Positions 1 through 64,000 of a stretch of 64,000 nucleotides of DNA are shown here, piece after piece. Numbering within the stretch: position 1 is the stretch's first letter; each line of letters starts with the position of its first letter. The DNA is from Terriglobales bacterium (GTDB lineage: Bacteria > Acidobacteriota > Terriglobia > Terriglobales > Acidobacteriaceae), in NCBI GenBank assembly GCA_035651995.1, contig DASRER010000046.1:1-64000 (forward strand), written 5' to 3'. A program made the position numbers and the translations under genes. The notes beneath the pieces were generated by a model. That model did not search any database. It saw only the letters and a program-made list of their open reading frames with translations, and had not been told where the DNA came from.

Positions 1-672
1 TTCGTGCTGTCAGATCTCGATTTGGGAATGAATAACTGGATGTCTGATCCATTCCCATATCCGGACAAACCGTTCAAGCGAGGCAAGGTGCTCACCGCCG
101 AAGACCTGAATCGGCTTGGCGGTTTCGCGCGCTATAAAGATGTAGATAAAGACGGCATTCCCTACCGCACGCTGCCTGGCACCGATCACCCAGCCGCCGC
201 ATACTTCACGCGCGGCTCCGGACATAACGAAAAGGCGCAATACAGCGAGCGTCCGGATGACTATCAGAACAACATGGAGCGTCTGGCACGTAAGTTTGAG
301 ACGGCGCGATCGATTGTGCCGCGGCCCGAAGTAGTCGCAAATAACGGCGTCAAACTCGGCGTGATCGCCTACGGTAGCAGCGATTTTGCGGTACGCGAAA
401 GCCGCGACCAACTCAAGCGCGAGTATCGTCTCGATATCGACTACCTCCGCATTCGCGCCTTCCCATTCAGCCGCGAGGTGCACGAGTTCATCGAGAAGCA
501 CGATCGCGTGTACGTGGTCGAGCAAAATCGCGACTCCCAAATGCTCAGCCTGCTGAAATTAGATATCAATCCGTCGCACAGTCCCCGACTTCGCAGCGTG
601 CGTCATTTCAATGGACTTCCCATAGACGCGCGGTCCGTAACCGACGACATCATCTCTCAGGAAGGTAAGTAG
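1..672 (+). CDS. korA: 2-oxoacid:ferredoxin oxidoreductase alpha subunit (C-terminal part, 5' end outside window)
   Basis: This is the C-terminal 223 residues of a protein whose reading frame is open from base 1, so the gene starts upstream of the window. It is read as the alpha subunit of a 2-oxoacid:ferredoxin oxidoreductase (2-oxoglutarate or pyruvate type), which oxidatively decarboxylates 2-oxoacids to acyl-CoA and reduces ferredoxin. The call rests mainly on the next gene, an unmistakable thiamine-diphosphate beta subunit starting 3 nt after this stop. The visible part looks like the C-terminal transketolase-like domain, ending in helices with the stretch RVYVVEQNRDSQM. The beta-subunit Shine-Dalgarno sequence (GAAGGT) lies inside the last codons, so the pair is very probably cotranslated. 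The substrate cannot be decided here. Confidence 0.85.
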   Translation, partial: FVLSDLDLGMNNWMSDPFPYPDKPFKRGKVLTAEDLNRLGGFARYKDVDKDGIPYRTLPGTDHPAAAYFTRGSGHNEKAQYSERPDDYQNNMERLARKFETARSIVPRPEVVANNGVKLGVIAYGSSDFAVRESRDQLKREYRLDIDYLRIRAFPFSREVHEFIEKHDRVYVVEQNRDSQMLSLLKLDINPSHSPRLRSVRHFNGLPIDARSVTDDIISQEGK

Positions 673-675
673 TTC

Positions 676-1722
676 ATGGCCTCGACTCCAACCTCCGTTC
701 CCGCCCCCAAGACGAATCGGCTTGGTTTGCAGGTCCTCGATTATCGCGGCGGCAAGACCACACTCTGCGCCGGCTGCGGCCATAATGCCATTTCGGAACG
801 CGTAATCGACGCGCTGTACGAGATGGGTGTGCAGCCAGAGCGAGTGCTCAAGCTCTCGGGCATCGGCTGCTCTTCGAAGACGCCTGCGTACTTCGTGAGC
901 CGCGCGCACAGCTTCAACTCCCTCCACGGACGCATGCCTTCAATCGCCACCGGCGCAGTGCTGGCAAACCGCAGCATGCTATCGCTCGGAGTCAGCGGCG
1001 ATGGCGATACAGCCTCGATCGGCATGGGCCAGTTCGTCCACCTCATGCGCCGCAATCTGCCCATCATCTACATCATCGAAGACAACGGCGTGTACGGCCT
1101 GACCAAGGGACAGTTCTCCGCCACCGCTGATCTTGGCTCCAAGCTGAAGACCGGTGTCATCAACGACCTACCGCCGATTGATACCTGCGCCCTGGCGATC
1201 GAACTCGGCGCCACCTTCGTCGGGCGCTCCTTCTCCGGCGACAAGAAGCAGCTTTCGGCCATGATGAAAGCCGCGCTGGCGCACAACGGCACCGTGATGC
1301 TCGACGTGATCTCGCCCTGCGTGACCTTCAACGACCACGAGGGCTCCACCAAGTCGTACAAGTACATGAAGGACCATGACGAGCCCATCCACGACGTGAA
1401 CTTCGTGCCCTTCTTCGAAGACATCGCCGTGGACTACGAGCCCGGCTCGACCACCGAAGTCACCATGCACGACGGCTCGCGCCTGCGCCTGCGCAAGCTC
1501 GAAGAGGACTACGATCCGACCAACCGGATCGGCGCCATGACACGCCTGCACGAGGCGCACGAGAAGGGCGAGGTACTCACCGGCGTCTTCTACGTCAATA
1601 CGCAGAAGCCGAACTTCCTCGACCTGCTGAACCTGACGGACGCGCCACTGGCCACGCTGCCCGAATCGCTGACGCGCCCGCCGAAGTCGGCGCTCGACAC
1701 GGTGATGGAAGAGCTGACGTAA
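676..1722 (+). CDS. korB: 2-oxoacid:ferredoxin oxidoreductase beta subunit (thiamine diphosphate-binding)
   Basis: This 348-residue protein is the TPP-binding subunit of a 2-oxoacid:ferredoxin oxidoreductase. The N-terminal CAGCGHN motif (Cys31, Cys34) is typical of the family. The TPP/Mg motif starts with GDGD at residues 108-111 and continues to the DNGVYGLTKGQ segment. The length fits 2-oxoglutarate-type beta subunits. ATG at 676 is preceded by GAAGGT at a spacing of 9 nt, inside the end of the alpha subunit gene. In organisms with this enzyme it feeds the TCA cycle and supplies low-potential ferredoxin. A strong intrinsic terminator follows 36 nt after the stop. 2-Oxoglutarate is favoured by similarity of style, but pyruvate or branched-chain substrates remain possible. 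Confidence 0.93.
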   Translation: MASTPTSVPAPKTNRLGLQVLDYRGGKTTLCAGCGHNAISERVIDALYEMGVQPERVLKLSGIGCSSKTPAYFVSRAHSFNSLHGRMPSIATGAVLANRSMLSLGVSGDGDTASIGMGQFVHLMRRNLPIIYIIEDNGVYGLTKGQFSATADLGSKLKTGVINDLPPIDTCALAIELGATFVGRSFSGDKKQLSAMMKAALAHNGTVMLDVISPCVTFNDHEGSTKSYKYMKDHDEPIHDVNFVPFFEDIAVDYEPGSTTEVTMHDGSRLRLRKLEEDYDPTNRIGAMTRLHEAHEKGEVLTGVFYVNTQKPNFLDLLNLTDAPLATLPESLTRPPKSALDTVMEELT

Positions 1723-1757
1723 GAAACACTGGATCGTGGATAGTGAAAAGTGAAAAG

Positions 1758-1791
1758 AGGCCCCGCGCCGCCGCGCGGGGCCTTTCTGTTT
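1758..1791 (+). terminator. Rho-independent terminator of the kor operon
   Basis: An 11-bp GC-rich stem (AGGCCCCGCGC at 1758-1768 pairing with GCGCGGGGCCT at 1773-1783) has a 4-nt loop and is followed by TTCTGTTT. It lies 36 nt after the korB stop in the correct orientation. Confidence 0.88.
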
Positions 1792-1992
1792 GCAGCTCAC
1801 CTCTAAAGAGTTACCCGCTGCGCCGGAAGCACGCACCCCCGGAAAGCCAGCTCAGGCGCGACGGCATCTTAGGCAAGAAGCGTGTCAGGCGCGCTGCGCG
1901 TTTCGCCCCGCGGCGGTGTGGGAGCAGCGCATGGGAACCAGTCCCGAAGTCGGGAAGACAGTCGCCGCGTGCTCCGGCAGTGAGCGAGGCGC

Positions 1993-1998
1993 TACAAT
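1993..1998 (+). promoter_or_regulatory. -10 box for the 47-residue gene (leaderless spacing)
   Basis: TACAAT is followed by exactly 6 nt and then GTG at 2005. This places the predicted transcription start on the first base of the start codon. No -35 box is obvious. Confidence 0.55.
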
Positions 1999-2004
1999 CC
2001 CGCC

Positions 2005-2148
2005 GTGCAGAAGCGCATGTTCTGGCTCATCTACGCCGTCCTCGGGCTCATTGCCGATTTCACGCTGCCATTCTGGTGGGCTGTCGCCGCCAACATCCCG
2101 GCGCTCTGGGTGAGCTGGTGGATCGCCTTCCGCAGCGAATGGTTTTAA
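2005..2148 (+). CDS. Small hydrophobic membrane protein, 47 residues
   Basis: A GTG start gives a 47-residue protein rich in Trp, Leu, Ile and Ala. It starts MQKRMFWLIYAVLG and ends WWIAFRSEWF. Two hydrophobic helices are plausible, roughly residues 5-20 and 23-40, separated by the FTLPFWW turn. Support for a real gene comes from the hydrophobic pattern and from TACAAT placed exactly 6 nt upstream of the GTG, an arrangement seen at other genes in this window. I do not recognise a family. Nothing in the neighbours (kor upstream, a ferredoxin downstream) fixes a role. The reading is moderately secure because the ORF is short. Confidence 0.55.
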   Translation: MQKRMFWLIYAVLGLIADFTLPFWWAVAANIPALWVSWWIAFRSEWF

Positions 2149-2469
2149 CGAAACAGGTCTTAAAGTTTCACGTCCCACCTCGCCTCCGCCGGAGCACAAG
2201 GGCATCGTCATCGCGGCGACCACGCTGCTCGGCGGGCGCGGCCACGTCCGCCAAAGATGTTGCTTCGCAATCAGATGTCGCCGCGCCGTTGCCCGCGCAA
2301 CTTTCTCCAGGCCGCCGGGTTCGAAAAGGTCGCAGTACTTGTCACGGCTGCGCGGAGCAAGGCCCGTCAGTCGCGTGACGGCCGAGGGACCTCCACGCAG
2401 CCGTGGTTCCGCAGTTACCGCCGTCATCCCCGGAGCCGCAAAAGCCTTTCCCGGCGCGGCATTCCACCC
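2149..2469. other. Gene-poor stretch between the small membrane protein and the ferredoxin
   Basis: No convincing gene was found. A plus-strand open frame crosses it (IVIAATTLLGGRG near 2205), but it has no clear start, no ribosome binding site and low-complexity Arg/Pro content. A long minus-strand frame is only the antisense of the ferredoxin. Confidence 0.4.
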
Positions 2470-2475
2470 TAAAAT
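2470..2475 (+). promoter_or_regulatory. -10 box for the ferredoxin gene (leaderless spacing)
   Basis: TAAAAT is followed by exactly 6 nt (CCCGGC) and then ATG at 2482. No Shine-Dalgarno sequence is present between them. Confidence 0.55.
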
Positions 2476-2481
2476 CCCGGC

Positions 2482-2796
2482 ATGAGTTCGCCCGGCCCGC
2501 TCTACAAGCCTTTCGAGAAGCTGGTGCAGATCAGCATCAAGGGCAAGGAGTTTTCCGTGCCTGAGGGCAACATGCTGCTGCGGGCCCTGCAATACCTGGC
2601 GCCGGAGAACATCTCCATGGGCCGCTTCTGCTGGAACGAAGACTGCCAGTATTGCCGCGTCACCTACGACATGGGCGAAGGCACCAAGTCGCACGTCGGG
2701 CTCTCCTGCAAGCTCATGGTCGCGCAGGGCATGCGCGTTACCGACATGGCGACCGAGATCCGCTATTGCCTGCGTGAGTTGGGAATTCCGAAGTAG
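2482..2796 (+). CDS. [2Fe-2S] ferredoxin-like protein
   Basis: This 104-residue soluble protein has a Cys pattern C50-x4-C55-x2-C58-x17-C76, the plant-type [2Fe-2S] cluster arrangement. It also has an N-terminal beta-hairpin (VQISIKGKEFSVPEG) typical of the beta-grasp ferredoxin fold, also found at the N terminus of NuoG-like subunits. It is therefore an electron carrier or small redox partner. It is monocistronic, preceded by a -10 box with leaderless spacing. The 2-oxoacid:ferredoxin oxidoreductase lies 750 bp upstream, so a partner role is possible, but that enzyme class normally uses [4Fe-4S] ferredoxins. Cluster type is inferred from Cys spacing only. Confidence 0.8.
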   Translation: MSSPGPLYKPFEKLVQISIKGKEFSVPEGNMLLRALQYLAPENISMGRFCWNEDCQYCRVTYDMGEGTKSHVGLSCKLMVAQGMRVTDMATEIRYCLRELGIPK

Positions 2797-3016
2797 CGGG
2801 AACTTCCTGACGCGGATGGACGCGGCTGAACGCGGATTCAAATCAAAGTCGCGATTCAATCAATCGGGAGTGCGTCGCGGATGCGGCACCAGCGCGAAGC
2901 GCGACTGAGTGTGGCCCAGCGCGAATTGCCGGCTAAGCGTGAGAAAAGGAGGCAGGTCCCGCGGGGACGGCCTGAGTTCTAGTCGGCGTTCATCCGCGTC
3001 ATCCCGCGGCAGGAAC

Positions 3017-3862
3017 TCACCGCCTGCTCGAGGCCGGCGTCAGCTTCCGCAACCGGTCGCGCGCCTGCTGCGCCTCGATCGAGCGCGGATAGCGCGCGAT
3101 CAGGTTCTTCAGCTCGCGCACGCCTGCCTGGCGCTGGCCGAGTTCGAGCAGCGCGAAGCCCTTCTTGAGTTGCGCCGCCGCCGTCTTGTTTCCGCCGGGA
3201 TACTGCTCCAGCACCTTGTCGTATCCCGCCACCGCGCCGTCGTAGTTGCCCTGCCGGTAGAGGATGTCGGCCAGGTAGAACTGCGCGTTGCCGGCCAGAT
3301 CGGTGGTTGCGTAATACTTCAAGTAATCGTTGAACTCCTGCACCGCAAGGTCGTAGCGGCCGGAGTTGTAGTCACGCAGGCCGTTGTTGTAGAGCACGTC
3401 AGCCGGGGGCGCTTGCGGCTGCGGCGGCGGGGCGGCCGGTCCACCGGCGGCGGGCTGTCCGGCTGGCGCGCCGGCTGCGGGCAGGTTCTGCTGCGCCGCG
3501 GCCAGGTCGTCCATTTGCTTGGTGACCTTCGCCATGCGCGCCTTCAGCTCGTCCACGGAATCGTTCAGCGCCTGGATCTGCGCCGATACCTGGTCCACGC
3601 GCGTGCCGGTGTCGGCGTGCTGCTTCTGCAATTCCTGCTGCAGGGCGGTCACGCTGGAGGCCAGCTTGTTGGTGGTATCGGTGGACTGCTCGATCAGGTT
3701 GCGCATCACGCCCATGCGCTCGTCGAACGACTGCTGCATGCGCGCCATCGCGTCCTGCAGCGCCTGCACCTGCGTCTGCAGCTGCACCATTTCCTTGTTG
3801 GCGGCCAGCGCGGGTGCGGCAGCCACGACCACGATCAGAAGAGCAAGCACTCTGTTTCGCAT
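3017..3862 (-). CDS. cpoB: Tol-Pal system protein CpoB (YbgF)
   Basis: This 281-residue periplasmic protein has a signal peptide (residues 1-20, cleavage after ALA). A coiled-coil region of Gln/Leu heptads follows (about 22-125), then a Pro/Ala linker, then three TPR-like repeats at the C terminus (about 155-270), including YNNGLRDYNSGRYDLAVQEF and AQFYLADILYRQGNYDGA. This is the architecture of CpoB, which links Tol-Pal to peptidoglycan synthase activity during outer-membrane constriction. It is the last gene of the minus-strand tolQ-R-A-B-pal-cpoB operon, 158 nt after pal. The order matches the classical operon. A TAATCT-like sequence lies just upstream, so an extra promoter is possible. 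Confidence 0.9.
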   Translation of the reverse strand: MRNRVLALLIVVVAAAPALAANKEMVQLQTQVQALQDAMARMQQSFDERMGVMRNLIEQSTDTTNKLASSVTALQQELQKQHADTGTRVDQVSAQIQALNDSVDELKARMAKVTKQMDDLAAAQQNLPAAGAPAGQPAAGGPAAPPPQPQAPPADVLYNNGLRDYNSGRYDLAVQEFNDYLKYYATTDLAGNAQFYLADILYRQGNYDGAVAGYDKVLEQYPGGNKTAAAQLKKGFALLELGQRQAGVRELKNLIARYPRSIEAQQARDRLRKLTPASSRR

Positions 3863-3959
3863 AAGTCAGATTAGATGCCAGCGGGCGATTTGAAGTCTAG
3901 TACTCCGGGAGGAAACCGCTGTGGGACAGGCGGGCCGCAACGCCGCAAGTTGCCCGGCT

Positions 3960-4011
3960 GTGGGCGCCCCACCCTTTCGCCGTTGTGTGACGAAGGGTGG
4001 GGAACCCCGGT
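3960..4011. repeat. Inverted repeat carrying the GTGGGCGCCCCACCC word
   Basis: The 15-mer GTGGGCGCCCCACCC (3960-3974) is followed by a hairpin in which CCACCCTTTCG pairs with CGAAGGGTGG. The same 15-mer occurs twice inside the first squalene synthase gene (19609-19623 and 19633-19647), again followed by a hairpin. Confidence 0.75.
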
Positions 4012-4020
4012 GCTGAAGGA

Positions 4021-4755
4021 CTAGCGGCCCGCCAGCACGAAGTGTGCCCGGCGGTTCTGCTGCCAGCACTGCTCGTTCGACTCGGTGCAGAACGGCTTTT
4101 CCTTGCCGAAGCTGACCGTGTTGAGGGCGCCGTTGGGAACGCCCATCTGGCCCAGGGCTGTGAGGGCGGCATGGGCGCGGTTATCGCCCAGCGCCAGGTT
4201 GTACTCGGTGGAGCCGCGCTCGTCGCAGTGTCCTTCGATGGTGACCTTCACGCCCGGATGCGCCTTCAGCCACGCCGCCGTGGACTGCAGCGCCGGTTGC
4301 GCGTCAGCGCGGACGTCGTACTGGTCATAGTCGAAGAAAATGTCGCGCACGTTGCGCGCGAAGTCCTCTTCCAGCGTTACGCTGACCGCGGCCGGCGGCG
4401 GTGGCGGCGGCGCGACCACCGTGACGCGCGCGGTTGCCTCCTGCGTTCCGCCCGGGCCCTTGGCCGTGAGGCGATAGCTGGTGGAGTCGCTGGGCGTGAC
4501 CTGCTGCGATCCGCTCAGGTCAACCTTGCCGACGCCCTCAATGTTCACGTCGGTGGCGTTCTCGGTGCGCCAGGTGAGCGTGGTGGACTGCCCGCGCTGC
4601 ACCGTGTTCGGGTTCGCGCTGATGCTGGCCGTCGGAGCCGGCGGCGGCGGAGGCGGCGGGGGCGGCGGCGCGGCTTCCTTCTTCTTGCAGGCGGTAACCA
4701 GCAGGAGACCGGCCAGGGCAACAATCAGAGTCCACTTCGCGTTGCGGTGCTTCAC
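4021..4755 (-). CDS. pal: Peptidoglycan-associated lipoprotein Pal (OmpA-like)
   Basis: This outer-membrane lipoprotein has an N-terminal signal with lipobox LVTAC, then a KKKEA/poly-Pro linker. A beta-rich domain follows (about residues 45-115, SISANPNTVQRGQ...). The C-terminal OmpA domain (about 130-244) has the peptidoglycan-binding signature IEGHCDERGSTEYN and NRRAHFVL. It anchors the outer membrane to peptidoglycan and partners with TolB. GTG at 4755 is chosen because GGGAGG lies 5 nt upstream. An upstream ATG at 4797 would put 14 non-signal residues before the lipoprotein signal. The extra beta domain between lipobox and OmpA is longer than in E. coli Pal. It follows tolB by 108 nt. Confidence 0.93.
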   Translation of the reverse strand: MKHRNAKWTLIVALAGLLLVTACKKKEAAPPPPPPPPPPAPTASISANPNTVQRGQSTTLTWRTENATDVNIEGVGKVDLSGSQQVTPSDSTSYRLTAKGPGGTQEATARVTVVAPPPPPPAAVSVTLEEDFARNVRDIFFDYDQYDVRADAQPALQSTAAWLKAHPGVKVTIEGHCDERGSTEYNLALGDNRAHAALTALGQMGVPNGALNTVSFGKEKPFCTESNEQCWQQNRRAHFVLAGR

Positions 4756-4863
4756 CTCATCCTCCCGATGCGCATGTGCGCCATTGCTGCACTTCAACTG
4801 CGTCTGTCCAACGGAACTGCTGAGAATACATCCAAAGTTGCCGGCTTGTCAGCAAGCCGGCGG

Positions 4864-6228
4864 CTACCTCGCGCTCCAGTTCGGCATCATGTTGGCGCCA
4901 CCGCTGGTCAGCGGCTTCTGCTGCGTGCCGTCGGCCAGCATCGTCCATATCTGCGGGCTGCCCGAACGGGTGGACTGGAACACGATGTGCCTCCCGTCCG
5001 GCGCCCACGACGGATAATCGTTCACTCCCGAATCGTGCGTGAGCTGCACCCACTGCCGGCTGGCAATGTCCATGATGTAAATGTCCAGCCCGCCCGGCGC
5101 GCCAGGCCCATAGTGGCGGTTCCAGGCGAAGGTCAGGAACTGCCCATTGGGCGACCACGAGGGCGAAACCGCGTATCCCTGGTCGGTGATGCGCTGCGGG
5201 TTGGTGCCGTCGGCGTCCATGATGTAGATCTGCGGCAGCCCGCTGCGTCCGCTCACGAAAGCGATCTGCGCTCCCGTCTTGGGGTTCCACACCGGCGAGA
5301 CGTCGGGGCCGTGCACGGCCGTAATTCGCCTGGCGCCCGCGCCGCTCGCGTCGGCCACGTAGATTTCCGGATCACCCGGCAGGGACGACGAAAACGCGAT
5401 CCTGGTGCCGTCGGCCGACCAGGCCGGCGACGAGGTTGTCCCGGAGAATCGCGGGAAGCTCACCAGCCGCCCTAATTCGAGCGAGTACATCACCACGTCC
5501 GGCTTGCCGTTGATGAACGACGTGAACGCCACCCGCGTGCCGTCGGGCGAAACGCGCGGCGAAAGCGCGATGGAGCCGAGCTTGGTCACCTGGTGCTGGC
5601 CGTAGCCGTCGTAGTCCATGGCCCACACTTCCTTGCTCCCGCTGCGCCCGCTGATGAAATAAATCTTGCTCTCGGCGATGCCGGGAATTCCGCCGCCGAG
5701 CTGGAAGATGATCTCGTTGGCGAACTTGTGCGCCACCCGGCGCGCGCCTTCGGTGGTGGCCGTGTCGCGATATTGTTTGCCGAGCACCTGCGGCGAGTTC
5801 GCGTTCTTGGCATCGAACAGCCAGCCCTGCATGGCAAGGTTGGTGTCGGCCACGCCGATGTTGCCGAACGCCACCATGCCGGCATTGGGCGGCGGATTGC
5901 CCCAGGCGTCGAGCTTCATCTCCTGCGGCGCGCCGGGAATCGCCAGCGGATAGAAACTCTTCGACACCATATCGAAGATGCCGGCGCTCTCCAGGTCGTT
6001 CCACAGCGTGTCGTTGAACGTCTTCAGCAGCTCGACCGACTGCCCGTTGGCCGGCGTCGCCAACTTGAAGTCGGCCGCCGCCAGCCGGACCCTTTCGACG
6101 CCGAGGCCGGTGCCGGTGCGAATCCAATCCTGGGCCGCCGCCGCTGCGTTGAAAACGACGAGCGCCGCAAAGAGCGCTCCATAGAGACGTAGCCTGCTAC
6201 GTCTCGCTCGCCAATCAGTACTTCGCAC
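4864..6228 (-). CDS. tolB: TolB-like periplasmic beta-propeller
   Basis: This periplasmic TolB binds Pal and links it to the inner-membrane TolQRA complex. An N-terminal domain (about residues 35-165) precedes PD40-type propeller blades with repeated motifs such as SPRVSPDGTRVAFTS, SPVWNPKTGAQIAFVS and YPSWAPDGRHIVFQS. GTG at 6228 is preferred because GGAG lies 8 nt upstream and it gives a normal signal peptide (Arg-rich n-region, GALFAALVVF core, AAA-A). The ATG at 6273 would start inside a heptameric repeat array. The n-region codons RSRLRL are themselves written by a copy of the dispersed GAGACGTAGC palindrome. The gene lies between tolA and pal. Confidence 0.92.
   Translation of the reverse strand: MRSTDWRARRSRLRLYGALFAALVVFNAAAAAQDWIRTGTGLGVERVRLAAADFKLATPANGQSVELLKTFNDTLWNDLESAGIFDMVSKSFYPLAIPGAPQEMKLDAWGNPPPNAGMVAFGNIGVADTNLAMQGWLFDAKNANSPQVLGKQYRDTATTEGARRVAHKFANEIIFQLGGGIPGIAESKIYFISGRSGSKEVWAMDYDGYGQHQVTKLGSIALSPRVSPDGTRVAFTSFINGKPDVVMYSLELGRLVSFPRFSGTTSSPAWSADGTRIAFSSSLPGDPEIYVADASGAGARRITAVHGPDVSPVWNPKTGAQIAFVSGRSGLPQIYIMDADGTNPQRITDQGYAVSPSWSPNGQFLTFAWNRHYGPGAPGGLDIYIMDIASRQWVQLTHDSGVNDYPSWAPDGRHIVFQSTRSGSPQIWTMLADGTQQKPLTSGGANMMPNWSAR
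6184..6205. repeat. Dispersed palindrome GAGACGTAGC-N2-GCTACGTCTC (copy inside tolB)
   Basis: Two perfect 10-bp arms are separated by CT. The same palindrome occurs at 47897-47918, nearly perfectly at 60598-60619, and in degenerate form near 44690 and 58496. Here it overlaps the tolB signal-peptide codons. Confidence 0.8.
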
Positions 6229-6278
6229 TCGGTACGCTCCTGAACTCGGGACTGGGTACTCAGCACTCGGCACTTGCT

Positions 6279-7070
6279 CTACCGCCGGTAATCGAACCAG
6301 AACTCAACGGAAACTTTGTCGCCGCGATAATCCGGCGGCAGCGGCCCAAACGTGTCAATGCGCTGCAAGGCGCGCTTGGCCGAAATGTCCAGCGACGGAA
6401 TGCCGCTCGACTGCTCCACCTGCACGTTCGACGGCGCGCCGTTGCGCTGAATGTCGAAGGTCAGGTACACGCGCTTGGTGTTGACCACGTTCGGGTCAAC
6501 CTCGTACTTCAGCCAGTTCTCCGAGACCACGCGCCGCACTTTGTCGACGTACCACGCGTAGCGGCTGCCGAAGTCGCCGCCGCCTCCGCCGAAGCTCAGG
6601 CCGCCGGTCGCCGCGCCCGCGTTGAAGGTGGTGAATGGAGCGCTCACCGGTCCGCCTTGTCCGAAGGGAACTACGTTCGAGGCCTGTTCGACCGGCTGCG
6701 GCTTCGGATTGGTGGCGGTCTTGGTGTCTTTCCTGACCTTTTTCGTTTCCCGATCGGGAATCGCGAGGGTCTCCGGCGGCGCCTGCTCCACCTGCCTGGG
6801 CAACGACTGCGACACACCCTTCGACTCGTTCGCCAGCACGTTCTCCGCGGGCGCCTCGCGCGCCGGCAGCGGCACGGCGCTTACCAGGGTGGCGCTCATG
6901 GCCGCGCCCGATCCCGATCCTCCTCCGCCCCAGTCCTCGCGGTGCAATCCGCCGCGCACAGCCGCGTAGAGCAGGATTCCGCCGAAGAGCATGGCGTGCA
7001 GCGCCACACTGGCGCCCAGCGGCACCCTGATGTCGTCGCGCTGTTCGAAGATGTCGGCAGTCGCGGGCAT
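6279..7070 (-). CDS. tolA: TolA/TonB-like energy transducer
   Basis: This 263-residue protein has a single N-terminal transmembrane helix (about residues 18-40, VALHAMLFGGILLYA). A Gly/Ser stretch and a long Pro/Lys/Glu-rich periplasmic linker (about 60-165) follow. The C-terminal TonB-like domain (about 175-263) contains KVRRVVSENWLKYE and FDIQRNGAPSNVQVEQSSG. It fits TolA or TonB: it would couple the proton-motive force harvested by TolQR to TolB-Pal. It lies between tolR (10 nt gap) and tolB (50 nt), which favours TolA. The C-terminal domain itself resembles the TonB family, so 'TonB C-terminal domain protein' is the safe alternative. Confidence 0.85.
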   Translation of the reverse strand: MPATADIFEQRDDIRVPLGASVALHAMLFGGILLYAAVRGGLHREDWGGGGSGSGAAMSATLVSAVPLPAREAPAENVLANESKGVSQSLPRQVEQAPPETLAIPDRETKKVRKDTKTATNPKPQPVEQASNVVPFGQGGPVSAPFTTFNAGAATGGLSFGGGGGDFGSRYAWYVDKVRRVVSENWLKYEVDPNVVNTKRVYLTFDIQRNGAPSNVQVEQSSGIPSLDISAKRALQRIDTFGPLPPDYRGDKVSVEFWFDYRR

Positions 7071-7080
7071 CGCAGGCGGC

Positions 7081-7506
7081 TTACCTCGCGGGGCCCTCGT
7101 GCAGCGGTTGGGTGACGATGCTCACGTTGGAAATGCCTGACTGCTTCACCGCGTCCATCACCGTGGCAAAGGCGCCGAAGGGCACGTTCTCATCGGCCCG
7201 CAGGAAGATCGACTGGTTCTGCGGATCGCGAATCTTGGTCCGCAGCCTGGCCGCGATCTCGTTGATGTTCACCGGATCGTTGCCCAGGTAAACCCGCTGC
7301 GCCTTGTCGATGGAGATCACCACGCGCTCCTCGGTGATCTCCTTCACCGTGCGCGTCTTGGGCACGGCGACCTCGATGCCCGACTGCAGGATCGGCGCCG
7401 TCACCATGAAGATGATGAGCAGCACCAGCACCACGTCCACGAACGGCGTGATGTTGATCTCGGAGAGCGAAGTTTGCGTGCGTCCCTGGTTGTTCGTAAA
7501 TGCCAT
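7081..7506 (-). CDS. tolR: TolR/ExbD biopolymer transport protein
   Basis: This 141-residue inner-membrane protein has one N-terminal helix. It carries the family signature INITPFVDVVLVLLIIFMVTAP (given here only as the key pattern: an Asp in the membrane segment, FVDVVLVLLIIF), where the Asp takes part in proton translocation with TolQ. The periplasmic domain holds the ISIDKAQRVYLG and DENVPFGAF elements. The start at 7506 gives the usual short cytoplasmic N terminus. The longer frame runs back into low-complexity intergenic sequence. It forms the TolQRA motor with its neighbours. Confidence 0.94.
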   Translation of the reverse strand: MAFTNNQGRTQTSLSEINITPFVDVVLVLLIIFMVTAPILQSGIEVAVPKTRTVKEITEERVVISIDKAQRVYLGNDPVNINEIAARLRTKIRDPQNQSIFLRADENVPFGAFATVMDAVKQSGISNVSIVTQPLHEGPAR

Positions 7507-7619
7507 AAAAGCGCCTGCCCGCTGCTGGCTCCTGGCCAAAACCAAGTACCGCTGCCGCCCGCTGGCGGACAGGCGATTTTGCTTGAGCTAGCAGCCAGCC
7601 GCTAGCAGCCGGCAGCGGG

Positions 7620-8327
7620 TTATCTCCCCACTTCCATCGTTTCAGCGGCCCGCGCCGCCGGCGCCCGCTCCACCGCGTTCAGGAACTCCAGCCCGAAGTC
7701 GTCCATGCGGGAGCCGAACTCGCGGATGCCGTTGGTCAGCAGGTTGTAGGCGATCACCGCCGGGATTGCCGTGAACAAGCCCGCCGCCGTCGTGATCAGC
7801 GCCTCGGAGATGCCGGGCGCCACCGCGCGCAGCGTTGCCGCGCCGGCGTCGCCCAGTCCGTGGAAGGCGTCGATGATGCCCCACACCGTGCCGAACAGCC
7901 CGATGAACGGCGTGACCGCGCCGGTCGTTGCCAGCCAGGGCAGGCGGCGCTCCAGCCGCGTCAGCTCCTCCGACGCGCCTATCTGTATGGATCGCTGAAG
8001 GGCGATGATGTTGCGCGGCGCGCCGCCCTGCTTGCGCAGTTCCTCGTAGGCATGGTCGAAGACGGCCACCAGCGGCGACGGCTTGAACTGCTCGGCCACG
8101 GCGGCCACGTCCTGTATGCGCTGCGCTTTGCGGAAGGCGCGCAGGAAGCGGCCGCTCTGCACGCGCGCGCGCCGCAGCAGGCCCCACTTGCTCAGGATGA
8201 TCGCCCAGGAAAGAACGCTGAAGGCCAGCAGGATCAGGAGAACGATTTTCGCCACTGCGCCTGATTGCTCGATCAGGTTGGCGATCTCGCCTCCGATCAC
8301 GTATGCAGAGAAAGGGAAGATGGTCAT
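7620..8327 (-). CDS. tolQ: TolQ/ExbB proton channel protein
   Basis: This 235-residue inner-membrane protein has three transmembrane segments: about residues 22-42 (KIVLLILLAFSVLSWAIIL), and two near the C terminus containing TTGAVTPFIGLFGTVWGII and GLFTAIPAVIAYN. Both are hallmark TolQ/ExbB motifs. It is the first gene of the tol operon. ATG at 8327 is chosen because TATAAT lies 21 nt upstream, within what would be coding sequence if the ATG at 8408 were used. The extra 27 residues of the longer frame have no family counterpart. It forms the proton-driven motor with TolR. Confidence 0.93.
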   Translation of the reverse strand: MTIFPFSAYVIGGEIANLIEQSGAVAKIVLLILLAFSVLSWAIILSKWGLLRRARVQSGRFLRAFRKAQRIQDVAAVAEQFKPSPLVAVFDHAYEELRKQGGAPRNIIALQRSIQIGASEELTRLERRLPWLATTGAVTPFIGLFGTVWGIIDAFHGLGDAGAATLRAVAPGISEALITTAAGLFTAIPAVIAYNLLTNGIREFGSRMDDFGLEFLNAVERAPAARAAETMEVGR

Positions 8328-8348
8328 CGTGTCAGTCGCGGCGCTCTC

Positions 8349-8354
8349 ATTATA
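8349..8354 (-). promoter_or_regulatory. -10 box (TATAAT) of the tol-pal operon
   Basis: A perfect TATAAT on the minus strand ends 21 nt before the tolQ ATG, giving a leader of about 15 nt. No TTGACA-like -35 box is visible at 16-18 bp. Confidence 0.6.
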
Positions 8355-8408
8355 GTCCACCCCTTCTTGCGGATTTTCGGTTGATCCGGAACGCTCCGTG
8401 TTCGTCAC

Positions 8409-8562
8409 GCCGTCATCCTGAACGAAGTCCGATTCGGCGCACGCGGAACCGGACGAAGTCGAAGGATCCCTACCCGGACCAGCCTGACCCGCGTGGGCCC
8501 ACCAGGACTCGCATCAGTCACCAATAACCAATAGCAGATGGCCATTCACCAATAGCAAATTG
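8409..8562. repeat. Intergenic repeats between tolQ and recN
   Basis: One copy of the bipartite repeat (GTCATCCTGAAC... to ...GTCGAAGGATCCC, about 8411-8471) is followed by a heptameric array built on ACCAATA (about 8519-8560). Confidence 0.65.
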
Positions 8563-8606
8563 TTCTCCGTGCTATTCTTCGCCCAACTCCTCACCGGGAC
8601 GACTTC

Positions 8607-10331
8607 GTGCTCCTTGAGCTGCGGGTTGAAAACTACGCTGTCATCGACACTCTGGCGGTGGAGTTCGCTCCCGGCCTGAATCTGCTCACCGGCGAGACCG
8701 GCGCCGGCAAGTCCATCCTGGTGGACGCGCTCGCGCTCCTGCTCGGAGAAAAAGCTTCGAGCGACGTGGTCCGCCACGGCGCCGAGCGCGCCATCGTGGC
8801 CGGAGTCTTCCAACCGGCGGATGAGAAGCACGCCACTGCGATCCTCGACGCCAATGGCCTGAGCGCGGAAGCCGGCGAGCCGGTGATCATCCGCCGCGAG
8901 ATCGCCCCCGGCGGCAAGGGCCGCGTGTTCGTCAACAACCAGCCAGCCACCGTCGCTGTGCTGCGGCAACTGGCGCCGCACCTGGCGGCGATTCATGCGC
9001 AGAGCGAAAGCATCCTCTCATTCGACGCCGCCGCGCGGCTCGCCCTGCTCGATCAGTTCGCCGTGCTTGATACGTCTGCCGTCGCGGCCGCCTTTGACGC
9101 TTGGCGCGACCTGCGCGCCCGCCTCGCTGACCTCGAACAGAACGAGCAGGACCGCCTGCGCCTGGTGGACCTGTGGTCGTTTCAGAAAAAGGAAATTCTC
9201 GGCGCCGCGCTCGAGCCCGGCGAAGACGAACGCCTGGAAACCGAGAAGCACGTGCTCGCCAACGCCGAGCGCGTGTACGAAGCCGCGAACACGGCGTTCG
9301 ACCTTCTTTATGACGGCGAGCACTCGGCGGCCGCCGCGCTGCGCGCCGCCGCGCGACCGCTGGAGCAGCTTCAGCGCTTCGACGACCGCTTCCGCGATGC
9401 CATCGCGCAACTCGAGTCGGCGCGCATCGCCGCCGAGGACCTCGGCATCATGCTGCGCGACTACGCCGCCGGCATCCAGGCCTCGCCCGAGCGGCTGGCC
9501 GAAGTCGAAGACCGCCTCGCGCTGCTCGACAAGCTCAAGCGCAAGTACGGCGCTACGCTCGCCGACGTCATCGCCTTCGGCGAAGATGTGGCCCGCAAGC
9601 TCGACGAAGTCGAGGACCGCGACCAGGCCCTGCGCCGCCTCAAGGCCGGCCTCGGCGCCGCAGCAGAGAAGTACCGCGAGGCGGCCCGCGTACTCTCCCG
9701 CCGCCGCGCCGCCGCAGCGAAAGACCTGGAGAAACGCGTCGAAGCCGAGGTCAACGACCTCGCGATGAAAGTGAAATTCCGCGCAGAAATCACCGCCGAC
9801 GAAGCTTCAACCGAGCGCTGGACGTCATCCGGCTTCGACCAGGTACGCTACCTGATCGCCACCAACCCCGGCGACCCGCTCCGCCCCGTGGAGCAGATCG
9901 CCTCAGGCGGCGAACTCTCGCGCGTCATGCTCGCCCTCAAAGTCAGCGTGCAGCACGCGGGCGCAGCATCCAATGGCGGGCGCTCGCGGAGCTCAGGTCA
10001 TAAGCCGACGACCGACGACCAGCGACCGACGACGCTCGTCTTCGACGAAATCGACACCGGCATCGGCGGACGCGCTGCCGAAGCCGTGGGCCGAAAACTC
10101 AAAGCGCTTGCCGCCCGCTACCAGGTCCTCTGCGTGACTCACCTGCCTCAGATCGCGGCCTTCGCCGACCAGCACTTCGCCATCGAGAAGAAAGAGGGAA
10201 GCGGACGCACCCGCACCAGCATCCGCCCGCTCGACGCCGAGGAGCGCCGCCGCGAGATCGCGCGCATGCTCAGCGGCGAGAAGGTCACCGATACCTCGCT
10301 CAAGCACGCCGAGCAGATGCTGAGGCATTGA
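8607..10331 (+). CDS. recN: DNA repair protein RecN
   Basis: This 574-residue SMC-like ATPase acts in double-strand break repair. Walker A is GETGAGKS (residues 29-36). Two coiled-coil arms (about 165-260 and 300-385) flank the zinc-free hinge region. The ABC signature region is ASGGELSRVMLALK, and Walker B is LVFDEIDTGIGG. The GTG start gives the canonical MLLELRVENYAVI N terminus. An unusual feature is an extra segment of about 20 residues between signature and Walker B (AASNGGRSRSSGHKPTTDDQ). Its DNA (10006-10033) is four consecutive heptamers of the CGACGAC type, like the arrays seen between genes. The insertion is in frame. The gene appears monocistronic. Confidence 0.95.
   Translation: MLLELRVENYAVIDTLAVEFAPGLNLLTGETGAGKSILVDALALLLGEKASSDVVRHGAERAIVAGVFQPADEKHATAILDANGLSAEAGEPVIIRREIAPGGKGRVFVNNQPATVAVLRQLAPHLAAIHAQSESILSFDAAARLALLDQFAVLDTSAVAAAFDAWRDLRARLADLEQNEQDRLRLVDLWSFQKKEILGAALEPGEDERLETEKHVLANAERVYEAANTAFDLLYDGEHSAAAALRAAARPLEQLQRFDDRFRDAIAQLESARIAAEDLGIMLRDYAAGIQASPERLAEVEDRLALLDKLKRKYGATLADVIAFGEDVARKLDEVEDRDQALRRLKAGLGAAAEKYREAARVLSRRRAAAAKDLEKRVEAEVNDLAMKVKFRAEITADEASTERWTSSGFDQVRYLIATNPGDPLRPVEQIASGGELSRVMLALKVSVQHAGAASNGGRSRSSGHKPTTDDQRPTTLVFDEIDTGIGGRAAEAVGRKLKALAARYQVLCVTHLPQIAAFADQHFAIEKKEGSGRTRTSIRPLDAEERRREIARMLSGEKVTDTSLKHAEQMLRH
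10006..10033 (+). repeat. Heptameric array inside recN
   Basis: The units CGACGAC, CGACGAC, CAGCGAC and CGACGAC occur in exact 7-bp phase, in frame between the ABC signature and Walker B of recN. Confidence 0.75.
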
Positions 10332-10333
10332 AT

Positions 10334-10450
10334 ATCGGGTCATCGGGTCATCGGGTCATTGGGTCATTGGGCCTTGCGTTTTGGTGTTCGGCCCAATCTT
10401 CAATGACCCGATCGCCCGATATACAATGTGAGGCCCGATGACCCGGTATT
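10334..10450. repeat. Octameric array and inverted copy after recN
   Basis: Five 8-bp units of ATCGGGTC type (10334-10373) start 2 nt after the recN stop. A reverse-complement-like stretch follows (ATGACCCG words, 10400-10450), so the transcript could form a long imperfect hairpin. Confidence 0.7.
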
Positions 10451-10579
10451 CAATGGTCAATGGTTGCCATTCGCTGCTAATTCCCGCCATTCCAGTCGCT
10501 TAGGTTCCATTATCCAAGGGGTTACGGGTATGCTTCGAGCTTCCCCAGAGCCGGGCGGTTCCCATATACTGGAGCACGG

Positions 10580-11560
10580 ATGACTCCCTCTCCCGACGCT
10601 AAGACCTTGCTGTTGCTCAAGCCCCGCGGCTTCTGCGCCGGGGTGGTCCGTGCCATCGATATCGTCCGCATCGCCCTCGACGCCTTCGGCCCGCCCATCT
10701 ACGTCCGCAAGGAAATCGTCCACAACCGCTACGTGGTTGAGGAGCTGACCGCCAAGGGCGCCGTCTTCGTTGACAGCGTGGCCGAGGTGCCCTACGGCGA
10801 GCGCGTTATCTACAGCGCGCACGGGGTCTCGCCCGAGGTCCGCGAGGCAAGCCAGGCGCGCAAGCTGCGCGTCATTGACGCCACCTGCCCGCTCGTGACC
10901 AAGGTCCACGTCGAGGCGGTGAAGTTCGCCCGCGAAGGCTACTCGCTCATCCTCATCGGCCATCGCGACCACGACGAGGTCATCGGCACTCTGGGCGAAG
11001 CGCCCGCCGTGACCCAGGTGGTCGGCTCGCCCGAGGAAGTGGACGCCATCAGCGTCCCCGACCCGAACCGCGTGGCCTACCTCACCCAGACCACGCTTTC
11101 GCTCGACGAAGCCAAAGACGTGATCGAGGCCCTGCAGCGCAAGTTCCCCAACATCAAGGGGCCCGCCGCGCAGGACATCTGCTACGCCACCGAGAACCGC
11201 CAGGTGGCCGTCAAGCACGTCGCCGAAGAGGCCGAACTGGTGCTGGTCGTCGGTTCCGACAACAGCTCGAACTCGAACCGCCTGGTCGAGGTCTCGCAGA
11301 ACCTGGGCACGCGTTCGTACCTGATCGAAAACTACCGCGCCATCAAGCCGCAGTGGCTCGAAGGCGTGAAGACCATTGCATTGACCGCTGGCGCCTCCGC
11401 CCCCGAGTGCCTGGTGGAAGAGGTTGTCGAGTTCCTTCGTAGCGCCGGCTACACCAACCTGCGCGAGCTCGAAGTCATGCCCGAGCACGTGCGGTTCGGT
11501 CTCCCCCCTGAGATCGTGGAGGCAATCGCCGCCGCGCCCTCAGTCGCCACCGCGGAATGA
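10580..11560 (+). CDS. ispH: 4-hydroxy-3-methylbut-2-enyl diphosphate reductase
   Basis: IspH (LytB) makes IPP and DMAPP in the last step of the MEP pathway using a [4Fe-4S] cluster. The cluster ligands are Cys19 (RGFCAGV), Cys103 (DATCPLV) and Cys201 (DICYATENRQ). Substrate-binding motifs SAHGVS and GHRDHDEV are present, and the length (326) is normal. ATG at 10580 has GGAG 5 nt upstream. A TATACT -10-like box sits 9 nt before the start, so the leader is extremely short. The stop overlaps the shc start (ATGA), tying isoprenoid precursor supply directly to hopanoid synthesis. Confidence 0.97.
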   Translation: MTPSPDAKTLLLLKPRGFCAGVVRAIDIVRIALDAFGPPIYVRKEIVHNRYVVEELTAKGAVFVDSVAEVPYGERVIYSAHGVSPEVREASQARKLRVIDATCPLVTKVHVEAVKFAREGYSLILIGHRDHDEVIGTLGEAPAVTQVVGSPEEVDAISVPDPNRVAYLTQTTLSLDEAKDVIEALQRKFPNIKGPAAQDICYATENRQVAVKHVAEEAELVLVVGSDNSSNSNRLVEVSQNLGTRSYLIENYRAIKPQWLEGVKTIALTAGASAPECLVEEVVEFLRSAGYTNLRELEVMPEHVRFGLPPEIVEAIAAAPSVATAE

Positions 11561-13581
11561 ACGGAATGGACGACAGCTCGCTGACCCGCCGGCCGGCGGA
11601 AATCCTGTTCGGCAAGATTGACGACATGCGCAGCCGCGTGGCGGCTGCCGCCGACGCCTCGCGCCGCTTCCTCTTCTCGCTCCAGTCCGAGGAAGGCTAC
11701 TGGTGCGGCGAACTGGAAGCCGACGCGACGCTGGAATCCGACTACATCCTGCTGCACACGCTGCTTGGCACCGGCGCCGAAGGCCGCATGCGCGCCGCGG
11801 CGAACTGGATCCTCCGGCACCAGAACACCGATGGCGGATGGAGCCTTTACCCGGGCGGCCCCTCGAATATCAGCGCATCGGTGAAGGCGTATTTCGCGCT
11901 CAAGCTCGCCGGCTACAAGGCCGATCATCCGGCGCTCGGGCGCGCCCGCGAAAAAGTGCTGGAACTGGGCGGCGTCACGCAGGTCAACACCTTCACCAAG
12001 ATTTATCTCTGCTTCTTCGGCCAGTACGACTACGACGCCGTCCCGGCCATCCCGCCGGAGATCGTGCTGTTTCCCAAGTGGTTCTGGTTCAACCTGTACG
12101 AAATCTCGTCATGGTCGCGCGCCATTCTGGTGCCGCTGGCCATCGCCTACGCCAAGAAGCCGTTCAAGAAGATTCCCGACGAGATGGGCGTGGAAGAGCT
12201 CTACCGCCCCGGAACGCGCACGCGCAGCGGCATGCGCCTGCCGTGGGACAAGAAGCTCGTCAGCTGGCGGAATTTCTTCCTCGTGGCCGACCGCATGACG
12301 CACATGTTCGAGCGCGTGCACGTGCGGCCGCTGCGCTCGATCGCGCTGAAGGTCGCCGAGCGCTGGATGCTCGAGCGCATGGAAATGTCTGACGGCCTGG
12401 GCGCCATCTTCCCGGGCATCATGAATTCCATCATCGCGCTGCGCTGCCTGGGCTACTCGCTCGACGATCCGCAGCTCATCCGCGCGCTCGATGAATTCGA
12501 GAACCTCGGCATCGAAGAGCCGGGCGATCCCGCCGCATCCGACGAAGCGCGCCGCGAGCCCACCTTCCGCATGCAGCCGTGCAAGTCGCCGGTGTGGGAC
12601 ACGGCCTACGCGCTGTTCGCGCTGGCCGAATCCGGCGTCTCTTCGCGCGATCCGCGCCTGCTCAAGGCTGCCGATTGGCTCCTGAGCAAGGAAGTGCGCC
12701 ACAAGGGCGACTGGGCGGTGAAGGCGCGCAACGTCGAGCCGGGCGGCTGGTACTTCGAGTTCAACAACGAGTTCTATCCCGACGTGGACGACTCCGCCAT
12801 GGTGCTGCTCGCGCTGGAGCGCGTGGACAACCCGCGCGAACGCTATCAGCACGAGGTGGCGCAACGCGCCATCGCCTGGATCTACGCCATGCAGTGCAAG
12901 GACGGCGGCTGGGCGTCGTTCGACAAAGACAACGACCGCATGGTCTTCCAGCACATCCCGTTCGCCGACCACAACGCCATGCTCGATCCGGCCACGGTCG
13001 ACATTACCGGCCGCGTGCTGGAAATGCTGGCCGCTTACGGCCACAACCGCGACGAGAAGCAGATCGAGCGCGCGCTCACCTTCATTCGCAAGCAGCAGGA
13101 GTCCGATGGTTCGTGGTTCGGGCGCTGGGGCGTGAACTATCTCTACGGCACCATGCAGGTGCTGCGCGGGCTTGACGCCATCGGCGTAGACCACCACGAG
13201 CCGTTCGTGCAGCAGGCCGCCGAGTGGGTGCGCATGGTGCAGAACCACGACGGCGGCTGGGGAGAAACTTGCGGCTCCTACGACGATCCAAACACTAAAG
13301 GCGCAGGCCCGAGCACGCCCTCGCAGACCGCATGGGCGGTGCTGGCGCTGCTCGCCGCCGGCGACACGCGCAGCGATTCGATCACCCGCGGCGTCGCATA
13401 TTTATTGAAGACGCAAAAGAAAGACGGCGCCTGGCGCGTGCCCGACTATACCGGCACCGGCTTCCCCCGCGTCTTCTACTTGAAGTACCACCTGTACGAG
13501 ATTTATTTCCCGCTGCTGGCGCTCACGGCATACGCGAAAGCGCTGGGGAGCGCGGAAGCCGGTGGAAGCACCGGGCTTTAG
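11557..13581 (+). CDS. shc: Squalene-hopene cyclase
   Basis: This 674-residue monotopic membrane enzyme cyclises squalene to hopene and hopanol. The catalytic acid motif is DVDDSA at residues 409-414. Several QW repeats are visible (QNTDGGWSLY, MQCKDGGWASF, QNHDGGWGETCGSY, QKKDGAWR), along with the C-terminal YLKYHLYEIYFPL segment. Length is typical. The start codon overlaps the ispH stop by 4 nt. The stop codon TAG lies in the loop of a CACCGGGC-TTTA-GCCCGGTG hairpin, a repeat that appears to have supplied the end of the reading frame. It is the core enzyme of the hpn operon. Confidence 0.97.
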   Translation: MNGMDDSSLTRRPAEILFGKIDDMRSRVAAAADASRRFLFSLQSEEGYWCGELEADATLESDYILLHTLLGTGAEGRMRAAANWILRHQNTDGGWSLYPGGPSNISASVKAYFALKLAGYKADHPALGRAREKVLELGGVTQVNTFTKIYLCFFGQYDYDAVPAIPPEIVLFPKWFWFNLYEISSWSRAILVPLAIAYAKKPFKKIPDEMGVEELYRPGTRTRSGMRLPWDKKLVSWRNFFLVADRMTHMFERVHVRPLRSIALKVAERWMLERMEMSDGLGAIFPGIMNSIIALRCLGYSLDDPQLIRALDEFENLGIEEPGDPAASDEARREPTFRMQPCKSPVWDTAYALFALAESGVSSRDPRLLKAADWLLSKEVRHKGDWAVKARNVEPGGWYFEFNNEFYPDVDDSAMVLLALERVDNPRERYQHEVAQRAIAWIYAMQCKDGGWASFDKDNDRMVFQHIPFADHNAMLDPATVDITGRVLEMLAAYGHNRDEKQIERALTFIRKQQESDGSWFGRWGVNYLYGTMQVLRGLDAIGVDHHEPFVQQAAEWVRMVQNHDGGWGETCGSYDDPNTKGAGPSTPSQTAWAVLALLAAGDTRSDSITRGVAYLLKTQKKDGAWRVPDYTGTGFPRVFYLKYHLYEIYFPLLALTAYAKALGSAEAGGSTGL

Positions 13582-13624
13582 CCCGGTGAAATACGAAGAG
13601 ATTGCATCGGGGCTTTAGCCCCGG
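13569..13624. repeat. Two covarying TTTA-loop hairpins at the shc 3' end
   Basis: CACCGGGC-TTTA-GCCCGGTG (13569-13588) and CGGGGC-TTTA-GCCCCG (13608-13623) share the same loop but have different, compensated stems. The first contains the shc stop codon. Neither has a following T-tract, so neither looks like an intrinsic terminator. Confidence 0.8.
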
Positions 13625-13635
13625 CAGGGAGCTGA

Positions 13636-14730
13636 ATGGCTGTCCCGATTTCACAGATGTGGACGGTAGCCACTTACGTCCTGCGCCAGCGTATGGCGGG
13701 ACGCAAGCGGTACCCGCTCACCCTGATGCTGGAGCCGCTGTTCCGCTGCAACCTGGCCTGCGCCGGCTGCGGCAAGATCCAGTATCCGGCCCACATCCTC
13801 AAGTCGCAGCTCACCCCGGAAGAGTGCTTCCGCGCGGTTGACGAATGCGGCGCGCCAACCGTCGCCATCCCGGGCGGCGAGCCGTTGCTTCACCCGCAGA
13901 TCGCTGAGATTGTCGCCGGCCTGGTCGCGCGCAAGAAGTACATCTACCTGTGCACCAACGCGCTGCTGCTGAAAGAAAAACTCCACCTGTTCACGCCGAC
14001 CAAGTACCTCACCTTCTCTGTCCACATGGACGGCCAGCGCGAGCACCACGACTTTTCCGTCTGTCTGGAAGGCGGATACGACAAGGCCTACGAAGGCATC
14101 AAGGCGGCGCTGGAGCGCGGCTTCCGCGTGACCACCAACACCACGCTGTTCGAAGGCGCCGATCCCGAATCGGTGCGCGCATTCTTTGACGAGATGATGG
14201 ACCTGGGCGTCGAGGGCATGATGCTCTCGCCCGGCTACACCTACGACAAGGCGCCCGACCAGGAGCACTTCCTCAGCAAGAAGAAGACCCGCCGCCTGTT
14301 CCGCCACATCCTGTCGAACCGCAGCCCGCGCTGGAAGTTCAACATGAGCCCGCTGTTCCTCGAGTTCCTCATGGGCCGGCGCGATTACAACTGCACGCCG
14401 TGGGGCATGCCCACGTACAACATCTTCGGCTGGCAGAAACCCTGCTATCTCATGCAGGACGGCTACGCCGACACGTTCCAGGAGCTGCTCGAGACCACCG
14501 CCTGGGAGCGCTACGGCGCCGAGCACGGCAATCCCAAGTGTGCCAACTGCATGGTCCACTCTGGTTTTGAGGCCAGCGCGGTCAACGACACGTTCGGTTC
14601 GCTGCGCGGCTTCCTGGCCACAGTGCGCGCCTCGCTGTTCAACAGCTATCGCGACCCCGACGTCGGCCCGCCGCCGGCACCCGCTGCGAGCCACGGCCCG
14701 CTCGTGCAGATTTCTACGCCTCAGGCATAA
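13636..14730 (+). CDS. hpnH: Hopanoid biosynthesis radical SAM protein HpnH (adenosylhopane synthase)
   Basis: HpnH joins the 5'-deoxyadenosyl radical to diploptene, giving adenosylhopane, the first side-chain step. The radical SAM cluster motif is C38-x3-C42-x2-C45 (RCNLACAGC). The GGE motif (PGGEPLL) follows, then a C-terminal region with further Cys residues (GNPKCANCMVHSGFEA) typical of this family. The length of 364 is slightly longer than average because of a Pro/Ala-rich tail. It starts 54 nt after shc, just beyond two repeat hairpins. The enzyme is cytosolic or membrane-associated and O2-sensitive. Identity is secure from sequence and from context between shc and hpnA/hpnG. Confidence 0.95.
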   Translation: MAVPISQMWTVATYVLRQRMAGRKRYPLTLMLEPLFRCNLACAGCGKIQYPAHILKSQLTPEECFRAVDECGAPTVAIPGGEPLLHPQIAEIVAGLVARKKYIYLCTNALLLKEKLHLFTPTKYLTFSVHMDGQREHHDFSVCLEGGYDKAYEGIKAALERGFRVTTNTTLFEGADPESVRAFFDEMMDLGVEGMMLSPGYTYDKAPDQEHFLSKKKTRRLFRHILSNRSPRWKFNMSPLFLEFLMGRRDYNCTPWGMPTYNIFGWQKPCYLMQDGYADTFQELLETTAWERYGAEHGNPKCANCMVHSGFEASAVNDTFGSLRGFLATVRASLFNSYRDPDVGPPPAPAASHGPLVQISTPQA

Positions 14731-14733
14731 CCA

Positions 14734-15180
14734 ATGTCCGGTCGTGAAGCTTCCAACCTGCATCCGAACTCGACCGCCGCGAAAGCCGCGTCCGAAGAGG
14801 ATGAGAAGTTAGGCGTCGAGCACGAGAACCTGGAAGGCTGGATTCCGGCGCTCGCCACCGAAGACGAGGTCCGTGTGGCGCTCGAGAAAGCCTTCGACTA
14901 TCGCGGCGACCTCGTCATCACGCTCAAGGACGGGACCAAGATCGAGGGCTACGTCTTCGACCGCCGCGCCGATTCGCCCGCGCTGGCCGACTGCATCGCC
15001 CGCGTCATTCCGAAGAACGAGCGCGCCAAGGTGAACGTCCGTTACAGCGACATCGCCGCCCTCGCCTTCGGCAAAGACACCGCCGCCGGCAAGAGCTTCG
15101 AAGCCTGGGTGAAGAAGTACAAAGAGAAAAAGGCAGCCGGCGAGAAGAACATCGGGCTGCACCCCGAGCCGCTGGATTGA
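14734..15180 (+). CDS. Conserved protein of the hopanoid operon, function unknown
   Basis: This 148-residue, apparently soluble protein has no signal peptide or membrane segment. A charged N-terminal tail (residues 1-45) precedes a small beta-rich domain, RGDLVITLKDGTKIEGYVFDR, which recalls an Sm-like strand pattern ('control of a charged group by a short beta barrel' is only a fold guess). A basic helix rich in Lys (KSFEAWVKKYKEKKAA) follows. It starts 3 nt after hpnH and ends where the hpnA leader begins, so it is cotranscribed with hopanoid genes. I do not recognise a named family. A regulator or assembly factor is as likely as an enzyme, since no catalytic residues stand out. Confidence 0.8.
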   Translation: MSGREASNLHPNSTAAKAASEEDEKLGVEHENLEGWIPALATEDEVRVALEKAFDYRGDLVITLKDGTKIEGYVFDRRADSPALADCIARVIPKNERAKVNVRYSDIAALAFGKDTAAGKSFEAWVKKYKEKKAAGEKNIGLHPEPLD

Positions 15181-15181
15181 A

Positions 15182-15246
15182 CGTCATCCTGAGCCGAGTG
15201 CGCGATGCGCTCCGCGCGACGCGCACGCAGTCGAAGGACCCCTACT
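15182..15246. repeat. Bipartite repeat (TCATCCTGAGC ... GTCGAAGGACCCC) upstream of hpnA
   Basis: The repeat starts 1 nt after the preceding stop codon. The conserved flanks enclose a self-complementary core (GTGCGCG ... CGCGCAC). Confidence 0.7.
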
Positions 15247-15272
15247 TCGCCACTGCAGTCCCGCGTAAGCCT

Positions 15273-15278
15273 TACAAT
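15273..15278 (+). promoter_or_regulatory. Possible internal -10 box upstream of hpnA
   Basis: TACAAT lies 30 nt before the TTG start of hpnA and matches the -10 words used at other genes here. It would allow separate expression of hpnA onward. Confidence 0.4.
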
Positions 15279-15308
15279 CGCCGAAACGCGCAACGTGAAA
15301 CGGGAAAC

Positions 15309-16298
15309 TTGAAACGAGTTTTCATCACCGGTGCCACCGGCTTCGTGGGAAGCCACGTCGCGCAGGCCCTGGCCGCGCAAGGCGCCGAACTGCGCCTGCT
15401 CGTCCGCTCGTCCTCACGCACGCAGAACATCGAAGGCCTGAACGCCGAGCGCGTCATCGGCGACCTCACCGATCCCAAAACCTACGCGAGCGCGCTCGCC
15501 GGATGCGACGCCGTTTTCCACGTGGCCGCCGACTATCGTCTGTGGGTGCGCGATCCCGAAGCCATGTACCTGGCCAACGTGGAAGGCACGCGCCGCCTGA
15601 TCGAGGCTGCACTGGTCGCCGGTGTGGGCCGCATCGTCTATACGTCAAGCGTCGCCACCATGGGTTTCGGCTCCGACGGCCGCATCGCCGACGAAGACTC
15701 GCCGGTTTCGGTGGCCGACATGGTGGGCCACTACAAGCGCTCCAAGTTCCTCGCCGAACAGGTCGCGCTCGAAGCGGGACGCAGCGGCGCAAACGTCGTC
15801 ATCGTCAACCCGACCACGCCCATCGGCGAGCAGGACATCAAACCCACGCCCACCGGCCGCATCATCGTGGACTTCCTCAAGCGCAAGTTTCCCGCCTACG
15901 TGGACACCGGGCTGAACCTGGTGGACGTGGCCGACGTCGCCCGCGGACACCTCGCCGCCTGCGAGCGGGCCAGGCCCGGCGAACGCTACATCCTGGGAGG
16001 CGAAAACCTTACGTTGAAGCAGCTCCTCGACCGGCTCGCCGCCATCACCGGCCTGCCTTCGCCCAAGGTGCGCGTGCCGCATGGGGTTGCCATGGCCTTC
16101 GCGACGTTCGACGAGACCTTCACCGGCCGCATCCGCAAGCGCGAACCGCGCGCCACGCGCGAAGCCGTGCGCATGGGCCGCAAGAAGATGTGGGCGTCAT
16201 CGGCCAAGGCGGAAAGGGAGCTGGAATGGAAGGCCGGCCCGATCGACGACGCCCTGCGCCGCGCCATCGCCTGGTTCCGGGAGCACGGCTATGCCTAG
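15309..16298 (+). CDS. hpnA: Hopanoid-associated NAD-dependent sugar epimerase/dehydratase HpnA
   Basis: This 329-residue extended short-chain dehydrogenase has the NAD-binding motif GATGFVG at its N terminus and the catalytic YxxxK (HYKRSK). The TSSVATMG segment carries the catalytic Ser. HpnA is commonly found in hopanoid operons, but its precise reaction is unsettled; a sugar-head-group modification is usually assumed. TTG at 15309 is chosen because it gives the family N terminus MKRVFITGATG. The longer frame from 15177 would translate the bipartite repeat and a GTGAAAC-type tract. It overlaps hpnG by 8 nt. Confidence 0.9.
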   Translation: MKRVFITGATGFVGSHVAQALAAQGAELRLLVRSSSRTQNIEGLNAERVIGDLTDPKTYASALAGCDAVFHVAADYRLWVRDPEAMYLANVEGTRRLIEAALVAGVGRIVYTSSVATMGFGSDGRIADEDSPVSVADMVGHYKRSKFLAEQVALEAGRSGANVVIVNPTTPIGEQDIKPTPTGRIIVDFLKRKFPAYVDTGLNLVDVADVARGHLAACERARPGERYILGGENLTLKQLLDRLAAITGLPSPKVRVPHGVAMAFATFDETFTGRIRKREPRATREAVRMGRKKMWASSAKAERELEWKAGPIDDALRRAIAWFREHGYA

Positions 16299-17013
16299 GG
16301 TCTCCATCGTGACGGCCATGCCCACCGAAATCTGGCCGCTCATCCGCGGATGGGAGCAGCGTGAGTTCGAGCATGCCGGGCGCCGGTACGAGTTCTACGA
16401 GCACGGCGACGAGGTTGCGCTCTGCGGCGGCATCGGCTACGAAGCGGGGCAGCGCGCCGCCGAAGCCACCATCGCCTACGCGCGTCCCGACCTGATCATC
16501 GCTGCCGGCCTCGCCGGCGGGCTCAAGCCTGAGTGGACGCTCGGCAAGACGCTCACCCCCGCCATCATTATCGAAGAAGCTACCGGCCAGCGTTATGCCA
16601 CGCTGCGCGGCGCCGGGACCGTGGTCAGCTCGCGCGTGATCGCCGGCGTCGAACTCAAGCGCGAACTCGCCGCGCGTTTCTCGGCCGACATCGTGGACAT
16701 GGAGGGCGCAGCCATCGCCTCGGTCGCCGCGAAGCACGGCATCCCCCTGCTGGCTGCAAAGGCGGTGTCCGATGCGCTCGACTTTCCGCTGCCGCCGCTC
16801 CAGCCTTTCGTGGACCAAGACGGCCGCTTCCAGGCCGCCCGCTTCACCCTCCACGCCGCCGTGCGCCCGGCGTGGTGGCCGCTCATCTGGAAACTCAAGC
16901 GCCACAGCGCCGCCGCCGCCGAGGCCCTCGCCGAGCTGCTCACCACGATGATTCGCGACACCCACGCCGGCCCGCGCAGCAGCTACAATTCTGTATCGGC
17001 GCAAAGCAGCTGA
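16291..17013 (+). CDS. hpnG: Hopanoid-associated nucleoside phosphorylase HpnG
   Basis: This 240-residue PNP/UDP-family phosphorylase removes adenine from adenosylhopane to give (phospho)ribosylhopane, the second side-chain step. Visible motifs are the N-terminal SIVTAMPTE, the GLAGGLKPEW loop, VDMEGAAIA (ribose-binding Met-Glu) and SDALD (base-recognition Asp). ATG at 16291 overlaps the end of hpnA by 8 nt; upstream in-frame extension runs through hpnA. The stop TGA overlaps the ATG of the next gene. Length is usual. The assignment uses both the family motifs and the position directly after hpnA, three genes after hpnH. Confidence 0.9.
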   Translation: MPRVSIVTAMPTEIWPLIRGWEQREFEHAGRRYEFYEHGDEVALCGGIGYEAGQRAAEATIAYARPDLIIAAGLAGGLKPEWTLGKTLTPAIIIEEATGQRYATLRGAGTVVSSRVIAGVELKRELAARFSADIVDMEGAAIASVAAKHGIPLLAAKAVSDALDFPLPPLQPFVDQDGRFQAARFTLHAAVRPAWWPLIWKLKRHSAAAAEALAELLTTMIRDTHAGPRSSYNSVSAQSS

Positions 17014-18152
17014 TGGCCACCATCACCCAACCCGGAGCGGGCGCCGCCTCGCGCGCCATCCCGGCCACCATGACCGCCGCCGTCTATCGCGGCGTCAATG
17101 ACGTGCGCATCGAGACCGTTCCCGTTCCCGAGATCGGCCGCGGCGAGGTGCTCATCCGCGTGCACACCTGCGGCATCTGCGGCACGGACCTGAAGAAGAT
17201 CTCGACCGGCTCGCACTCGGCCCCGCGCATCTTTGGTCACGAAACCGCTGGAACCATTGCCGCTGTAGGGGAAGGTGTCACGGCCTTTCGGCCGGGCGAT
17301 CGCGTGATGGTCTTCCACCACATCCCCTGCGGGCGCTGCTACTACTGCTCCAAGAAAGTTTTCGCCCAGTGCCCCACGTACAAGAAGGTCGGCGTCACCG
17401 CCGGCTTTGAGCCCTCGGGCGGCGGCTTCGCCGAATACGTGCGCGTCCTGCCCTGGATTGTGGGAGATGTCGGCGAGCGCATGCCACAGCGTGGCGTGGT
17501 GCGCATCCCTGACGGCGTCAGCTTCGAGCAGGCATCGTTCGTGGAGCCGGTCAATACCTGCCTGAAGGCAATCGAACAGCTGCAACTTCAGCGTGGTGAG
17601 AGCGTTCTGGTCATGGGACAAGGCCCCATTGGCCTGCTGCTGGCCCTGCTGGCGCGGCGGGCCGGAGGCGAGGTAATCACTTCCGATTTGTTCGTCCCAA
17701 GGCTTAAAATAGCTGCATCGCTGGGCATTCAGGCGACCATCGACGCCTCGGGCGCCAACGTGGTCGACCGCGTGAGGGAACTGACTGGCGGACGCGGCGC
17801 CGACGCGGTCTTGCTCGCCGTCGCCGGTAACAGCTTGATTCCGGTTGCCTTGGACGCGGCGCGTCCGGGCGGGCGGGTGATGCTGTTTGCCCAGACGGTG
17901 CGCAGCGAAGCGCGTTTCGATCCGGCTGCCGTTTGCGTGGACGAGAAGACGCTGCTGGGCTCCTATAGCGCGTCGGTGGACTTGCAGGAAGAGTCGGCCC
18001 GCCTGGTCTTCAGCGGCGAACTCGACCTGGAGCGGCTGATTACCCACCGCTTCCCGCTGGCGCAGGCGGTACAGGCCCTGGAGTTGGCTGCGCATCCGCG
18101 GCCGGACTCGATGAAGGTAGTCATCCAGCCTTCCTTGAGTGTCGTACCGTAA
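17013..18152 (+). CDS. Zinc-dependent medium-chain dehydrogenase in the hopanoid operon (first copy)
   Basis: This 379-residue MDR-family alcohol/polyol dehydrogenase has the catalytic zinc ligands Cys in TCGICGTD and His-Glu in FGHE. The structural zinc is held by a Cys quartet (CGRCYYC...C), and the NAD(P) site contains GQGPIGLLLALLA. Sorbitol and threonine dehydrogenase-like members oxidise or reduce sugar alcohols. The ATG overlaps the hpnG stop, so it is translationally coupled to the enzyme that makes ribosylhopane. Reduction of ring-opened ribosylhopane to bacteriohopanetetrol lacks a well-established enzyme, and this gene is a good candidate. That role is inference from position and chemistry only. 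Confidence 0.85.
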   Translation: MATITQPGAGAASRAIPATMTAAVYRGVNDVRIETVPVPEIGRGEVLIRVHTCGICGTDLKKISTGSHSAPRIFGHETAGTIAAVGEGVTAFRPGDRVMVFHHIPCGRCYYCSKKVFAQCPTYKKVGVTAGFEPSGGGFAEYVRVLPWIVGDVGERMPQRGVVRIPDGVSFEQASFVEPVNTCLKAIEQLQLQRGESVLVMGQGPIGLLLALLARRAGGEVITSDLFVPRLKIAASLGIQATIDASGANVVDRVRELTGGRGADAVLLAVAGNSLIPVALDAARPGGRVMLFAQTVRSEARFDPAAVCVDEKTLLGSYSASVDLQEESARLVFSGELDLERLITHRFPLAQAVQALELAAHPRPDSMKVVIQPSLSVVP

Positions 18153-18168
18153 TTGAAAGGCACTTATT

Positions 18169-19221
18169 TTGAACGGCAAGAAGATGACCGCAGCCGTCCT
18201 CTACGGTAAAGAGGACGTAAAGATTGAGCGCGTCCCCATTCCTCGCGTCGAAGACGGCGAGGTCCTGGTCAAAGTCGAAGTTGCCCTCACCTGCGGCACC
18301 GACCTGAAGGTCTACCAGCGCGGCTACCACGCGCGCATGATCGTTCCTCCCGCGCTGTTCGGGCACGAGCTGGCCGGCGTGGTTGCGGAAACCGGCCATG
18401 GGGTCACTAACTTCCGCCGCGGCGAGCGCGTGGTCGCGCTCAACTCGGCTCCGTGCGGCATGTGCTTCTACTGCGCGCGCCACCAGGAAAACCTCTGCGA
18501 AGACCTGCTGTTCAACAACGGCGCCTACGCCGAGTTCATCAAGATTCCGCGCCGCATCGTCGAGAAGAACATGCTGGTGATTCCTCCGCAGATGTCCATG
18601 GAGGAAGCGCCCATCGTCGAGCCGCTGGCCTGCGTCGTCCGCGGCCTGGAAGAAACGCACGCCCAGATCGGCGACACCGTCGCGGTGATCGGCGCCGGAC
18701 CGGTCGGACTGATGTTTGTCCAGGTCGCCCGGCTTGCCGGCTGCAACGTGGTGGCGGTCGTGAAGCACGACGAGCAGGTCAGCGCCGCCAAGCGCATGGG
18801 CGCGCACGACGTCGTGCAGATCACCAAGATCGAAGACCCCATTGCCGCCGTGCGCTCGCTCACGCCCGAGCGCCGCGGCGCCGACGTCGTCATCGAAGCC
18901 ATCGGCCGCCCGCAAGGCTGGGAGATGGCCGTGGACATGGTCCGCAAGGGCGGCACGGTGAACTTCTTCGGCGGATGCGCCAGCGGCACCAAGGTCAATC
19001 TCGACACCAACCGCCTGCACTACTCCGAGATCACGCTGAAAGCAACGTTCCACCACACGCCCGCCACCGTGCGCCGCGCCTTCGCGCTGCTGGCGGAGAA
19101 GAAAATTCGCAGCAACGATTACATCACCGGCGAGGCGCCGCTCTCGCGCCTGCAACAGGTGTTGCAGGCCATGCTCAAGCGCACCGGCGAAATCAAGACC
19201 GCCATCATCCCGGGCCACTGA
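18169..19221 (+). CDS. Zinc-dependent medium-chain dehydrogenase in the hopanoid operon (second copy)
   Basis: This 350-residue MDR dehydrogenase has LTCGTD and FGHE catalytic zinc ligands, a structural-zinc region CGMCFYCARHQENLC, and the nucleotide-binding motif GAGPVGLMFVQVA. It is similar in design to its upstream neighbour but clearly diverged, so this is probably an old paralogue and not a recent duplication. TTG at 18169 is supported by AAAGG 8 nt upstream; the internal ATG at 18184 is too far from that site. It ends immediately before the GTG of the first squalene synthase gene. Two adjacent dehydrogenases suggest consecutive steps, a heteromer, or different cofactors. The substrate is unknown. 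Confidence 0.85.
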   Translation: MNGKKMTAAVLYGKEDVKIERVPIPRVEDGEVLVKVEVALTCGTDLKVYQRGYHARMIVPPALFGHELAGVVAETGHGVTNFRRGERVVALNSAPCGMCFYCARHQENLCEDLLFNNGAYAEFIKIPRRIVEKNMLVIPPQMSMEEAPIVEPLACVVRGLEETHAQIGDTVAVIGAGPVGLMFVQVARLAGCNVVAVVKHDEQVSAAKRMGAHDVVQITKIEDPIAAVRSLTPERRGADVVIEAIGRPQGWEMAVDMVRKGGTVNFFGGCASGTKVNLDTNRLHYSEITLKATFHHTPATVRRAFALLAEKKIRSNDYITGEAPLSRLQQVLQAMLKRTGEIKTAIIPGH

Positions 19222-20274
19222 GTGGGAGCAGTGGCGATACGCATGAGGCAGCCCCCGCCATTGCAGCTCGCCGCCGCGTATTCGGTGTGCCGAGGCATCA
19301 CCCGCAGCAACGCGCGGAATTTCTATTGGGCCTTTCTCGTGCTCCCGTCGGAGAAGCGCGACGCGCTGGCCGCCGTCTATGCCTTCATGCGGCACTCCGA
19401 CGACATCGCCGACGACACCACGCTGCCGCCGCAGGAAAAAGCCGCGCGCCTCGAGGCCTGGCGCGCCGAGTTGCATCGCGTCCTCGACGGCGGAGCCACC
19501 GATGATCCGGTGCTGTTCGCGCTCGCCGACGCCCAGCGCCGCTTCGAAATCCCCATCCAGCGCCTCGACGAGCTCATCACCGGCACCGCGATGGATGTGT
19601 CCGGGTCCGTGGGCGCCCCACCCAACCAAGCTGTGGGCGCCCCACCCTCTTCCGGCGCGCACGTTGCGCCGGAAAGGGCGGGAAATCCGGCGGCTGGCAC
19701 AACAGAACCCACGGTCCTCTACAGGAACTTCGACGAACTCCGCAATTACTGCTACCACGTGGCCTCGGTCGTCGGACTCGTCTGCATCAAGATCTTCGGA
19801 TACCGCGATCCCGCCGCCGAACCGCTCGCGGAGAAAACCGGAATCGCCTTCCAGCTCACCAACATCATCCGTGACGTGAAAGAAGATGCGCTGATGGGCC
19901 GCATCTACATCCCGGCCGACGACCTGGCGCGCTTCCAGCGCACGGCCGCGGAACTGGCGCCGGCGGCGCCGGGCAACGGCTTCGATGCGTCGCGCTTCCG
20001 CGGCGTGCTCGAACTGGAGACCTTCCGCGCGCGCGATCACTACCAGGCCGCGCAGAAGCTCCTGCCCCTCATCGACGAAGACTCCCGGCCCGCCCTCTGG
20101 GTGCTGGTGGAGATCTATCGCCGCCTGCTGGAGAAGATCGTGGCCCGCAACTACGACGTCTTCACCGATCGCATCCGGCTCTCCGCGCGAGAAAAAGGCC
20201 TGCTGCTGCTGCGCGGCCTCTGGCTGCGGCTCACGCGCTGGGCGATCACGCCGGCGCCGCGACCCTCGGCATGA
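19222..20274 (+). CDS. hpnD: Squalene/phytoene synthase family protein, HpnD-like, with in-frame repeat insertion
   Basis: This prenyl-diphosphate head-to-head synthase would condense farnesyl diphosphate toward squalene. The N-terminal RNFYWAFLVLP and YAFMRHSDDIADD (first Asp-rich motif) resemble HpnD (presqualene diphosphate synthase), although HpnC cannot be excluded. The second motif is NIIRDVKED. Between MDVSG and TVLYRNFDEL there is an extra segment of about 30 residues encoded by DNA holding two copies of GTGGGCGCCCCACCC plus a hairpin, a repeat also found between genes at 3960. It lies in a probable loop, so the enzyme may tolerate it. The start is uncertain among GTG 19222, GTG 19231 and ATG 19243. 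The stop overlaps the next start (ATGA). Confidence 0.85.
   Translation: MGAVAIRMRQPPPLQLAAAYSVCRGITRSNARNFYWAFLVLPSEKRDALAAVYAFMRHSDDIADDTTLPPQEKAARLEAWRAELHRVLDGGATDDPVLFALADAQRRFEIPIQRLDELITGTAMDVSGSVGAPPNQAVGAPPSSGAHVAPERAGNPAAGTTEPTVLYRNFDELRNYCYHVASVVGLVCIKIFGYRDPAAEPLAEKTGIAFQLTNIIRDVKEDALMGRIYIPADDLARFQRTAAELAPAAPGNGFDASRFRGVLELETFRARDHYQAAQKLLPLIDEDSRPALWVLVEIYRRLLEKIVARNYDVFTDRIRLSAREKGLLLLRGLWLRLTRWAITPAPRPSA
19609..19680 (+). repeat. Intergenic-type repeat inserted in frame in the squalene synthase gene
   Basis: GTGGGCGCCCCACCC occurs at 19609-19623 and 19633-19647. A hairpin follows in which CCGGCGC pairs with GCGCCGG, flanked by CCACCCT and AGGGCGG. The copy at 3960 has the same layout. 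Confidence 0.8.
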
Positions 20275-21251
20275 CCGCGGCGCTGAATGAACTGCTGCGC
20301 GGGACCTCGCGTTCGTTCTACCTGACCTTGCGCGTGCTGCCCGCCGCCGTGCGTCCCCAGATCAGCCTCGCGTACCTGCTCGCCCGCACCGCCGACACCA
20401 TCGCCGACACCGACGCTCTGCCCCTCGACCAGCGCCTGGCCGCCTTGCGCGAGTTTCGCGAAGCGATCCTGGATTCCGCGCCGCCTCACAGCTTCGACAG
20501 CTTTGCCGCCCAGCAAGCCTCGCAAGCAGAGAAGACCCTGCTGCAACGTCCGCCCGAAGCGCTCGCCGCGCTTTCCCGCCTTTCACAGCCGGACCAGCAA
20601 CTCATTCGCGAAGTCCTTTCCACCATCATCAGCGGTCAGGAACTCGACTTGCTGCGCTTCGGCGCAAACAAAGGGGGCGCCGGCGCCGCTCTCGACACCG
20701 ACGCCGAGCTTGACGACTACACCTACCGCGTCGCCGGCTGCGTGGGCGAGTTCTGGACCAGGCTTTGCCGCGCGCACCTGTTTCCCCGCGCGCCGCTCAA
20801 TGACGAACAGCTCATTGCCGACGGCGTCCGCTTCGGGAAGGGCCTGCAACTTGTGAATGTACTGCGCGACCTGCCCGCCGACCTCGCGAATGGCCGGTGT
20901 TATCTGCCGCGCGAATCTCTTCGCGCCGCTGGTCTGGAGCCCGCGACCCTGCTCGCGCCGGAGAACGAAGCGAAGTTTGTGCCGCTCTACCGCGGCCATC
21001 TCGACATCGCCGAACAGCACCTCAGCGCCGGCTGGCGCTACACCACCACGCTGCCCTACGGCCAATTCCGCGTCCGCCTGGCCTGCGCCTGGCCCATCTT
21101 GATAGGACTGAAGACCATTCAGAAGCTGCGCGCCTCGAGCGTTGCGCAGATCAGGGAACGCGTGAAGATCTCACGCGGCGAAGTGCGGGCGATTGTTGCC
21201 AGGTCGCTGCTTGCGGCGCCATTTCCTCTGCTGTGGCGGCGCCTTGCGTAG
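20271..21251 (+). CDS. Squalene synthase-like protein (farnesyl-diphosphate farnesyltransferase type)
   Basis: This is a second prenyl-diphosphate synthase, 326 residues. The N terminus LLRGTSRSFYLTLRVLP and AYLLARTADTIADT resembles single-enzyme squalene synthases of the Methylococcus/eukaryote style more than HpnC or HpnD. The second Asp motif is NVLRDLPAD, followed by NGRCYLP. Such enzymes can take FPP through presqualene diphosphate to squalene with NADPH. The ATGA overlap with the preceding gene shows coupling. No hpnE (the FAD enzyme needed by the HpnCDE route) occurs in this window, which fits a direct synthase, although hpnE could lie elsewhere. HpnC is the alternative name an automated annotation may give. 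Confidence 0.83.
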   Translation: MTAALNELLRGTSRSFYLTLRVLPAAVRPQISLAYLLARTADTIADTDALPLDQRLAALREFREAILDSAPPHSFDSFAAQQASQAEKTLLQRPPEALAALSRLSQPDQQLIREVLSTIISGQELDLLRFGANKGGAGAALDTDAELDDYTYRVAGCVGEFWTRLCRAHLFPRAPLNDEQLIADGVRFGKGLQLVNVLRDLPADLANGRCYLPRESLRAAGLEPATLLAPENEAKFVPLYRGHLDIAEQHLSAGWRYTTTLPYGQFRVRLACAWPILIGLKTIQKLRASSVAQIRERVKISRGEVRAIVARSLLAAPFPLLWRRLA

Positions 21252-21373
21252 AAACAGATCACACGCTCCCTGCGTATCATCCTGGGCGAACGGGGGCGTT
21301 GGGCCGGCTGAACGCGGCCATCCTCGCCGTCTCCCCGCCAGTTCCAGCCTTACTGTGAACCGAGAACTGAGAA

Positions 21374-21760
21374 CTACCGCGCCAGCAGCGCCACCCCGCC
21401 CGCCACGAACGCCGCCGCCATCCACCGCCGGCCGTCCACGCGCTCGTGCAGAAAAATGCGGGCGGCCACCGCGTTGGTGACGAACGTCAGCGACGCCGAG
21501 GCCGGCACCACCAGCGACACGTCGCCCCACGACAGCGCCAGCAACAGGCTGAAGTATCCGATGGCGAGGAACCCCACGCCCATCCAGAAGCGCGCGTTGC
21601 TCACGACCGCGCGCGCCGCGCCGAGCACGCCGCGTGCCCGCGTGATCTCGCCCATGTCGCCCACCTGCTGCATCGCGCCGGCGATCAGGATTTCGCCCGC
21701 CGTCGAAGAGAGCACGATGGCGGCGATTCCGCCCCACGTATACGCGTCACGGACGTCCAT
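21374..21760 (-). CDS. Half-size DMT/EamA-like membrane protein (second of a pair)
   Basis: This 128-residue protein has four predicted transmembrane helices (about residues 8-28, 55-72, 77-95 and 105-125), typical of the small drug/metabolite transporter fold (SMR, ArnE/ArnF style). Motifs include GYFSLLLALSWGDVSLVVPAS and a C-terminal AFVAGGVALLAR. ATG at 21760 starts 14 nt before the end of the upstream partner gene, so the two are coupled, which argues for a heterodimer. ArnE/ArnF flip lipid-linked sugars. The location directly after hpnJ suggests a lipid or hopanoid-related substrate, but that is inference. Confidence 0.78.
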   Translation of the reverse strand: MDVRDAYTWGGIAAIVLSSTAGEILIAGAMQQVGDMGEITRARGVLGAARAVVSNARFWMGVGFLAIGYFSLLLALSWGDVSLVVPASASLTFVTNAVAARIFLHERVDGRRWMAAAFVAGGVALLAR

Positions 21761-22175
21761 GCAGCTCCTCGCCCGCGGCGATGCGCGCCCGCTCGTGCTT
21801 GGTGGTGTAGGAAGGTCCTCCGGCAACGAAGCCCACCCCGGCGGTGATCAGCAAAATCCCCGCCCAGCGCGTCACGGTCACCGTTTCACCGAGGAAGAAG
21901 ACCGAGAGCAGCGCCACGACAACGTAGCCGAACGACGTTGCCGGCAGGACGAACGTCAGGTCGGCCCAGGAAAGCGCGGAAGTGTATCCGGAGAGAAAGC
22001 CGATGAGCAGCAGCGTGCCGCCGGCCACCCAGGGGTTGAGCAGAGCGCCCAGCGCGCTGCCCAGGTTGTGGAGGGAGATCGCGCCAACGTCCTTCATGCC
22101 GCGCGAAAGCATCGTGTCGCCGACCGCGCCCAGCAGGACGATGGTGGCCAGCAGCAGGTATCGGCGGAGCGTCAC
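21747..22175 (-). CDS. Half-size DMT/EamA-like membrane protein (first of a pair)
   Basis: This 142-residue protein has four predicted transmembrane helices and a short hydrophilic C-terminal tail (SYTTKHERARIAAGEEL). The segments SGYTSALSWADLTFVLPATSFGYVVVALLSV (core pattern SWADLTFVLPA) match the repeated LSWGD.SLVVPAS motif of the following gene, so the pair probably arose by duplication and works as a heterodimer. Its ATG overlaps the hpnJ stop by 4 nt (22172-22175), and its end overlaps the next start by 14 nt. Three-gene coupling with hpnJ points to a transporter for the product of that pathway or a related lipid. The substrate is unknown. Confidence 0.8.
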   Translation of the reverse strand: MTLRRYLLLATIVLLGAVGDTMLSRGMKDVGAISLHNLGSALGALLNPWVAGGTLLLIGFLSGYTSALSWADLTFVLPATSFGYVVVALLSVFFLGETVTVTRWAGILLITAGVGFVAGGPSYTTKHERARIAAGEELHGRP

Positions 22176-23695
22176 ACGATCTCGAACGCGTTCACCGGCT
22201 CGGCCGCGTCGCCCGCGCCCGCCGCCGGACGCCGCTCATTCGGAGGCGCCATTCCGCCCGCCTTCTGCTCCTTCACGTAGCGGTTGCGCTGCGCGCGCAG
22301 CTTCATGAACGACTTGGCTTCCTTGTACAGCCGCTTCCGCTCGCCGTTGTTGAACACCGCCTTGCGCACGATGCGGAAGATCGCCTTCGGGCGGAAGTAA
22401 TACTCGTCGTAGAAGCGGTGCACCGCCTCCAGCGCTTCTTCGCGCGGCAGCGCGGGGTATTCGATCTGCGCCAGCTGGTGCCCGCCCTCATCCACCATCT
22501 GCTGCTCGTTGGTGATGAAGCCGTTCGCCTTGGCGAAGTCGTAGAGTTCAGTGCCGGGATAGGCGTGCGCGAGGGAGACCTGGATGGTCTCGACGTCGAG
22601 TTCTTTGGCAAAGTCAATCGTGCGGCGGATGGTTTCGCGCGTCTCGCCCGGCAACCCGATGATGAAGTCGCCATGCACCACCAGGTCCAGCTTCTTGCAG
22701 TCGCGCGTGAAGTCGCGCGCCCGCTCCACCGTGGCGCCCTTCTTGATGTTCTTCAGGATCTGCTGGTCGCCCGATTCATATCCCACGATCAGCAGCCGGC
22801 AGCCGGCTTCGCGCTGCGCCTTCAGCGTTTCGTAGTCGGTGGTCACGCGCGAAGTGCACGACCAGGTCAGGCCGAGCGGCTTCAGCTTCGAGCACAGCTC
22901 GATGGTGCGCGCCTTCTGGATGTTGAACGTGTCGTCGTCAAAGAAGTATTCCTTCACCCACGGCCAGTATTCCTTCGCCTTGGCCATCTCGGCCGCAACC
23001 TTGTCGGCCGAGCGCTTGCGCCACGGATGTCCGCTCAGCGTCTGCGGCCACAGGCAAAACGTGCACTGCGCCGGGCAGCCGCGCGTGGTGTACAACGACA
23101 CGAACGGATGCAGCAGGAAGGGCACGTTGTACCGCTTGACGTCGAGATCGCGGTGATAGACATCGGTCACGTCCGGCAGCGCATCCAGGTTCTCCACCGA
23201 CGGACGGTCCGGGTTGTGGACCACCTGGTTACCGTTGCGGTATGAAATTCCGGCGATGCTTTCCAGCGGCTTGCCCTGGGCGAACTCCACCGTCGAGTAG
23301 TCGAACTCGCGCCGGCACACAAAGTCGATCGCCGGACAATCCTTCAGCGCCTTGGCTGGCAGGGTGGTCACGTGCGGGCCCACGAAGGCGATCTTCAGCG
23401 CCGGATTCACCTGCTTCATTGCCTCGGCCAGCCTGCAATCGCCCTTGAAGCCGGGGGTGGACGTGAACAGCACCAGGAACTCGTAATCCTTTGCCAGATC
23501 AATGGTTTGCTGCACCGAGACGTGGTGCGGAGGAGCGTCCAGCAGGCGCGATCCCTCCAGCATTCCTGCCGGGTACGCCAGCCATACCGGATACCAGTAC
23601 GACTCAATTTCTCGAGTAGCAGGCCAGCGCGAACTCGCGCCGCCGTCGAAGTTCTCAAACGAAGGTGGGTTGAGAAAAAGGGTTTTCAGTGGCAT
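22172..23695 (-). CDS. hpnJ: Hopanoid biosynthesis B12-binding/radical SAM protein HpnJ
   Basis: This 507-residue protein has an N-terminal cobalamin-binding-like domain (about residues 1-180) and a radical SAM core with C207-x3-C211-x2-C214 (RGCPAQCTFC). The N terminus MPLKTLFLNPPSFENFDGG and ATREIESYWYPVWLA are characteristic of HpnJ, which is linked to formation of the cyclitol-ether head group of composite bacteriohopanepolyols. It is encoded on the strand opposite the main hpn operon and is coupled to two DMT genes. The C-terminal tail (about 470-507) is Lys/Ala/Pro rich. A GATAAT box (23710-23715) lies 14 nt upstream of the ATG. Confidence 0.93.
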   Translation of the reverse strand: MPLKTLFLNPPSFENFDGGASSRWPATREIESYWYPVWLAYPAGMLEGSRLLDAPPHHVSVQQTIDLAKDYEFLVLFTSTPGFKGDCRLAEAMKQVNPALKIAFVGPHVTTLPAKALKDCPAIDFVCRREFDYSTVEFAQGKPLESIAGISYRNGNQVVHNPDRPSVENLDALPDVTDVYHRDLDVKRYNVPFLLHPFVSLYTTRGCPAQCTFCLWPQTLSGHPWRKRSADKVAAEMAKAKEYWPWVKEYFFDDDTFNIQKARTIELCSKLKPLGLTWSCTSRVTTDYETLKAQREAGCRLLIVGYESGDQQILKNIKKGATVERARDFTRDCKKLDLVVHGDFIIGLPGETRETIRRTIDFAKELDVETIQVSLAHAYPGTELYDFAKANGFITNEQQMVDEGGHQLAQIEYPALPREEALEAVHRFYDEYYFRPKAIFRIVRKAVFNNGERKRLYKEAKSFMKLRAQRNRYVKEQKAGGMAPPNERRPAAGAGDAAEPVNAFEIV

Positions 23696-23998
23696 CGCGT
23701 TAAAGTCCGATTATCCTAACACTTCCGGGCTAAAACACGATAGTGTAATGGACTCGGTATGAACCAGCGAGTCAACAGCAGCCAGTGGTAAATCCCTGCA
23801 TCGGGCAGCCTGAAATCCACCATCGTTGGGACGGCAGTAGCTCCCTCCTCGCGCGAGCAGCCACTCGCAACATTCGCGCCGCCCTCGGCTCGACTCATTC
23901 TTCTGGATGGCGGCCGGAGGCCCCCTCCCGCCCTGTCGCCGTACGATATCGGTCTTTCGCCGGATTCCTCCGCGCCCTCTGCGTTGAAGATGTCGGAC
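23696..23998. other. Intergenic region between hpnJ and the TolC-like gene
   Basis: Apart from a GATAAT -10-like box on the minus strand for hpnJ (23710-23715), I see no gene, terminator or array. The short frames here are low in family resemblance and lack ribosome binding sites. A fragment of the degenerate 'CTCCGCGCCCTCTGCG' tract occurs near 23967. Confidence 0.4.
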
Positions 23999-25291
23999 CT
24001 ACTTCATTGCCCACTTTGCCAGCTCGCCCGTGGCCTTCAGCAGCTGGAGCTGCGCTTTCTCGAGTTGGAAGGTCACATCGAGGAGAACGTTGTACTTTTC
24101 GTTTTCGTTGAGCACCGCCTCCTGCTGCTGGCGCAAGTTGGCCGCTCCCGCTTGCACCTGGACCAGCATGGCTTCGCCCTGCCCGCGCGCCAGCTCGTAC
24201 TCCAGCTTGGCCACGTCGCGCGCGGCTGCCAGCTGGCGCACGGCGCCTTGCAGGTTCAGCGTCTCCTCCGAGACCTGCTGCCGCACGCCCTCGGCTTCCT
24301 TGCGCGCCTTCAGCGCCTCAGCCGACGCGCCTTCCGCCCTCGCCTTCAGCGGCGCGCTCAGCAGCGGGAAGCGTATGAGCACGCCGAAGGTCACGTTGTT
24401 GCGCTGGAATTTCTGGAAGAATTCGTCATAGTGGTTGTAGCGCGAAAACAGCCCGTACTGGCCCACGAGGTCAATGGACGGATACCAGTATTTGCCTTCG
24501 CCGCGCGCGCGGATCTCCTTCGCCTGCGCTTGCTGGTCCGCCGCCTTCAGGGCGGCGCTGTTTTCCAGCGCCTTGCCGACAAGATCGGTTTCAGCCGGCA
24601 TCGGCAGATCGGGCACCGACTCGGTCACCGTCTCCAGCTCTCCCGCGGGGATTCCGGTCAGCGACGCCAGCCGCGAGCGCAGCACGTCCGCGGCGGTGTG
24701 CAACTCGGCCAGCCGCATGCGCACGCGCGCCACCGTGAGCTTTGCCTTGGTGAGCTCCATGGCGTTGTCCACGCCCGCGTCCACACGCTGTAACACGATC
24801 TGCTGCTGCTTGTCCGCCGCCTGCTGCTGCTGTTCCATGAGGGCCAGTTGCGAGGCCAGCGTGTCCAGTTGCGTGTACGCGACCGCCGTGTCGAGGATCA
24901 CCTGGTCGCGCTTGTCGCCGGTCGAGGTGCTGCTCGCCATCCAATCCAGCTTGGCCGCGCGGATGAACTCCCGCTGCTGCGCGTTCAGCAGCAACGACTG
25001 CGTGTTCACGTTGAACACCGAGGGTGCCGATCCCTCCAGGCTCAGCGGAAACCCCGCCGAATAGGCGATCCCCGAGCCGAACGTCACCTGGGGGATGTAC
25101 TGATTGCGCGCCTCCATGTACGCCTGCCGCGCGCGCAACTGGTCGGCCGCGGCGATCGCCATCGTGCCGCTGCGCTTCACCGCCAGCTCAATCGCCTGGC
25201 GAAAATCCAGCCGTGCCGCGGAGGCGCCGGCGCACAGTGCCAGGACAAACATCGTCAGAAGAGAACACTTCAGCAGGGAAGAATGCTTCAT
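23999..25291 (-). CDS. TolC-family outer membrane efflux protein
   Basis: This 430-residue outer-membrane channel of a tripartite exporter has a signal peptide of about 24 residues (MKHSSLL...GASA). Two OEP repeats of long coiled-coil helices follow (about 30-210 and 225-425), with the typical RLDFRQAIELAVKRS start and many Gln/Ala heptads. ATG at 25291 is chosen for GAGG 9 nt upstream; the frame's earlier ATG at 25312 lacks support. It is the last gene of a minus-strand operon HlyD-TPR-TolC. No inner-membrane pump gene lies in the cluster, so the channel must work with a pump encoded elsewhere or serve another export route. Confidence 0.9.
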   Translation of the reverse strand: MKHSSLLKCSLLTMFVLALCAGASAARLDFRQAIELAVKRSGTMAIAAADQLRARQAYMEARNQYIPQVTFGSGIAYSAGFPLSLEGSAPSVFNVNTQSLLLNAQQREFIRAAKLDWMASSTSTGDKRDQVILDTAVAYTQLDTLASQLALMEQQQQAADKQQQIVLQRVDAGVDNAMELTKAKLTVARVRMRLAELHTAADVLRSRLASLTGIPAGELETVTESVPDLPMPAETDLVGKALENSAALKAADQQAQAKEIRARGEGKYWYPSIDLVGQYGLFSRYNHYDEFFQKFQRNNVTFGVLIRFPLLSAPLKARAEGASAEALKARKEAEGVRQQVSEETLNLQGAVRQLAAARDVAKLEYELARGQGEAMLVQVQAGAANLRQQQEAVLNENEKYNVLLDVTFQLEKAQLQLLKATGELAKWAMK

Positions 25292-25410
25292 CGCGCGACC
25301 TCGGAATAGCATTTGTCAGCAATACATTGTCGGCTGCCGCCCGAAAAAATCACAGGTTGCCGCTCACATTGGAACGCCGCGGCGCCCCGCTCTTTGCGGG
25401 CCGCGGCCTT

Positions 25411-25470
25411 GAACTGTGAACTGTAAACTGTGAACTGGTTTCTGAGAACTGAGGACCGGGAACCTGGAAC
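25411..25470. repeat. Heptameric array (GAACTGT type)
   Basis: Eight units and a partial ninth keep exact 7-bp phase from 25411 (GAACTGT, GAACTGT, AAACTGT, GAACTGG, TTTCTGA, GAACTGA, GGACCGG, GAACCTG). It lies between the TPR gene and the TolC-like gene. Confidence 0.85.
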
Positions 25471-25475
25471 TTCGG

Positions 25476-26435
25476 CTATGGCGCCAGGCGCCTGAGCGCA
25501 TCCTGCGCCGGGCCGAAGTCGCGCGCCAGCGAGAGTGCCGCGCGATACTCCACCGCCGCTGCCTGGCGGTCGCCCATCTTTTCCAGGATCGAGCCCAGCA
25601 GGTAGTGCGCCTGGTAGGTTGGCGCCTGCTCCACTTTGTCGTTCGAGCTGAGGTACTTGCGCAGGAACTGCGCCGCGACAGGGAAGTTGCGCCCCGCCTT
25701 GAACAGCAGCTCGGCGCCTTCGTAGAACACGTCGTCATGCGAGCGGTTGGCCGCCACCGCCTTATTGATCGCCGACTCCATCTCCGCGAACCGCTTCGTG
25801 CGCCGGTAGAACGACGCCAGGTTCAGCCAGTAGCCGGCCTTGTTGTTGCTTGCCGCGATCGCCGCCTTGTACTCCAGCTCGGCTTCGTCAGGCCGCGAAT
25901 CCTTTTCGGCGATGCGCGCCCGGATCCAGTGCGACGTCGCCGGATCGACACTGGCCAGCTTCTGCGCCTGCGCTTCGGCCTTGTCTTTTCCGCCGCCCAG
26001 GAACGACGGCGCCTCGATGAAAAACTCCGCCAGGTCCGACTGCGCGTCGAGGTCGTTCGATTGCAGCTCCACCGCCTTCTCGAACTCGGCGCGCGTCTTT
26101 TTCGCCAGCCCGATCGCGGTGAAGAAGATCGAGTGCTCCGCTTTCTCGCCGTACTCCCGGCCCAGCCACAGGTGGAAGCGCGCGTTGCCAGGTTCCAGGC
26201 TCACGGCTTTCTCGCCGGCGTTCACCGCGTCGCCCCAACGCTCCATGCCGAAGTAGGCGCGCGAGAGCAAATGCCATGCCCCCGCGTCGCGCGGCTCCTG
26301 CTTCACCCGCTCCTTCAGCAGAGCTAAGGCTTCATCGGCCCTTCCCTCGGCCAGCAGCGCTTCAGGACCGTCGGCCAGCATCGGCGCCGAGAAAAGTAAA
26401 AGCAGCAGGAGAGAGACCACCACGCGGCGCATCAC
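25476..26435 (-). CDS. Periplasmic TPR-repeat protein in an efflux operon
   Basis: This 319-residue exported protein has a signal peptide (residues 1-21, LLLLLLFSAPMLA) and about seven TPR-like repeats, for example AGAWHLLSRAYFGMERWGDAVNAGEKAVS and a C-terminal AHYLLGSILEKMGDRQAAAVEYRAAL. The fold implies protein-protein scaffolding in the periplasm. The start ATGA overlaps the stop of the HlyD-like gene, so it is translationally coupled to the adaptor. The TolC-like gene follows after a heptameric array. A TPR gene between adaptor and channel is less common and suggests an accessory role in assembly of the exporter. No enzymatic motif was seen. Confidence 0.82.
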   Translation of the reverse strand: MMRRVVVSLLLLLLFSAPMLADGPEALLAEGRADEALALLKERVKQEPRDAGAWHLLSRAYFGMERWGDAVNAGEKAVSLEPGNARFHLWLGREYGEKAEHSIFFTAIGLAKKTRAEFEKAVELQSNDLDAQSDLAEFFIEAPSFLGGGKDKAEAQAQKLASVDPATSHWIRARIAEKDSRPDEAELEYKAAIAASNNKAGYWLNLASFYRRTKRFAEMESAINKAVAANRSHDDVFYEGAELLFKAGRNFPVAAQFLRKYLSSNDKVEQAPTYQAHYLLGSILEKMGDRQAAAVEYRAALSLARDFGPAQDALRRLAP

Positions 26436-27682
26436 GGCTGCACCACCCGCACCGGAGCGTTCTCCACCAGCGGACGGTTGTTTACCGTGCCCAGCGCCAC
26501 CACCGCGCCGGGTTCCAGTCCTTTGGTTATTTCAATGCGCGTCAAATTGCTCAATCCCGTCTGCACCTCGCGGCGCTTCAGCGCGCCGTCGTTCACCACG
26601 TAGACGAACCGCCTGCCGTCATCCTGGTGGACGGCCTCGCGCGGCACCGAGAGCGCGTCGTTGTTCTGCGCGGTCATCACCACCACGCCCACGTTGACGT
26701 TGGGCAGCAGGCGCAGGTCCTGATTATTGACCTCCACCATCACTTCGCCAACGGTTCGTGTGCCGCGCAACGTTACCGTCGTGGGGACGGTAGTTACCCT
26801 GCCGGTCCATGACCGCCCGGGCAGCGCGTCCCACGTGACGTGCACTTCCTGTCCGCGCGTCAGGCGGCCGATATCAGGCTCGTCGACGAACGCCCGCACA
26901 TTCACCGTGTGCAAGTCGGCCACCTGCACCAGCAGGTCGCCGGTATTGACAAACACTCCCGGCCGCACCGGCAGCGAATACACCAGCGCGCGCCGCGGCG
27001 CCCGCACATGGGAGTCCTTCAGCAGGTCCTGTGCTGCCTGGTAAGCCGCCTGCGCTTCGGCCACGCGCGCTTCAGTGCGCGCCACTTCCTCGCTGGAGAA
27101 GCGCCTGGTCTGCCGCTGCTCCTGGAGCCGCGCCTGGGCCTGCGCCTGCTCCAGCCGCACCTGCGCCGCCTGAACTTCCGCGGCGGAAGCCGCGCCCGTC
27201 TTTTGCAGGTTCTGCATCGCGGTCAGGTTGCGCTGCGCCGCGTCCAGCTCCGCGCGCGCCTTGCTGGACTCGGCCTGCGACGTCAGGATCTCCTCCTGCG
27301 TCCCGCCCTTCTGCACCGCGAGCAAGTCCGCCTGCGCCGACTTCAACTGCGCCAGCGCGCGTGCCGCCTGGGCCTGCGCGTCGGCGGCGTCAAGTTCGAG
27401 CAGAAGTTGTCCCGGGACCACCCAGTCGCCTTCGTGCACCAGCACGCGCTTCACCGTGGTGGGCGCCGGCGCGTGCGCTTCGAAGTTCTCCACCGGCTCG
27501 ATCTTGCCGTTGGTGGAAATGGTGCTCGCAATCGGCCCGCGCTCCGCCTTGGCCGCCCGCACGGGCAGCTCGCTCCGCTTGAACGGATTGAACGACGCCA
27601 GCAGCACCACCGCGATCACCGCGGCCGCGATGATCATCAGCCGATGCCGCTGCCAGAACGGAGCTTTGTTGTTCTCTGCCAT
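26432..27682 (-). CDS. HlyD/RND-type periplasmic adaptor (membrane fusion protein)
   Basis: This 416-residue adaptor has one N-terminal transmembrane helix (about residues 14-33, LMIIAAAVIAVVLLASF). A biotinyl-lipoyl half (VKRVLVHEGDWVVPGQLLLELDAADAQ) comes next, then a long coiled-coil hairpin (about 95-230), the second lipoyl half (VYSLPVRPGVFVNTGDLL) and beta-barrel domains. It bridges an inner-membrane pump to the TolC-like channel. ATG at 27682 gives the standard short cytoplasmic tail (MAENNKAPFWQRHR). The frame extends 45 residues further upstream without family support. It is the first gene of the exporter operon. MacA-type adaptors are the closest in style. Confidence 0.88.
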   Translation of the reverse strand: MAENNKAPFWQRHRLMIIAAAVIAVVLLASFNPFKRSELPVRAAKAERGPIASTISTNGKIEPVENFEAHAPAPTTVKRVLVHEGDWVVPGQLLLELDAADAQAQAARALAQLKSAQADLLAVQKGGTQEEILTSQAESSKARAELDAAQRNLTAMQNLQKTGAASAAEVQAAQVRLEQAQAQARLQEQRQTRRFSSEEVARTEARVAEAQAAYQAAQDLLKDSHVRAPRRALVYSLPVRPGVFVNTGDLLVQVADLHTVNVRAFVDEPDIGRLTRGQEVHVTWDALPGRSWTGRVTTVPTTVTLRGTRTVGEVMVEVNNQDLRLLPNVNVGVVVMTAQNNDALSVPREAVHQDDGRRFVYVVNDGALKRREVQTGLSNLTRIEITKGLEPGAVVALGTVNNRPLVENAPVRVVQP

Positions 27683-28010
27683 CCTTGGAATCAAGCCCGG
27701 AAAAAGGCCGCCGCTCGTCCGCCGCGTTCCGGCCGAACCGGAACCGTGCCCAGGCTCCCGCCGCGGAGCTGAAGGTGCTGTAACGGTGCTGGGTGATTCT
27801 ATCAAGCTATCCCTCACATCTTGCGCGGGTAACCCACTGATTACGTGCGCACACCGCCGCCCGGATTGGCCGCCCGGGCCGCCTGCACTGCTGCAAAAGA
27901 GCGTCCCCCCTTAGATGCCTCTCGTCTTGGCACGTCGCACACATTCCCCGCAAACCCGCGCGCCGACTTCCGCCATCGTACCTTGCGTTCCCTGCAAGAC
28001 GGGCCCGCGA
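27683..28010. other. Divergent intergenic region between HlyD and YihY-type genes
   Basis: A TAGAAT word on the minus strand (27796-27801) could be the -10 box for the exporter operon. I see no gene, hairpin or array here. Confidence 0.35.
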
Positions 28011-28895
28011 ATGACCATCCGACAATTCGGCCGCGCTCTGCGCGCCGCCTATGCCGGCGTCAACAACAGCCACACCACTCTGATGGCGGCGGGCCTGGCC
28101 TACTACTTTTTGCTCTCTCTGTTCCCGCTGCTGGTCGTGCTGGCCAGCGTAGCGCCGTTCCTTCCCGTGCCCGATCTCTGGGACCGCGCTCTCTGGACGA
28201 TGTCGCGCGTCGTCCCAGCCGACGCCATGGGCGTGGTCCGCCGCGTGCTCGATGACGTGCTCCGCAGCGGACACCCGCGCCTGCTCTCCGTCGGTTTGCT
28301 GGGCACGTTCTGGGCCGCCTCGGGCGGCTTCTCCTCCATGATCGAGGCCCTCAACGTTGCTTACGACGTCCCCGAAACGCGCTCGTGGTTTCGCACCCAT
28401 GCCCTAGCGGCGCTCCTCACTGTAGTTATTGGAACGTTTTTTGTGGTGGCTCTTGCGGCGATGATTGTTGGACCACACTTCGGCGCGTGGCTCGCCGACA
28501 AGCTCGGTCTCGACGCCGTATGGCGCTTCGCCTGGAATTACGCCCGCTGGGCCGTGGCCATCGCCTTCACCGTGCTCGGCGTCGAACTGCTCTACTACCT
28601 TGCCCCCAACGTGCGCCAGAAATTCGATTGCACGCTGCCCGGGGCGACCTTCGCCGTCGTGGTCTGGATCGGCGCGTCGTATCTGCTGGGCCTTTACATC
28701 CAGCGCTTCGCCCACTTCAACAAAACCTACGGCACGCTGGGCGCCGCCATCGCGCTGCCGGTGTGGTTCTACGTCACCAATCTCTTCATCCTCATCGGCG
28801 CGGAAGTCAACTCCGAGCTGCTCAAGGCCGCCGGCGCCGAACCTCCGCACGTGAAGACCGGGCCAGAGCCGGAAGAAGTGCCGCGCGCCGCGTAG
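28011..28895 (+). CDS. YihY/BrkB-family inner membrane protein
   Basis: This 294-residue polytopic membrane protein has six predicted helices. The family signatures are GLAYYFLLSLFPLLVVLASVAP near the N terminus (core AYYFLLSLFP), the FTVLGVELLYYLAPN segment and the C-terminal YGTLGAAIALPVWFYVTNLFILIGAEVN region (core LGAAIALPVWFY). The family was once called 'ribonuclease BN' in error; its true function is not established, and transport is suspected. ATG at 28011 gives the usual short N terminus MTIRQFGRALRAAY. The short C-terminal tail is Pro/Glu rich. It stands alone, followed by a T/G-rich degenerate tract and then queF. Confidence 0.9.
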   Translation: MTIRQFGRALRAAYAGVNNSHTTLMAAGLAYYFLLSLFPLLVVLASVAPFLPVPDLWDRALWTMSRVVPADAMGVVRRVLDDVLRSGHPRLLSVGLLGTFWAASGGFSSMIEALNVAYDVPETRSWFRTHALAALLTVVIGTFFVVALAAMIVGPHFGAWLADKLGLDAVWRFAWNYARWAVAIAFTVLGVELLYYLAPNVRQKFDCTLPGATFAVVVWIGASYLLGLYIQRFAHFNKTYGTLGAAIALPVWFYVTNLFILIGAEVNSELLKAAGAEPPHVKTGPEPEEVPRAA

Positions 28896-28995
28896 AACCC
28901 GGCCTTTCCTTTGGACCTTCATGCATCCTTACGTAGTCCTTCGTGGGAACGCTTTGGGCTTTGTCCGCGCCTCCGCGGTCAGTCAGCCTCTCCGC

Positions 28996-29001
28996 TACAA
29001 T
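28996..29001 (+). promoter_or_regulatory. -10 box for queF (near-leaderless)
   Basis: TACAAT is followed by 8 nt and then the queF ATG at 29010. There is no Shine-Dalgarno sequence in the gap. Confidence 0.5.
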
Positions 29002-29009
29002 AAACACCA

Positions 29010-29408
29010 ATGCCGAAGTCTCCCCGCTACACCGACCAGCACGCCGTCGCCGGCCTCGACGCCAGGTTTCCCGAGATCGAAACCTTCGCCAACCAGTTTC
29101 CCGGATACGAGGTCCTCATCGACGATCCCGAGTTCACCTCCGTCTGTCCCAAGACCGGCCTCCCCGATTTCGGACACATCACCATCCGCTACATGCCGCG
29201 CCAGCGCTGCCTCGAGCTGAAGTCGCTGAAGGAATACCTGTTCGTGTATCGCAATCTCGGCATCTTCCAGGAGAACGCCGTCAACCGCATCCTCGAAGAC
29301 GTGGTCCGCGCCGCCAGGCCGGTGTGGGCCGTCGTCAAAGGTGACTTCCGCCCGCGCGGCGGGATTTCAACCGTGGTTGAAGCCAAGTGGCCGAGGCCGA
29401 GGAAGTAA
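29010..29408 (+). CDS. queF: NADPH-dependent 7-cyano-7-deazaguanine reductase
   Basis: QueF reduces preQ0 to preQ1 in queuosine biosynthesis. This is the short unimodular type (132 residues). The catalytic nucleophile Cys46 lies in FTSVCPKTGLPDFG with the paired Asp53. Substrate residues are in ELKSLKEYLFVYRN and the NADPH motif region (QENAVNRI). No other queuosine genes are adjacent, so it is an isolated pathway gene; QueF products can be used by a distant tgt. The promoter appears to place transcription start within 1-3 nt of the ATG. Confidence 0.96.
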   Translation: MPKSPRYTDQHAVAGLDARFPEIETFANQFPGYEVLIDDPEFTSVCPKTGLPDFGHITIRYMPRQRCLELKSLKEYLFVYRNLGIFQENAVNRILEDVVRAARPVWAVVKGDFRPRGGISTVVEAKWPRPRK

Positions 29409-29443
29409 TCAGATGAACTCGTTCTTCTCCGTTGCTCATCTGC

Positions 29444-29449
29444 TATAGT
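29444..29449 (+). promoter_or_regulatory. -10 box for the MFS gene
   Basis: TATAGT is followed by 10 nt and then ATG at 29460, predicting a leader of only about 4 nt. Confidence 0.4.
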
Positions 29450-29459
29450 CCCCGGCAAA

Positions 29460-30668
29460 ATGCGCCCGAGCCCGCATCCCCGACTCGCGCTGGTCATCCT
29501 TACCGCGCTCAATTTCTTCAACTACATTGACCGCTCGGTGCTCTTCGCGGTGCAGCCGCTGGTGCAGCAGGAATTCCAGCGCAGCGACCGCGACTTCGGC
29601 CTGCTGACGACCGCCTTCTTCTTCTGCTACATGATCGCCGCGCCCTTCATGGGTATGCTCGCCGACCGCTATCCGCGCCGCATGCTCATCGCCGCCGGCG
29701 CCATCGTGTGGAGCGCCGCCACGCTGCTGACAGCGGTGACGAACAACTTCACCGAACTGCTGATTCGCCACACCCTGGTCGGCATCGGCGAAGCCAGCTT
29801 CGTCACCATTGCGCCGGCTTTTCTGGCCGATCTGTTCGGGGAAGAGAAGCGGGGCAAGATCCTCAGCATTTTTTACGTCGCCATTCCGGTTGGCACCGCC
29901 GCCGGATACATGATCGGCGGCTACATGGGACACCGCTTCGGATGGCGCGCGCCCTTCTACGTCGCCGCCGCTCCCGGTTTCCTGCTCGCCGTCGCCATGT
30001 GGTTCATCGCCGAGCCCGCGCGGGGCGCGCACGACACCCTCGCAGCGACGCCTGAGCGCACACAGGTCACGCTGCTGGCCCGCAACGGCGCCTTCCTTTG
30101 CGCCACGCTCGGCATGGCCATGCTCACGTTTGCGCTCGGCGGCATCTCCGTCTGGATGCCGACGTTTCTTTCGCGCGTGCGCCACATCCCGCTCGACCGC
30201 GCCAACCTGATCTTCGGCGCCATGACCGGCATCAACGGCATCGTGGCCACGCTCATCGGCGGATACTGGGGCGACCACATGCTGCGCCGCGACCACGCCG
30301 CCTACTACCGCTTCTCCGGACTCGCCATGGGCGCCGGTGTCCCGCTCATGGCGCTGGCCATCTACGTCGCCGGACCAGTCATGTTTCCAGCGATTTTCCT
30401 GGCAGAGTTCGTGCTTTTCTTGAACAACGGCCCGCTCAACGCCGCCATCGTCAACTCGGTCTCGGCCCCCATCCGCGCCACCGCCATCGCGCTCAACGTG
30501 TTCATCATCCACCTGCTCGGCGACGCCTTTTCGCCCACCCTCATGGGATGGATCTCCGACCGCAGCTCGTTGGAGGCCGCCTTCGGCACCGCCATCGCTG
30601 CGTGCGCCCTGTCCTGCATCATCCTGTTGTATGGAATGCGCTACGCGCCGAGGATTCAGCGCTCTTGA
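29460..30668 (+). CDS. MFS transporter, Spinster-like
   Basis: This 402-residue major facilitator protein has 12 predicted helices. The N terminus LNFFNYIDRSVLFAVQPLVQQEF resembles the Spinster (Spns) subfamily, whose animal members export lysolipids and sphingosine phosphate; bacterial members have varied or unknown substrates. The loop 2-3 motif is GMLADRYPRR, and RHTLVGIGEASFVTIAPAFLADLF is conserved in the subfamily. The stop TGA forms the first three bases of a TGAATGC heptameric array. The gene appears monocistronic. Substrate cannot be deduced from the sequence. Confidence 0.88.
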   Translation: MRPSPHPRLALVILTALNFFNYIDRSVLFAVQPLVQQEFQRSDRDFGLLTTAFFFCYMIAAPFMGMLADRYPRRMLIAAGAIVWSAATLLTAVTNNFTELLIRHTLVGIGEASFVTIAPAFLADLFGEEKRGKILSIFYVAIPVGTAAGYMIGGYMGHRFGWRAPFYVAAAPGFLLAVAMWFIAEPARGAHDTLAATPERTQVTLLARNGAFLCATLGMAMLTFALGGISVWMPTFLSRVRHIPLDRANLIFGAMTGINGIVATLIGGYWGDHMLRRDHAAYYRFSGLAMGAGVPLMALAIYVAGPVMFPAIFLAEFVLFLNNGPLNAAIVNSVSAPIRATAIALNVFIIHLLGDAFSPTLMGWISDRSSLEAAFGTAIAACALSCIILLYGMRYAPRIQRS

Positions 30669-30710
30669 ATGCTGAGTGCTGAATGCTGAATGCTGAATGC
30701 TGAGTGCTGC
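30666..30710. repeat. Heptameric array (TGAATGC type) starting at the MFS stop codon
   Basis: Six units (TGAATGC or TGAGTGC) keep exact 7-bp phase from 30666. The TGA of the first unit is the stop codon of the MFS gene. Confidence 0.85.
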
Positions 30711-30711
30711 T

Positions 30712-31194
30712 TCACCGCGGCCTCTTCTTCGCCGGCCATCGTCCATGCTCGAACCCGCCCGTCCCCTGCGGACGCGGCGCGTGCGGCTGCGCCTTCTGCT
30801 TCGGAACCAGATTGTTGGCGTAGCCGCCAGGCTCTCCGCTGAGTTGCTGTTCGAGCTTCAGCGCCATCTCGGCGCGGCCCTTGTAATTGACGATCGGGCC
30901 GTAGATCCGTATGGTGTGTCCCTCGAAGGCCTCCAGTTTTTCCGGATCTTTCAGGTCGCGGTCGAAGACGACCACGGTGAAGGGACACGTCTTGTAGTCT
31001 TCGCAGAAATCCAGGTACCAGATGTTTTTGCCGTGCTTCACGCTGTAGATCTTGCCGGTGATGCAGGCCATCTGCCCGATGCGCTTCGGGGCTTCTTCGA
31101 TGGGAAAACACTCGGCCGCCGCGGCCATCGTGCACAGGGCGAGCACGGCCGCGCCTCGGGTCAGCAGGAGACTGCGGGAGAGAATGGGCAGCAT
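30712..31194 (-). CDS. Exported OB-fold-like protein, function unknown
   Basis: This 160-residue protein has a signal peptide (residues 1-26, LAALCTMAAAAE region). It then has a compact domain with the strand pattern MACITGKIYSVKHGKNIWYLDFC ... TVVVFDRDL ... FEGHTIRIYGPIVNYKGRAEM, which reads as an OB-fold like those in periplasmic nucleic-acid- or ligand-binding proteins. The core pattern is GKIYSV-x-GKNIWYLDF. Three Cys residues (CFPI, AC, FCEDYKTC) could form disulfides. The C-terminal 35 residues are basic and Pro/Gln rich, probably disordered. No neighbour suggests a pathway. Function not recognised. Confidence 0.72.
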   Translation of the reverse strand: MLPILSRSLLLTRGAAVLALCTMAAAAECFPIEEAPKRIGQMACITGKIYSVKHGKNIWYLDFCEDYKTCPFTVVVFDRDLKDPEKLEAFEGHTIRIYGPIVNYKGRAEMALKLEQQLSGEPGGYANNLVPKQKAQPHAPRPQGTGGFEHGRWPAKKRPR

Positions 31195-31271
31195 GGCGGG
31201 CTAAAGTTAAACCCCGCCCGCCGGCGCGCGGAAACGCAATCATGCGTCATCCGCGCGTCCAGGCGATGCCA

Positions 31272-31619
31272 CTATGCCGTGAAGGCCTTGATCGCCGTGG
31301 CCTCGTCGTCCTTCACGTCGAACACGGTGTACAGCTTGGTGATCTGCAGCAGGTCGTGCACCTTCTTGGTGAGGTTGAGCAACTTCAGCTCGCCGCCCTG
31401 GTTGCGTACCGTGGTGTAGGCGCTCACCAGCTCGCCAATGCCCGAGCTGTCGATGTAGGAGACGTCGCCCAGGTTGAGCAGGATCTTCTTGTCGCCCTTA
31501 CCCACCAGGTCGCGAATGGTGTCGCGCAGAATCACACTGCCTTCGCCCAGGGTGATGCGGCCACTCAGGTCAACCACGGTTACGCCGTTGACCTGCCGCG
31601 TGCTGGTTTTCATCGTCAC
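31272..31619 (-). CDS. Anti-sigma factor antagonist (STAS domain, SpoIIAA/RsbV type)
   Basis: This 115-residue STAS-domain protein has a conserved phosphorylation-site motif YIDSSGIGEL (Ser at about residues 58-59). Unphosphorylated antagonists bind a cognate anti-sigma kinase and release the sigma factor. The upstream gene encodes such a kinase, and the GTGA overlap (31616-31619) shows they are coupled. Start could be GTG 31619 or the ATG two codons later. No sigma factor gene lies nearby, so the target is encoded elsewhere. The role in stress or envelope response is inference. Confidence 0.9.
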   Translation of the reverse strand: MTMKTSTRQVNGVTVVDLSGRITLGEGSVILRDTIRDLVGKGDKKILLNLGDVSYIDSSGIGELVSAYTTVRNQGGELKLLNLTKKVHDLLQITKLYTVFDVKDDEATAIKAFTA

Positions 31620-32074
31620 TGTGAACCCTCCTTGCTGTCCGCGGCCTTGCCGCGGTGCTTGACCAACGTAATTTCGGTGCCCGGACTCAGCGGCCGGAAC
31701 CGCACTTCGTCCATGAATGCGCGTATCAGGAAAATTCCGCGTCCCGACTGCCGCAGCAGGTTCTCCGGGGCCAGCGGGTCGGGGATGTTGGTTTCGTCGA
31801 GTCCCGCCCCCTGGTCGGCGATGCTGATCACCAGCGAATCGCCGGTTGAATCGAGGCCGACCGTCACTTTCTTGCTCGGATCATAGGCGTTGCCGTGGAG
31901 AACGGCGTTCACCGCCGCCTCGCGCACCGCCATGGTGATCTTGTGCAGCTCCTCCTCGTCGAAGCCCGCGTCCGTGGCAAACTTTTCCGCGATCTGCTCC
32001 ACCGTGTTCACCGCCTCCAGGGTGGAGTCCAGCGTGTACCACACGCGTTTACCGGTGGTTTTCAAAATGGGCAT
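31616..32074 (-). CDS. Anti-sigma regulatory factor, serine/threonine kinase (RsbW/SpoIIAB type)
   Basis: This 152-residue GHKL-fold ATPase/kinase has the N-box VREAAVNAVLHGN and G-boxes ADQGAGLDETNIPDP and GRGIFLIRAFMDEV. These proteins sequester a sigma factor and phosphorylate the STAS antagonist encoded next door. ATG at 32074 gives the usual MPILKTTGKRVWYTLDS start. The longer frame to 32173 overlaps the oppositely oriented region of the MgtE-like gene and lacks homology. Signal input is not visible; PP2C phosphatase partners are not in the window. Confidence 0.9.
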   Translation of the reverse strand: MPILKTTGKRVWYTLDSTLEAVNTVEQIAEKFATDAGFDEEELHKITMAVREAAVNAVLHGNAYDPSKKVTVGLDSTGDSLVISIADQGAGLDETNIPDPLAPENLLRQSGRGIFLIRAFMDEVRFRPLSPGTEITLVKHRGKAADSKEGSQ

Positions 32075-32328
32075 TCGCACCCGCCGCGCGCCGAAATCCC
32101 TGTTCGCGCCGGCCTGCCGGTGTGAATTGCGCAGTTTGCCTGCCGCCCGGGGAAATGTCAAACCCAGGGCCACCCTGCGCTTACCGTTATTTTCTCACCC
32201 ATCGCTCCGCGCTTCAGACACCGCTTGGGCCTGCTGAGTTCCGCAAACCTGGAACAGGTCCCCCGCCAGCGATTACGAACCTGGCAAGCGGCTTCCTTCG
32301 CACCGCCGCGCGCGAGTATCCTGCCTTC

Positions 32329-33573
32329 GTGCCCAATCTTTCGCTCACCGAGCTGCTCGGCACGCCGGTTTTCGACGTCACCGGCATGGTTAGCGGACGT
32401 GTGCGCGAGGCTGCCATCGCCCCGCAGGAGGACCCGGCAAGAATTGCCCTGTTCGTCGTCCGCTCGCGCCGCCGCGACTACATCCTGCCTGCATCCGCCC
32501 TGAAGTGGGTTGACCTGCACGGCGTCCGCAGCGCCACTCGGCGGGACGACTGGACGCCGTTCAACTCGTCGGAAGGTCTGCTGCTGCTGGAGCGCGACCT
32601 GCTCGACCAGCAGATCATTGACGTGCACGGCCGCAAGGTCGTCCGCGTGAACGACGCCGAACTCGAGGAAGAAAGCTCCGACAGCGCGCCCGTGCTGAAA
32701 ATGGCGACGGTTGACGTGGGCGCGCGCGGCGCCATCCGCCGCCTGCTCAAGGGACTTGTGCCTCGCGCGCTGCTGCACAGCATGCTGCAGAAGTTCCCGC
32801 CGCGCACCATCCCCTGGGAGTTCGTGGACCTCATCGAGACCGACCCCGCCCGCCGCGTGAAGCTGAAGATTTCGCACGACCGCCTGGCGCGGCTGCACCC
32901 GGCCGACATCGCCGACATCATCGAAGAGCTCGCGCCCGCCGAGCGCGAAGCGGTGCTCGAAACCCTCGACGAGCACGTCGCCGCCGACGCGCTCGAAGAA
33001 GTTGACCCCAAGCTCCAGGTTTCCATCGTCTCCGGGCTGGACTCCGAGACCGCTGCCGACATCGTGCAGGAGATGGACCCCGACGCCGCCGCCGACCTGC
33101 TCGGCGACCTGCCGCCGGAGCGCTCCGAGCAGATCCTGGAAGAGATGGAGCCCGAAGAGCGCGGCGAAGTCGAAGAGCTGCTGACCTTCGAAGAAAACAC
33201 CGCCGCCGGGCGCATGACCACCGACTATCTTTCGCTCTCGCCCATCGCCACGGTCAACGACGCGATCAATCAGCTGCGTAACTACGAGGGCGGCGTCGAA
33301 AGCGTCAGCAATATTTTCCTCGTCGAATCCGACGGCAAGCTCGCCGGCGTCGTGCCCCTCTCACGCCTGCTGCTGGCCAATCTGACCACCCCGCTCGCCG
33401 AACTCAAGACCGATCCGCTCATCTCCGTACCGGCCAGCGCCAACGAAAAAGAAGTCTCCGAGACCTTCGACAAGTACAACCTGCTGTCGCTGCCCGTAGT
33501 CGACCCGCAGGGCAAGCTCGCCGGCGTCATCACCGCCGACGACGTCATCAACCTCCTCCGCCAAAAGGAATAA
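32329..33573 (+). CDS. MgtE N-domain and CBS-pair protein without membrane domain
   Basis: This 414-residue soluble protein has a PRC-barrel-like N-terminal region (about residues 1-150, LGTPVFDVTGMVSGRVREAA, two similar halves). The MgtE intracellular N domain follows (about 175-285, HPADIADIIEELAPAEREAVLETL, EMDPDAAADLLGDLPPE), then two CBS domains (about 290-414). In MgtE channels these parts sense cytosolic Mg2+, but here the channel domain is absent. GTG at 32329 begins MPNLSLTELLG; the frame upstream is unsupported. The next gene (272 nt downstream) is an Nramp-like transporter, so this protein is probably its Mg2+-sensing regulator. That partnership is inference. Confidence 0.88.
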   Translation: MPNLSLTELLGTPVFDVTGMVSGRVREAAIAPQEDPARIALFVVRSRRRDYILPASALKWVDLHGVRSATRRDDWTPFNSSEGLLLLERDLLDQQIIDVHGRKVVRVNDAELEEESSDSAPVLKMATVDVGARGAIRRLLKGLVPRALLHSMLQKFPPRTIPWEFVDLIETDPARRVKLKISHDRLARLHPADIADIIEELAPAEREAVLETLDEHVAADALEEVDPKLQVSIVSGLDSETAADIVQEMDPDAAADLLGDLPPERSEQILEEMEPEERGEVEELLTFEENTAAGRMTTDYLSLSPIATVNDAINQLRNYEGGVESVSNIFLVESDGKLAGVVPLSRLLLANLTTPLAELKTDPLISVPASANEKEVSETFDKYNLLSLPVVDPQGKLAGVITADDVINLLRQKE

Positions 33574-33845
33574 GTCTGGTTTGTCATCCTGGGCGGGGGC
33601 TGCGGGCCCGCTCTGCGGGATCGCGGCCGGAGTCGAAGGATCGCCACTGCGACCACGGTCGCCCCAGCGAAACTCGAAGCCCGGCGGTGCCCCGCGTTTC
33701 GCGCCGCCTTCTTTGCGGCGCTAGCGTGGGCGGGCTGAAAGCCACCACGCGCCTCACCTCTTGCGAAGCAATCTTCCCGGAAGCGCCGAACCTCCGTTAA
33801 TCCTTCCCGAATTCCTCGCCTCACGTTTATTCTGCCTGCGGTCCA
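33574..33845. repeat. Intergenic region with a bipartite repeat copy
   Basis: A copy of the GTCATCCTG ... GTCGAAGGATC repeat (about 33581-33642) encloses a GC-rich self-complementary core. TATTCT (33828-33833) lies 12 nt before the Nramp ATG and may be its -10 box. Confidence 0.55.
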
Positions 33846-35096
33846 ATGAAGATCCGCAAACAATGGAATCTCTGGCGGCTCCGCGTGCTCATGCTCTTCG
33901 CGGTGGTCGGGCCGGGCTTCATCACCGCCAACGTCGATAACGACCCCAACGGAATCTTCACCTATTCCGACGCCGGCGCGCGCTTCGGATACGGCCTTCT
34001 CTGGACGCTCATTCCGGTCACAATCGCCCTCATCATCGTGCAGGAGATGTCGGCGCGCATGGGCGCCGTCACCGGCAAGGGCCTCAGCGACCTCATCCGC
34101 GAAGAGTTCGGCTTCCGCACCACGTTTTTCCTGATGCTGGCGCTCATCCTGACCAACTACGGGAACGTGGTGGGCGAATTTGCCGGCATCGCCAGCAGTC
34201 TTGAACTGTTCGGCGTCTCCAAGTACATCAGCGTGCCAATCTGCGCCGTTGTTGTCTGGCTGATGGTGGTGAAAGGGAACTACAAGACGGTGGAAAAGGT
34301 TTTTCTCACCGCGTCGTTCTTTTATGTGGCGTACATCATCGCCGGCTTTCTCGCGCGCCCCGACTGGACCGCCGCCCTTATCGCCACGGTCAGGCCATCG
34401 GACTTCGAGCTGTTCGCCGACCGCAGTTATCTCTATTTGATGATCGCCGTCATCGGCACCACCATCGCCCCCTGGATGCAGTTTTACCTGCAGGCATCCA
34501 TCGTGGAGAAAGGCGTCACCCCGCGCCAATACGGCGCCTCACGCCTCGACGTCATCTTCGGCTGCATCTTCACCGACGTCGTCGCCTGGTTCATCGTCGT
34601 GGCCTGCGCCGCCACGCTCTACGCCGCCGGACACCACCAGATCCACGACGCGGCCGACGCCGCCCAGGCCTTCCGCCCACTGGCCGGCCAGTATGCCTAT
34701 ATCCTCTTCGCTGCGGGATTGTTCAACGCGTCGCTGTTCGCGGCATCCATTTTGCCGCTCTCGACCGCGTATTCAGTCTGCGAAGGATTGGGGGTCGAAT
34801 CCGGGCTCGACAAGCCCTTCCGCGAAGCGCCGCTCTTCTACTGGCTCTATACCATCCTGATCGTGCTCGGCGCCGGCGTTGTGCTCTTTCCCGACTTTCC
34901 ACTGCTCAAGGTCGCCGTGCTCTCCCAGGTCATCAACGGGGTCCTGCTGCCCTTCGTGCTCATCTTCATGCTGCTGCTGGTGAACAAGCGGGACCTGATG
35001 GGAACGTTCGTGAACAGCCGCCTGTTCAACGCCATCGCCTGGACCACCACCATCGTGATGATCACCCTCACTGCCGCCCTTCTGCTGATGCAGTAA
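33846..35096 (+). CDS. Divergent Nramp-family divalent metal transporter (NRMT-like)
   Basis: This 416-residue membrane protein has 11 predicted helices in the LeuT-like Nramp fold. The TM1 metal motif, DPGN in Mn/Fe transporters, reads D33-P34-N35-G36. The TM6 motif, MPHN in classical members, reads A208-P209-W210-M211. Loss of the TM6 Met removes the soft ligand that favours transition metals and matches the described NRAMP-related magnesium transporters. The gene follows an MgtE-N/CBS protein, which also points to Mg2+. A TATTCT box lies 12 nt upstream. Transport of Mg2+ (or another hard cation) is inferred; Mn2+ remains possible. Confidence 0.88.
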   Translation: MKIRKQWNLWRLRVLMLFAVVGPGFITANVDNDPNGIFTYSDAGARFGYGLLWTLIPVTIALIIVQEMSARMGAVTGKGLSDLIREEFGFRTTFFLMLALILTNYGNVVGEFAGIASSLELFGVSKYISVPICAVVVWLMVVKGNYKTVEKVFLTASFFYVAYIIAGFLARPDWTAALIATVRPSDFELFADRSYLYLMIAVIGTTIAPWMQFYLQASIVEKGVTPRQYGASRLDVIFGCIFTDVVAWFIVVACAATLYAAGHHQIHDAADAAQAFRPLAGQYAYILFAAGLFNASLFAASILPLSTAYSVCEGLGVESGLDKPFREAPLFYWLYTILIVLGAGVVLFPDFPLLKVAVLSQVINGVLLPFVLIFMLLLVNKRDLMGTFVNSRLFNAIAWTTTIVMITLTAALLLMQ

Positions 35097-35219
35097 ACAA
35101 CGCGGTGATTTTCAGAAAGTCTGCCGCAGGAATTGTCATCCCGTGCGTGGCGAAGGACCTGCATTCCGCGCTGCGCCATCATTGCCGCTTGCGCCGGCCA
35201 CAACCGCGCGCGCAAGAAC

Positions 35220-35254
35220 GTGAAACGTGAAACTTGAAACGTGAAACTTGAAAC
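35220..35254. repeat. Heptameric array (GTGAAAC type)
   Basis: The units GTGAAAC, GTGAAAC, TTGAAAC, GTGAAAC and TTGAAAC occur in exact 7-bp phase. Similar GTGAAAC words recur near 15295, 41430-41462 and 43619-43644. Confidence 0.85.
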
Positions 35255-35259
35255 TGCCT

Positions 35260-35664
35260 TTAAACCACTTTTCCCGCCGCGATCTCTTTGACCAGCTTGA
35301 CGTCGGCCTCCAGGAAGTCGTACGACGGCAGCTCGCGCCGCGACACCCAGCGCACGTCGCGGAAGATGCGGTTGTCCACCTCACCCTCCCAGTCCTTCAC
35401 CAGGAAGAAAATCAATTCCACCGTGCGCTTTCCCCGCGGATACCGGTGCCGCAGGCGCGCCACCTCCGGGCCGACGTCAGGCTGAATGCCCAGCTCCTCG
35501 TCGAGTTCGCGCACCAGCGCATGCTTGGCCGACTCTCCGTGTTCAATCTTGCCGCCGGGGAACTCCCACTTCAGCGGCATGGTCTGATACCGGGTTCGCT
35601 GGCAGATGAGCAGCTTGCCGTCGCGCACCATGAGCGCCGCGACCACTTTGATGGTCGGCGTCAC
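35260..35664 (-). CDS. Nudix hydrolase, MutT-like
   Basis: This 134-residue Nudix hydrolase has the box GGKIEHGESAKHALVREL...EELGI, matching Gx5Ex7REUxEExGU with all acidic metal ligands. MutT-type members sanitise 8-oxo-dGTP or hydrolyse related nucleotides, and the length and IKVVAALMVRDGKLLICQRT start are typical. GTG at 35664 is preferred because the longer frame (ATG 35781) reads through a degenerate CACAGAGNCAC tract. However, that ATG overlaps the stop of the upstream gene (ATGA), so coupling from 35781 cannot be excluded. Substrate is not defined by the sequence. Confidence 0.85.
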   Translation of the reverse strand: MTPTIKVVAALMVRDGKLLICQRTRYQTMPLKWEFPGGKIEHGESAKHALVRELDEELGIQPDVGPEVARLRHRYPRGKRTVELIFFLVKDWEGEVDNRIFRDVRWVSRRELPSYDFLEADVKLVKEIAAGKVV

Positions 35665-35777
35665 GCGATTCGTATCTCGCTGGATTGGTTTCGCCCGGAT
35701 TGCGGCAGGAAGAAATGCTGTGCTCTGTGTCTCGGTGACTCTGTGGCAGGTGTTCGCTCTTGCCCGTGCATGCGGTT

Positions 35778-36635
35778 TCATTTAATCACAAGCGCTTTCA
35801 GCCCTCGTACGCCCGATTCTGGTGCAGCAAAAATCTCCGGATGAACGCACCACGCCAGCGCGCGCAGCCCGTCCACCAGGCTCGGCCCCGGCGTGTTCAG
35901 CAGCTCGTCGCGCAGACAGAAGACGCGCCCCGTTCGAGCCGCGCTCGTTTCGTCCCAGCGGCGCTCGCGGATCACTTTTTCCAGCGGCACGCGATCGCCG
36001 GCCCCGCACCAGGCGAAGATCATCACCTCCGGATCAGCATCGCGCACCGCGTCGGCGGGCGCCTGCTTGCCCGGCTCGCCCACGAACTCGCCGCCTGCGA
36101 TTTCCACCAGCTCCTTCACCCAGCGTTGCGAGTGGATCACTGGCTTGCCCCATTCCTCGCAGAAGACCCGCGGCCGTAGCACTGCCCGTCGCGCCCGCTG
36201 GCCGGCTTCCGCAATCTCCCGCCGCATTTCGGCGATCAACGCCGTGCCGCGCTCGGGAACCTGCATCGCGCCGGCAATCAGCGCGATGTCCGCAAAGACG
36301 TCGTCGAGCGAATGCGGCGCCAGCGCCAGGAACGGCACGCCGGCCTTCAGGATTTCCGCCAGCGCCTCGGCCCGATACGGCACCGACGCAATCACCAGGT
36401 CCGGCTTCGCAGCCAGAATCTCCTCCGCCGTCGCGCTCCACGAATCCTGCACGATCCGCCGCCCGCCCTCGGCCGCCTCCGGGCACACATCCCGGCAATA
36501 CCGCGTACAAGCCGCCAGCCGGTCCAGCGTCCCCAGCCGCGCCAGCGTAAGCGTCACGCTCGGCTGCAACGACACAACCCGCCGCGGCCCGCTGGCGCTT
36601 TCGCGCTCAAGATTTCCTTCGCGCCCTTCGTGCAC
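35778..36635 (-). CDS. Periplasmic-binding-protein-like (BtuF/TroA fold) protein
   Basis: This roughly 285-residue protein has the two-lobe fold of class III binding proteins. The N-lobe start is RRVVSLQPSVTLTLARLGTLDRLAACTRYC and the central helix contains AEEILAAKPDLVIASVPYR (core AAKPDLVIAS). The C-lobe includes DPEVMIFAWCGAG. BtuF-like proteins bind cobalamin or ferric siderophores. No signal peptide is visible with any start, which is unusual, and no ABC transporter genes are adjacent; many such orphan proteins are annotated 'cobalamin-binding protein'. The GTG start at 36635 falls in a repetitive CACGAAGG tract, so the true start may be a little further in. Ligand unknown. Confidence 0.8.
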   Translation of the reverse strand: MHEGREGNLERESASGPRRVVSLQPSVTLTLARLGTLDRLAACTRYCRDVCPEAAEGGRRIVQDSWSATAEEILAAKPDLVIASVPYRAEALAEILKAGVPFLALAPHSLDDVFADIALIAGAMQVPERGTALIAEMRREIAEAGQRARRAVLRPRVFCEEWGKPVIHSQRWVKELVEIAGGEFVGEPGKQAPADAVRDADPEVMIFAWCGAGDRVPLEKVIRERRWDETSAARTGRVFCLRDELLNTPGPSLVDGLRALAWCVHPEIFAAPESGVRGLKALVIK

Positions 36636-36718
36636 CCTTCGTTTCCTTCGTGTGAGAGCCCCTGGGTCTGGATCCGCGGTACGTTTTTTTTGCGGATTTT
36701 TCTCGAAACTGGAAACTG

Positions 36719-37552
36719 CTAGAAACTTCTTTTTTCAATCACTCTCGCCGTCAGCGCCAACCCGTTGCGGTCGTCGTGCAGCTTGAGCGAAAACGCGAGC
36801 ACGTTCCACACCCGCCGGGCGTCCGTTTTGGGCAGGTTCGGCAGTCCGCGGAAGCTGCGATCGATGTACGTCTCGCGTGTATCGGCCACGGTCCTCACAA
36901 TCTCGCGCCACTCCTCGCCCAGTTCGGGAAAACTCTCGAACATGTTCCTTCCCATGAACCACGGCCGCTTCTGGTCGAAGAGCCCGGCGAAATAATCGTT
37001 CACGTACTGCCAATTGCCGTCGCGGTCCAGGATTTCCAGCACCACGTCGTCGCCCATGGCCATGGCAATGCGCGAGTAGTAGAAATCGCGCGCGTCGACC
37101 ACCACGGGACGCCCGCGCCGCTTCGCCTCGAAGTTGCGCAGCGCCATCAGCAGGTCATCCACCGAGCTGTAGCCCTTCAGCAGATGCATGTCGGCAATGC
37201 CGCCGAAGCGCCGCTCCAGCGTGGCCGACAAAATAATGATCGGCACGTGCGGACGCTCCGCGCGCAGCGACTCGGCCACCTCGGTCCCGAACTTGCCCGC
37301 GCCAAGGTGATAGTCGAGCACCGCGATGTCGATGGCGGCGAGCTTGGCGCGCGCATCGTCCACCGACGAGCTGCTCACCACCTCATACCCGTTGCGCCGC
37401 AGGATGGTGGACCGCAGCAGCAGGTTCTCCTCGCGATCGTCCAGCAGCAGCACGCGGATCGGCTTCTTCGGCGCAGGCTTCTCCGCCGGCGGCTTCGCGC
37501 CGCCCTTGCCGCCGATCAGGGTCGGCCCACGCGCTTTGGTTTCGTCAGACAT
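36719..37552 (-). CDS. Response regulator with C-terminal PAS-like domain
   Basis: This 277-residue protein has a Lys/Pro/Gly-rich N-terminal tail (residues 1-30) and a receiver domain (about 30-150). The receiver has acidic pocket residues in VLLLDDREEN, a phospho-acceptor Asp in IDIAVLDYHLGAG and the conserved SAT...K-type residues (ILSATLE...LLKGYSS). A PAS-like sensor domain follows (about 165-260, DVVLEILDRDGNWQYVNDYFAGLFDQ). There is no DNA-binding or enzymatic output. It probably relays a signal through protein contacts. ATG at 37552 is chosen over 37579 because the latter lies in an AATTGGC-type repeat tract. Confidence 0.82.
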   Translation of the reverse strand: MSDETKARGPTLIGGKGGAKPPAEKPAPKKPIRVLLLDDREENLLLRSTILRRNGYEVVSSSSVDDARAKLAAIDIAVLDYHLGAGKFGTEVAESLRAERPHVPIIILSATLERRFGGIADMHLLKGYSSVDDLLMALRNFEAKRRGRPVVVDARDFYYSRIAMAMGDDVVLEILDRDGNWQYVNDYFAGLFDQKRPWFMGRNMFESFPELGEEWREIVRTVADTRETYIDRSFRGLPNLPKTDARRVWNVLAFSLKLHDDRNGLALTARVIEKRSF

Positions 37553-37645
37553 CGGCAATTCGCGCTGAGCAATTGGCACTTGGCCCTCGCGCTTGGGCGC
37601 GGACCTTGACGGCCCAATGCCAATTGCTAAAGGCCAGCTGCCGGT

Positions 37646-38653
37646 TCACTCCGACTTCGCCGCTGCCCGCTGCCTCACCGCTTTGGCAATGTCCGGCAGC
37701 CGATTGAACGCGGCCACGCAGCGCAGCCACTGCCTGTTCTCGATCGCCGGATACCCGCTCACCGTCATCCCCGCCGGCACGTCATTTGGGATGCCGCTCT
37801 GCGCGGTTGCGATCATGCCATCGCCCAGCGTGCAGTGTCCGGCTACGCCAACTTGCCCGGCCAGGATCACGCTGTTGCCCACCCGCGTCGATCCCGCCAG
37901 GCCCACCTGCGCGCACAGCAGCGTGTTCTCGCCCACGCGCGACCCGTGCCCGACTTGCACCAGGTTATCGACCTTCGTGCCGCGTCCCACGCGCGTCTCG
38001 CCCACGCTGGCGCGGTCCACGCACGCGTTGGCCTGCACCTCAACATCATCTTCCAGCACCGCTGGACCCGACTGCGTGATCTTCAGCCAGCGCGCGCCGT
38101 CTTTGGCGTAGCCGAAACCGTCGCCGCCGACCACCGCGCCGTTCTGCAGCACCACGTTGTCGCCCAGCCGGCAGTGCTCGCGAACCACGCTGTGCGCGTG
38201 CGCGAAAAAATTCTTCCCGATGCGCGCGCCCGCGTAGATGACCACGTGCGCCAGCAGCACCGCGCCTTCGCCGATCTCCGCGTTCTCGCCCACCACCACG
38301 TACGGCCCGATGTGCCCGCCAGGGCCAATTTTCGCCGACTTTTCAACCACGGCCGTAGGATGCACGCCAGGCGCGTACTTCGGCGGCGCGTAAAACAGAT
38401 CCACCGCGCGGGCAAACGCCAGGTACGGGTTCCTGATGCGCAATGTCGGTATCGCCAGGGCAGGGAAATCGTCGGCCACGATCACTGCCGCGGCGCGCGT
38501 CGTCTTTGCCGCGGCCGCATACCGCGGATTGGCCACGAACGTGAGCTGCCCCGGCCCGGCTTCTTCAATCCCGGCAACACCCGCAATTTCCGCCTGCGCG
38601 CCCGCCGGCTCCACGCGCGCACCGAGCCTGGATGCAATCTCTGTGAGCTTCAT
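37646..38653 (-). CDS. lpxD: UDP-3-O-(3-hydroxyacyl)glucosamine N-acyltransferase
   Basis: LpxD catalyses the third step of lipid A synthesis in the cytoplasm. This 335-residue protein has the N-terminal uridine-binding domain (about 1-100, ending FARAVDLFY). A left-handed beta-helix of hexapeptide repeats follows (about 100-300), with the catalytic-region His in [23 protein letters not shown], and then the C-terminal helix. It is isolated from other lpx genes in the window. TAAACT lies 7 nt before the ATG on the minus strand (38661-38666), suggesting a near-leaderless message. It shows that the organism makes lipopolysaccharide. Confidence 0.95.
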
Positions 38654-38705
38654 GCAGGGAAGTTTACCGTTTGCGCTTCACAGTTCACAGGTTGACTCCG
38701 ATGGG

Positions 38706-38724
38706 GCCCGGCCCTCGGCCGGGC
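38706..38724. repeat. GC hairpin GCCCGGCC-CTC-GGCCGGGC
   Basis: A perfect 8-bp stem with a CTC loop lies between lpxD and the next gene. There is no T-tract in the direction of transcription of the flanking minus-strand genes. Confidence 0.6.
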
Positions 38725-38785
38725 TTTCGATGTATCGGATACGCGAGGAGAACCGAGGACCGGGAACCGGCAAACGAGAACCGGG

Positions 38786-39265
38786 TCACTCGAACATCGC
38801 CACCTGCCGCTCGTCCGCCTCGGGTGGCTGCCGCTTGCGCCCCGCGGCGCCGCCGATCACGGCCAGCACGGTGAGCTGTGCCAGCGCGGTGCGCGGCACA
38901 AAAATCCGCTGCGTGTTCGATCGCGTGTCAGGAGGGTTGATCAGGAAACCGTCCGCGCCCGCCTGCGCCAGGTCGTTGGGCATCATGCCTTCCAGGATTT
39001 CGTTGTCCTTGAAGCGCAGCCGCACCCACAAGCCCGCCGTCCGCGGCCGCGTCACAAACGTCTTCCGCGAGGCCGTATCGTCCTCCCCAAACTCGCGCAC
39101 GAAGTACACGCCCTTGATGTCGCGCAACTCAATGCTCACCACGTTGCCCGCGGTGTTGAGCAGCTCCACCTTGCCGTCCACCACGAAGTTCGCCGGCGCA
39201 ACGAAGCCCTGCACCGCGTCGCGGTCCAGCTTGCGGACAATTACCTTTTTGTGTGTCGAAGACAT
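38786..39265 (-). CDS. Conserved beta-rich protein of unknown function
   Basis: This 159-residue soluble protein has no signal peptide. The first two-thirds are strand-rich: KKVIVRKLDRDAVQGFVAP, NTAGNVVSIELRDIKGVYFVREF, GLWVRLRFKDNEILEGMMPN and NTQRIFVPRTALAQLTVL. The core pattern is KGVYFVREF followed by LWVRLRF-x-D-x-E. The layout recalls two small barrel-like halves (DUF6982-like proteins have this look), but I am not certain of the family name. The C-terminal 25 residues are charged. It has its own GGAAA ribosome site. No pathway link is apparent from lpxD downstream or the RNA candidate upstream. Confidence 0.75.
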   Translation of the reverse strand: MSSTHKKVIVRKLDRDAVQGFVAPANFVVDGKVELLNTAGNVVSIELRDIKGVYFVREFGEDDTASRKTFVTRPRTAGLWVRLRFKDNEILEGMMPNDLAQAGADGFLINPPDTRSNTQRIFVPRTALAQLTVLAVIGGAAGRKRQPPEADERQVAMFE

Positions 39266-39539
39266 TTTCCAAGCAGTACCGAGTGCCGAGTACTGGGTAC
39301 CGGGTCCTTTGCGAGTGATCCCGGACGCGGCCCGCGTCGTTCGCGGGCGGGGTCGAAGGACCCCAGCACCGCTCGCGGAATTCCTGACGCTTCAGTTCAC
39401 CTGCCGTGCACGATGCACAAGTTGCGGCGCAGCCGCCAGCTCAACTGGGTACTCGCCACTCGGTACTGGGTTAGTTTCGCATCTTTTTCGCCGCCAATCC
39501 GCCTGCGAATCGCCGCTGTAGCCAAAATGAGCAACCTTG
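39266..39539. repeat. Intergenic region with heptamers and a bipartite repeat
   Basis: A GAGTACC-type heptameric array (about 39276-39303) is followed by a bipartite repeat copy (GTGATCCCGGAC ... GTCGAAGGACCCC, about 39315-39364, core stem CCCGCG/CGCGGG). A second GTACT-type tract lies near 39445-39470. Confidence 0.6.
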
Positions 39540-39655
39540 TGGTAATTTGACATGTTTTGGTGTCCTCCGGTCTTTGGCGCTAAGCCATTGCCGAAGTAAG
39601 ACTTACCGGGCCCTCACAACCTGGCTTCTTGCCCGGGAGGTGGATTCCCCCTCAA
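39540..39655 (+). ncRNA. Structured RNA candidate (possibly 6S-like) upstream of the cca-family gene
   Basis: This 110-nt stretch, unlike the repeats around it, folds into several hairpins. CTTTGGC pairs with GCCGAAG, GTAAG with CTTAC, and CCGGGC with GCCCGG, enclosed by CCTC/GAGG. A TGTGGTAAT extended -10-like word precedes it. The words GGCGCTAAGCC and CCTCACAACCTGGCTTC look like conserved RNA and not protein. 6S RNA is my first guess by general impression, and a cis-acting leader of the downstream gene is the alternative because it ends 5 nt before that ATG. Neither can be proved here. Confidence 0.4.
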
Positions 39656-39660
39656 GCTGA

Positions 39661-41328
39661 ATGGCTGATTACATCTACATGATGGAGACCCGCCTGTCGC
39701 CCGACCAGCAGCGGGCCGCCGCCGCAGTCCAGGAAGCGGCGCAGGCACAGGGGCTCAATGTTTATCTCACCGGGGGCGCGGTCCGCGACCTGATGACCGG
39801 GTTCCCCATCCGTGACCTCGACTTCACCGTCCAGGGCAATCCCCTCAGGCTGCAGAAGGACCTCGAAAAAGCCGGCGCCACCGTCCGCTCGGTTGACGAA
39901 GAAACGCGCACGCTCTCGCTGCTGTTTCCCACCAGCGTCCGCGCTGAAATTCAGATGGCGCGCTCGGAGCGCTACGAGAAGCCGGGCAGGCCCATCATCG
40001 CCGCCGGCACCATCATCGAAGACCTGCGCCGCCGCGACTTCACGGTCAACGCCATGGCGCTCTCGCTGAATCCCGCCTCGCGCGGCCTGCTGCTCGATCC
40101 CGCCAATGGCGTGGCCGACGTGGAGGGCAAGCTCCTCCGCATTCTGCACAACTACTCGTTCTACGAGGACCCGTCGCGCCTCATTCGCGCGGTGCGCTTC
40201 ATGGCCCGCTTCCACTGGACGCTGGAGGAGCGTACCCAGGCGCGCTTCGACGCCGCCCGCGAAGGCCGCTACATCGACAACATCTCCAACCGCGCCATCG
40301 GCGCGGAAATCGAGCAGATCGCGCACGAAGACGACCCGCTGCAGATCATGCGCGCGCTGGAAAAAGAAAACTGGATGAAGGTGCTGCACCCGCGCTGGGG
40401 CACCAACAAGGTGGACACGCAGGCGCTGAACCAGCTGGCCAAACTGCGCGAGCAGTTCATCAACCTCGGCTATACGCTCGACCTCGCCCCCGCGGTGATG
40501 TACTTCCTCACCAGCAATATGAGCGGCTCCGACATCGCCGAGATGCAGCGCCTCATCCCGCACAAGGAATTCGTCGCCGCCTGGCGCAATCTGGAAGACC
40601 AGGCCAGGGAACTCTCGCATCGCCTGGCGGGCAAGGAAGCCGCCACGCCCTCCAAGGCGTGGACGCTGCTCACCCAGTCCAGGCCCGAAACCATCATCTT
40701 TTTGGAGATCACCGGCCGCCAGTCGGCGGTTCAGCAGAAGATCCGCAACTTCCTCGGCAAATGGCGCCAGGTGCGCGCCACCAAGCTGCCGTTCCCGGAA
40801 ATGGCGGAGCTGCGCATCACGCCTGACCTGCCCGTCTATCCCAAGCTGATGGACGACGCGTTCCTGCTGCTGCTCGACGGCAAGCTCCGCTCGCACAACG
40901 AAATTCTGAAGTTCCTCAAGCCGCACGAGCCGCCGCCGCCGCCACCGCCGCCGCCGCCAACCAAAAAACGCGCCAAGGCTGCCGAAGCGCCCGCCGTCGC
41001 GGCAGGGGCCCCCGCGCCCGCTGCTGGAGCAAAACCTCCAGCGGTTTCAAAAAAGAAGAAGGGAAAGGCCCCCGAACCCGCTGCTCCGGCTCCGGCTGCA
41101 CCCGCGCCCGAAGCCGTTCCGGCCAAAGGCGCGGCAAAAGGGAAGGCTGAAGCGAAGCCCGGCGCCGCCGCGAAGCCCGCACCACCCGCGGCCGCAAAGC
41201 CGGCCTCTGCTCCCAGGCCGGCGGCCAAACCGGCAGCCAAGCCCGCCTCCAAGCCCGCATCCAAGAAGTCTGGCAAGCCCGCCAAATCAAAACCAGCCAG
41301 GAAGGTTGCAAAGAAAAAGAAGCGCTAA
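39661..41328 (+). CDS. cca: CCA tRNA nucleotidyltransferase/poly(A) polymerase family protein with basic Ala/Pro/Lys tail
   Basis: This 555-residue class II nucleotidyltransferase has the catalytic motif GGAVRD-x8-D52-L-D54 and the RRRDFTVNAMA helix. The head-neck helices contain DPSRLIRAVRFMARF. The body domain extends to about residue 420 and would add or repair the CCA end of tRNA, or polyadenylate RNA. Residues 421-555 are a striking low-complexity tail: poly-Pro, then Ala/Pro/Lys runs ending KPARKVAKKKKR, similar to histone H1-like bacterial tails. Such a tail could bind RNA or DNA. It is not part of the enzyme family. A structured RNA candidate ends just upstream. Confidence 0.88.
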   Translation: MADYIYMMETRLSPDQQRAAAAVQEAAQAQGLNVYLTGGAVRDLMTGFPIRDLDFTVQGNPLRLQKDLEKAGATVRSVDEETRTLSLLFPTSVRAEIQMARSERYEKPGRPIIAAGTIIEDLRRRDFTVNAMALSLNPASRGLLLDPANGVADVEGKLLRILHNYSFYEDPSRLIRAVRFMARFHWTLEERTQARFDAAREGRYIDNISNRAIGAEIEQIAHEDDPLQIMRALEKENWMKVLHPRWGTNKVDTQALNQLAKLREQFINLGYTLDLAPAVMYFLTSNMSGSDIAEMQRLIPHKEFVAAWRNLEDQARELSHRLAGKEAATPSKAWTLLTQSRPETIIFLEITGRQSAVQQKIRNFLGKWRQVRATKLPFPEMAELRITPDLPVYPKLMDDAFLLLLDGKLRSHNEILKFLKPHEPPPPPPPPPPTKKRAKAAEAPAVAAGAPAPAAGAKPPAVSKKKKGKAPEPAAPAPAAPAPEAVPAKGAAKGKAEAKPGAAAKPAPPAAAKPASAPRPAAKPAAKPASKPASKKSGKPAKSKPARKVAKKKKR

Positions 41329-41469
41329 TCGCGCTTCTTTGTGACCTTCGTCTCCTTTGTGGGCAGCTCTTGTCTTAATCCGCGTCGTCCGCGGCAGGCC
41401 TTCGGGGGGCATGGTCCTGCTTTTTTGGGAAACGTGAAACGTGAACCGGGAAACGTGAAACCTGCGTTT

Positions 41470-42222
41470 CTACGCACTCGCCACGATCGCCGCGAAGGAC
41501 TTCGGATCCAAACTCGCCCCGCCCACCAGCGCGCCATCGATGTGTCCTTGCTCCATCAGCGCCCGCGCGTTTTCGGGCTTCACGCTTCCGCCATACAGAA
41601 TTCGCATCGCGCCGGCCGCCGCTTTGCCCATCGCTTCGGCGGCCACGGCCCGCACCACTGCATGCGCATCGTCGGCCATCTGCGGCGTCGCCGTTTTCCC
41701 CGTCCCGATCGCCCATACCGGCTCGTACGCGACTGCGATCGGGCCTGCCTCATCGCCGGAAACCTCGCGAAAGGCCAGCGAGCACTGCCGGCGCAGCACG
41801 TCTTCGGTCAGTCCGGCCTCGCGCTCCGGCCAGACCTCACCGACGCAGACAATCGGTTTCAATCCCGCCGCGAGGGCCGTCTTCAGCTTTGCGTTGACAA
41901 TTTCGTCGGTCTCGCCGAAGTATTGCCGCCGCTCCGAGTGTCCAATGATCACGTACTTGCATCCCGCCGCCAGCAGCATCTGCGCCGACACCTCGCCGGT
42001 GTACGCGCCTTCTTTTTCCCAATGCAGGTTCTGCCCGCCCACGGCCACGCGCGACCCGTGCGTCTCCTCCACCACCGACGGAATGTCCACGAACGGCGGG
42101 CAGAGCACGATGTCGTTTTCCGTCTTGCCTTGGACCAGCGGCAGCAACGCGCGCACAAACTCCCGCGCCTGCGCCGGCGTCTTGTGCATCTTCCAGTTGG
42201 CCGCGATGAGTTTGTTACGCAT
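41470..42222 (-). CDS. tpiA: Triosephosphate isomerase
   Basis: TpiA interconverts dihydroxyacetone phosphate and glyceraldehyde 3-phosphate. This 250-residue TIM barrel has the N-terminal AANWKMHKT (catalytic Lys), GHSERRQYF (catalytic His) and AYEPVWAIGTGKTATP (catalytic Glu and loop 6), plus LYGGSVKPEN near the end. ATG at 42222 gives the standard MRNKLIAANWKM start; the frame further upstream runs through a GAGCCAA heptamer tract. It is last in the minus-strand gap-pgk-tpiA cluster, about 94 nt after pgk. Confidence 0.97.
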   Translation of the reverse strand: MRNKLIAANWKMHKTPAQAREFVRALLPLVQGKTENDIVLCPPFVDIPSVVEETHGSRVAVGGQNLHWEKEGAYTGEVSAQMLLAAGCKYVIIGHSERRQYFGETDEIVNAKLKTALAAGLKPIVCVGEVWPEREAGLTEDVLRRQCSLAFREVSGDEAGPIAVAYEPVWAIGTGKTATPQMADDAHAVVRAVAAEAMGKAAAGAMRILYGGSVKPENARALMEQGHIDGALVGGASLDPKSFAAIVASA

Positions 42223-42239
42223 CTTAGGAAAGGCGCTCT

Positions 42240-42312
42240 TAGCTATTGGCTCCTGGCTGTTGGCCAAACCAAAACCGGGTCAGCCCAGAGCCAAGAGCCA
42301 AGAGCCCAGAGC
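42240..42312. repeat. Heptamer-like tract between tpiA and pgk (GAGCCAA type)
   Basis: GAGCCAA-related 7-bp words occur at 42290-42312, preceded by related TTGGC words from 42240. Confidence 0.6.
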
Positions 42313-42315
42313 GAT

Positions 42316-43542
<1,227 letters not shown>

Positions 43543-43653
43543 GCGCGCTTCCTGCCCTTCGTGTCTTTAGTGCGCCCTTCGCGACCTTCGTGTGAAACGC
43601 TCTTGTCTTTGCCCTTTCGCGAAACGTGAAACGCGAAACGTGAAGCGGTTTTT

Positions 43654-44661
43654 TTACAGCCCCTTTTTACCGAGGAAATTGATCAGGTCCCGCACGCGGC
43701 ACGAGTATCCCCACTCGTTGTCGTACCAGGAGATGACCTTCACACAGTTGCCGGCGACCACCCGCGTCATCGTCGCGTCCACGATCGACGACCGCGAGTC
43801 GCCGCGAAAGTCATTCGACACCAGCTCCTGCTCCTCGTATCCCAGGATGCCCTTCATCCCACCCTCGGCGCACGCCTTCAGCGCCGCGTTCACTTCTTCC
43901 GGCGTCGTCTTCTTCTCCACGAATGCCACCAGGTCCACCACCGACACATCGGGCGTCGGCACGCGCATGGCGAAGCCGTCGAGCTTGCCCTTCAGCTCGG
44001 GGATCACCAGGTGCAGCGCCTTGGCCGCGCCGGTGCTGGTCGGGATCATGTTGATCGCCGCCGCGCGCGCGCGCCGCAGGTCCTTGTGCGGAAAGTCGAG
44101 AATCACCTGATCGTTCGTATACGAGTGGATCGTGGTCATCGTCCCGCTCTGGATCTTGAACGCGTCGTTCACCACTTTCGCGATCGGCGCCAGGCAGTTC
44201 GTGGTGCACGACGCATTCGAGATGATGTGGTGCTTCGCGGCGTCGTACGCGCCGTCGTTCACCCCCAGGACGATGGTCACGTCTTCGTTCTTCGCCGGCG
44301 CCGAGATGATGACCTTCTTCACCGGCCCGCGCAGGTGCTTCTTCGCGTCGTTCGCGTCGGTGAAGCGACCGGTCGACTCCACCACCACCTGCGCGCCCAC
44401 CGACTCCCACGGCAGCTTCGCCGGATCTTTTTCGGCGAACACCTTCACCCGCCTGCCGTCCACCTCGATGTAGTCCGGCCCGGCAGTCACCTTGTGCGTC
44501 AGGTTGCCGAGGATCGAGTCGTACTTCAGCAGGTGGGCCAGCGTCTTGGGATCGGTCAGGTCGTTGACCGCCACGAAGTCCAGGTTGCCGTCGTTGATCG
44601 CCGTGCGAAAAATGTTCCGCCCGATGCGCCCGAAGCCGTTGATGCCAACTTTGATCGCCAT
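43654..44661 (-). CDS. gap: Glyceraldehyde-3-phosphate dehydrogenase, type I
   Basis: This 335-residue enzyme oxidises glyceraldehyde 3-phosphate to 1,3-bisphosphoglycerate. The NAD motif is [11 protein letters not shown]. The residues N33-D34 after strand 2 favour NAD over NADP. The catalytic Cys lies in [12 protein letters not shown] (about residue 150), and the catalytic His in [17 protein letters not shown]. It is the first gene of the glycolytic cluster on the minus strand. A plausible promoter (TTGCAT-18-TAGCAT, 44761-44790) lies about 100 nt upstream. No second copy is in the window. Confidence 0.97.
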
Positions 44662-44760
44662 GCGTCGTCCTTCTCCTGATGTCCGTAGAGACGTAAGCCT
44701 GCTGCTTCTCGCCGCGCGCGCACTACACGGCGCGTAAGGGTCTGGCCAAACAAACCACCG

Positions 44761-44790
44761 ATGCTAGCACTCGGATTACGCGCAATGCAA
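44761..44790 (-). promoter_or_regulatory. Candidate promoter of gap-pgk-tpiA
   Basis: On the minus strand TTGCAT (44785-44790) and TAGCAT (44761-44766) are separated by 18 bp, about 100 nt before the gap ATG. A degraded copy of the GAGACGTAGC palindrome (about 44685-44710) lies between the promoter and the gene. Confidence 0.4.
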
Positions 44791-44939
44791 AACCATCGCC
44801 GTCACGCCAGGCTCTCCTTTCCTGGCGCGCGATGCAGATATCGGATCCTCCGCGCCCGTGGCGCCCCGCTGCGTCCCCTGCGTTCAAGCTCCTGGTCCCC
44901 GTTTGCCGCCCACCGCCGCGCTGTGTTACAAGCGCATGC

Positions 44940-45980
44940 ATGGGAAAATGGCCACGCCGCCGCAAGAAGCGGCGCCCGGAATCGGGCGAAGCGGCAAACA
45001 CCGACCGCCAGCCGCCGCAGCAGGGGCCTCCACCTCTGGAACCGCGCTATCCCGACGAGCGCTTCGGCGCGCCGCGTCACGAGCCTGCGCCGTCCGACGA
45101 CGACGCGCAGCCCGGCTTCGACGGGCCCGCCGCGCCGGAAGTGAACGGCAACGTTGATTCCGCGTTCGCATCCAACGCCGCCGCGCCCGCAGGCCGCCGC
45201 TCGCGCCGCCGTCGCGGACGCCGTGGCCGCCGCGGAGGCGCCGGCCGCGCACGCCCGCAGCAGCAGGAGCAAGCCGGGCAGGGCGCGCGCGACACTTCGT
45301 CGCGACCCGAGCAGCGCGCCGCACAGCGCCCTTCGCCTTCCGGTTCCGCTCCCACGCCCCTCCGTCCCGATTTCGCCGCCGGTTACGGTGGATCCAGCGG
45401 CGCCGGGCAAATGACCAATGACTTCGCGCCCTCCGACGCCGAACTCGACGAGCCCACCTCCGGCCCGACCACGCCCTTCGCGCCCGAGCTGACGCCCTCA
45501 GGCGCGCCGGCGCCGCCACGCGCGCCGCGCGGCGTCGTCGTGCTCGCCATCGGCCTGCCCGGTTCGGGCAAGACCACCTGGTTCAAGCGCCGCGGCGTTA
45601 CACCGCTCTCCAGCGACCTGCTGCGCACGGTGCTGTTCGACAACATCACCGAGCAGCGCTTTCAGCACCTGGTCTTCAGCGTGCTCCGCGCCATGCTGCG
45701 CGCCCGCCTCATCGCCCGCATGCCGTGGAACTACGTCGACGCCACCAACCTCAACCCGCGCGAGCGCCAGCAGTGGATCGAAATGGCCCGCGGCTTCGGC
45801 TACGAAGTGCACGCGGTTTTCTTCGATGTCCCGCTCGAAGTCTGCCTGGAGCGCAACCGCCGCCGCGAGCGGGTTGTCCCCGAAGACGTCATGCAGCGCA
45901 TGGCCGCCAAGCTGAAGCCGCCGACTTTTGACGAAGGCTTCAGCAAAATCACCGTCGTCCGCGTGAAACGGCCTGCCTGA
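44940..45980 (+). CDS. P-loop (polynucleotide kinase-like) ATPase with Arg/Pro-rich disordered N terminus
   Basis: This 346-residue protein has a disordered N-terminal half (residues 1-195) that begins GKWPRRRKKRRPE, contains an Arg/Gly-rich block (RRSRRRRGRRGRRGGAGRARP) and many Pro/Ser. The C-terminal kinase-like domain has Walker A GLPGSGKTTW (about 205-214), DATNLNPRERQQW, and the VFFDVPLEVCLERNRRRERVVPEDVM lid region typical of AAA_33/polynucleotide-kinase-like enzymes. RNA or nucleotide phosphorylation is possible. The basic block resembles RNA-binding RGG/Arg-rich tails. ATG at 44940 is the first plausible start; the upstream frame is unsupported. Its gene stands between the gap and gpmI genes. 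Substrate unknown. Confidence 0.83.
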   Translation: MGKWPRRRKKRRPESGEAANTDRQPPQQGPPPLEPRYPDERFGAPRHEPAPSDDDAQPGFDGPAAPEVNGNVDSAFASNAAAPAGRRSRRRRGRRGRRGGAGRARPQQQEQAGQGARDTSSRPEQRAAQRPSPSGSAPTPLRPDFAAGYGGSSGAGQMTNDFAPSDAELDEPTSGPTTPFAPELTPSGAPAPPRAPRGVVVLAIGLPGSGKTTWFKRRGVTPLSSDLLRTVLFDNITEQRFQHLVFSVLRAMLRARLIARMPWNYVDATNLNPRERQQWIEMARGFGYEVHAVFFDVPLEVCLERNRRRERVVPEDVMQRMAAKLKPPTFDEGFSKITVVRVKRPA

Positions 45981-46267
45981 TAGGCTGCCGTCTCACAATT
46001 GCGGCCACTCTCCCTCGAAGTCATCCTGAGCGAAGCGTGCGATTCCGCCACGGCGGGATCGCGTGCGCAGTCGAAGGACCCCGCGACCGAAGGCGCCGTC
46101 TGGGCTGCCCGAGGGAATCTCAACCACGCTCGATTTCTCGCCGTGTCCTTCGTGCAACCTTCGTGTCCCTGGTGTGACGGCCTCTTGCTTTTCAATTCCG
46201 CAGTTCCGCAATTCGGCCCTTCGGCAGTCTGCTCCGCGCCTCCGCGTCTCCGCGGTTGGCCTTCGTT
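45981..46267. repeat. Intergenic region with bipartite repeat and T/G-rich tract
   Basis: A bipartite repeat copy (GTCATCCTGAGC ... GTCGAAGGACCCC, 46021-46081) encloses a core with near-perfect complementarity (GCGTGCGATTCCGCC with GGCGGGATCGCGTGC). A degenerate CTTCGTGCAACC/TTCGTGTCC tract follows (about 46141-46200). Confidence 0.65.
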
Positions 46268-46273
46268 TACAAT
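46268..46273 (+). promoter_or_regulatory. -10 box for gpmI (near-leaderless)
   Basis: TACAAT is followed by 8 nt (CGCCGCCG) and then ATG at 46282. Confidence 0.5.
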
Positions 46274-46281
46274 CGCCGCCG

Positions 46282-47886
46282 ATGCCGCGCCCGAAGCCAC
46301 TCGTCCTCGTCATCCTCGACGGCTGGGGATACGCCCCGCCCTCGCCCGCCAACGCCATCTCGCTCGCCCGCAAGCCGGTTTACGACAAGTTGCTCGCCGA
46401 CTTCCCCAACACGCTCATCCACACCAGCGGCCATTTCGTCGGCCTCCCCGACGGGCAGATGGGCAACAGCGAAGTCGGCCATCTCAACATCGGCGCCGGC
46501 CGCATCGTTTACATGGACATCACCCGCATCGACCTGATGATCCAGTCCGGCGACTTCTTCTCCAACCCCGCGCTGCTCGCGGCGATGAAGAACGCGCGCT
46601 CCGGCGGCCGCCGCCTGCACATCTTCGGCCTGCTCTCCGATGGCGGCGTGCACTCGCACATCCACCACCTGTTCGCAATATTGAAGATGGCGCGCCAGCA
46701 GGGCGTGGATCGCGCCTTCGTCCACGCTTTCATGGACGGTCGCGACACGCTTCCCACCTCCGGCGCCGGATACATGCAGGCGCTCCAGCAGAAGATGCGC
46801 GAGTACAACGTGGGCCGCGTCGCCTCCGTCAGCGGCCGCTACTACGCCATGGACCGCGATCGCCGCTGGGAGCGCGTCGCGAAGGCGTTCAACGCCATCG
46901 TCCGTGCCGACGGCGAGGCCGCGCGCTACGTGGACCCGGTGCAGGGAATCAAGGATTCCTACAACAAAGACGTGACCGACGAGTTCATCGTGCCCTTTGT
47001 CGTCGCCGACAATCGCGGCGGGCCCGTCACCACAATTCGCGACGACGACAGTTGCATCTGCTTCAACTTCCGCGCCGACCGCGCCCGCCAGATCACCCGC
47101 GCCCTCGCCCGCGAGAGCGGACTCACCCCGCAAGCCGGACGCGAACTCCCCGGCGCCGCCGACCTCGACGCCACCATCCCGCGCGATCGCGTCCCGAAGA
47201 ACCTGACCTACATCTGCATGACGCGCTATGACAAGCAGTTCACCCTGCCCTACGTCGTGCCGCCCGAGTCGCTCGACAACATCCTTGCCAACGTCATGGG
47301 CCAGCAGCGCCTCCGCAACCTGCGCGTCGCGGAAACCGAAAAGTATGCGCACGTGACGTATTTCTTCAATGGCGGTGTCGAAGAGCCGTTTCCCGGCGAA
47401 GAGCGGACCCTCGTCCCTTCGCCGAAGGTTGCGACCTACGACCTGAAGCCGGAAATGTCGGCCGAGGGAATTGCCGGCGTGGTCACGAGGGCCGTGAACG
47501 ATACCGCCTTCGACGTCATCATCGTGAACTTCGCCAACGCCGACATGGTGGGCCACTCCGGCAAAATCCCGCCCACCATCAAAGCCGTGGAAACCGTGGA
47601 CGCCTGCCTCGGCCGCATTCTGCAAGCCGTGCGCGCGCACGGCGGCGCGGTGCTGGTCACCGCCGACCACGGCAACGCCGAAATGATGATTGATCCCGCC
47701 ACCGGCGGCCCGCACACCGCGCACACCACCAACCCCGTGCCGCTCATCATCGCGGGCAACGATGGCAAGAACTTTTCCCTCCGCCCCGACGGCGCCCTTC
47801 AGGACATCGCGCCCACCATTCTCGGCGTCCTCGGAATCCCGCAGCCCAAAGAGATGACCGGCCGCGACCTGCGGGTGAAACCGTAG
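46282..47886 (+). CDS. gpmI: 2,3-bisphosphoglycerate-independent phosphoglycerate mutase
   Basis: This 534-residue Mn-dependent enzyme interconverts 3- and 2-phosphoglycerate. The first metal Asp is in LVILDGWGY (Asp13), and the catalytic Ser63 is in [12 protein letters not shown]. The transferase insert contains [14 protein letters not shown] and [15 protein letters not shown], and the C-terminal metal site has ADHGNAEMM and TAHTTNPVP. Length is normal. The frame upstream of 46282 is only repeat sequence. It continues lower glycolysis together with the nearby gap-pgk-tpiA cluster, though on the opposite strand. The stop is followed at once by a GTAGAGACGTAG palindrome. Confidence 0.97.
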
Positions 47887-47896
47887 GGAAGCCGTA

Positions 47897-47918
47897 GAGA
47901 CGTAGCTTGCTACGTCTC
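47897..47918. repeat. Dispersed palindrome GAGACGTAGC-TT-GCTACGTCTC
   Basis: This is the perfect copy, 10 nt after the gpmI stop. Compare the copies at 6184-6205 and 60598-60619. Confidence 0.85.
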
Positions 47919-47929
47919 CCGCGGCCACC

Positions 47930-48300
47930 ACGGCCCGTGTGGACGCGGGCGACCTCGCCCCGCGCTGGTATTTCCAACGTTGTAGCGGCGCGCCCGCCCT
48001 CGCCGGCCGGCACGCCACCACGGACCGTGTGGCCCGGACGCCCTCGTCCGCGAACTTGCCATCACTGCTGCCAAGGTCAATCCCTTTACGTTGTAGCGAC
48101 GGGCGCCCTCGCCCGTCGGCAAGTCACGACGAACCCTCAGGAATTGTCATCCCAAGCGCGTTCTTTGCGCGAAGGTCAATCCCTTTACGTTGTAGCGACG
48201 GGTGCCCTCGCCCGTCGGCAAGTCACGACGAACCCTCAGGAATTGTCATCCCGAGCGCGTTCCTTGCGCGAGGGATCTGCATTTGCTGTTCGCACCACAA
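47930..48300. repeat. Repeat-filled intergenic region with a 99-bp tandem duplication
   Basis: Two tandem copies of a 99-bp unit begin at 48073 and 48172. Each carries the hairpin GACGGGC-GCCCTC-GCCCGTC (48098-48117; 48197-48216 with one G-T wobble). The flanking DNA holds further GC hairpins with CCCT-type loops. The open frame running through it simply repeats a 33-residue translation and is not taken as a gene. A T/G-rich degenerate tract near 48335-48375 precedes the next gene. Confidence 0.8.
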
Positions 48301-48381
48301 CGATCAGCGGCGTTCAGCGCTCCGCGCACACCACTCCTTTGTGTATCTTTGTGTCCTTTGCCGTTAAGCTTTGACCTTCGC

Positions 48382-49386
48382 ATGACCGACAACCATCGCA
48401 TCAACGTTCTGGCTGTGGTCTACCATCCCTTCTCCCTCTGGCGCGCGCCCGACTGGCTCAGCACGCGCCTCCGGAGCGATTTTCCGCAGGTCCACGCCAC
48501 CCAGCTCCCCAGCTACCAGAACGTCGAAGACCACATCGCGTCGGCCGACGCCCTCATCGGGTGGTCGCTTCGCGCCGAGCAATTCGCGCTCGCCAAAAGA
48601 CTCCGCTGGATCCACTCTCCCGCCGCTGCCGTGCACCAGCTCCTGCTCGTGCCCTCCATCGCGCAAAGCGACGTCATGATCACCAACGCCGCCACCATCC
48701 ACGGCCCGGTGGTCGCCGAGCACGCTATCGCGCTCATCCTCGCCCTGGCCAAGCGCCTCCCGTGGGCCATGCGCTATCAGCAGGAAAAAAATTGGGCGCA
48801 GCAGATCATGTGGGACACCGAGCCGCGCCCGCGCGAGGTCTCCGGCGCTAACCTGCTGCTCATCGGACTGGGCAACATCGGCAGGGAAGTGGCTTCTCGC
48901 GCCGCCGCGCTCGGTATGCGCGTGGCCGCCGTGCGCGAAAATCCGGCTCGCGGCGCCGAAACTGCGCACGAGGTCCACGGCTTCGACCAGCTCGATTCGC
49001 TGCTCCCGGGCGCCGACTACGTCGTCCTCGCCGCGCCGCTCACGCCGCGCACACTGCGGTTGTTCAACGCCGATCGCCTCGCGCGCCTCCGCAAAGACGC
49101 CTACCTCGTCAACGTCGCTCGCGGCCCGCTCATCGACGCCGCCGCTCTTGCCCACGCGCTCGGCCGCAACCAATTCGCCGGCGCCGCCCTCGATACTTTC
49201 GACGAAGAGCCGCTCCCCGCTTCCTCGCCCCTCTGGACCCTGCCCAACGTCTTCATCACCCCGCACACCGCCGCCGTAACAGAGAAACTCTGGGAGCGCC
49301 ATTACGCGCTCATCGCCGAAAACATGCGCCGCTTCCTCGCTGGCCGGCCGTTGCTCAACCTGGTCGACAAATCCCGCGGCTACTGA
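48382..49386 (+). CDS. D-2-hydroxyacid dehydrogenase family protein
   Basis: This 334-residue NAD(P)-dependent dehydrogenase has the nucleotide motif LIGLGNIGREVASRAA and the catalytic Arg in VNVARGPLID. The Asp/Glu pair is in DTFDEEPLP, and the catalytic His is in FITPHTAAV. The N-terminal half contains the substrate lobe with HSPAAAVHQLL. Members act on glyoxylate, hydroxypyruvate, phosphoglycerate or D-lactate-type substrates; this sequence does not show which. ATG at 48382 follows the T/G-rich tract directly. It is bracketed by two repeat-filled intergenic regions and appears monocistronic. Confidence 0.92.
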   Translation: MTDNHRINVLAVVYHPFSLWRAPDWLSTRLRSDFPQVHATQLPSYQNVEDHIASADALIGWSLRAEQFALAKRLRWIHSPAAAVHQLLLVPSIAQSDVMITNAATIHGPVVAEHAIALILALAKRLPWAMRYQQEKNWAQQIMWDTEPRPREVSGANLLLIGLGNIGREVASRAAALGMRVAAVRENPARGAETAHEVHGFDQLDSLLPGADYVVLAAPLTPRTLRLFNADRLARLRKDAYLVNVARGPLIDAAALAHALGRNQFAGAALDTFDEEPLPASSPLWTLPNVFITPHTAAVTEKLWERHYALIAENMRRFLAGRPLLNLVDKSRGY

Positions 49387-49405
49387 CGCGCCGCACCACG
49401 CGCCC

Positions 49406-49625
49406 GCCGGCGCCCTCGCCCGGCACGCCACCACGGACCGTGTAACGCGGACGCCCTCGTCCGCGAGCTTGCTACCACGGCTCCCGAGTTCAATGTTGCA
49501 GCGGCCGGCGCCCTCGCCCGGCACGCCACCACGGACCGTGTGGCGCGGACGCCCTCGTCCGCGAGCTTGCTACCACGGCTCCCGAGTTCAACGTTGCGGC
49601 GGCCGGCGCTCTCGCCCGGCACGCC
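49406..49625. repeat. 98-bp tandem repeat with paired hairpins
   Basis: The unit starts at 49406, 49504 and 49602 (third copy partial). Each full copy has two GC hairpins with the same CCCT loop: CGCGGACG-CCCT-CGTCCGCG (49446-49465) and a GCCGGCG-CCCT-CGCCCGGC type (49406-49424) with one bulge. Confidence 0.85.
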
Positions 49626-49718
49626 ACATCTCATGACTTTCCGGGCTACAGAGACCTTGCTGGCGAACTGGCCCTCCCTGGAAACTCATCCTGAAGTTCA
49701 GCTCCGGAAATCCGGTGC

Positions 49719-49724
49719 TAGAAT
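49719..49724 (+). promoter_or_regulatory. Possible -10 box of the signalling gene cluster
   Basis: TAGAAT lies 57 nt before the ATG at 49782, just after the tandem repeat. Confidence 0.35.
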
Positions 49725-49781
49725 CCCCTGCAACGCTGTCCTCTCTGCGCGCCCGCTATTCCGTCCTGAGGTCCGCACCTT

Positions 49782-52016
49782 ATGCCCGTTTCCGACGCAG
49801 CCACTCCTCCCTCGTTGCCCGCCAATCACACCCAACGTGTCATCGTCTTCTGGACGCTGCCCTTCCTGGCGGCCCTCGCTCTCTGGCCCGCCCTGCGGCA
49901 TCTTTTGGCGACGGACTTTCTGCCGCACTGGTACTGCTACCTCGGCAACCGTCCGCTCGCGTATCTGCACATTACCGCTGACGTCGTCATCGGCCTCTCC
50001 TACGTCGCCATTTCCTTCACCCTCGGATATCTGGTGTATCGCGGCCGCCGGGAAATACCCTTCCGATGGATCTTCGTCGCCTTCGGCCTGTTCATCGTTG
50101 CCTGCGGCTTTACCCACTTCATGGAGGTGCTCACCGTCTTCAAGCCGTACTACTGGCTGAGCGGCGAGGTCAAAGTCATTACCGCGCTGGCTTCGGCATT
50201 TACCGCGGTTGCGCTGCCGCCGCTGGTTCCGCGCACGCTCTCGCTCGTTCGCGCCGAAAAACTGGCCGAGCAGCGCCGCACCGCGCTCGAGGCCACGTAT
50301 GAAGACCTTCAGGAGTCCAACCGCAAGCTCGGGTACTTGCTCGGCACCAGCGAGGCCCGCTTCCGGCGCCTGGTGGACTCCAACATCATGGGCATCCTTA
50401 CCGTCGAGCTGGACGGTAACATCACCGAGATCAACGATGCCGCCGTTGAAATGCTCGGCTACACGCGCGAAGAAATACTTTCCTCGGTGCGCTGGCCGCA
50501 ACTGATCCCGCCCGATCGCGTGGAATCCAGCCGCATGGAATTTGTTCACCTCATCAGGGATGGTTCGCTCGCGCCCCGCGAGGGCGAACTTGTTCGCAAA
50601 GACGGCGAGCGCGTTCCGGTGCTCGCCGCCGCGCTGCTCGACGAGCCCGGCTCCGAGCGCGCCATCGCGCTCGCCCTCGATCTGCGTGAGCACAAGCGCG
50701 TGGAGCGCGAGCGCGCCGAGCTCTTGGAGCGCGAGCAGCGCGCCCGCCGCGCCGCCGAAGAGGCGGTGGAAAGCGTGCGCCGCCTCCAGACCATCACCGA
50801 GGCCGCGCTCGCACACCTGGAATTGCCCGACCTGCTGAAAGTACTGGTTTCCCGCCTGCAAGGGCTGCTCGATGGCGACACCATTGCCATTCTTCTGCGC
50901 GACGAGCACGAAGACGAGTTCGTGGTTCGCGCCGCTGTCGGCCTCGAGCAGGAGGTCGTCCAGAAAGTCAGGATTCCATGGGGACGCGGTGTGGCCGGGC
51001 GCATCGCCTCTTCACCGCGCCCGGTGGCGATCGAAGATCTCACCGCCGTCGAAGGGTTCAGCGACGTGCTTCGCAACTCCGGCGTCGTCTCCCTGCTCGG
51101 CGCGCCGCTGATCGCCGAGGGACGCGTGATCGGGGTGGTTCACGTTGGCAGCCGCCAGCCGCGGCAGTTCGCTCCCGAAGAGAGCGACCTCCTGCAGTAC
51201 GCCGCCGACCGCATCGCCACCGCCATTCAGCACGCCCACCTTTACCACCAACAGGTGGTGGCCGCGCGCGAGCTCGAGCAGAAGGGCCGCGAAGTCGAAC
51301 AACTCAACCTCGAGCTGGAAGAGCGCGTCCGGCTGCGCACCGCCGAATTGCAGGCCGCCGTCGCCGAGCTGGAGGCCTTCAGCTACTCGGTCTCGCACGA
51401 CCTGCGCGCCCCGCTGCGCAGCATCGACGGCTTCAGCCAGATGCTGCTGGAAGACTACGGCCCCGAGCTCAACCTGCAGGCGCGCGATGACCTGCGGCGC
51501 GTGCGCAACGCCAGCAGCCGCATGGGACGCCTTATCGACGACCTGTTGCAGCTCTCCCGCGCCGAGCTCACCCGCGACCCGGTGGATCTGACCGCCCTTG
51601 CTCAATTGGTGGTTAAAGAGTTGCAGGACAATGACAATGACAGAGACATTGAAGTAAAACTTCAACCGTCCCTGACCGCCAGCGGCGATCCCCGGCTGCT
51701 GGAAGCCGCTCTCGCCAACCTGCTCGGAAATGCCTGGAAGTTCACAGCCGGGAAGCCCCAAGCCTGCATCGAATTTGGTGAGACGTCTGTCCTGGGTGAG
51801 CGCGCTTTCTTCGTTCGCGACAACGGCGCCGGGTTTAACATGGAGTACGCAGGCAAACTCTTTCAGCCTTTCCAGCGGCTGCACGCGCCCGGCGAGTTCG
51901 AAGGCACGGGTGTCGGCTTGGCGATCGTTCAGCGCATTATTGCCCGCCACGGCGGACGCGTCTGGGCCCAATCCGACCCGGGGCAGGGAGCGACCTTCTA
52001 CTTCACTTTGGGGTGA
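49782..52016 (+). CDS. Sensor histidine kinase with ethylene-receptor-like membrane domain, PAS and GAF
   Basis: This 744-residue kinase has four N-terminal transmembrane helices (about residues 20-165). Three of them match the ethylene-binding domain of plant ETR1: Asp67 (HITADVVIGLSY), PFRWIFVAFGLFIVACGFTH with Cys108 and His112 in the C-x3-H copper-ligand spacing. A PAS domain (about 190-310), a coiled coil, a GAF domain (about 345-485) and a second coiled coil follow. The HisKA domain has phospho-acceptor His539 (SVSHDLRAPLRSIDG), and the HATPase domain carries VRDNGAGFNMEY and GTGVGLAIVQRII. It is coupled to a Rcp1-like receiver gene (overlap) and a second kinase. Ethylene or another small hydrophobic ligand via Cu(I) is a homology-based inference. 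Confidence 0.92.
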   Translation: MPVSDAATPPSLPANHTQRVIVFWTLPFLAALALWPALRHLLATDFLPHWYCYLGNRPLAYLHITADVVIGLSYVAISFTLGYLVYRGRREIPFRWIFVAFGLFIVACGFTHFMEVLTVFKPYYWLSGEVKVITALASAFTAVALPPLVPRTLSLVRAEKLAEQRRTALEATYEDLQESNRKLGYLLGTSEARFRRLVDSNIMGILTVELDGNITEINDAAVEMLGYTREEILSSVRWPQLIPPDRVESSRMEFVHLIRDGSLAPREGELVRKDGERVPVLAAALLDEPGSERAIALALDLREHKRVERERAELLEREQRARRAAEEAVESVRRLQTITEAALAHLELPDLLKVLVSRLQGLLDGDTIAILLRDEHEDEFVVRAAVGLEQEVVQKVRIPWGRGVAGRIASSPRPVAIEDLTAVEGFSDVLRNSGVVSLLGAPLIAEGRVIGVVHVGSRQPRQFAPEESDLLQYAADRIATAIQHAHLYHQQVVAARELEQKGREVEQLNLELEERVRLRTAELQAAVAELEAFSYSVSHDLRAPLRSIDGFSQMLLEDYGPELNLQARDDLRRVRNASSRMGRLIDDLLQLSRAELTRDPVDLTALAQLVVKELQDNDNDRDIEVKLQPSLTASGDPRLLEAALANLLGNAWKFTAGKPQACIEFGETSVLGERAFFVRDNGAGFNMEYAGKLFQPFQRLHAPGEFEGTGVGLAIVQRIIARHGGRVWAQSDPGQGATFYFTLG

Positions 52017-52471
52017 CGGACGGAATGCAGAGCGCTCTGCCGGCCAAGACGGTCCTGCTGGTTGAGGACAATCCCGACCACGAAGCCCTCACCTTGCGCG
52101 CCCTTCGGCGGCACGCCGCCATCCGTAACATCGTTGTCGCCCGCGACGGCGCCGAGGCGCTGGAGCGCCTGTTCGGTCCCTCGTCAGCCCAGCGCTCCTA
52201 TCCCGACCTCATCCTGCTCGACCTCGGTCTTCCTAAGCTCGACGGCATTGAGGTGCTCAAGCGGCTGCGCGCCGAAGAGGCCACTCGTCTGATTCCTGTC
52301 GTGGTCCTCACCTCGTGGGACGAAACTCGCGACGTGCGCTCCAGTTACTCAAACGGCGCCAACAGCTACATCCGCAAGCCGGTCGACTACGACGAGTTCA
52401 TGGAGGCGGCACGGCAGCTCGGTGTCTATTGGCTCACGTTGAATGAATCTCCCCTTTCGAGGCAGCCCTGA
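52013..52471 (+). CDS. Single-domain response regulator (Rcp1-like)
   Basis: This 152-residue receiver domain has the acidic pair in VLLVEDNPDHEALTLRALRR (pattern VEDNPDHE), phospho-acceptor Asp70 in LILLDLGLPKLDG, Thr in VVVLTSWDE and Lys in YIRKPVDYDEF. The extended helices and the 'ED.P.....' start resemble the Rcp1 receivers that partner phytochrome-type kinases. The GTG start overlaps the kinase stop by 4 nt, so the two are cotranslated and the kinase is the obvious phosphodonor. There is no output domain; a downstream phosphorelay to the hybrid kinase in the next gene is plausible. Confidence 0.92.
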   Translation: MTDGMQSALPAKTVLLVEDNPDHEALTLRALRRHAAIRNIVVARDGAEALERLFGPSSAQRSYPDLILLDLGLPKLDGIEVLKRLRAEEATRLIPVVVLTSWDETRDVRSSYSNGANSYIRKPVDYDEFMEAARQLGVYWLTLNESPLSRQP

Positions 52472-52472
52472 A

Positions 52473-54062
52473 ATGGCCGGCAAACCCCTGCGGGTACTCC
52501 TCATTGAGGATTCCGAAGACGACGCTTTGCTGCTCAATCGCGAGCTGCGGCGCCAGGGCTACGATCCCCAGGTCCGCCGCGTCGCTCGCCGCGAGGAGAT
52601 GATCGCCGCCCTCGAACAGGACTCCTGGGACATCGTCCTCAGCGACTACTACCTGCCGAACTTCGACATCGCCACGGCCCTTGAACTGCTCCGCCAGCGC
52701 CACCTCGACCTGCCGTTCATCATCGTTTCCGCAGCGGTCGGCGAGCGCAAAGCGGTGGAGGCCATGCGGTATGGCGCCCACGATTACGTGATGAAAGACG
52801 CGCTCGGACGCCTCGGCCCCGCCATCGAGCGCGAGATGAGCGACGCCGAAAATCGCCGCCAGCGCCGCCGCGCCGAACGCTACATCGGCGAGCTGAACCG
52901 CGACCTTCAGCTCCGCCTCAGCGAACTGCAAACCCTGCTCGACATCGTGCCCATCGGCATCGCCATCTCCGACGATCCGCATGCCGACCGCATCCGCATC
53001 AATCGCCGCCTCGCCGATCTGCTCGGCATTCCGCCTGACCTGAATGCTTCACCCAACGACGGCAACGCCGATCGTCCACCGCTGCGCTACCTCGTGAATG
53101 GCCGCGAGTTGCGCCCCGAAGAGCTGCCCGTGCACCGCGCTGCCCGCGAAGGCCGCCCGGTGGACCACTATGAACTCGAGGTCGTGCGCCCCGATGGGAC
53201 CAGCGCCCACCTGCTCGGCTCCGCTGTGCCCCTGCATGACGACCAGGGCAGCATTCGTGGCGCCGTCGCCGCTTTCATGGACATCACCGAACGCCGCGCC
53301 ACCGAGGCCGCGCTGCGCAACAGCGAAAAGCTCGCCACCGTCGGACGCCTCGCCGCCACCATCGCCCACGAGATCAACAACCCGCTCGAGGCCGTCACCA
53401 ACGTGCTCTATCTGCTCGGCCGCACGCCTGATCTGCCTCCCGCTGCCGCGCAGTATGTGACCATCGCGCAGCAGGAGCTCACGCGCATCGCGTCGATCGT
53501 CAAACAGACGCTCGGCTTCTACCGCGACACGACAACCGCCGTTCCCATCCAGCTCACCGAGGTGCTCGACGGCGTGCTCGCCCTCTACGACCGCCGCATT
53601 CGCGGGCAGGGAATTCGGGTTGAGCGCCGCTACGAATCCGACGGCGATGTCTTCGCTTTTCCCGGCGAAATCCGCCAAGTGTTTTCCAATCTCATCATCA
53701 ATGCCATCGAGGCCCTGCCGCTGCGCGGCCGCCTCCGGCTGCACGTCTACGAAACCGCGCATCCCGTCGATCCGCAGCGCCGCGGCGTGCGCGTGGTGAT
53801 CGCCGACAACGGCCCCGGCATCGCCCCCGCCGCGCGCGCCCGCCTCTTCGAGCCCTTCTTCACCACCAAGGGCGAGAAGGGAACCGGCCTCGGACTCTGG
53901 GTTTCGCAGGGCATCATCCGCAAGCATGACGGCAACATCCGCATGCGCAGCAGCACCCGCCCCGGCGCTTCCGGCACCGTGTTCTCCATCTTCCTGCCCA
54001 CCGATGCCAAGGCGAAGGGCGGAAACGCGCGTAAACCTCCGCGCCGCAGCCGCGCCTCCTAG
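52473..54062 (+). CDS. Receiver-PAS-histidine kinase
   Basis: This 529-residue cytosolic protein has an N-terminal receiver (about 1-130; Asp58 in IVLSDYYLP), a short coiled coil, and a PAS domain (about 155-280, LLDIVPIGIAISDDP). The HisKA domain has His299 (AATIAHEINNPLEAV), and the HATPase domain has the boxes NLIINAIEAL, ADNGPGIAP and GTGLGLWVSQGI. The C terminus is basic and disordered. It has no membrane segment. ATG 52473 (2 nt after the preceding stop) is chosen; ATG 52443 would add ten residues and overlap. The receiver at the N terminus suggests it is controlled by the upstream ethylene-receptor-like kinase in a phosphorelay. Confidence 0.9.
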   Translation: MAGKPLRVLLIEDSEDDALLLNRELRRQGYDPQVRRVARREEMIAALEQDSWDIVLSDYYLPNFDIATALELLRQRHLDLPFIIVSAAVGERKAVEAMRYGAHDYVMKDALGRLGPAIEREMSDAENRRQRRRAERYIGELNRDLQLRLSELQTLLDIVPIGIAISDDPHADRIRINRRLADLLGIPPDLNASPNDGNADRPPLRYLVNGRELRPEELPVHRAAREGRPVDHYELEVVRPDGTSAHLLGSAVPLHDDQGSIRGAVAAFMDITERRATEAALRNSEKLATVGRLAATIAHEINNPLEAVTNVLYLLGRTPDLPPAAAQYVTIAQQELTRIASIVKQTLGFYRDTTTAVPIQLTEVLDGVLALYDRRIRGQGIRVERRYESDGDVFAFPGEIRQVFSNLIINAIEALPLRGRLRLHVYETAHPVDPQRRGVRVVIADNGPGIAPAARARLFEPFFTTKGEKGTGLGLWVSQGIIRKHDGNIRMRSSTRPGASGTVFSIFLPTDAKAKGGNARKPPRRSRAS

Positions 54063-54146
54063 TACCGAGCATCGAAGCCCCGCCGCGGCAGGCAGCAGGA
54101 ATCCAGCCAAGGGCATCTTATCGCGTGGCAGTCCTGCGGGATCCCA

Positions 54147-55136
54147 ATGCGCCTGAAGCTGCTTATTGTTCCCCTGGTCCTCGTCTTGTGGTCGGCCGCA
54201 ACCGCGGCGCAACTGCGCCAGGTTGCGATCCTCGACCTCCCCGGCCGCCCGGGCTTCGACGCCATCGCCTTGGCCAGCGGACGCGTGGTCATCGCCCACG
54301 CCGGCGCCGGCACGGTCGACATCTTCGATCCCGCCCGCCGCCGCCTCGTCGCCCAGATCGGCAATCTCGATCATCCGCGCGGACTCGCCGTTGACGAACC
54401 CGGCCGTCGGCTCTTCATCGCCGACGCCGGCAACCGCACCATCTCCACCGTCTCCACCAACACCTGGAAAGTCGAAAACCAGTTCCCGCTCTCCAGTTCG
54501 CCCGACGCGCTGCTCTTCGCGCCCGCCGCCAACATGCTGTACGCAACCAACTGGCACGATGGCTCCGTTTCCGCCGTGGACCCGGTCACCGGCCAGGCCC
54601 GCACCGTCGCCGTCGGCGGACGCCCCGCCGACCTGCTCTTCGATCCCGCCAGCCATCGCCTCTACATCACCGTCCAGGGCCGCAACTACGTGCTGATCAC
54701 CGATTCCGCGCTCAACGCGCGCGGAAAATTTCCGCTCGCCGGCTCGCTGCCCACCGGCGTCGCGCTCGACGCCGCCAACCGCAAGCTCTTCATCGCGGTC
54801 CGTTACGCGGTCGTCGTCCTCGACCTCGACAGCGGTTCCGAACTTGCCCGCGTGCCCATGCCCGCCGGCACCGACATGCTCTGGTACGACGATTCGTCGC
54901 AGTCGCTTTACACCGCTGCCAACGGCGGTATCGTCAGCGTGATCCGCCGCGACGGCGCCCGCTATTTCGTCGAGCAGGAGCTGGTCACTGAAGTCCGCGG
55001 CCACACTCTCGCCTTCGACGCCGAGCGCCAATTCATCTACGTCCCCGGCGGACGCGACGGCCGCAGCAAGCTCGTCATCCTCAGGCGCTTCGACAACCCC
55101 GCTCACTCCCGCCCGCCACAAACCGCGCTGCGCTGA
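54147..55136 (+). CDS. Exported YncE-like beta-propeller protein
   Basis: This 329-residue secreted protein has a signal peptide (residues 1-20, LLIVPLVLVLWSAATA). Six or seven blade-like repeats follow, with the pattern LAVDEPGRRLFIADAGNRTIS, LLFAPAANMLYATNWHDGSVS, VALDAANRKLFIAV. YncE/NHL-like propellers serve in ligand or protein binding; no enzymatic residues stand out. It starts about 80 nt after the kinase and could be cotranscribed, but no functional link to signalling is visible. A periplasmic or cell-surface location is expected. Confidence 0.82.
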   Translation: MRLKLLIVPLVLVLWSAATAAQLRQVAILDLPGRPGFDAIALASGRVVIAHAGAGTVDIFDPARRRLVAQIGNLDHPRGLAVDEPGRRLFIADAGNRTISTVSTNTWKVENQFPLSSSPDALLFAPAANMLYATNWHDGSVSAVDPVTGQARTVAVGGRPADLLFDPASHRLYITVQGRNYVLITDSALNARGKFPLAGSLPTGVALDAANRKLFIAVRYAVVVLDLDSGSELARVPMPAGTDMLWYDDSSQSLYTAANGGIVSVIRRDGARYFVEQELVTEVRGHTLAFDAERQFIYVPGGRDGRSKLVILRRFDNPAHSRPPQTALR

Positions 55137-55138
55137 CG

Positions 55139-55273
55139 ACCAGACCGTGCAGCGGCGGGCGTCCTCCCCCGCCGGCACTCCTTCGTGCCCTTTGTGTTCC
55201 GTCGTGTCATTTGTGTCTGAGCTGTTGATCCTGATCGTCGCCGACGACCAACGGCCAACGGCCAGCGACGCTT
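55139..55273. repeat. Intergenic hairpin, T/G-rich tract and GGCCAAC-type heptamers
   Basis: A GGCGGGCG-x-CCGCCGGC hairpin (about 55151-55175) is followed by a degenerate TTCGTGCCC/TTTGTGTTCC tract (55180-55225). GGCCAAC-related heptamers (55245-55269) run up to the -10 box of the next gene. Confidence 0.6.
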
Positions 55274-55279
55274 TACAAT
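55274..55279 (+). promoter_or_regulatory. -10 box for the GHMP kinase gene (leaderless spacing)
   Basis: TACAAT is followed by exactly 6 nt (CCCGCC) and then ATG at 55286. Confidence 0.55.
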
Positions 55280-55285
55280 CCCGCC

Positions 55286-56305
55286 ATGCCCCGACCCTCG
55301 GTCCTCACCCAGGCCCCATGCCGCGTTGATCTCGCCGGCGGCACGCTCGATCTCTGGCCGCTTTACCTTTTCCATCCCGGCGCAGTGACCGTGAATTTCG
55401 CCGTCACCGTGCTCACCAGCTGCCGCGTGGCGCCGCTCTCCGGCAAGCGCATCCATCTGCGCTCGCTCGACACGCGCCGCGAAGACCGCTTCCGGTCGCT
55501 CGAAGATCTCGCCTGTGCCCGCGGCTATCGCCACGCGCTGGCCGCGCACCTGGTGCGGCTTTTCGCCCCGGAAGGCGGCGTGCTCATCGAGACACGCTCC
55601 GAATCGCCCGCCGGCGCCGGCATTTCCGGCTCATCCGCGCTGATGGTCGCTACCGCTGCCGCCCTCGCCCGCTACACCGGGCGCAAATTCTCCCGCGAGC
55701 GGCTCCGTGCGCTCGCCCAGAACGTGGAAGCGCAGCTCATCCAGGTTCCGACCGGATGCCAGGACTACTATCCAGCGCTCTTCGGCGGCGTTGCCGCGCT
55801 GCACCTGGAGCCCGACGGCATTCATCGCCGGGCGCTGCCCGTTCCGCCCGAAGATCTCGACGCGCGCTTCGTCCTCGCCTACACCGGCGCGCCGCGCCAG
55901 AGCGGCATCAACAACTGGGAAGTGTTCAAGGCGCACGTGAACGGCGACCGCCGCGTTCACCGCAACTTCGAGCAAATCGCCGCCATTGCCCGCGGCATGC
56001 GCGACGCGCTCACCCGCGCCGACTGGACCGAGGCCGCGCGCCTGCTCCGCGCCGAGTGGAAGCTGCGCCGCACCAACGCCCCCGGCATCACTACGCCGCT
56101 CATCGACCGCCTCGTCTCCGCCGCCATGAAGCAGGGCGCGCGCGCCGCCAAGGCCTGCGGCGCCGGCGGCGGCGGATGCGTTGTCTTCCTCGTCGAGCCC
56201 GACGCCAAGCAGCGCGTCTCCACCGCGCTGCGCCGCCACGGCGCCAGAATTCTCGACTGCCGCGTCGCCCGCGACGGCCTAACCGTCATCAGCCCGCGCC
56301 GCTAG
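55286..56305 (+). CDS. GHMP-family sugar kinase
   Basis: This 339-residue GHMP kinase has the N-terminal APCRVDLAGGTLDLWPLYLF (motif 1, HddA/galactokinase-like), the P-loop SPAGAGISGSSALMVA and the C-terminal ACGAGGGGCVVFLVE. Catalytic and substrate residues are consistent with phosphorylation of a sugar or sugar 7-phosphate. Heptose-phosphate, galactose- and mevalonate-type kinases share this fold, and the LAGGTLDL motif favours the D-glycero-D-manno-heptose 7-phosphate kinase group. No heptose cluster is adjacent. The mRNA probably starts at the ATG. Substrate is not determined by sequence. Confidence 0.85.
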   Translation: MPRPSVLTQAPCRVDLAGGTLDLWPLYLFHPGAVTVNFAVTVLTSCRVAPLSGKRIHLRSLDTRREDRFRSLEDLACARGYRHALAAHLVRLFAPEGGVLIETRSESPAGAGISGSSALMVATAAALARYTGRKFSRERLRALAQNVEAQLIQVPTGCQDYYPALFGGVAALHLEPDGIHRRALPVPPEDLDARFVLAYTGAPRQSGINNWEVFKAHVNGDRRVHRNFEQIAAIARGMRDALTRADWTEAARLLRAEWKLRRTNAPGITTPLIDRLVSAAMKQGARAAKACGAGGGGCVVFLVEPDAKQRVSTALRRHGARILDCRVARDGLTVISPRR

Positions 56306-56409
56306 CTGCGCAAACTGCCGCGCTTCCTTTGTGTCCGTTGTGCCTCCTTCGTGCCCTTTGTGGTTAGCTTTTGCAGTTCATTGCGGCAAGCCCTATCCTC
56401 CACTCGAAC

Positions 56410-57315
56410 GTGCCCTCCATCTTCTTCACCCCCGGCCAGCGCCTCCGCCCCATCTGGCGTTTCCTGCTGGCCCTGCTGGTCTTCTTCGCGGCCGAATACC
56501 TGGCGGCCGCTCTCGCCTCGTTTGTCCCCGGACGCCGTCCGCTCCTGTTCAACCTTGTATTTGAGTTTCTCGACCTCGCGCTGCTGCTCGCCGGCTTCAG
56601 CTTTCTGCTTATCATCGTGGACGGTGTCGAAGGCCCGCCGCTCTCCGCCATGGGACTCACCCTGCGCCGCCCATGGCTGCGTGAATCCTTCACCGGATTC
56701 GCGATGGGCGCGCTGCTGGTGGTCGTCGCGTTCCTCATCTTGGTCGTCATCGGCTCGGTTTCTTCGACGCTTTACAATCTCTCAGCGCGCAACTTGGTCC
56801 GCGCGGCGGCTGTTTTCGCCCTGCTGGCCTTTGGCGCTTTGAGCGAAGAAGTCGTCTTCCGTGGATACCCCTTCCAGCGCCTCATCGAAGCCGTCGGCGT
56901 TGCGCCCGCACTCGTCTTCGTGTCTCTGCTCTTCGGTGGAATGCACGCCTCCAATCCGCACGCCACCACCTGGGGCGTGCTCAACACCGCGCTCTTCGGC
57001 GTGCTCGCCTCCATCGCTTACCTGCGCACCCGCGCCCTCTGGCTGCCCTGGGGCATTCACTACGGCTGGAACCTGGCGCTGGGGCTTGTCCTCGGCCTGC
57101 CTGTCAGCGGGCTCTCGCTGTTCTCCGTTCTCGGCCGGACCACCGTCTCCGGCCCCATCTGGCTCACTGGCGGCAACTATGGGATCGAGGGTTCGGCCAC
57201 TGGGACCGCCGCCATGGCGCTCGGCGTGGTCATCGTGCTTGTCTGCACGCGCCGCGCCGAGAGGGCACGATCTTCGCAATCGCCCGGCGCCGCCTCGGAA
57301 CAATTGTCATCCTGA
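56410..57315 (+). CDS. CPBP-family intramembrane metalloprotease (Abi/CAAX-like)
   Basis: This 301-residue polytopic protein has eight predicted helices. It carries the CPBP catalytic motifs ALSEEVVFRGYPFQ (EExxxR), LLFGGMH (FxxxH) and WGIHYGWN (HxxxN/D). Bacterial relatives process prenylated peptides or provide self-immunity; the substrate here is unknown. GTG at 56410 begins MPSIFFTPGQRLRPIW; an ATG at 56371 lies in the T/G-rich repeat tract and would add residues without homology. A TATCCT word (56394-56399) lies 10 nt before the GTG. The C-terminal tail is Arg/Ser/Pro rich. Confidence 0.85.
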   Translation: MPSIFFTPGQRLRPIWRFLLALLVFFAAEYLAAALASFVPGRRPLLFNLVFEFLDLALLLAGFSFLLIIVDGVEGPPLSAMGLTLRRPWLRESFTGFAMGALLVVVAFLILVVIGSVSSTLYNLSARNLVRAAAVFALLAFGALSEEVVFRGYPFQRLIEAVGVAPALVFVSLLFGGMHASNPHATTWGVLNTALFGVLASIAYLRTRALWLPWGIHYGWNLALGLVLGLPVSGLSLFSVLGRTTVSGPIWLTGGNYGIEGSATGTAAMALGVVIVLVCTRRAERARSSQSPGAASEQLSS

Positions 57316-57410
57316 GCGAAGCCGGCGCGGCGCGGCCGGGCCCTCCGCGTCCTCTGCGGTTTAAGCCTTTGGACCCTGCGCCCGCATCCAATCATCAGCC
57401 ACGCTGGGCG

Positions 57411-57416
57411 TATAAT
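57411..57416 (+). promoter_or_regulatory. -10 box (TATAAT) for the next exported-protein gene
   Basis: A perfect TATAAT lies 26 nt before the ATG at 57443, giving a leader of about 20 nt. Confidence 0.5.
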
Positions 57417-57442
57417 CACTTCGCCCCCGCCCACATGCTGTC

Positions 57443-58498
57443 ATGACTCGCGTATTCGTGGTTATCCTGGCCTTCGCCTCTCTGCTGAGCGCCGCCGACA
57501 CGCAGAACAAGCCGCCCGCGCCCATCCCCAACAGGCCTATCACCACCTCCACCCGCATGGACCTCATCCGCGGGCTCCAGTCCGAGTTTGTGTTCCTGAA
57601 AGTGCTTTTTCCGATGGGCAAAGAAGGACTCAAGCTCCGCGACGGACGCCTCTCGCCCGACGACGTTGGCATTCGCAACCTTATCGCCAACAATGGACTG
57701 GCCGGACGCCCCGGCGACCGCGGGCAGATCACCAACATCCTCATCCGTGACCGCAGCATCGTCTTTGAACTGAACGGCGGGCCCAAGAAAAAGAAAAAGT
57801 GGTATCAGCACCTCGAGGTCGGCGTAGGCGCCAACACCGTCCCGGTCGCGCCCGACAACAGCGAGATGGCGGTTGGCTCGGTCCTGACCCTTGAGTTCGA
57901 CAAGTTCGTCCCCGATCTCACCGTGGAACAGGCCAAGCGACTGCTCGCGCCCGTCTTCGATTTCACTGCCAGGAGCGCGTCGCAGGTCTTCGTCGAAAGT
58001 CTGCCCCCCAAGCTCAAAGACGCTATCGCCAATCACCACGTCCTGGTCGGCATGAACCGCGAGCTGGTCAACGCCGCCCGCGGCCGTCCTGACCAGAAGG
58101 TCCGCGAGCGCGAAGCCGGCGCCGAGTACGAGGAGTGGATTTACGGACAGCCGCCGCAGGAAGTCGAATTCGTGCGCTTCACCGGCGACGAGGTCACGCA
58201 GGTGAAGACCATGAAGGTCAACGGCGAAAAAATCCTGCGCACGCAGAAGGAAATTGACGTGGCCACCGCCCTGGCGCAGCATCGCGATGCGCAAGCCACC
58301 GAAGGGCAGCCGGGAGGCGCCGCCGACCTCAGCTCCGATCCCGCGCCCGGCGACAAATCAGCGCCGGCCAAGAAGCCCACGCTGCGCCGTCAGGGCGAGG
58401 AAGCTCCGCCTGACAAGACGCCCGACACCGTCAGCACTCCTCCACCGCCGCCGCGCCCGCAGGAGCCGCAAGGGCCGCCGCCAAACCCTCCCCGGTAG
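57443..58498 (+). CDS. Exported protein of unknown function
   Basis: This 351-residue protein has a short signal peptide (residues 1-18, VILAFASLLSAA). A conserved-looking domain (about 30-255) starts RPITTSTRMDLIRGLQSEFVFLK and ends with the GDEVTQVKTMKVNGEKILRTQKE strand-turn. A Lys run (GPKKKKKW) sits near residue 113. The C-terminal 90 residues are low complexity, rich in Pro, Ala and Gln, ending PPPNPPR. No catalytic motif was recognised; many diderm soil bacteria carry uncharacterised exported proteins of this build. Its stop codon TAG is the beginning of a degenerate GTAGAAACGTAG palindrome copy. Confidence 0.7.
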   Translation: MTRVFVVILAFASLLSAADTQNKPPAPIPNRPITTSTRMDLIRGLQSEFVFLKVLFPMGKEGLKLRDGRLSPDDVGIRNLIANNGLAGRPGDRGQITNILIRDRSIVFELNGGPKKKKKWYQHLEVGVGANTVPVAPDNSEMAVGSVLTLEFDKFVPDLTVEQAKRLLAPVFDFTARSASQVFVESLPPKLKDAIANHHVLVGMNRELVNAARGRPDQKVREREAGAEYEEWIYGQPPQEVEFVRFTGDEVTQVKTMKVNGEKILRTQKEIDVATALAQHRDAQATEGQPGGAADLSSDPAPGDKSAPAKKPTLRRQGEEAPPDKTPDTVSTPPPPPRPQEPQGPPPNPPR

Positions 58499-58775
58499 AA
58501 ACGTAGCTGGCTGCGTCTGCCACAACCACGGGCCTTCACTAGGTGCCGACCGGGCGCCCCCGCCCGTCGGCGCCCTACCACCGACCGTGTGGACGCGGCC
58601 GACCTCGCCCGCGCAGCTGGCGAAGCCAGCGCCAAATGAGCAGCCCGCAGCGCAAGCTGTGGGTTTACTGCGTAATTTGTCCGAGCTCGCGAAGCGAGCG
58701 GCACACTCGGCGGTCCCAGCTCCCTCGTGCTGCTTCGTGTCCGTTGTGTTTAACTTTTGATCTCAGGCGTTGCGC
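58496..58775. repeat. Repeat-filled gap before nadE
   Basis: It contains a degenerate GAAACGTAGC palindrome (58497-58518) and a GACCGGGC-GCCCCC-GCCCGTC hairpin (about 58547-58567). A GTGTCC-GTTGTG-GTTTAACTTTTGA tract of the T/G-rich family (58728-58760) follows. No gene is seen. Confidence 0.6.
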
Positions 58776-58781
58776 TAGAAT
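58776..58781 (+). promoter_or_regulatory. -10 box for nadE (leaderless spacing)
   Basis: TAGAAT is followed by exactly 6 nt (TGACGT) and then GTG at 58788. Confidence 0.55.
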
Positions 58782-58787
58782 TGACGT

Positions 58788-60428
58788 GTGAAGATCGCGC
58801 TCGGCCAGATCAATCCCACCGTCGGGGACTTCGCAGGCAACGCCGGCAAGATCATCGAGTACGCTCATCGCGCCCGCCAGGCCGGCGCAGGCCTCATTCT
58901 TTTCCCCGAACTCGCCATTTGCGGCTACCCGCCGCGCGACCTGGTCGAAAATCCTTCGTTCATCGCCAGGAACTGGGAGTCGCTGGAGCGCATCGCCCGT
59001 GAAACGGCCGGCATCGCCGTGGTCGCCGGGCTGGTCACCGCTGCCCGGGCCGAGACCGGCAAGCGCGTGATGAACTCCGCCGCGCTCACGCAAAACGGGC
59101 AGGTTGCCTTCGTGCAGCACAAGCGCCTGCTGCCCACCTACGACGTCTTCGACGAGCAGCGCAACTTCGCTCCCGCCGAATCGCAGCAGCTGTTCCCCTT
59201 CTGCGGAAACCAGATGGCGCTCACCATCTGCGAAGACGCATGGAATGACAAGCACTTCTGGAACCGCCGGCTTTACGGCGTCGACCCGGTCGAGGAGCTG
59301 ATCAAGCAGGGCGGCAACTTTCTGCTCAACATCTCCGCCTCGCCCTTCCACGTGGGAAAACGCGAACTCCGCCAGAAGATGCTCGCCACCATCGCCACCA
59401 ATGACAACGTTCCCGTCCTGATGGTCAATCAGGTCGGCGGCAACGACCAGCTCATCTTCGACGGCTCCAGCATGGTCCTTGACCGCGAGGGCAAGGTTAT
59501 CGCGCAGGCCCGGTCCTTCGAGGAAGATCTGGTTTACTTCGACTCGGCCTCGCTCGAAGGCGACATTCATCCGCAGATCGAAGGCGTGGAGGCCAGCGCC
59601 TACGCAGCCTTGGTCATGGGCACGCGAGATTACGTTTCCAAGTGCTGCTTTCGCCGCGTGATCATCGGCCTCTCCGGCGGCATCGACTCCGCTCTCACCG
59701 CCTGCATCGCCGTTGACGCCCTCGGCCCCGACAACGTCATGGGCGTCAGCATGCCCAGCCCGTACTCCTCGCGCGGCTCGATCGATGACGCCCGTGCGCT
59801 CGCCGCCAACCTCGGCATTCGCTTCGAAGTGCTGCGCATCTCCGAAGGCTTCGACGTGATGCGCAAGACGCTGAAACCCGTTTTTGAAGGCCGCGAGGAA
59901 GACGCCACCGAGGAAAACCTGCAGTCACGCCTGCGCGGCGTTCTGCTCATGGCGCTCTCCAACAAGTTCGGCGCGCTGGTGCTCTCCACCGGCAACAAGA
60001 GCGAACTCGCCGTGGGCTACTGCACCCTTTACGGCGACATGGTCGGCGGCCTCGCCGTCATCTCCGACGTGCCCAAGACCATGGTCTATCGCCTCAGCCA
60101 TTACGTGAACTCGCGCCGCCCGGTCATTCCCAAGTCCACGCTGGAAAAGCCACCCAGCGCGGAGCTGCGCCCCAACCAGAAAGACACCGATACGCTGCCC
60201 GAATACGAAGTTCTCGACACCATCCTCGAAGACTACGTGGAAGACAACAAGAGCGCCGAAGAAATTGCCTCAAGCCGCGGATACGACATCGCTCTTGTCC
60301 GCAGGGTCGTCCGCATGATTGCCGCCGCCGAGTACAAGCGCCAGCAGGCTGCCCCTGGCCTCAAGATCAGCGAGAAGGCCTTCGGCGTCGGCCGCCGCTT
60401 CCCAATCGCCGCCCGCACCGAATTTTGA
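58788..60428 (+). CDS. nadE: Glutamine-dependent NAD+ synthetase
   Basis: This 546-residue two-domain enzyme makes NAD+ from deamido-NAD. The N-terminal nitrilase-type glutaminase has the catalytic triad Glu41 (FPELAI), Lys112 (HKRLLPTYDVFDE) and Cys148 (TICEDAW). The C-terminal synthetase has the PP-loop LSGGIDS (about 295-301) and STGNKSELAVGY. The GTG start follows a -10 box by 6 nt. The stop TGA lies within the first of three tandem 24-bp repeat units that continue into the intergenic region, so the reading frame appears to have ended in repeat DNA. Confidence 0.96.
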   Translation: MKIALGQINPTVGDFAGNAGKIIEYAHRARQAGAGLILFPELAICGYPPRDLVENPSFIARNWESLERIARETAGIAVVAGLVTAARAETGKRVMNSAALTQNGQVAFVQHKRLLPTYDVFDEQRNFAPAESQQLFPFCGNQMALTICEDAWNDKHFWNRRLYGVDPVEELIKQGGNFLLNISASPFHVGKRELRQKMLATIATNDNVPVLMVNQVGGNDQLIFDGSSMVLDREGKVIAQARSFEEDLVYFDSASLEGDIHPQIEGVEASAYAALVMGTRDYVSKCCFRRVIIGLSGGIDSALTACIAVDALGPDNVMGVSMPSPYSSRGSIDDARALAANLGIRFEVLRISEGFDVMRKTLKPVFEGREEDATEENLQSRLRGVLLMALSNKFGALVLSTGNKSELAVGYCTLYGDMVGGLAVISDVPKTMVYRLSHYVNSRRPVIPKSTLEKPPSAELRPNQKDTDTLPEYEVLDTILEDYVEDNKSAEEIASSRGYDIALVRRVVRMIAAAEYKRQQAAPGLKISEKAFGVGRRFPIAARTEF

Positions 60429-60551
60429 GGGGTCATCCTGAGCCAATTGTGAGGGGTCATCCCGAGCGAATTGTGAGGGGTCATCCTGAGCGGAGGACGC
60501 GCTCCCGCGCGAGCGGGAGCGCGTCCGCAGTCGAAGGATCCCTACCCACAA
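60421..60551. repeat. 24-bp tandem repeat leading into a bipartite repeat with a 14-bp hairpin
   Basis: Units starting at 60421, 60445 and 60469 each read AATTNTGAGGGGTCATCC. The third runs into a bipartite repeat whose core is a perfect 14-bp stem (60495-60508 with 60513-60526) closed by GCGA, followed by GTCGAAGGATCCC. The first unit contains the nadE stop codon. Confidence 0.85.
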
Positions 60552-60833
60552 CTCAGCCGCGCAGGACAAGCCAGCGCGCTGCATAACTAGTTTTGTAGAG
60601 ACGTAGCTTGCTGCGTCTCCAAGGCGAGCGATACCACCCTGCGTGCTCCAATCCCTTGCCCAGCGCCGTTGCTCCCAAAGAGCGGGAGCGCGCAACCGAA
60701 CCGTTCATGTAGCGCTCACAATCAATTTCCTTGGTGCCCTTCGTGCTCCCTTCGTGGCCTTTATGGTTGGCTTTTGTTTTTTCAGTTACCCGATTACGAA
60801 ATTACTCAATTTCCCGATAATTCCTCCGCCTGC
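60552..60833. repeat. Rest of the gap between nadE and the DsbA-like gene
   Basis: It contains a nearly perfect GAGACGTAGC palindrome (60598-60619) and a CCCTTCGTG/GGCCTTTATGG tract of the T/G-rich family (60733-60780). No gene is seen. Confidence 0.55.
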
Positions 60834-60839
60834 GATAAT
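60834..60839 (+). promoter_or_regulatory. -10 box for the DsbA-like gene (leaderless spacing)
   Basis: GATAAT is followed by exactly 6 nt (CAATTC) and then ATG at 60846. Confidence 0.5.
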
Positions 60840-60845
60840 CAATTC

Positions 60846-61724
60846 ATGAAGCGCGTCCTCATTGCCCTCTTACTGGCCACCGTCACCTTTGCCCAAACCA
60901 AATCCGCTCCAAGACCCACTCCGAAACCCGCCGCGGCCGCCAACTCAGCCCTCCCGACCGAAGCCACGGTGAACTCCTTCATGCGCCAGATGTTCGGCTA
61001 CGACCCGACGCTCCAGTGGGAAGTCGGTCCAATCACCATGTCCGAATACGGTCTCCCTCAAGCCGACGTGAAGGTCGCCGGCCAGCAGGGACAGCAGACG
61101 CTCCGCCTCTACATCACGCCCGACGGCAAGCACGCCGTGAACGGTGAAATGATCCCCTTCGGCGCCGATCCCTTTGCCACTGCGCGCGCGCAGCTCGCCG
61201 CGGCGAACGGCCCGGCGCGCGGTCCGGCCGACGCTCCGGTGACCATCGTGGAGTTCAGCGACCTGCAATGCCCGCACTGCAAGTCGGCGCAGCCCATCGT
61301 CGACAAGCTGCTGGCGTCGAATCCCAATGCGCGCCTGGTGTTCGAGCACTTTCCGCTCCAGGGTCACGACTGGGCGCGTGTCGCCGCTTCGTGGGCCGAC
61401 TGCATCGGCCGCAGCAACAACGATGCCTTCTGGAAGTTTGTGCAGGGCGTTTACGACGCGCAGAATGAAATCACCGCCGCCAACGCCAACGAGAAATTCG
61501 CCTCCATTGCCGAGGCCGGCGGCGCCGATTCCGCCCGCGCCATGACTTGCGCCCAGACGCCGGAAACGCGCGCCCGCGTGGACGCCGCGCTCAAGCTGGG
61601 CGAGCAGGTCGGCGTCACCGGCACGCCGACGCTGTTCATCAACGGCCGCAAGATCGCCAACGTCGCCGGCGCGCCGTTCGAAACCCTCGACGCCATCACC
61701 AAGTTCGCCGCGTCAAGCAAATAG
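60846..61724 (+). CDS. Exported DsbA/thioredoxin-like disulfide oxidoreductase
   Basis: This 292-residue periplasmic protein has a signal peptide (residues 1-17, ALLLATVTFA). A Pro/Lys linker and an N-terminal region (about 40-120) follow. The DsbA-like thioredoxin domain has the active site C142-P-H-C145 (LQCPHCKSA) and the cis-Pro loop in TGTPTLFINGR. Such proteins form or isomerise disulfides, or deliver electrons. The extra N-terminal 120 residues are typical of BdbD/DsbA-like proteins with helical or DUF domains. ATG at 60846 begins a clear signal peptide; the longer frame from 60669 is repeat DNA. It appears monocistronic. Confidence 0.9.
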   Translation: MKRVLIALLLATVTFAQTKSAPRPTPKPAAAANSALPTEATVNSFMRQMFGYDPTLQWEVGPITMSEYGLPQADVKVAGQQGQQTLRLYITPDGKHAVNGEMIPFGADPFATARAQLAAANGPARGPADAPVTIVEFSDLQCPHCKSAQPIVDKLLASNPNARLVFEHFPLQGHDWARVAASWADCIGRSNNDAFWKFVQGVYDAQNEITAANANEKFASIAEAGGADSARAMTCAQTPETRARVDAALKLGEQVGVTGTPTLFINGRKIANVAGAPFETLDAITKFAASSK

Positions 61725-61829
61725 CGACGACGAAGCCGCCTTTGTGCCCTCGTGCCCCTTCGTGCCCCTTTGTGTTCAGCTTTTGCCTTTGCGTTTGACT
61801 TGCCAGCGGCCAGCGGCCGGCGACCGTTG
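61725..61829. repeat. T/G-rich tract and heptamers between two convergent genes
   Basis: A CCCTCGTGCCCCTTCGTG tract (61738-61790) and GGCCAGC-type heptamers (61801-61824) separate the two stop codons. Confidence 0.55.
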
Positions 61830-63734
61830 TTATCGTCCCATCACGAACGTCGCCGAGCTCTGCGGCCGCGACGCCACGATGTGCGGCGTGATGGTGATGA
61901 GCAGCTCGCCGTAGTTTTTCGTGCGCTGGCTGCTGCTCACCGCAGGTCCCAGCATTGACGTCAGCCCCGGCAGCCCGCGAAGGCTCTTCTGGTCCGACTC
62001 GGTCAGCAACCCCGCCAGGATCGCGGTGTCGCCGTTGGGCACCGTGATCGTGCCCGTGTACTCGCGGTTGGAAATCACCGGAATGCCGTTGATGTTCTGG
62101 CCGGTGAGCGCGCGGATCTGCATCTCCAGCTTCAGCGTCACGTCACGATCGCTCTGGATGATCGGCGTCGCCTTCAGCGTCACGCCAAGGTCTTCGTAGC
62201 TGAAGCTGGGAAACGGCGCCTGGAAGCTGTTGTTCGCCAGCACCTGCGACACCGACGCGGTGTTGAAGATCGGCGAGAACGTCGCGTTCAGGATGGGGAA
62301 GCGGCTGCCCACGCGCATCGTCACGGCGGTGTTGTTGCCGGCGCGCAGCGTCAGGTGCTCGAGGTTGCTCACATTCGACTCGTTGAATGCCGCGCGTATC
62401 GTCGCCGGCGGAACGCTCACGCCGAAAAACGTGATTCCGCCGCCGAACGTGGCGATCGGGTTCTGGAAGATGGAAGCCTGCTGGTTCTGCAGCTGCGCCA
62501 GCAGCGCCTGGATGGCCTGGCTGTTGGCCTGGTTGATCGCGCCGGTGGCGAACAGCTGGTTGATCAGGTCCTGCAGGTTCGTTCCGCCGGGCAGCGCCAG
62601 ACCGGTGAGATAGATGAGCTGGAACTGCAGCGGCAGATCGATCCCAATGTCCTTCAGCGTGCTGTTGCTCACCTCGTAGAACTTTGTGTCGAGCAGCACC
62701 TGCGGCGGTCCGCCAACCGCTTCCTGCATGAAGCGCGACGCGGCGTCAACCTGCGCCTGCGTGCCGCGCACGGTGACGGCAAAGTTCTGGCTCGAGATCG
62801 TGATCTTGCTCAGGTCGAAGATCACGCGCAGCACGTTGACGTAGTCGTTCAGCTCCTGCGCGCTGTTCAGCCCTTCCACGTAGAAGGTGCGCATCACCGA
62901 GCGCTCCATGGCGTTGCGCGTGCCCGCATTGTCGGGCAGCACGATGATGGCGCGCTCGGCCAGCGGCACGTAGAACGTGCGCGTCACGCGCTGCGCGGCC
63001 GCGGCAGCCGACTCGAAGTCCGCTTCATCCACGTTGAAGCGCACCGGGACCGCGGGTGTGGTGTCGTCAAACGTCACGGTCAGCCCGAAGACGCGCCCGA
63101 TCTCGGTCCACAACCCGCGCGTGTCGCCGCGGAAGTGGATGCTGCGCACTCCAGCCTGCGGCTTCAGGTCGACTTCGCCCGAGTCTTCCACGCGCAGCAG
63201 CGCGGGCGGGCGCGGCGGCGCGCCTGCGTCCGACGATGCGCGTATTCGTTCGAGCACATAGCTGTTGGCGGGATCGAGCGCGAGCGCGGCCTGGAATTCC
63301 GCCATCGCCGGAATCGCGCGCTGCTCGGCCTCGTACTTGTTGCCGCGGCGGATGTGCTCCAGCACAAGCTGCTGCTTGGCCAGCTCGCGCACGGTGGCAA
63401 ACTGCGCGCTGCGCGGCGCCAGTTCCGACGCGCGCCGGAATTCGGCCAGCGCCTCTTCCGTGCGCGATTCGCGCATCAGCCTGGAGCCGCGCGCAAAGGC
63501 CTCGCGCGCGTGCTTCATGTCACCCTTCGAGACGCCGCAGTCCGAGCCGTTCGCGGCGGTGCAGGGAAGCGGCGTGATGGCGACCTGCGTCTCCGCCGCT
63601 GGCGATGGCACAGCGGGCGCGGACGGCGCAGCCGGCGGCGACGGCGCCAAAGTTGAAGGCGCAGGGACCTGGGCCAGCGCGCAGCTCGCAACCAGCAAGG
63701 CAGCAGCCGCGGCGCGCAGCAGCTCGGTTCGCAT
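61830..63734 (-). CDS. TPR-containing secretin (type II secretion/type IV pilus secretin-like)
   Basis: This 634-residue outer-membrane secretin has a signal peptide (residues 1-21). A Pro/Ala spacer and TPR-like repeats follow (about 75-165, EALAEFRRASELAPR), then N-domains (about 190-340). The secretin domain (about 345-634) has the ring-forming motifs VGGPPQVLLDTKFYEVSNSTLKDIGID, RVGSRFPIL and the C-terminal core VPNGDTAILAGLLTESDQKSLRGLPGL (pattern NGDTAILAGLL). The order TPR then secretin is known in acidobacterial and deltaproteobacterial pilus/secretion proteins. No other pilus or secretion genes are in the window. It is transcribed from the minus strand. Confidence 0.9.
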   Translation of the reverse strand: MRTELLRAAAAALLVASCALAQVPAPSTLAPSPPAAPSAPAVPSPAAETQVAITPLPCTAANGSDCGVSKGDMKHAREAFARGSRLMRESRTEEALAEFRRASELAPRSAQFATVRELAKQQLVLEHIRRGNKYEAEQRAIPAMAEFQAALALDPANSYVLERIRASSDAGAPPRPPALLRVEDSGEVDLKPQAGVRSIHFRGDTRGLWTEIGRVFGLTVTFDDTTPAVPVRFNVDEADFESAAAAAQRVTRTFYVPLAERAIIVLPDNAGTRNAMERSVMRTFYVEGLNSAQELNDYVNVLRVIFDLSKITISSQNFAVTVRGTQAQVDAASRFMQEAVGGPPQVLLDTKFYEVSNSTLKDIGIDLPLQFQLIYLTGLALPGGTNLQDLINQLFATGAINQANSQAIQALLAQLQNQQASIFQNPIATFGGGITFFGVSVPPATIRAAFNESNVSNLEHLTLRAGNNTAVTMRVGSRFPILNATFSPIFNTASVSQVLANNSFQAPFPSFSYEDLGVTLKATPIIQSDRDVTLKLEMQIRALTGQNINGIPVISNREYTGTITVPNGDTAILAGLLTESDQKSLRGLPGLTSMLGPAVSSSQRTKNYGELLITITPHIVASRPQSSATFVMGR

Positions 63735-63751
63735 CGCGTTAATTGTATCCC

Positions 63752-64000
63752 TCAGCTCGCATTCGCGAGTTCCGCCAGCAGCTCATCGCACGAGCCTACG
63801 CACACATCAGGATCGAGTTTCCGCAGCTCACTTGCAGAGAAGATTCCGGTCGCCACCGCGACCACCGGCGCGCCAACTTCGCGCGCCGCCGCGATGTCCG
63901 CAGGCGTATCGCCCACGAAGACCACGCGCGCGCTCGCTCCGCGCAGCCCGCGCGCCTGCTCCATGCCGTGGCGAAAGATGTCGGCTCGCCGCTCGCGCTG
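63752..64000 (-). CDS. HAD-superfamily phosphatase (C-terminal fragment; 5' end outside window)
   Basis: This is the 3' part of a gene whose frame is open to the last base of the window. The visible 82 residues contain the HAD motif IV region VVFVGDTPADIAAAREVGAPVVAVATG (core VGDTPADIAAA), typical of phosphoglycolate phosphatase-like or haloacid dehalogenase-like hydrolases. It ends ELLAELANAS. Motifs I-III lie beyond the window, so the substrate cannot be judged. It precedes the secretin gene by 17 nt on the same strand, so cotranscription is likely. Confidence 0.85.
   Translation of the reverse strand, partial: QRERRADIFRHGMEQARGLRGASARVVFVGDTPADIAAAREVGAPVVAVATGIFSASELRKLDPDVCVGSCDELLAELANAS

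Follow-up and report, generated by a model that had tools for sequence, protein, structure and literature searches.

A conserved tandem pair of zinc-dependent dehydrogenases in squalene/hopanoid operons of Terriglobia-like Acidobacteriota

Hopanoids are cholesterol-related compounds of bacteria, and wide use is made of them as molecular fossils. Previous work on Acidobacteria (Sinninghe Damsté et al. 2017, PMC5462960), in the passages drawn on here, describes a gene ug1 that follows hpnG in cluster C, and a gene ug2 that precedes hpnC in cluster A, encodes about 350 amino acids, is often annotated as a Zn-binding alcohol dehydrogenase, and is stated to be present in all SD1 and SD3 acidobacteria. 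The same passages report Chloracidobacterium thermophilum as a bacteriohopanetetrol maker said to lack ug2, describe an HpnC-HpnD-HpnE route shown with three enzymes only, and propose hpnA for the ribosylhopane-to-bacteriohopanetetrol step, a gene also reported to be non-essential in Burkholderia. The enzyme that finishes bacteriohopanetetrol from ribosylhopane was still unnamed in 2025, in keeping with what a sequence-only reading of the present locus had assumed, and alphaproteobacterial hpn clusters showed no obvious adjoining candidate beyond hpnA, hpnB, hpnL and hpnM, as far as the portion of that account used here extends (PMC12583986).

The window, the whole 64,000-nucleotide stretch of Terriglobales DNA analysed here, contains a hopanoid operon in which two genes, MDR1 and MDR2, lie between hpnG and the squalene synthase genes, as the sequence-only reading had described. 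Both are intact open reading frames with the expected Pfam domains, and the operon is laid out as follows.

10580..11560, + strand: ispH (NCBIfam IspH models above their cut-offs), the first gene of the operon both here and in many relatives
11557..13581, + strand: shc, squalene-hopene cyclase (TIGR01507, 748 bits, cut-off 431)
13636..14730, + strand: hpnH, adenosylhopane synthase (TIGR03470, 540 bits, cut-off 225)
15312..16298, + strand: hpnA, SDR "hopanoid-associated sugar epimerase" (TIGR03466, 500 bits, cut-off 368)
16291..17013, + strand: hpnG, divergent (TIGR03468, 69 bits, below the cut-off of 187; PF01048 phosphorylase domain)
17013..18152, + strand: MDR1, zinc-dependent MDR dehydrogenase, 379 aa, ATG start
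18169..19221, + strand: MDR2, zinc-dependent MDR dehydrogenase, 350 aa, TTG start with an in-frame ATG at 18184
19222..20274, + strand: HpnD-like squalene/phytoene synthase family gene (TIGR03465, 259 bits, cut-off 279; PF00494)
20271..21251, + strand: second squalene/phytoene synthase family gene (PF00494)

The A that ends the hpnG stop codon (TGA, 17011-17013) is also the first base of the MDR1 ATG, a TGATG overlap that bears out the earlier observation, and the end of MDR2 at 19221 directly abuts the next open reading frame at 19222. We named hpnG from its position, best profile match and phosphorylase domain, the family cut-off not being reached; for hpnA, the mechanical open reading frame runs from 15177 and the profile match from about 15312. 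Most relatives carry an HpnE gene after the two synthase genes. The window operon has none downstream, and the best HpnE score anywhere in the window genome is 61 bits, short of the cut-off of 283. A profile search also located hpnJ close to the operon, on the opposite strand.

MDR1 and MDR2 are members of the zinc-dependent MDR superfamily: ADH_N (PF08240) and ADH_zinc_N (PF00107) score far above their gathering scores in both, with GroES-like and Rossmann domains and structure matches, and the predicted structures confirm the MDR fold while giving no indication of the substrate. The C, GHE and EP residues and the Cys4 set, which we take to be catalytic and structural zinc ligands respectively, are intact in all aligned orthologs of both proteins. 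Both have a Glu-type catalytic zinc site, and glutamate as third zinc ligand is usual in secondary-alcohol enzymes, not aldehyde reductases. The top structure and sequence neighbours include ketose reductase and sorbitol, alcohol and threonine dehydrogenases; this kinship and the glutamate ligand place the two proteins among polyol-type (sorbitol/ketose reductase) MDR enzymes, in agreement with the sequence-only reading. A Rhodococcus opacus relative of MDR2 type (45%), in line with this kinship, is encoded beside a class II aldolase and a sugar kinase of the FGGY family. The best NCBIfam matches led to two named functions that we rejected, namely L-threonine 3-dehydrogenase (MDR1 164-165 and MDR2 166-171 bits against cut-offs of 458 for TIGR00692 and 380 for NF003808) and scyllo-inosose 3-dehydrogenase (NF041097; MDR1 176 and MDR2 155 bits against 450).

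Read against the NADP-type structure 1e3j and sorbitol dehydrogenase structures, the cofactor motif of MDR1 (TSDLF) is NAD-type and that of MDR2 (VVKHD), lacking the Asp, is NADP-type, where we assume that Asp or its absence at this position separates the two. The Asp is found in 19/20 aligned MDR1 orthologs, the exception (G086) having Glu, and is absent from 13/14 aligned MDR2 orthologs, the exception (G035) having Asp. These motifs suggest that MDR1 uses NAD(H) and MDR2 NADP(H), and such an MDR2 would suit the reductive step that had been proposed for it.

We determined how consistently the genes are placed in 149 genomes drawn evenly from Acidobacteriota at a completeness of at least 85%. 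The window's own family contributes 16 genomes, of which 15 carry MDR1 at no less than 63% identity to the window protein, and in all 15 the gene follows hpnG on the same strand at a distance of no more than 0.8 kb. The hpnG-MDR1 adjacency, which the sequence-only reading had proposed to look for in other genomes, is thus beyond chance. In nine of these genomes MDR1 and MDR2 lie apart; MDR1 is still beside hpnG in 9/9, and MDR2 is about 2 kb from HpnE in 8/9, no HpnE being found in the ninth (G093).

A contig scan confirmed at least 538 MDR1 relatives, and the best 80 were kept. Among these 80 loci, 71 contain an hpn or squalene gene, ispH lies upstream in many, and MDR2 follows MDR1 within 1 kb in 72 of the 77 with at least 1000 bases downstream. 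Squalene synthase downstream was scored with a limit of 3500 bases. The five loci without a tandem MDR2 (L137, L147, L150, L153 and L163) cluster together in the MDR1 tree as a single Edaphobacter/Granulicella group. The trees, built by a quick method with 50 MDR1 and 47 MDR2 rows, draw on the window, 37 of the 80 loci (31 of them with an MDR2 long enough for use) and additional loci; they share their main groups and leave the deep order unresolved. The tandem pair is old and co-inherited, and its place in the squalene/hopanoid operons is conserved across Terriglobia-like Acidobacteriota. In one Armatimonadota locus and six Vicinamibacteria-like loci, the sequence available around the pair showed neither squalene nor hopanoid genes.

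The sequence-only reading had proposed one or both proteins as candidates for the missing bacteriohopanetetrol reductase. Across the 149 genomes HpnH is present in 20/21 MDR1 genomes, a strong co-occurrence, and MDR1 is missing from 17/37 HpnH genomes, 13 of the 37 lacking even a 45% relative of MDR2. Whole shc-hpnH-hpnA-hpnG rows also occur without the genes: in G028, G065, G083 and G109 neither gene adjoins the row, and genome-wide there is no MDR1 match above 37% identity and no MDR2 match at E 1e-50. Two genomes fitting Chloracidobacterium thermophilum likewise have no MDR1 match over 36% identity. A general reductase should occur wherever hpnH and hpnG act, which is not what we found (side-chain chemistry being mostly unrecorded), and should be missing from bacteria that do not make the side chain. 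The pair nevertheless occurs in five genomes with no HpnH or Shc match (G149 and G151-G154), which were picked through the pair and are draft MAGs of untold completeness. G149 and G152 do give HpnG-profile matches; such matches include ordinary nucleosidases, which the G149 match resembles by eye, and HpnG matches outside clusters were therefore not used as hopanoid evidence. The only other genome of G149's phylum in the data gave no match, and in G121 an MDR2 ortholog (55%) is present and the searches for HpnH, Shc, HpnD and HpnE gave no match.

Hopanoid makers without the pair, and the pair in bacteria where no hopanoid genes were found, together indicate that MDR1 and MDR2 are probably a lineage-specific helper and not a general bacteriohopanetetrol enzyme, an argument from distribution that rests on few deep clades. 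The survey points instead to hpnA as the more general neighbour of hpnG in the loci seen, as it lies within about 1.1 kb of hpnG in 9/10 fetched shc-hpnH-hpnG rows without an adjoining pair; against hpnA stand eight other loci with hpnG alone (in f27 and f30 genomes and G159) and its reported dispensability in Burkholderia (PMC5462960).

We tentatively favour, at somewhat less than even confidence, a model in which MDR1 and MDR2 are polyol-type enzymes that were recruited as a redox pair and assist the squalene/hopanoid pathway in certain lineages. In this model the two would be coupled on an intermediate that carries a polyol or a ketone: MDR1 would use NAD+ to oxidise a secondary hydroxyl, MDR2 would use NADPH for the reduction of a carbonyl, and the two cofactor pools would thereby set the direction of the reaction. 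The step they serve would be an accessory one, linked to the pathway and specific to certain lineages. The proposed couple is read entirely from the cofactor motifs, with their exceptions in G035 (MDR2 Asp) and G086 (MDR1 Glu). The pair can also serve something else, since there are genomes that have it and gave no HpnD match and no HpnE over cut-off (G152 and G154), and loci that have it with no squalene or hopanoid gene found nearby (the Vicinamibacteria-like and Armatimonadota ones).

The strongest competitor, though unlikely in our estimate, is that the pair acts at the squalene/isoprenoid end, either in concert with HpnC, HpnD and HpnE or on a compound made from squalene. The sequence-only reading had named this as its alternative, and gene distribution favours it. 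In a hand-chosen panel of 31 genomes, 11 were taken for carrying MDR1; among the other 20, MDR2-family presence agreed with HpnD in 17/20, compared with 15/20 for HpnE and 10/20 for HpnH. HpnD was counted as present from a best score of 200 bits upwards; this threshold was set after the scores were seen, and the curated cut-off gives 16/20 by hand count. Fisher values are descriptive only, because these 20 genomes were mostly chosen for HpnH and represent few deep clades and few independent lineages. The UBP4 genome G149 holds MDR1-MDR2-hpnC-hpnD-hpnE in one row with no shc or hpnH match, and in G151 and G153 both HpnD and HpnE exceed their cut-offs, again with no shc or hpnH match; G152 and G154 have no HpnD match and no HpnE over cut-off. 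In 8 of the best 80 MDR1 loci ispH, shc, hpnA or hpnG is on the opposite strand, and in 7 of the 8 the pair is co-directional with a squalene gene. Against this reading, both MDR genes are present where HpnE was not found (the window genome, four f27 genomes and G093), their kin are polyol enzymes, and we know of no squalene-route step that requires them. The route was itself shown with three enzymes only, according to the passages of PMC5462960 cited above. HpnE over cut-off also occurs in 13 of the 15 MDR1-bearing family genomes, and for this reason replacement of HpnE by the pair was set aside as the main reading.

A broader version, which we consider rather unlikely, holds that the pair is a hitherto unrecognised two-cofactor redox module of triterpenoid lipid biosynthesis, mobile with hpnC-hpnD-hpnE as a five-gene unit, whose NADPH arm in Terriglobia would have been turned to the last bacteriohopanetetrol step or to an unrecorded stereochemical change in the side chain. 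What survives of the original proposal is narrower still and, in our judgement, doubtful: MDR2 with NADPH, perhaps with MDR1, would reduce the open-chain ribosylhopane aldehyde in Terriglobia, an unrelated enzyme doing so elsewhere. The position of MDR1 just after hpnG in 15/15 family genomes, its co-occurrence with HpnH, and the NADP-type motif and polyol kinship of MDR2 argue for it; the HpnH genomes without MDR1, the pair where no hpnH or shc match was found, and the Glu third zinc ligand, which we associate with secondary-alcohol rather than aldehyde-reductase enzymes, argue against it. In the literature passages used here, ug2 in all SD1 and SD3 acidobacteria (PMC5462960) and a step whose enzyme was unnamed in 2025 (PMC12583986) speak for this reading, and a bacteriohopanetetrol-making C. 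thermophilum said to lack ug2 (PMC5462960) speaks against it. The pair is in any case a concrete, deletable candidate in Acidobacteriota for the ribosylhopane-to-bacteriohopanetetrol enzyme, but the survey excludes it as the general answer.

It is improbable that the pair is a passenger, serving unrelated polyol or sugar metabolism and merely co-transcribed with hopanoid genes. Consistent with a passenger, four plasmid-borne MDR2 relatives adjoin sugar kinases, a sugar transporter, or Gfo/Idh/MocA and sugar-phosphate isomerase genes, and the pair lies away from hpn genes in the Vicinamibacteria-like loci. A plasmid search for close MDR1 relatives (E 1e-40) returned 5 records, none above 38% identity. 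By contrast, in split operons each half remains with hopanoid or squalene genes, and G007, which gave no ortholog of HpnG, MDR1 or MDR2, likewise gave no HpnD or HpnE. For the Vicinamibacteria-like genomes, a native role in proline or nucleoside catabolism was given no weight, because the neighbours vary and were named only by eye from sequence starts.

Least probable of the readings graded here is side-chain tailoring, in which the pair would epimerise the C5 polyol by redox chemistry, turn it into a keto-polyol, or act on the sugar or cyclitol head group that HpnJ handles: an NAD-type and an NADP-type enzyme suit oxidation followed by reduction, hpnJ is nearby, and scyllo-inosose 3-dehydrogenase, a cyclitol enzyme, is the best NCBIfam match of MDR1, at a score well under its cut-off, but no HpnJ at 45% identity or more was found in the UBP4 locus or around hpnH in three f27 loci, and we know of no unusual hopanoid stereochemistry in this group.

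Compared with characterized enzymes, MDR1 and MDR2 have the fold of sorbitol dehydrogenase (1pl6), ketose reductase (1e3j) and galactitol-1-phosphate dehydrogenase (4a2c), at TM-scores of about 0.7-0.9, and their zinc sites, including the Glu ligand and the structural Cys4. They differ in sequence, at only 21-33% identity in the structure alignments listed, and in setting, a lipid operon in place of the sugar catabolism in which polyol-type MDR enzymes work. Compared by description with the 2017 genes, they lie in the same positions, after hpnG and before the squalene synthase genes, and ug2 matches in length (about 350 aa) and in its Zn-binding alcohol dehydrogenase annotation; in the passages of that paper drawn on here, ug1 is not named as a dehydrogenase, and ug1 and ug2 are neither paired nor tied to the reductase step (PMC5462960). 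The association of a dehydrogenase with the hopanoid operon was therefore already known from that work, and what is new relative to it is the old, co-inherited tandem pairing, the NAD-type and NADP-type motifs, and the kinship with polyol dehydrogenases.

In the window, two zinc MDR dehydrogenase genes, MDR1 and MDR2, lie in a forward-strand operon ordered ispH, shc, hpnH, a small gene, hpnA, hpnG, MDR1, MDR2, an HpnD-like gene and a second squalene-synthase-family gene. The features considered are:

17013-18152, forward strand: MDR1, zinc MDR dehydrogenase
18169-19221, forward strand: MDR2, zinc MDR dehydrogenase
14734-15180, forward strand: small gene between hpnH and hpnA, 148 aa, no Pfam match
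21374-21826 and 21747-22175, reverse strand: pair of small, overlapping genes for membrane proteins, with weak EamA matches that stay under the cut-off

The gene order confirms the placement of both dehydrogenases between hpnG and the squalene-synthase genes claimed in the sequence-only reading, and the MDR1 ATG does overlap the hpnG stop, by one base (TGATG). The next open reading frame starts directly after the end of MDR2. MDR2 itself most likely starts at the TTG at 18169, because a similar (V/L)NGK start precedes the common MTAAVLYG in several relatives. Whereas HpnE is next in the row in most relatives, a profile search detected none downstream of the operon or over cut-off elsewhere in the window genome; with two squalene-synthase-family genes (19222-21251), this amounts to a reduced squalene route, as in the f27 genomes.

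Three further observations concern neighboring genes. The window HpnG (16291-17013) scores far under the TIGR03468 cut-off (69 versus 187 bits) and HpnG diverges widely among relatives (22–27% identity to the first alignment row), so profile-based surveys may miss the HpnG of this lineage. The two small membrane-protein genes directly follow hpnJ, with look-alike pairs, judged by eye, near hpnJ in G034, G047 and G087; we take them to resemble ArnE/ArnF flippase subunits, making a hopanoid flippase possible. Small open reading frames resembling the 148-aa gene, again by eye, come after hpnH in other genomes of the window's family, and this gene is probably ug3 of a 2017 paper (PMC5462960).

Pairing and operon retention are plain from gene order. 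In a phylum sample of 149 Acidobacteriota genomes, an identity gap sets MDR1 orthologs apart, with at least 51% identity in 21 genomes and at most 40% in the rest. Among the best 80 of 538 loci of MDR1 relatives in named genomes, counting for each gene only the loci with enough flanking sequence, MDR2 follows within 1 kb of MDR1 in 72 of 77, a co-directional hpnG precedes MDR1 in 48/72, and a squalene-synthase gene is found downstream in 54/65; some hpn or squalene gene is present in 71 of the 80, and two of the nine loci lacking one (L130 and L138) are short or cut next to MDR1. Within the phylum sample, nine genomes of the window's family have MDR1 and MDR2 at separate sites; MDR1 is then always next to hpnG, and in eight of the nine MDR2 is found ~2 kb from HpnE. 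Where ispH, shc, hpnA or hpnG is on the opposite strand (8 of the same 80 loci), the pair is co-directional with a squalene gene in seven. From the linkage counts and both break-up patterns, the MDR1-MDR2 tie is firmer than the tie of either gene to hpnG. In some groups, namely f27 and that of locus L118, hpnA is immediately upstream of MDR1 and hpnG lies elsewhere.

One or both of the enzymes had been proposed to reduce ribosylhopane to bacteriohopanetetrol. As a general assignment this fails: MDR1 is missing from 17 of the 37 HpnH genomes in the phylum sample, and five genomes carrying the pair (G149 and G151-G154, MAGs of unstated completeness) have no HpnH or Shc match. HpnH is present in 20 of 21 MDR1 genomes, the remaining one having shc and an HpnG match, which is a strong association and no requirement. 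A shc-hpnH-hpnA-hpnG row stands without adjoining MDR1 or MDR2 in G028, G065, G083, G109 and three f45 genomes (G098, G140, G148), the latter with a distant pair (~31–38% identity) at another site; G054 has a shc-hpnH-hpnG row lacking hpnA, likewise without either gene adjoining. Two genomes that presumably belong to Chloracidobacterium (G087 and G113) hold only a 45–46% MDR2 relative, whose surrounding 20 kb contain no hpn gene, and nothing above 36% identity to MDR1. Chloracidobacterium thermophilum produces bacteriohopanetetrol and its cyclitol ether, and ug2 is reported missing there (PMC5462960). The same paper describes an SD6 strain with hpnC, hpnD and hpnE but without shc, which the five genomes without HpnH and Shc matches fit. 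A lineage-specific ribosylhopane reductase is possible; a 2025 paper (PMC12583986) gives no established enzyme for this step, for which the 2017 paper suggested hpnA while acknowledging counter-evidence.

The sequence-only reading also allowed a role at the isoprenoid or squalene end of the pathway. Over the 20 genomes of a hand-chosen 31-genome panel that had not been picked for carrying MDR1, occurrence of the MDR2 family (at least 45% identity) agrees with HpnD in 17, HpnE in 15 and HpnH in 10, a contrast between a few deep clades that limits its reading. The HpnD disagreements are G072 (HpnD present, MDR2 relative at only 42%), G028 (a 220-bit HpnD match that may be a phytoene synthase) and G121 (which has MDR2 but no HpnD). 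Seven panel genomes have an hpn row but lack orthologs of the pair. A distant squalene-synthase-family gene (29–35%) is near the row in six of them, none was seen near that of G098, and neither HpnE nor HpnD passes its cut-off in any of the seven. The UBP4 genome G149 has a contiguous MDR1-MDR2-hpnC-hpnD-hpnE run, its HpnD scoring slightly below cut-off. Two observations call for caution here: the window genome and f27 carry the pair with no detectable HpnE, and in an Armatimonadota genome the hpn cluster, the squalene genes and the pair are present but separate from one another.

Two side observations concern other hpn loci. In G007, of the window's family and rated 100% complete, ispH-shc-hpnH lies on a 10.7 kb contig running, by eye, into transposase-like open reading frames (L067), and no ortholog of HpnG, MDR1, MDR2, HpnD or HpnE was found, reflecting either gene loss or a gap in the assembly. 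Two Acidobacteriota families that lack close orthologs of MDR1 and MDR2 have hpn clusters (L069 and L070) adjoining what look by eye like mevalonate-pathway genes.

These linked genes were published in 2017 as ug1 and ug2; PMC5462960 is inconsistent on ug2, placing it in every acidobacterium of SD1 and SD3 and elsewhere describing it as missing from the cluster in SD3. In open-licence PubMed Central we found no prior report of the NAD/NADP typing, the tandem state, occurrence without detected shc, or the better HpnD match.

Both proteins are complete zinc MDR enzymes by Pfam domains, and the catalytic Cys, His and Glu and four structural Cys are kept in all aligned orthologs of each. Of 20 MDR1 orthologs, 19 carry Asp where the second Rossmann strand ends and one carries Glu, whereas 13 of 14 MDR2 orthologs have no Asp there; comparison with sorbitol dehydrogenase and with 1e3j, an NADP-type ketose reductase, suggests from this motif that MDR1 is NAD-dependent and MDR2 NADP-dependent. 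We favor a recruited polyol-type redox pair, in which one enzyme would oxidise with NAD+ and the other reduce with NADPH. Our guess at a substrate, as at the direction, would be an intermediate with a polyol or ketone group that belongs to the squalene/hopanoid pathway or is connected with it.

AlphaFold models of the two proteins (mean pLDDT 85 and 91) have structural matches among polyol, threonine and alcohol dehydrogenases. The nearest plasmid relative of MDR2, from Rhodococcus opacus (45% identity), has the motifs of MDR2, save that it carries the NAD-type Asp; it sits with an FGGY kinase, a DeoR regulator and a class II aldolase, a setting consistent with a polyol dehydrogenase.
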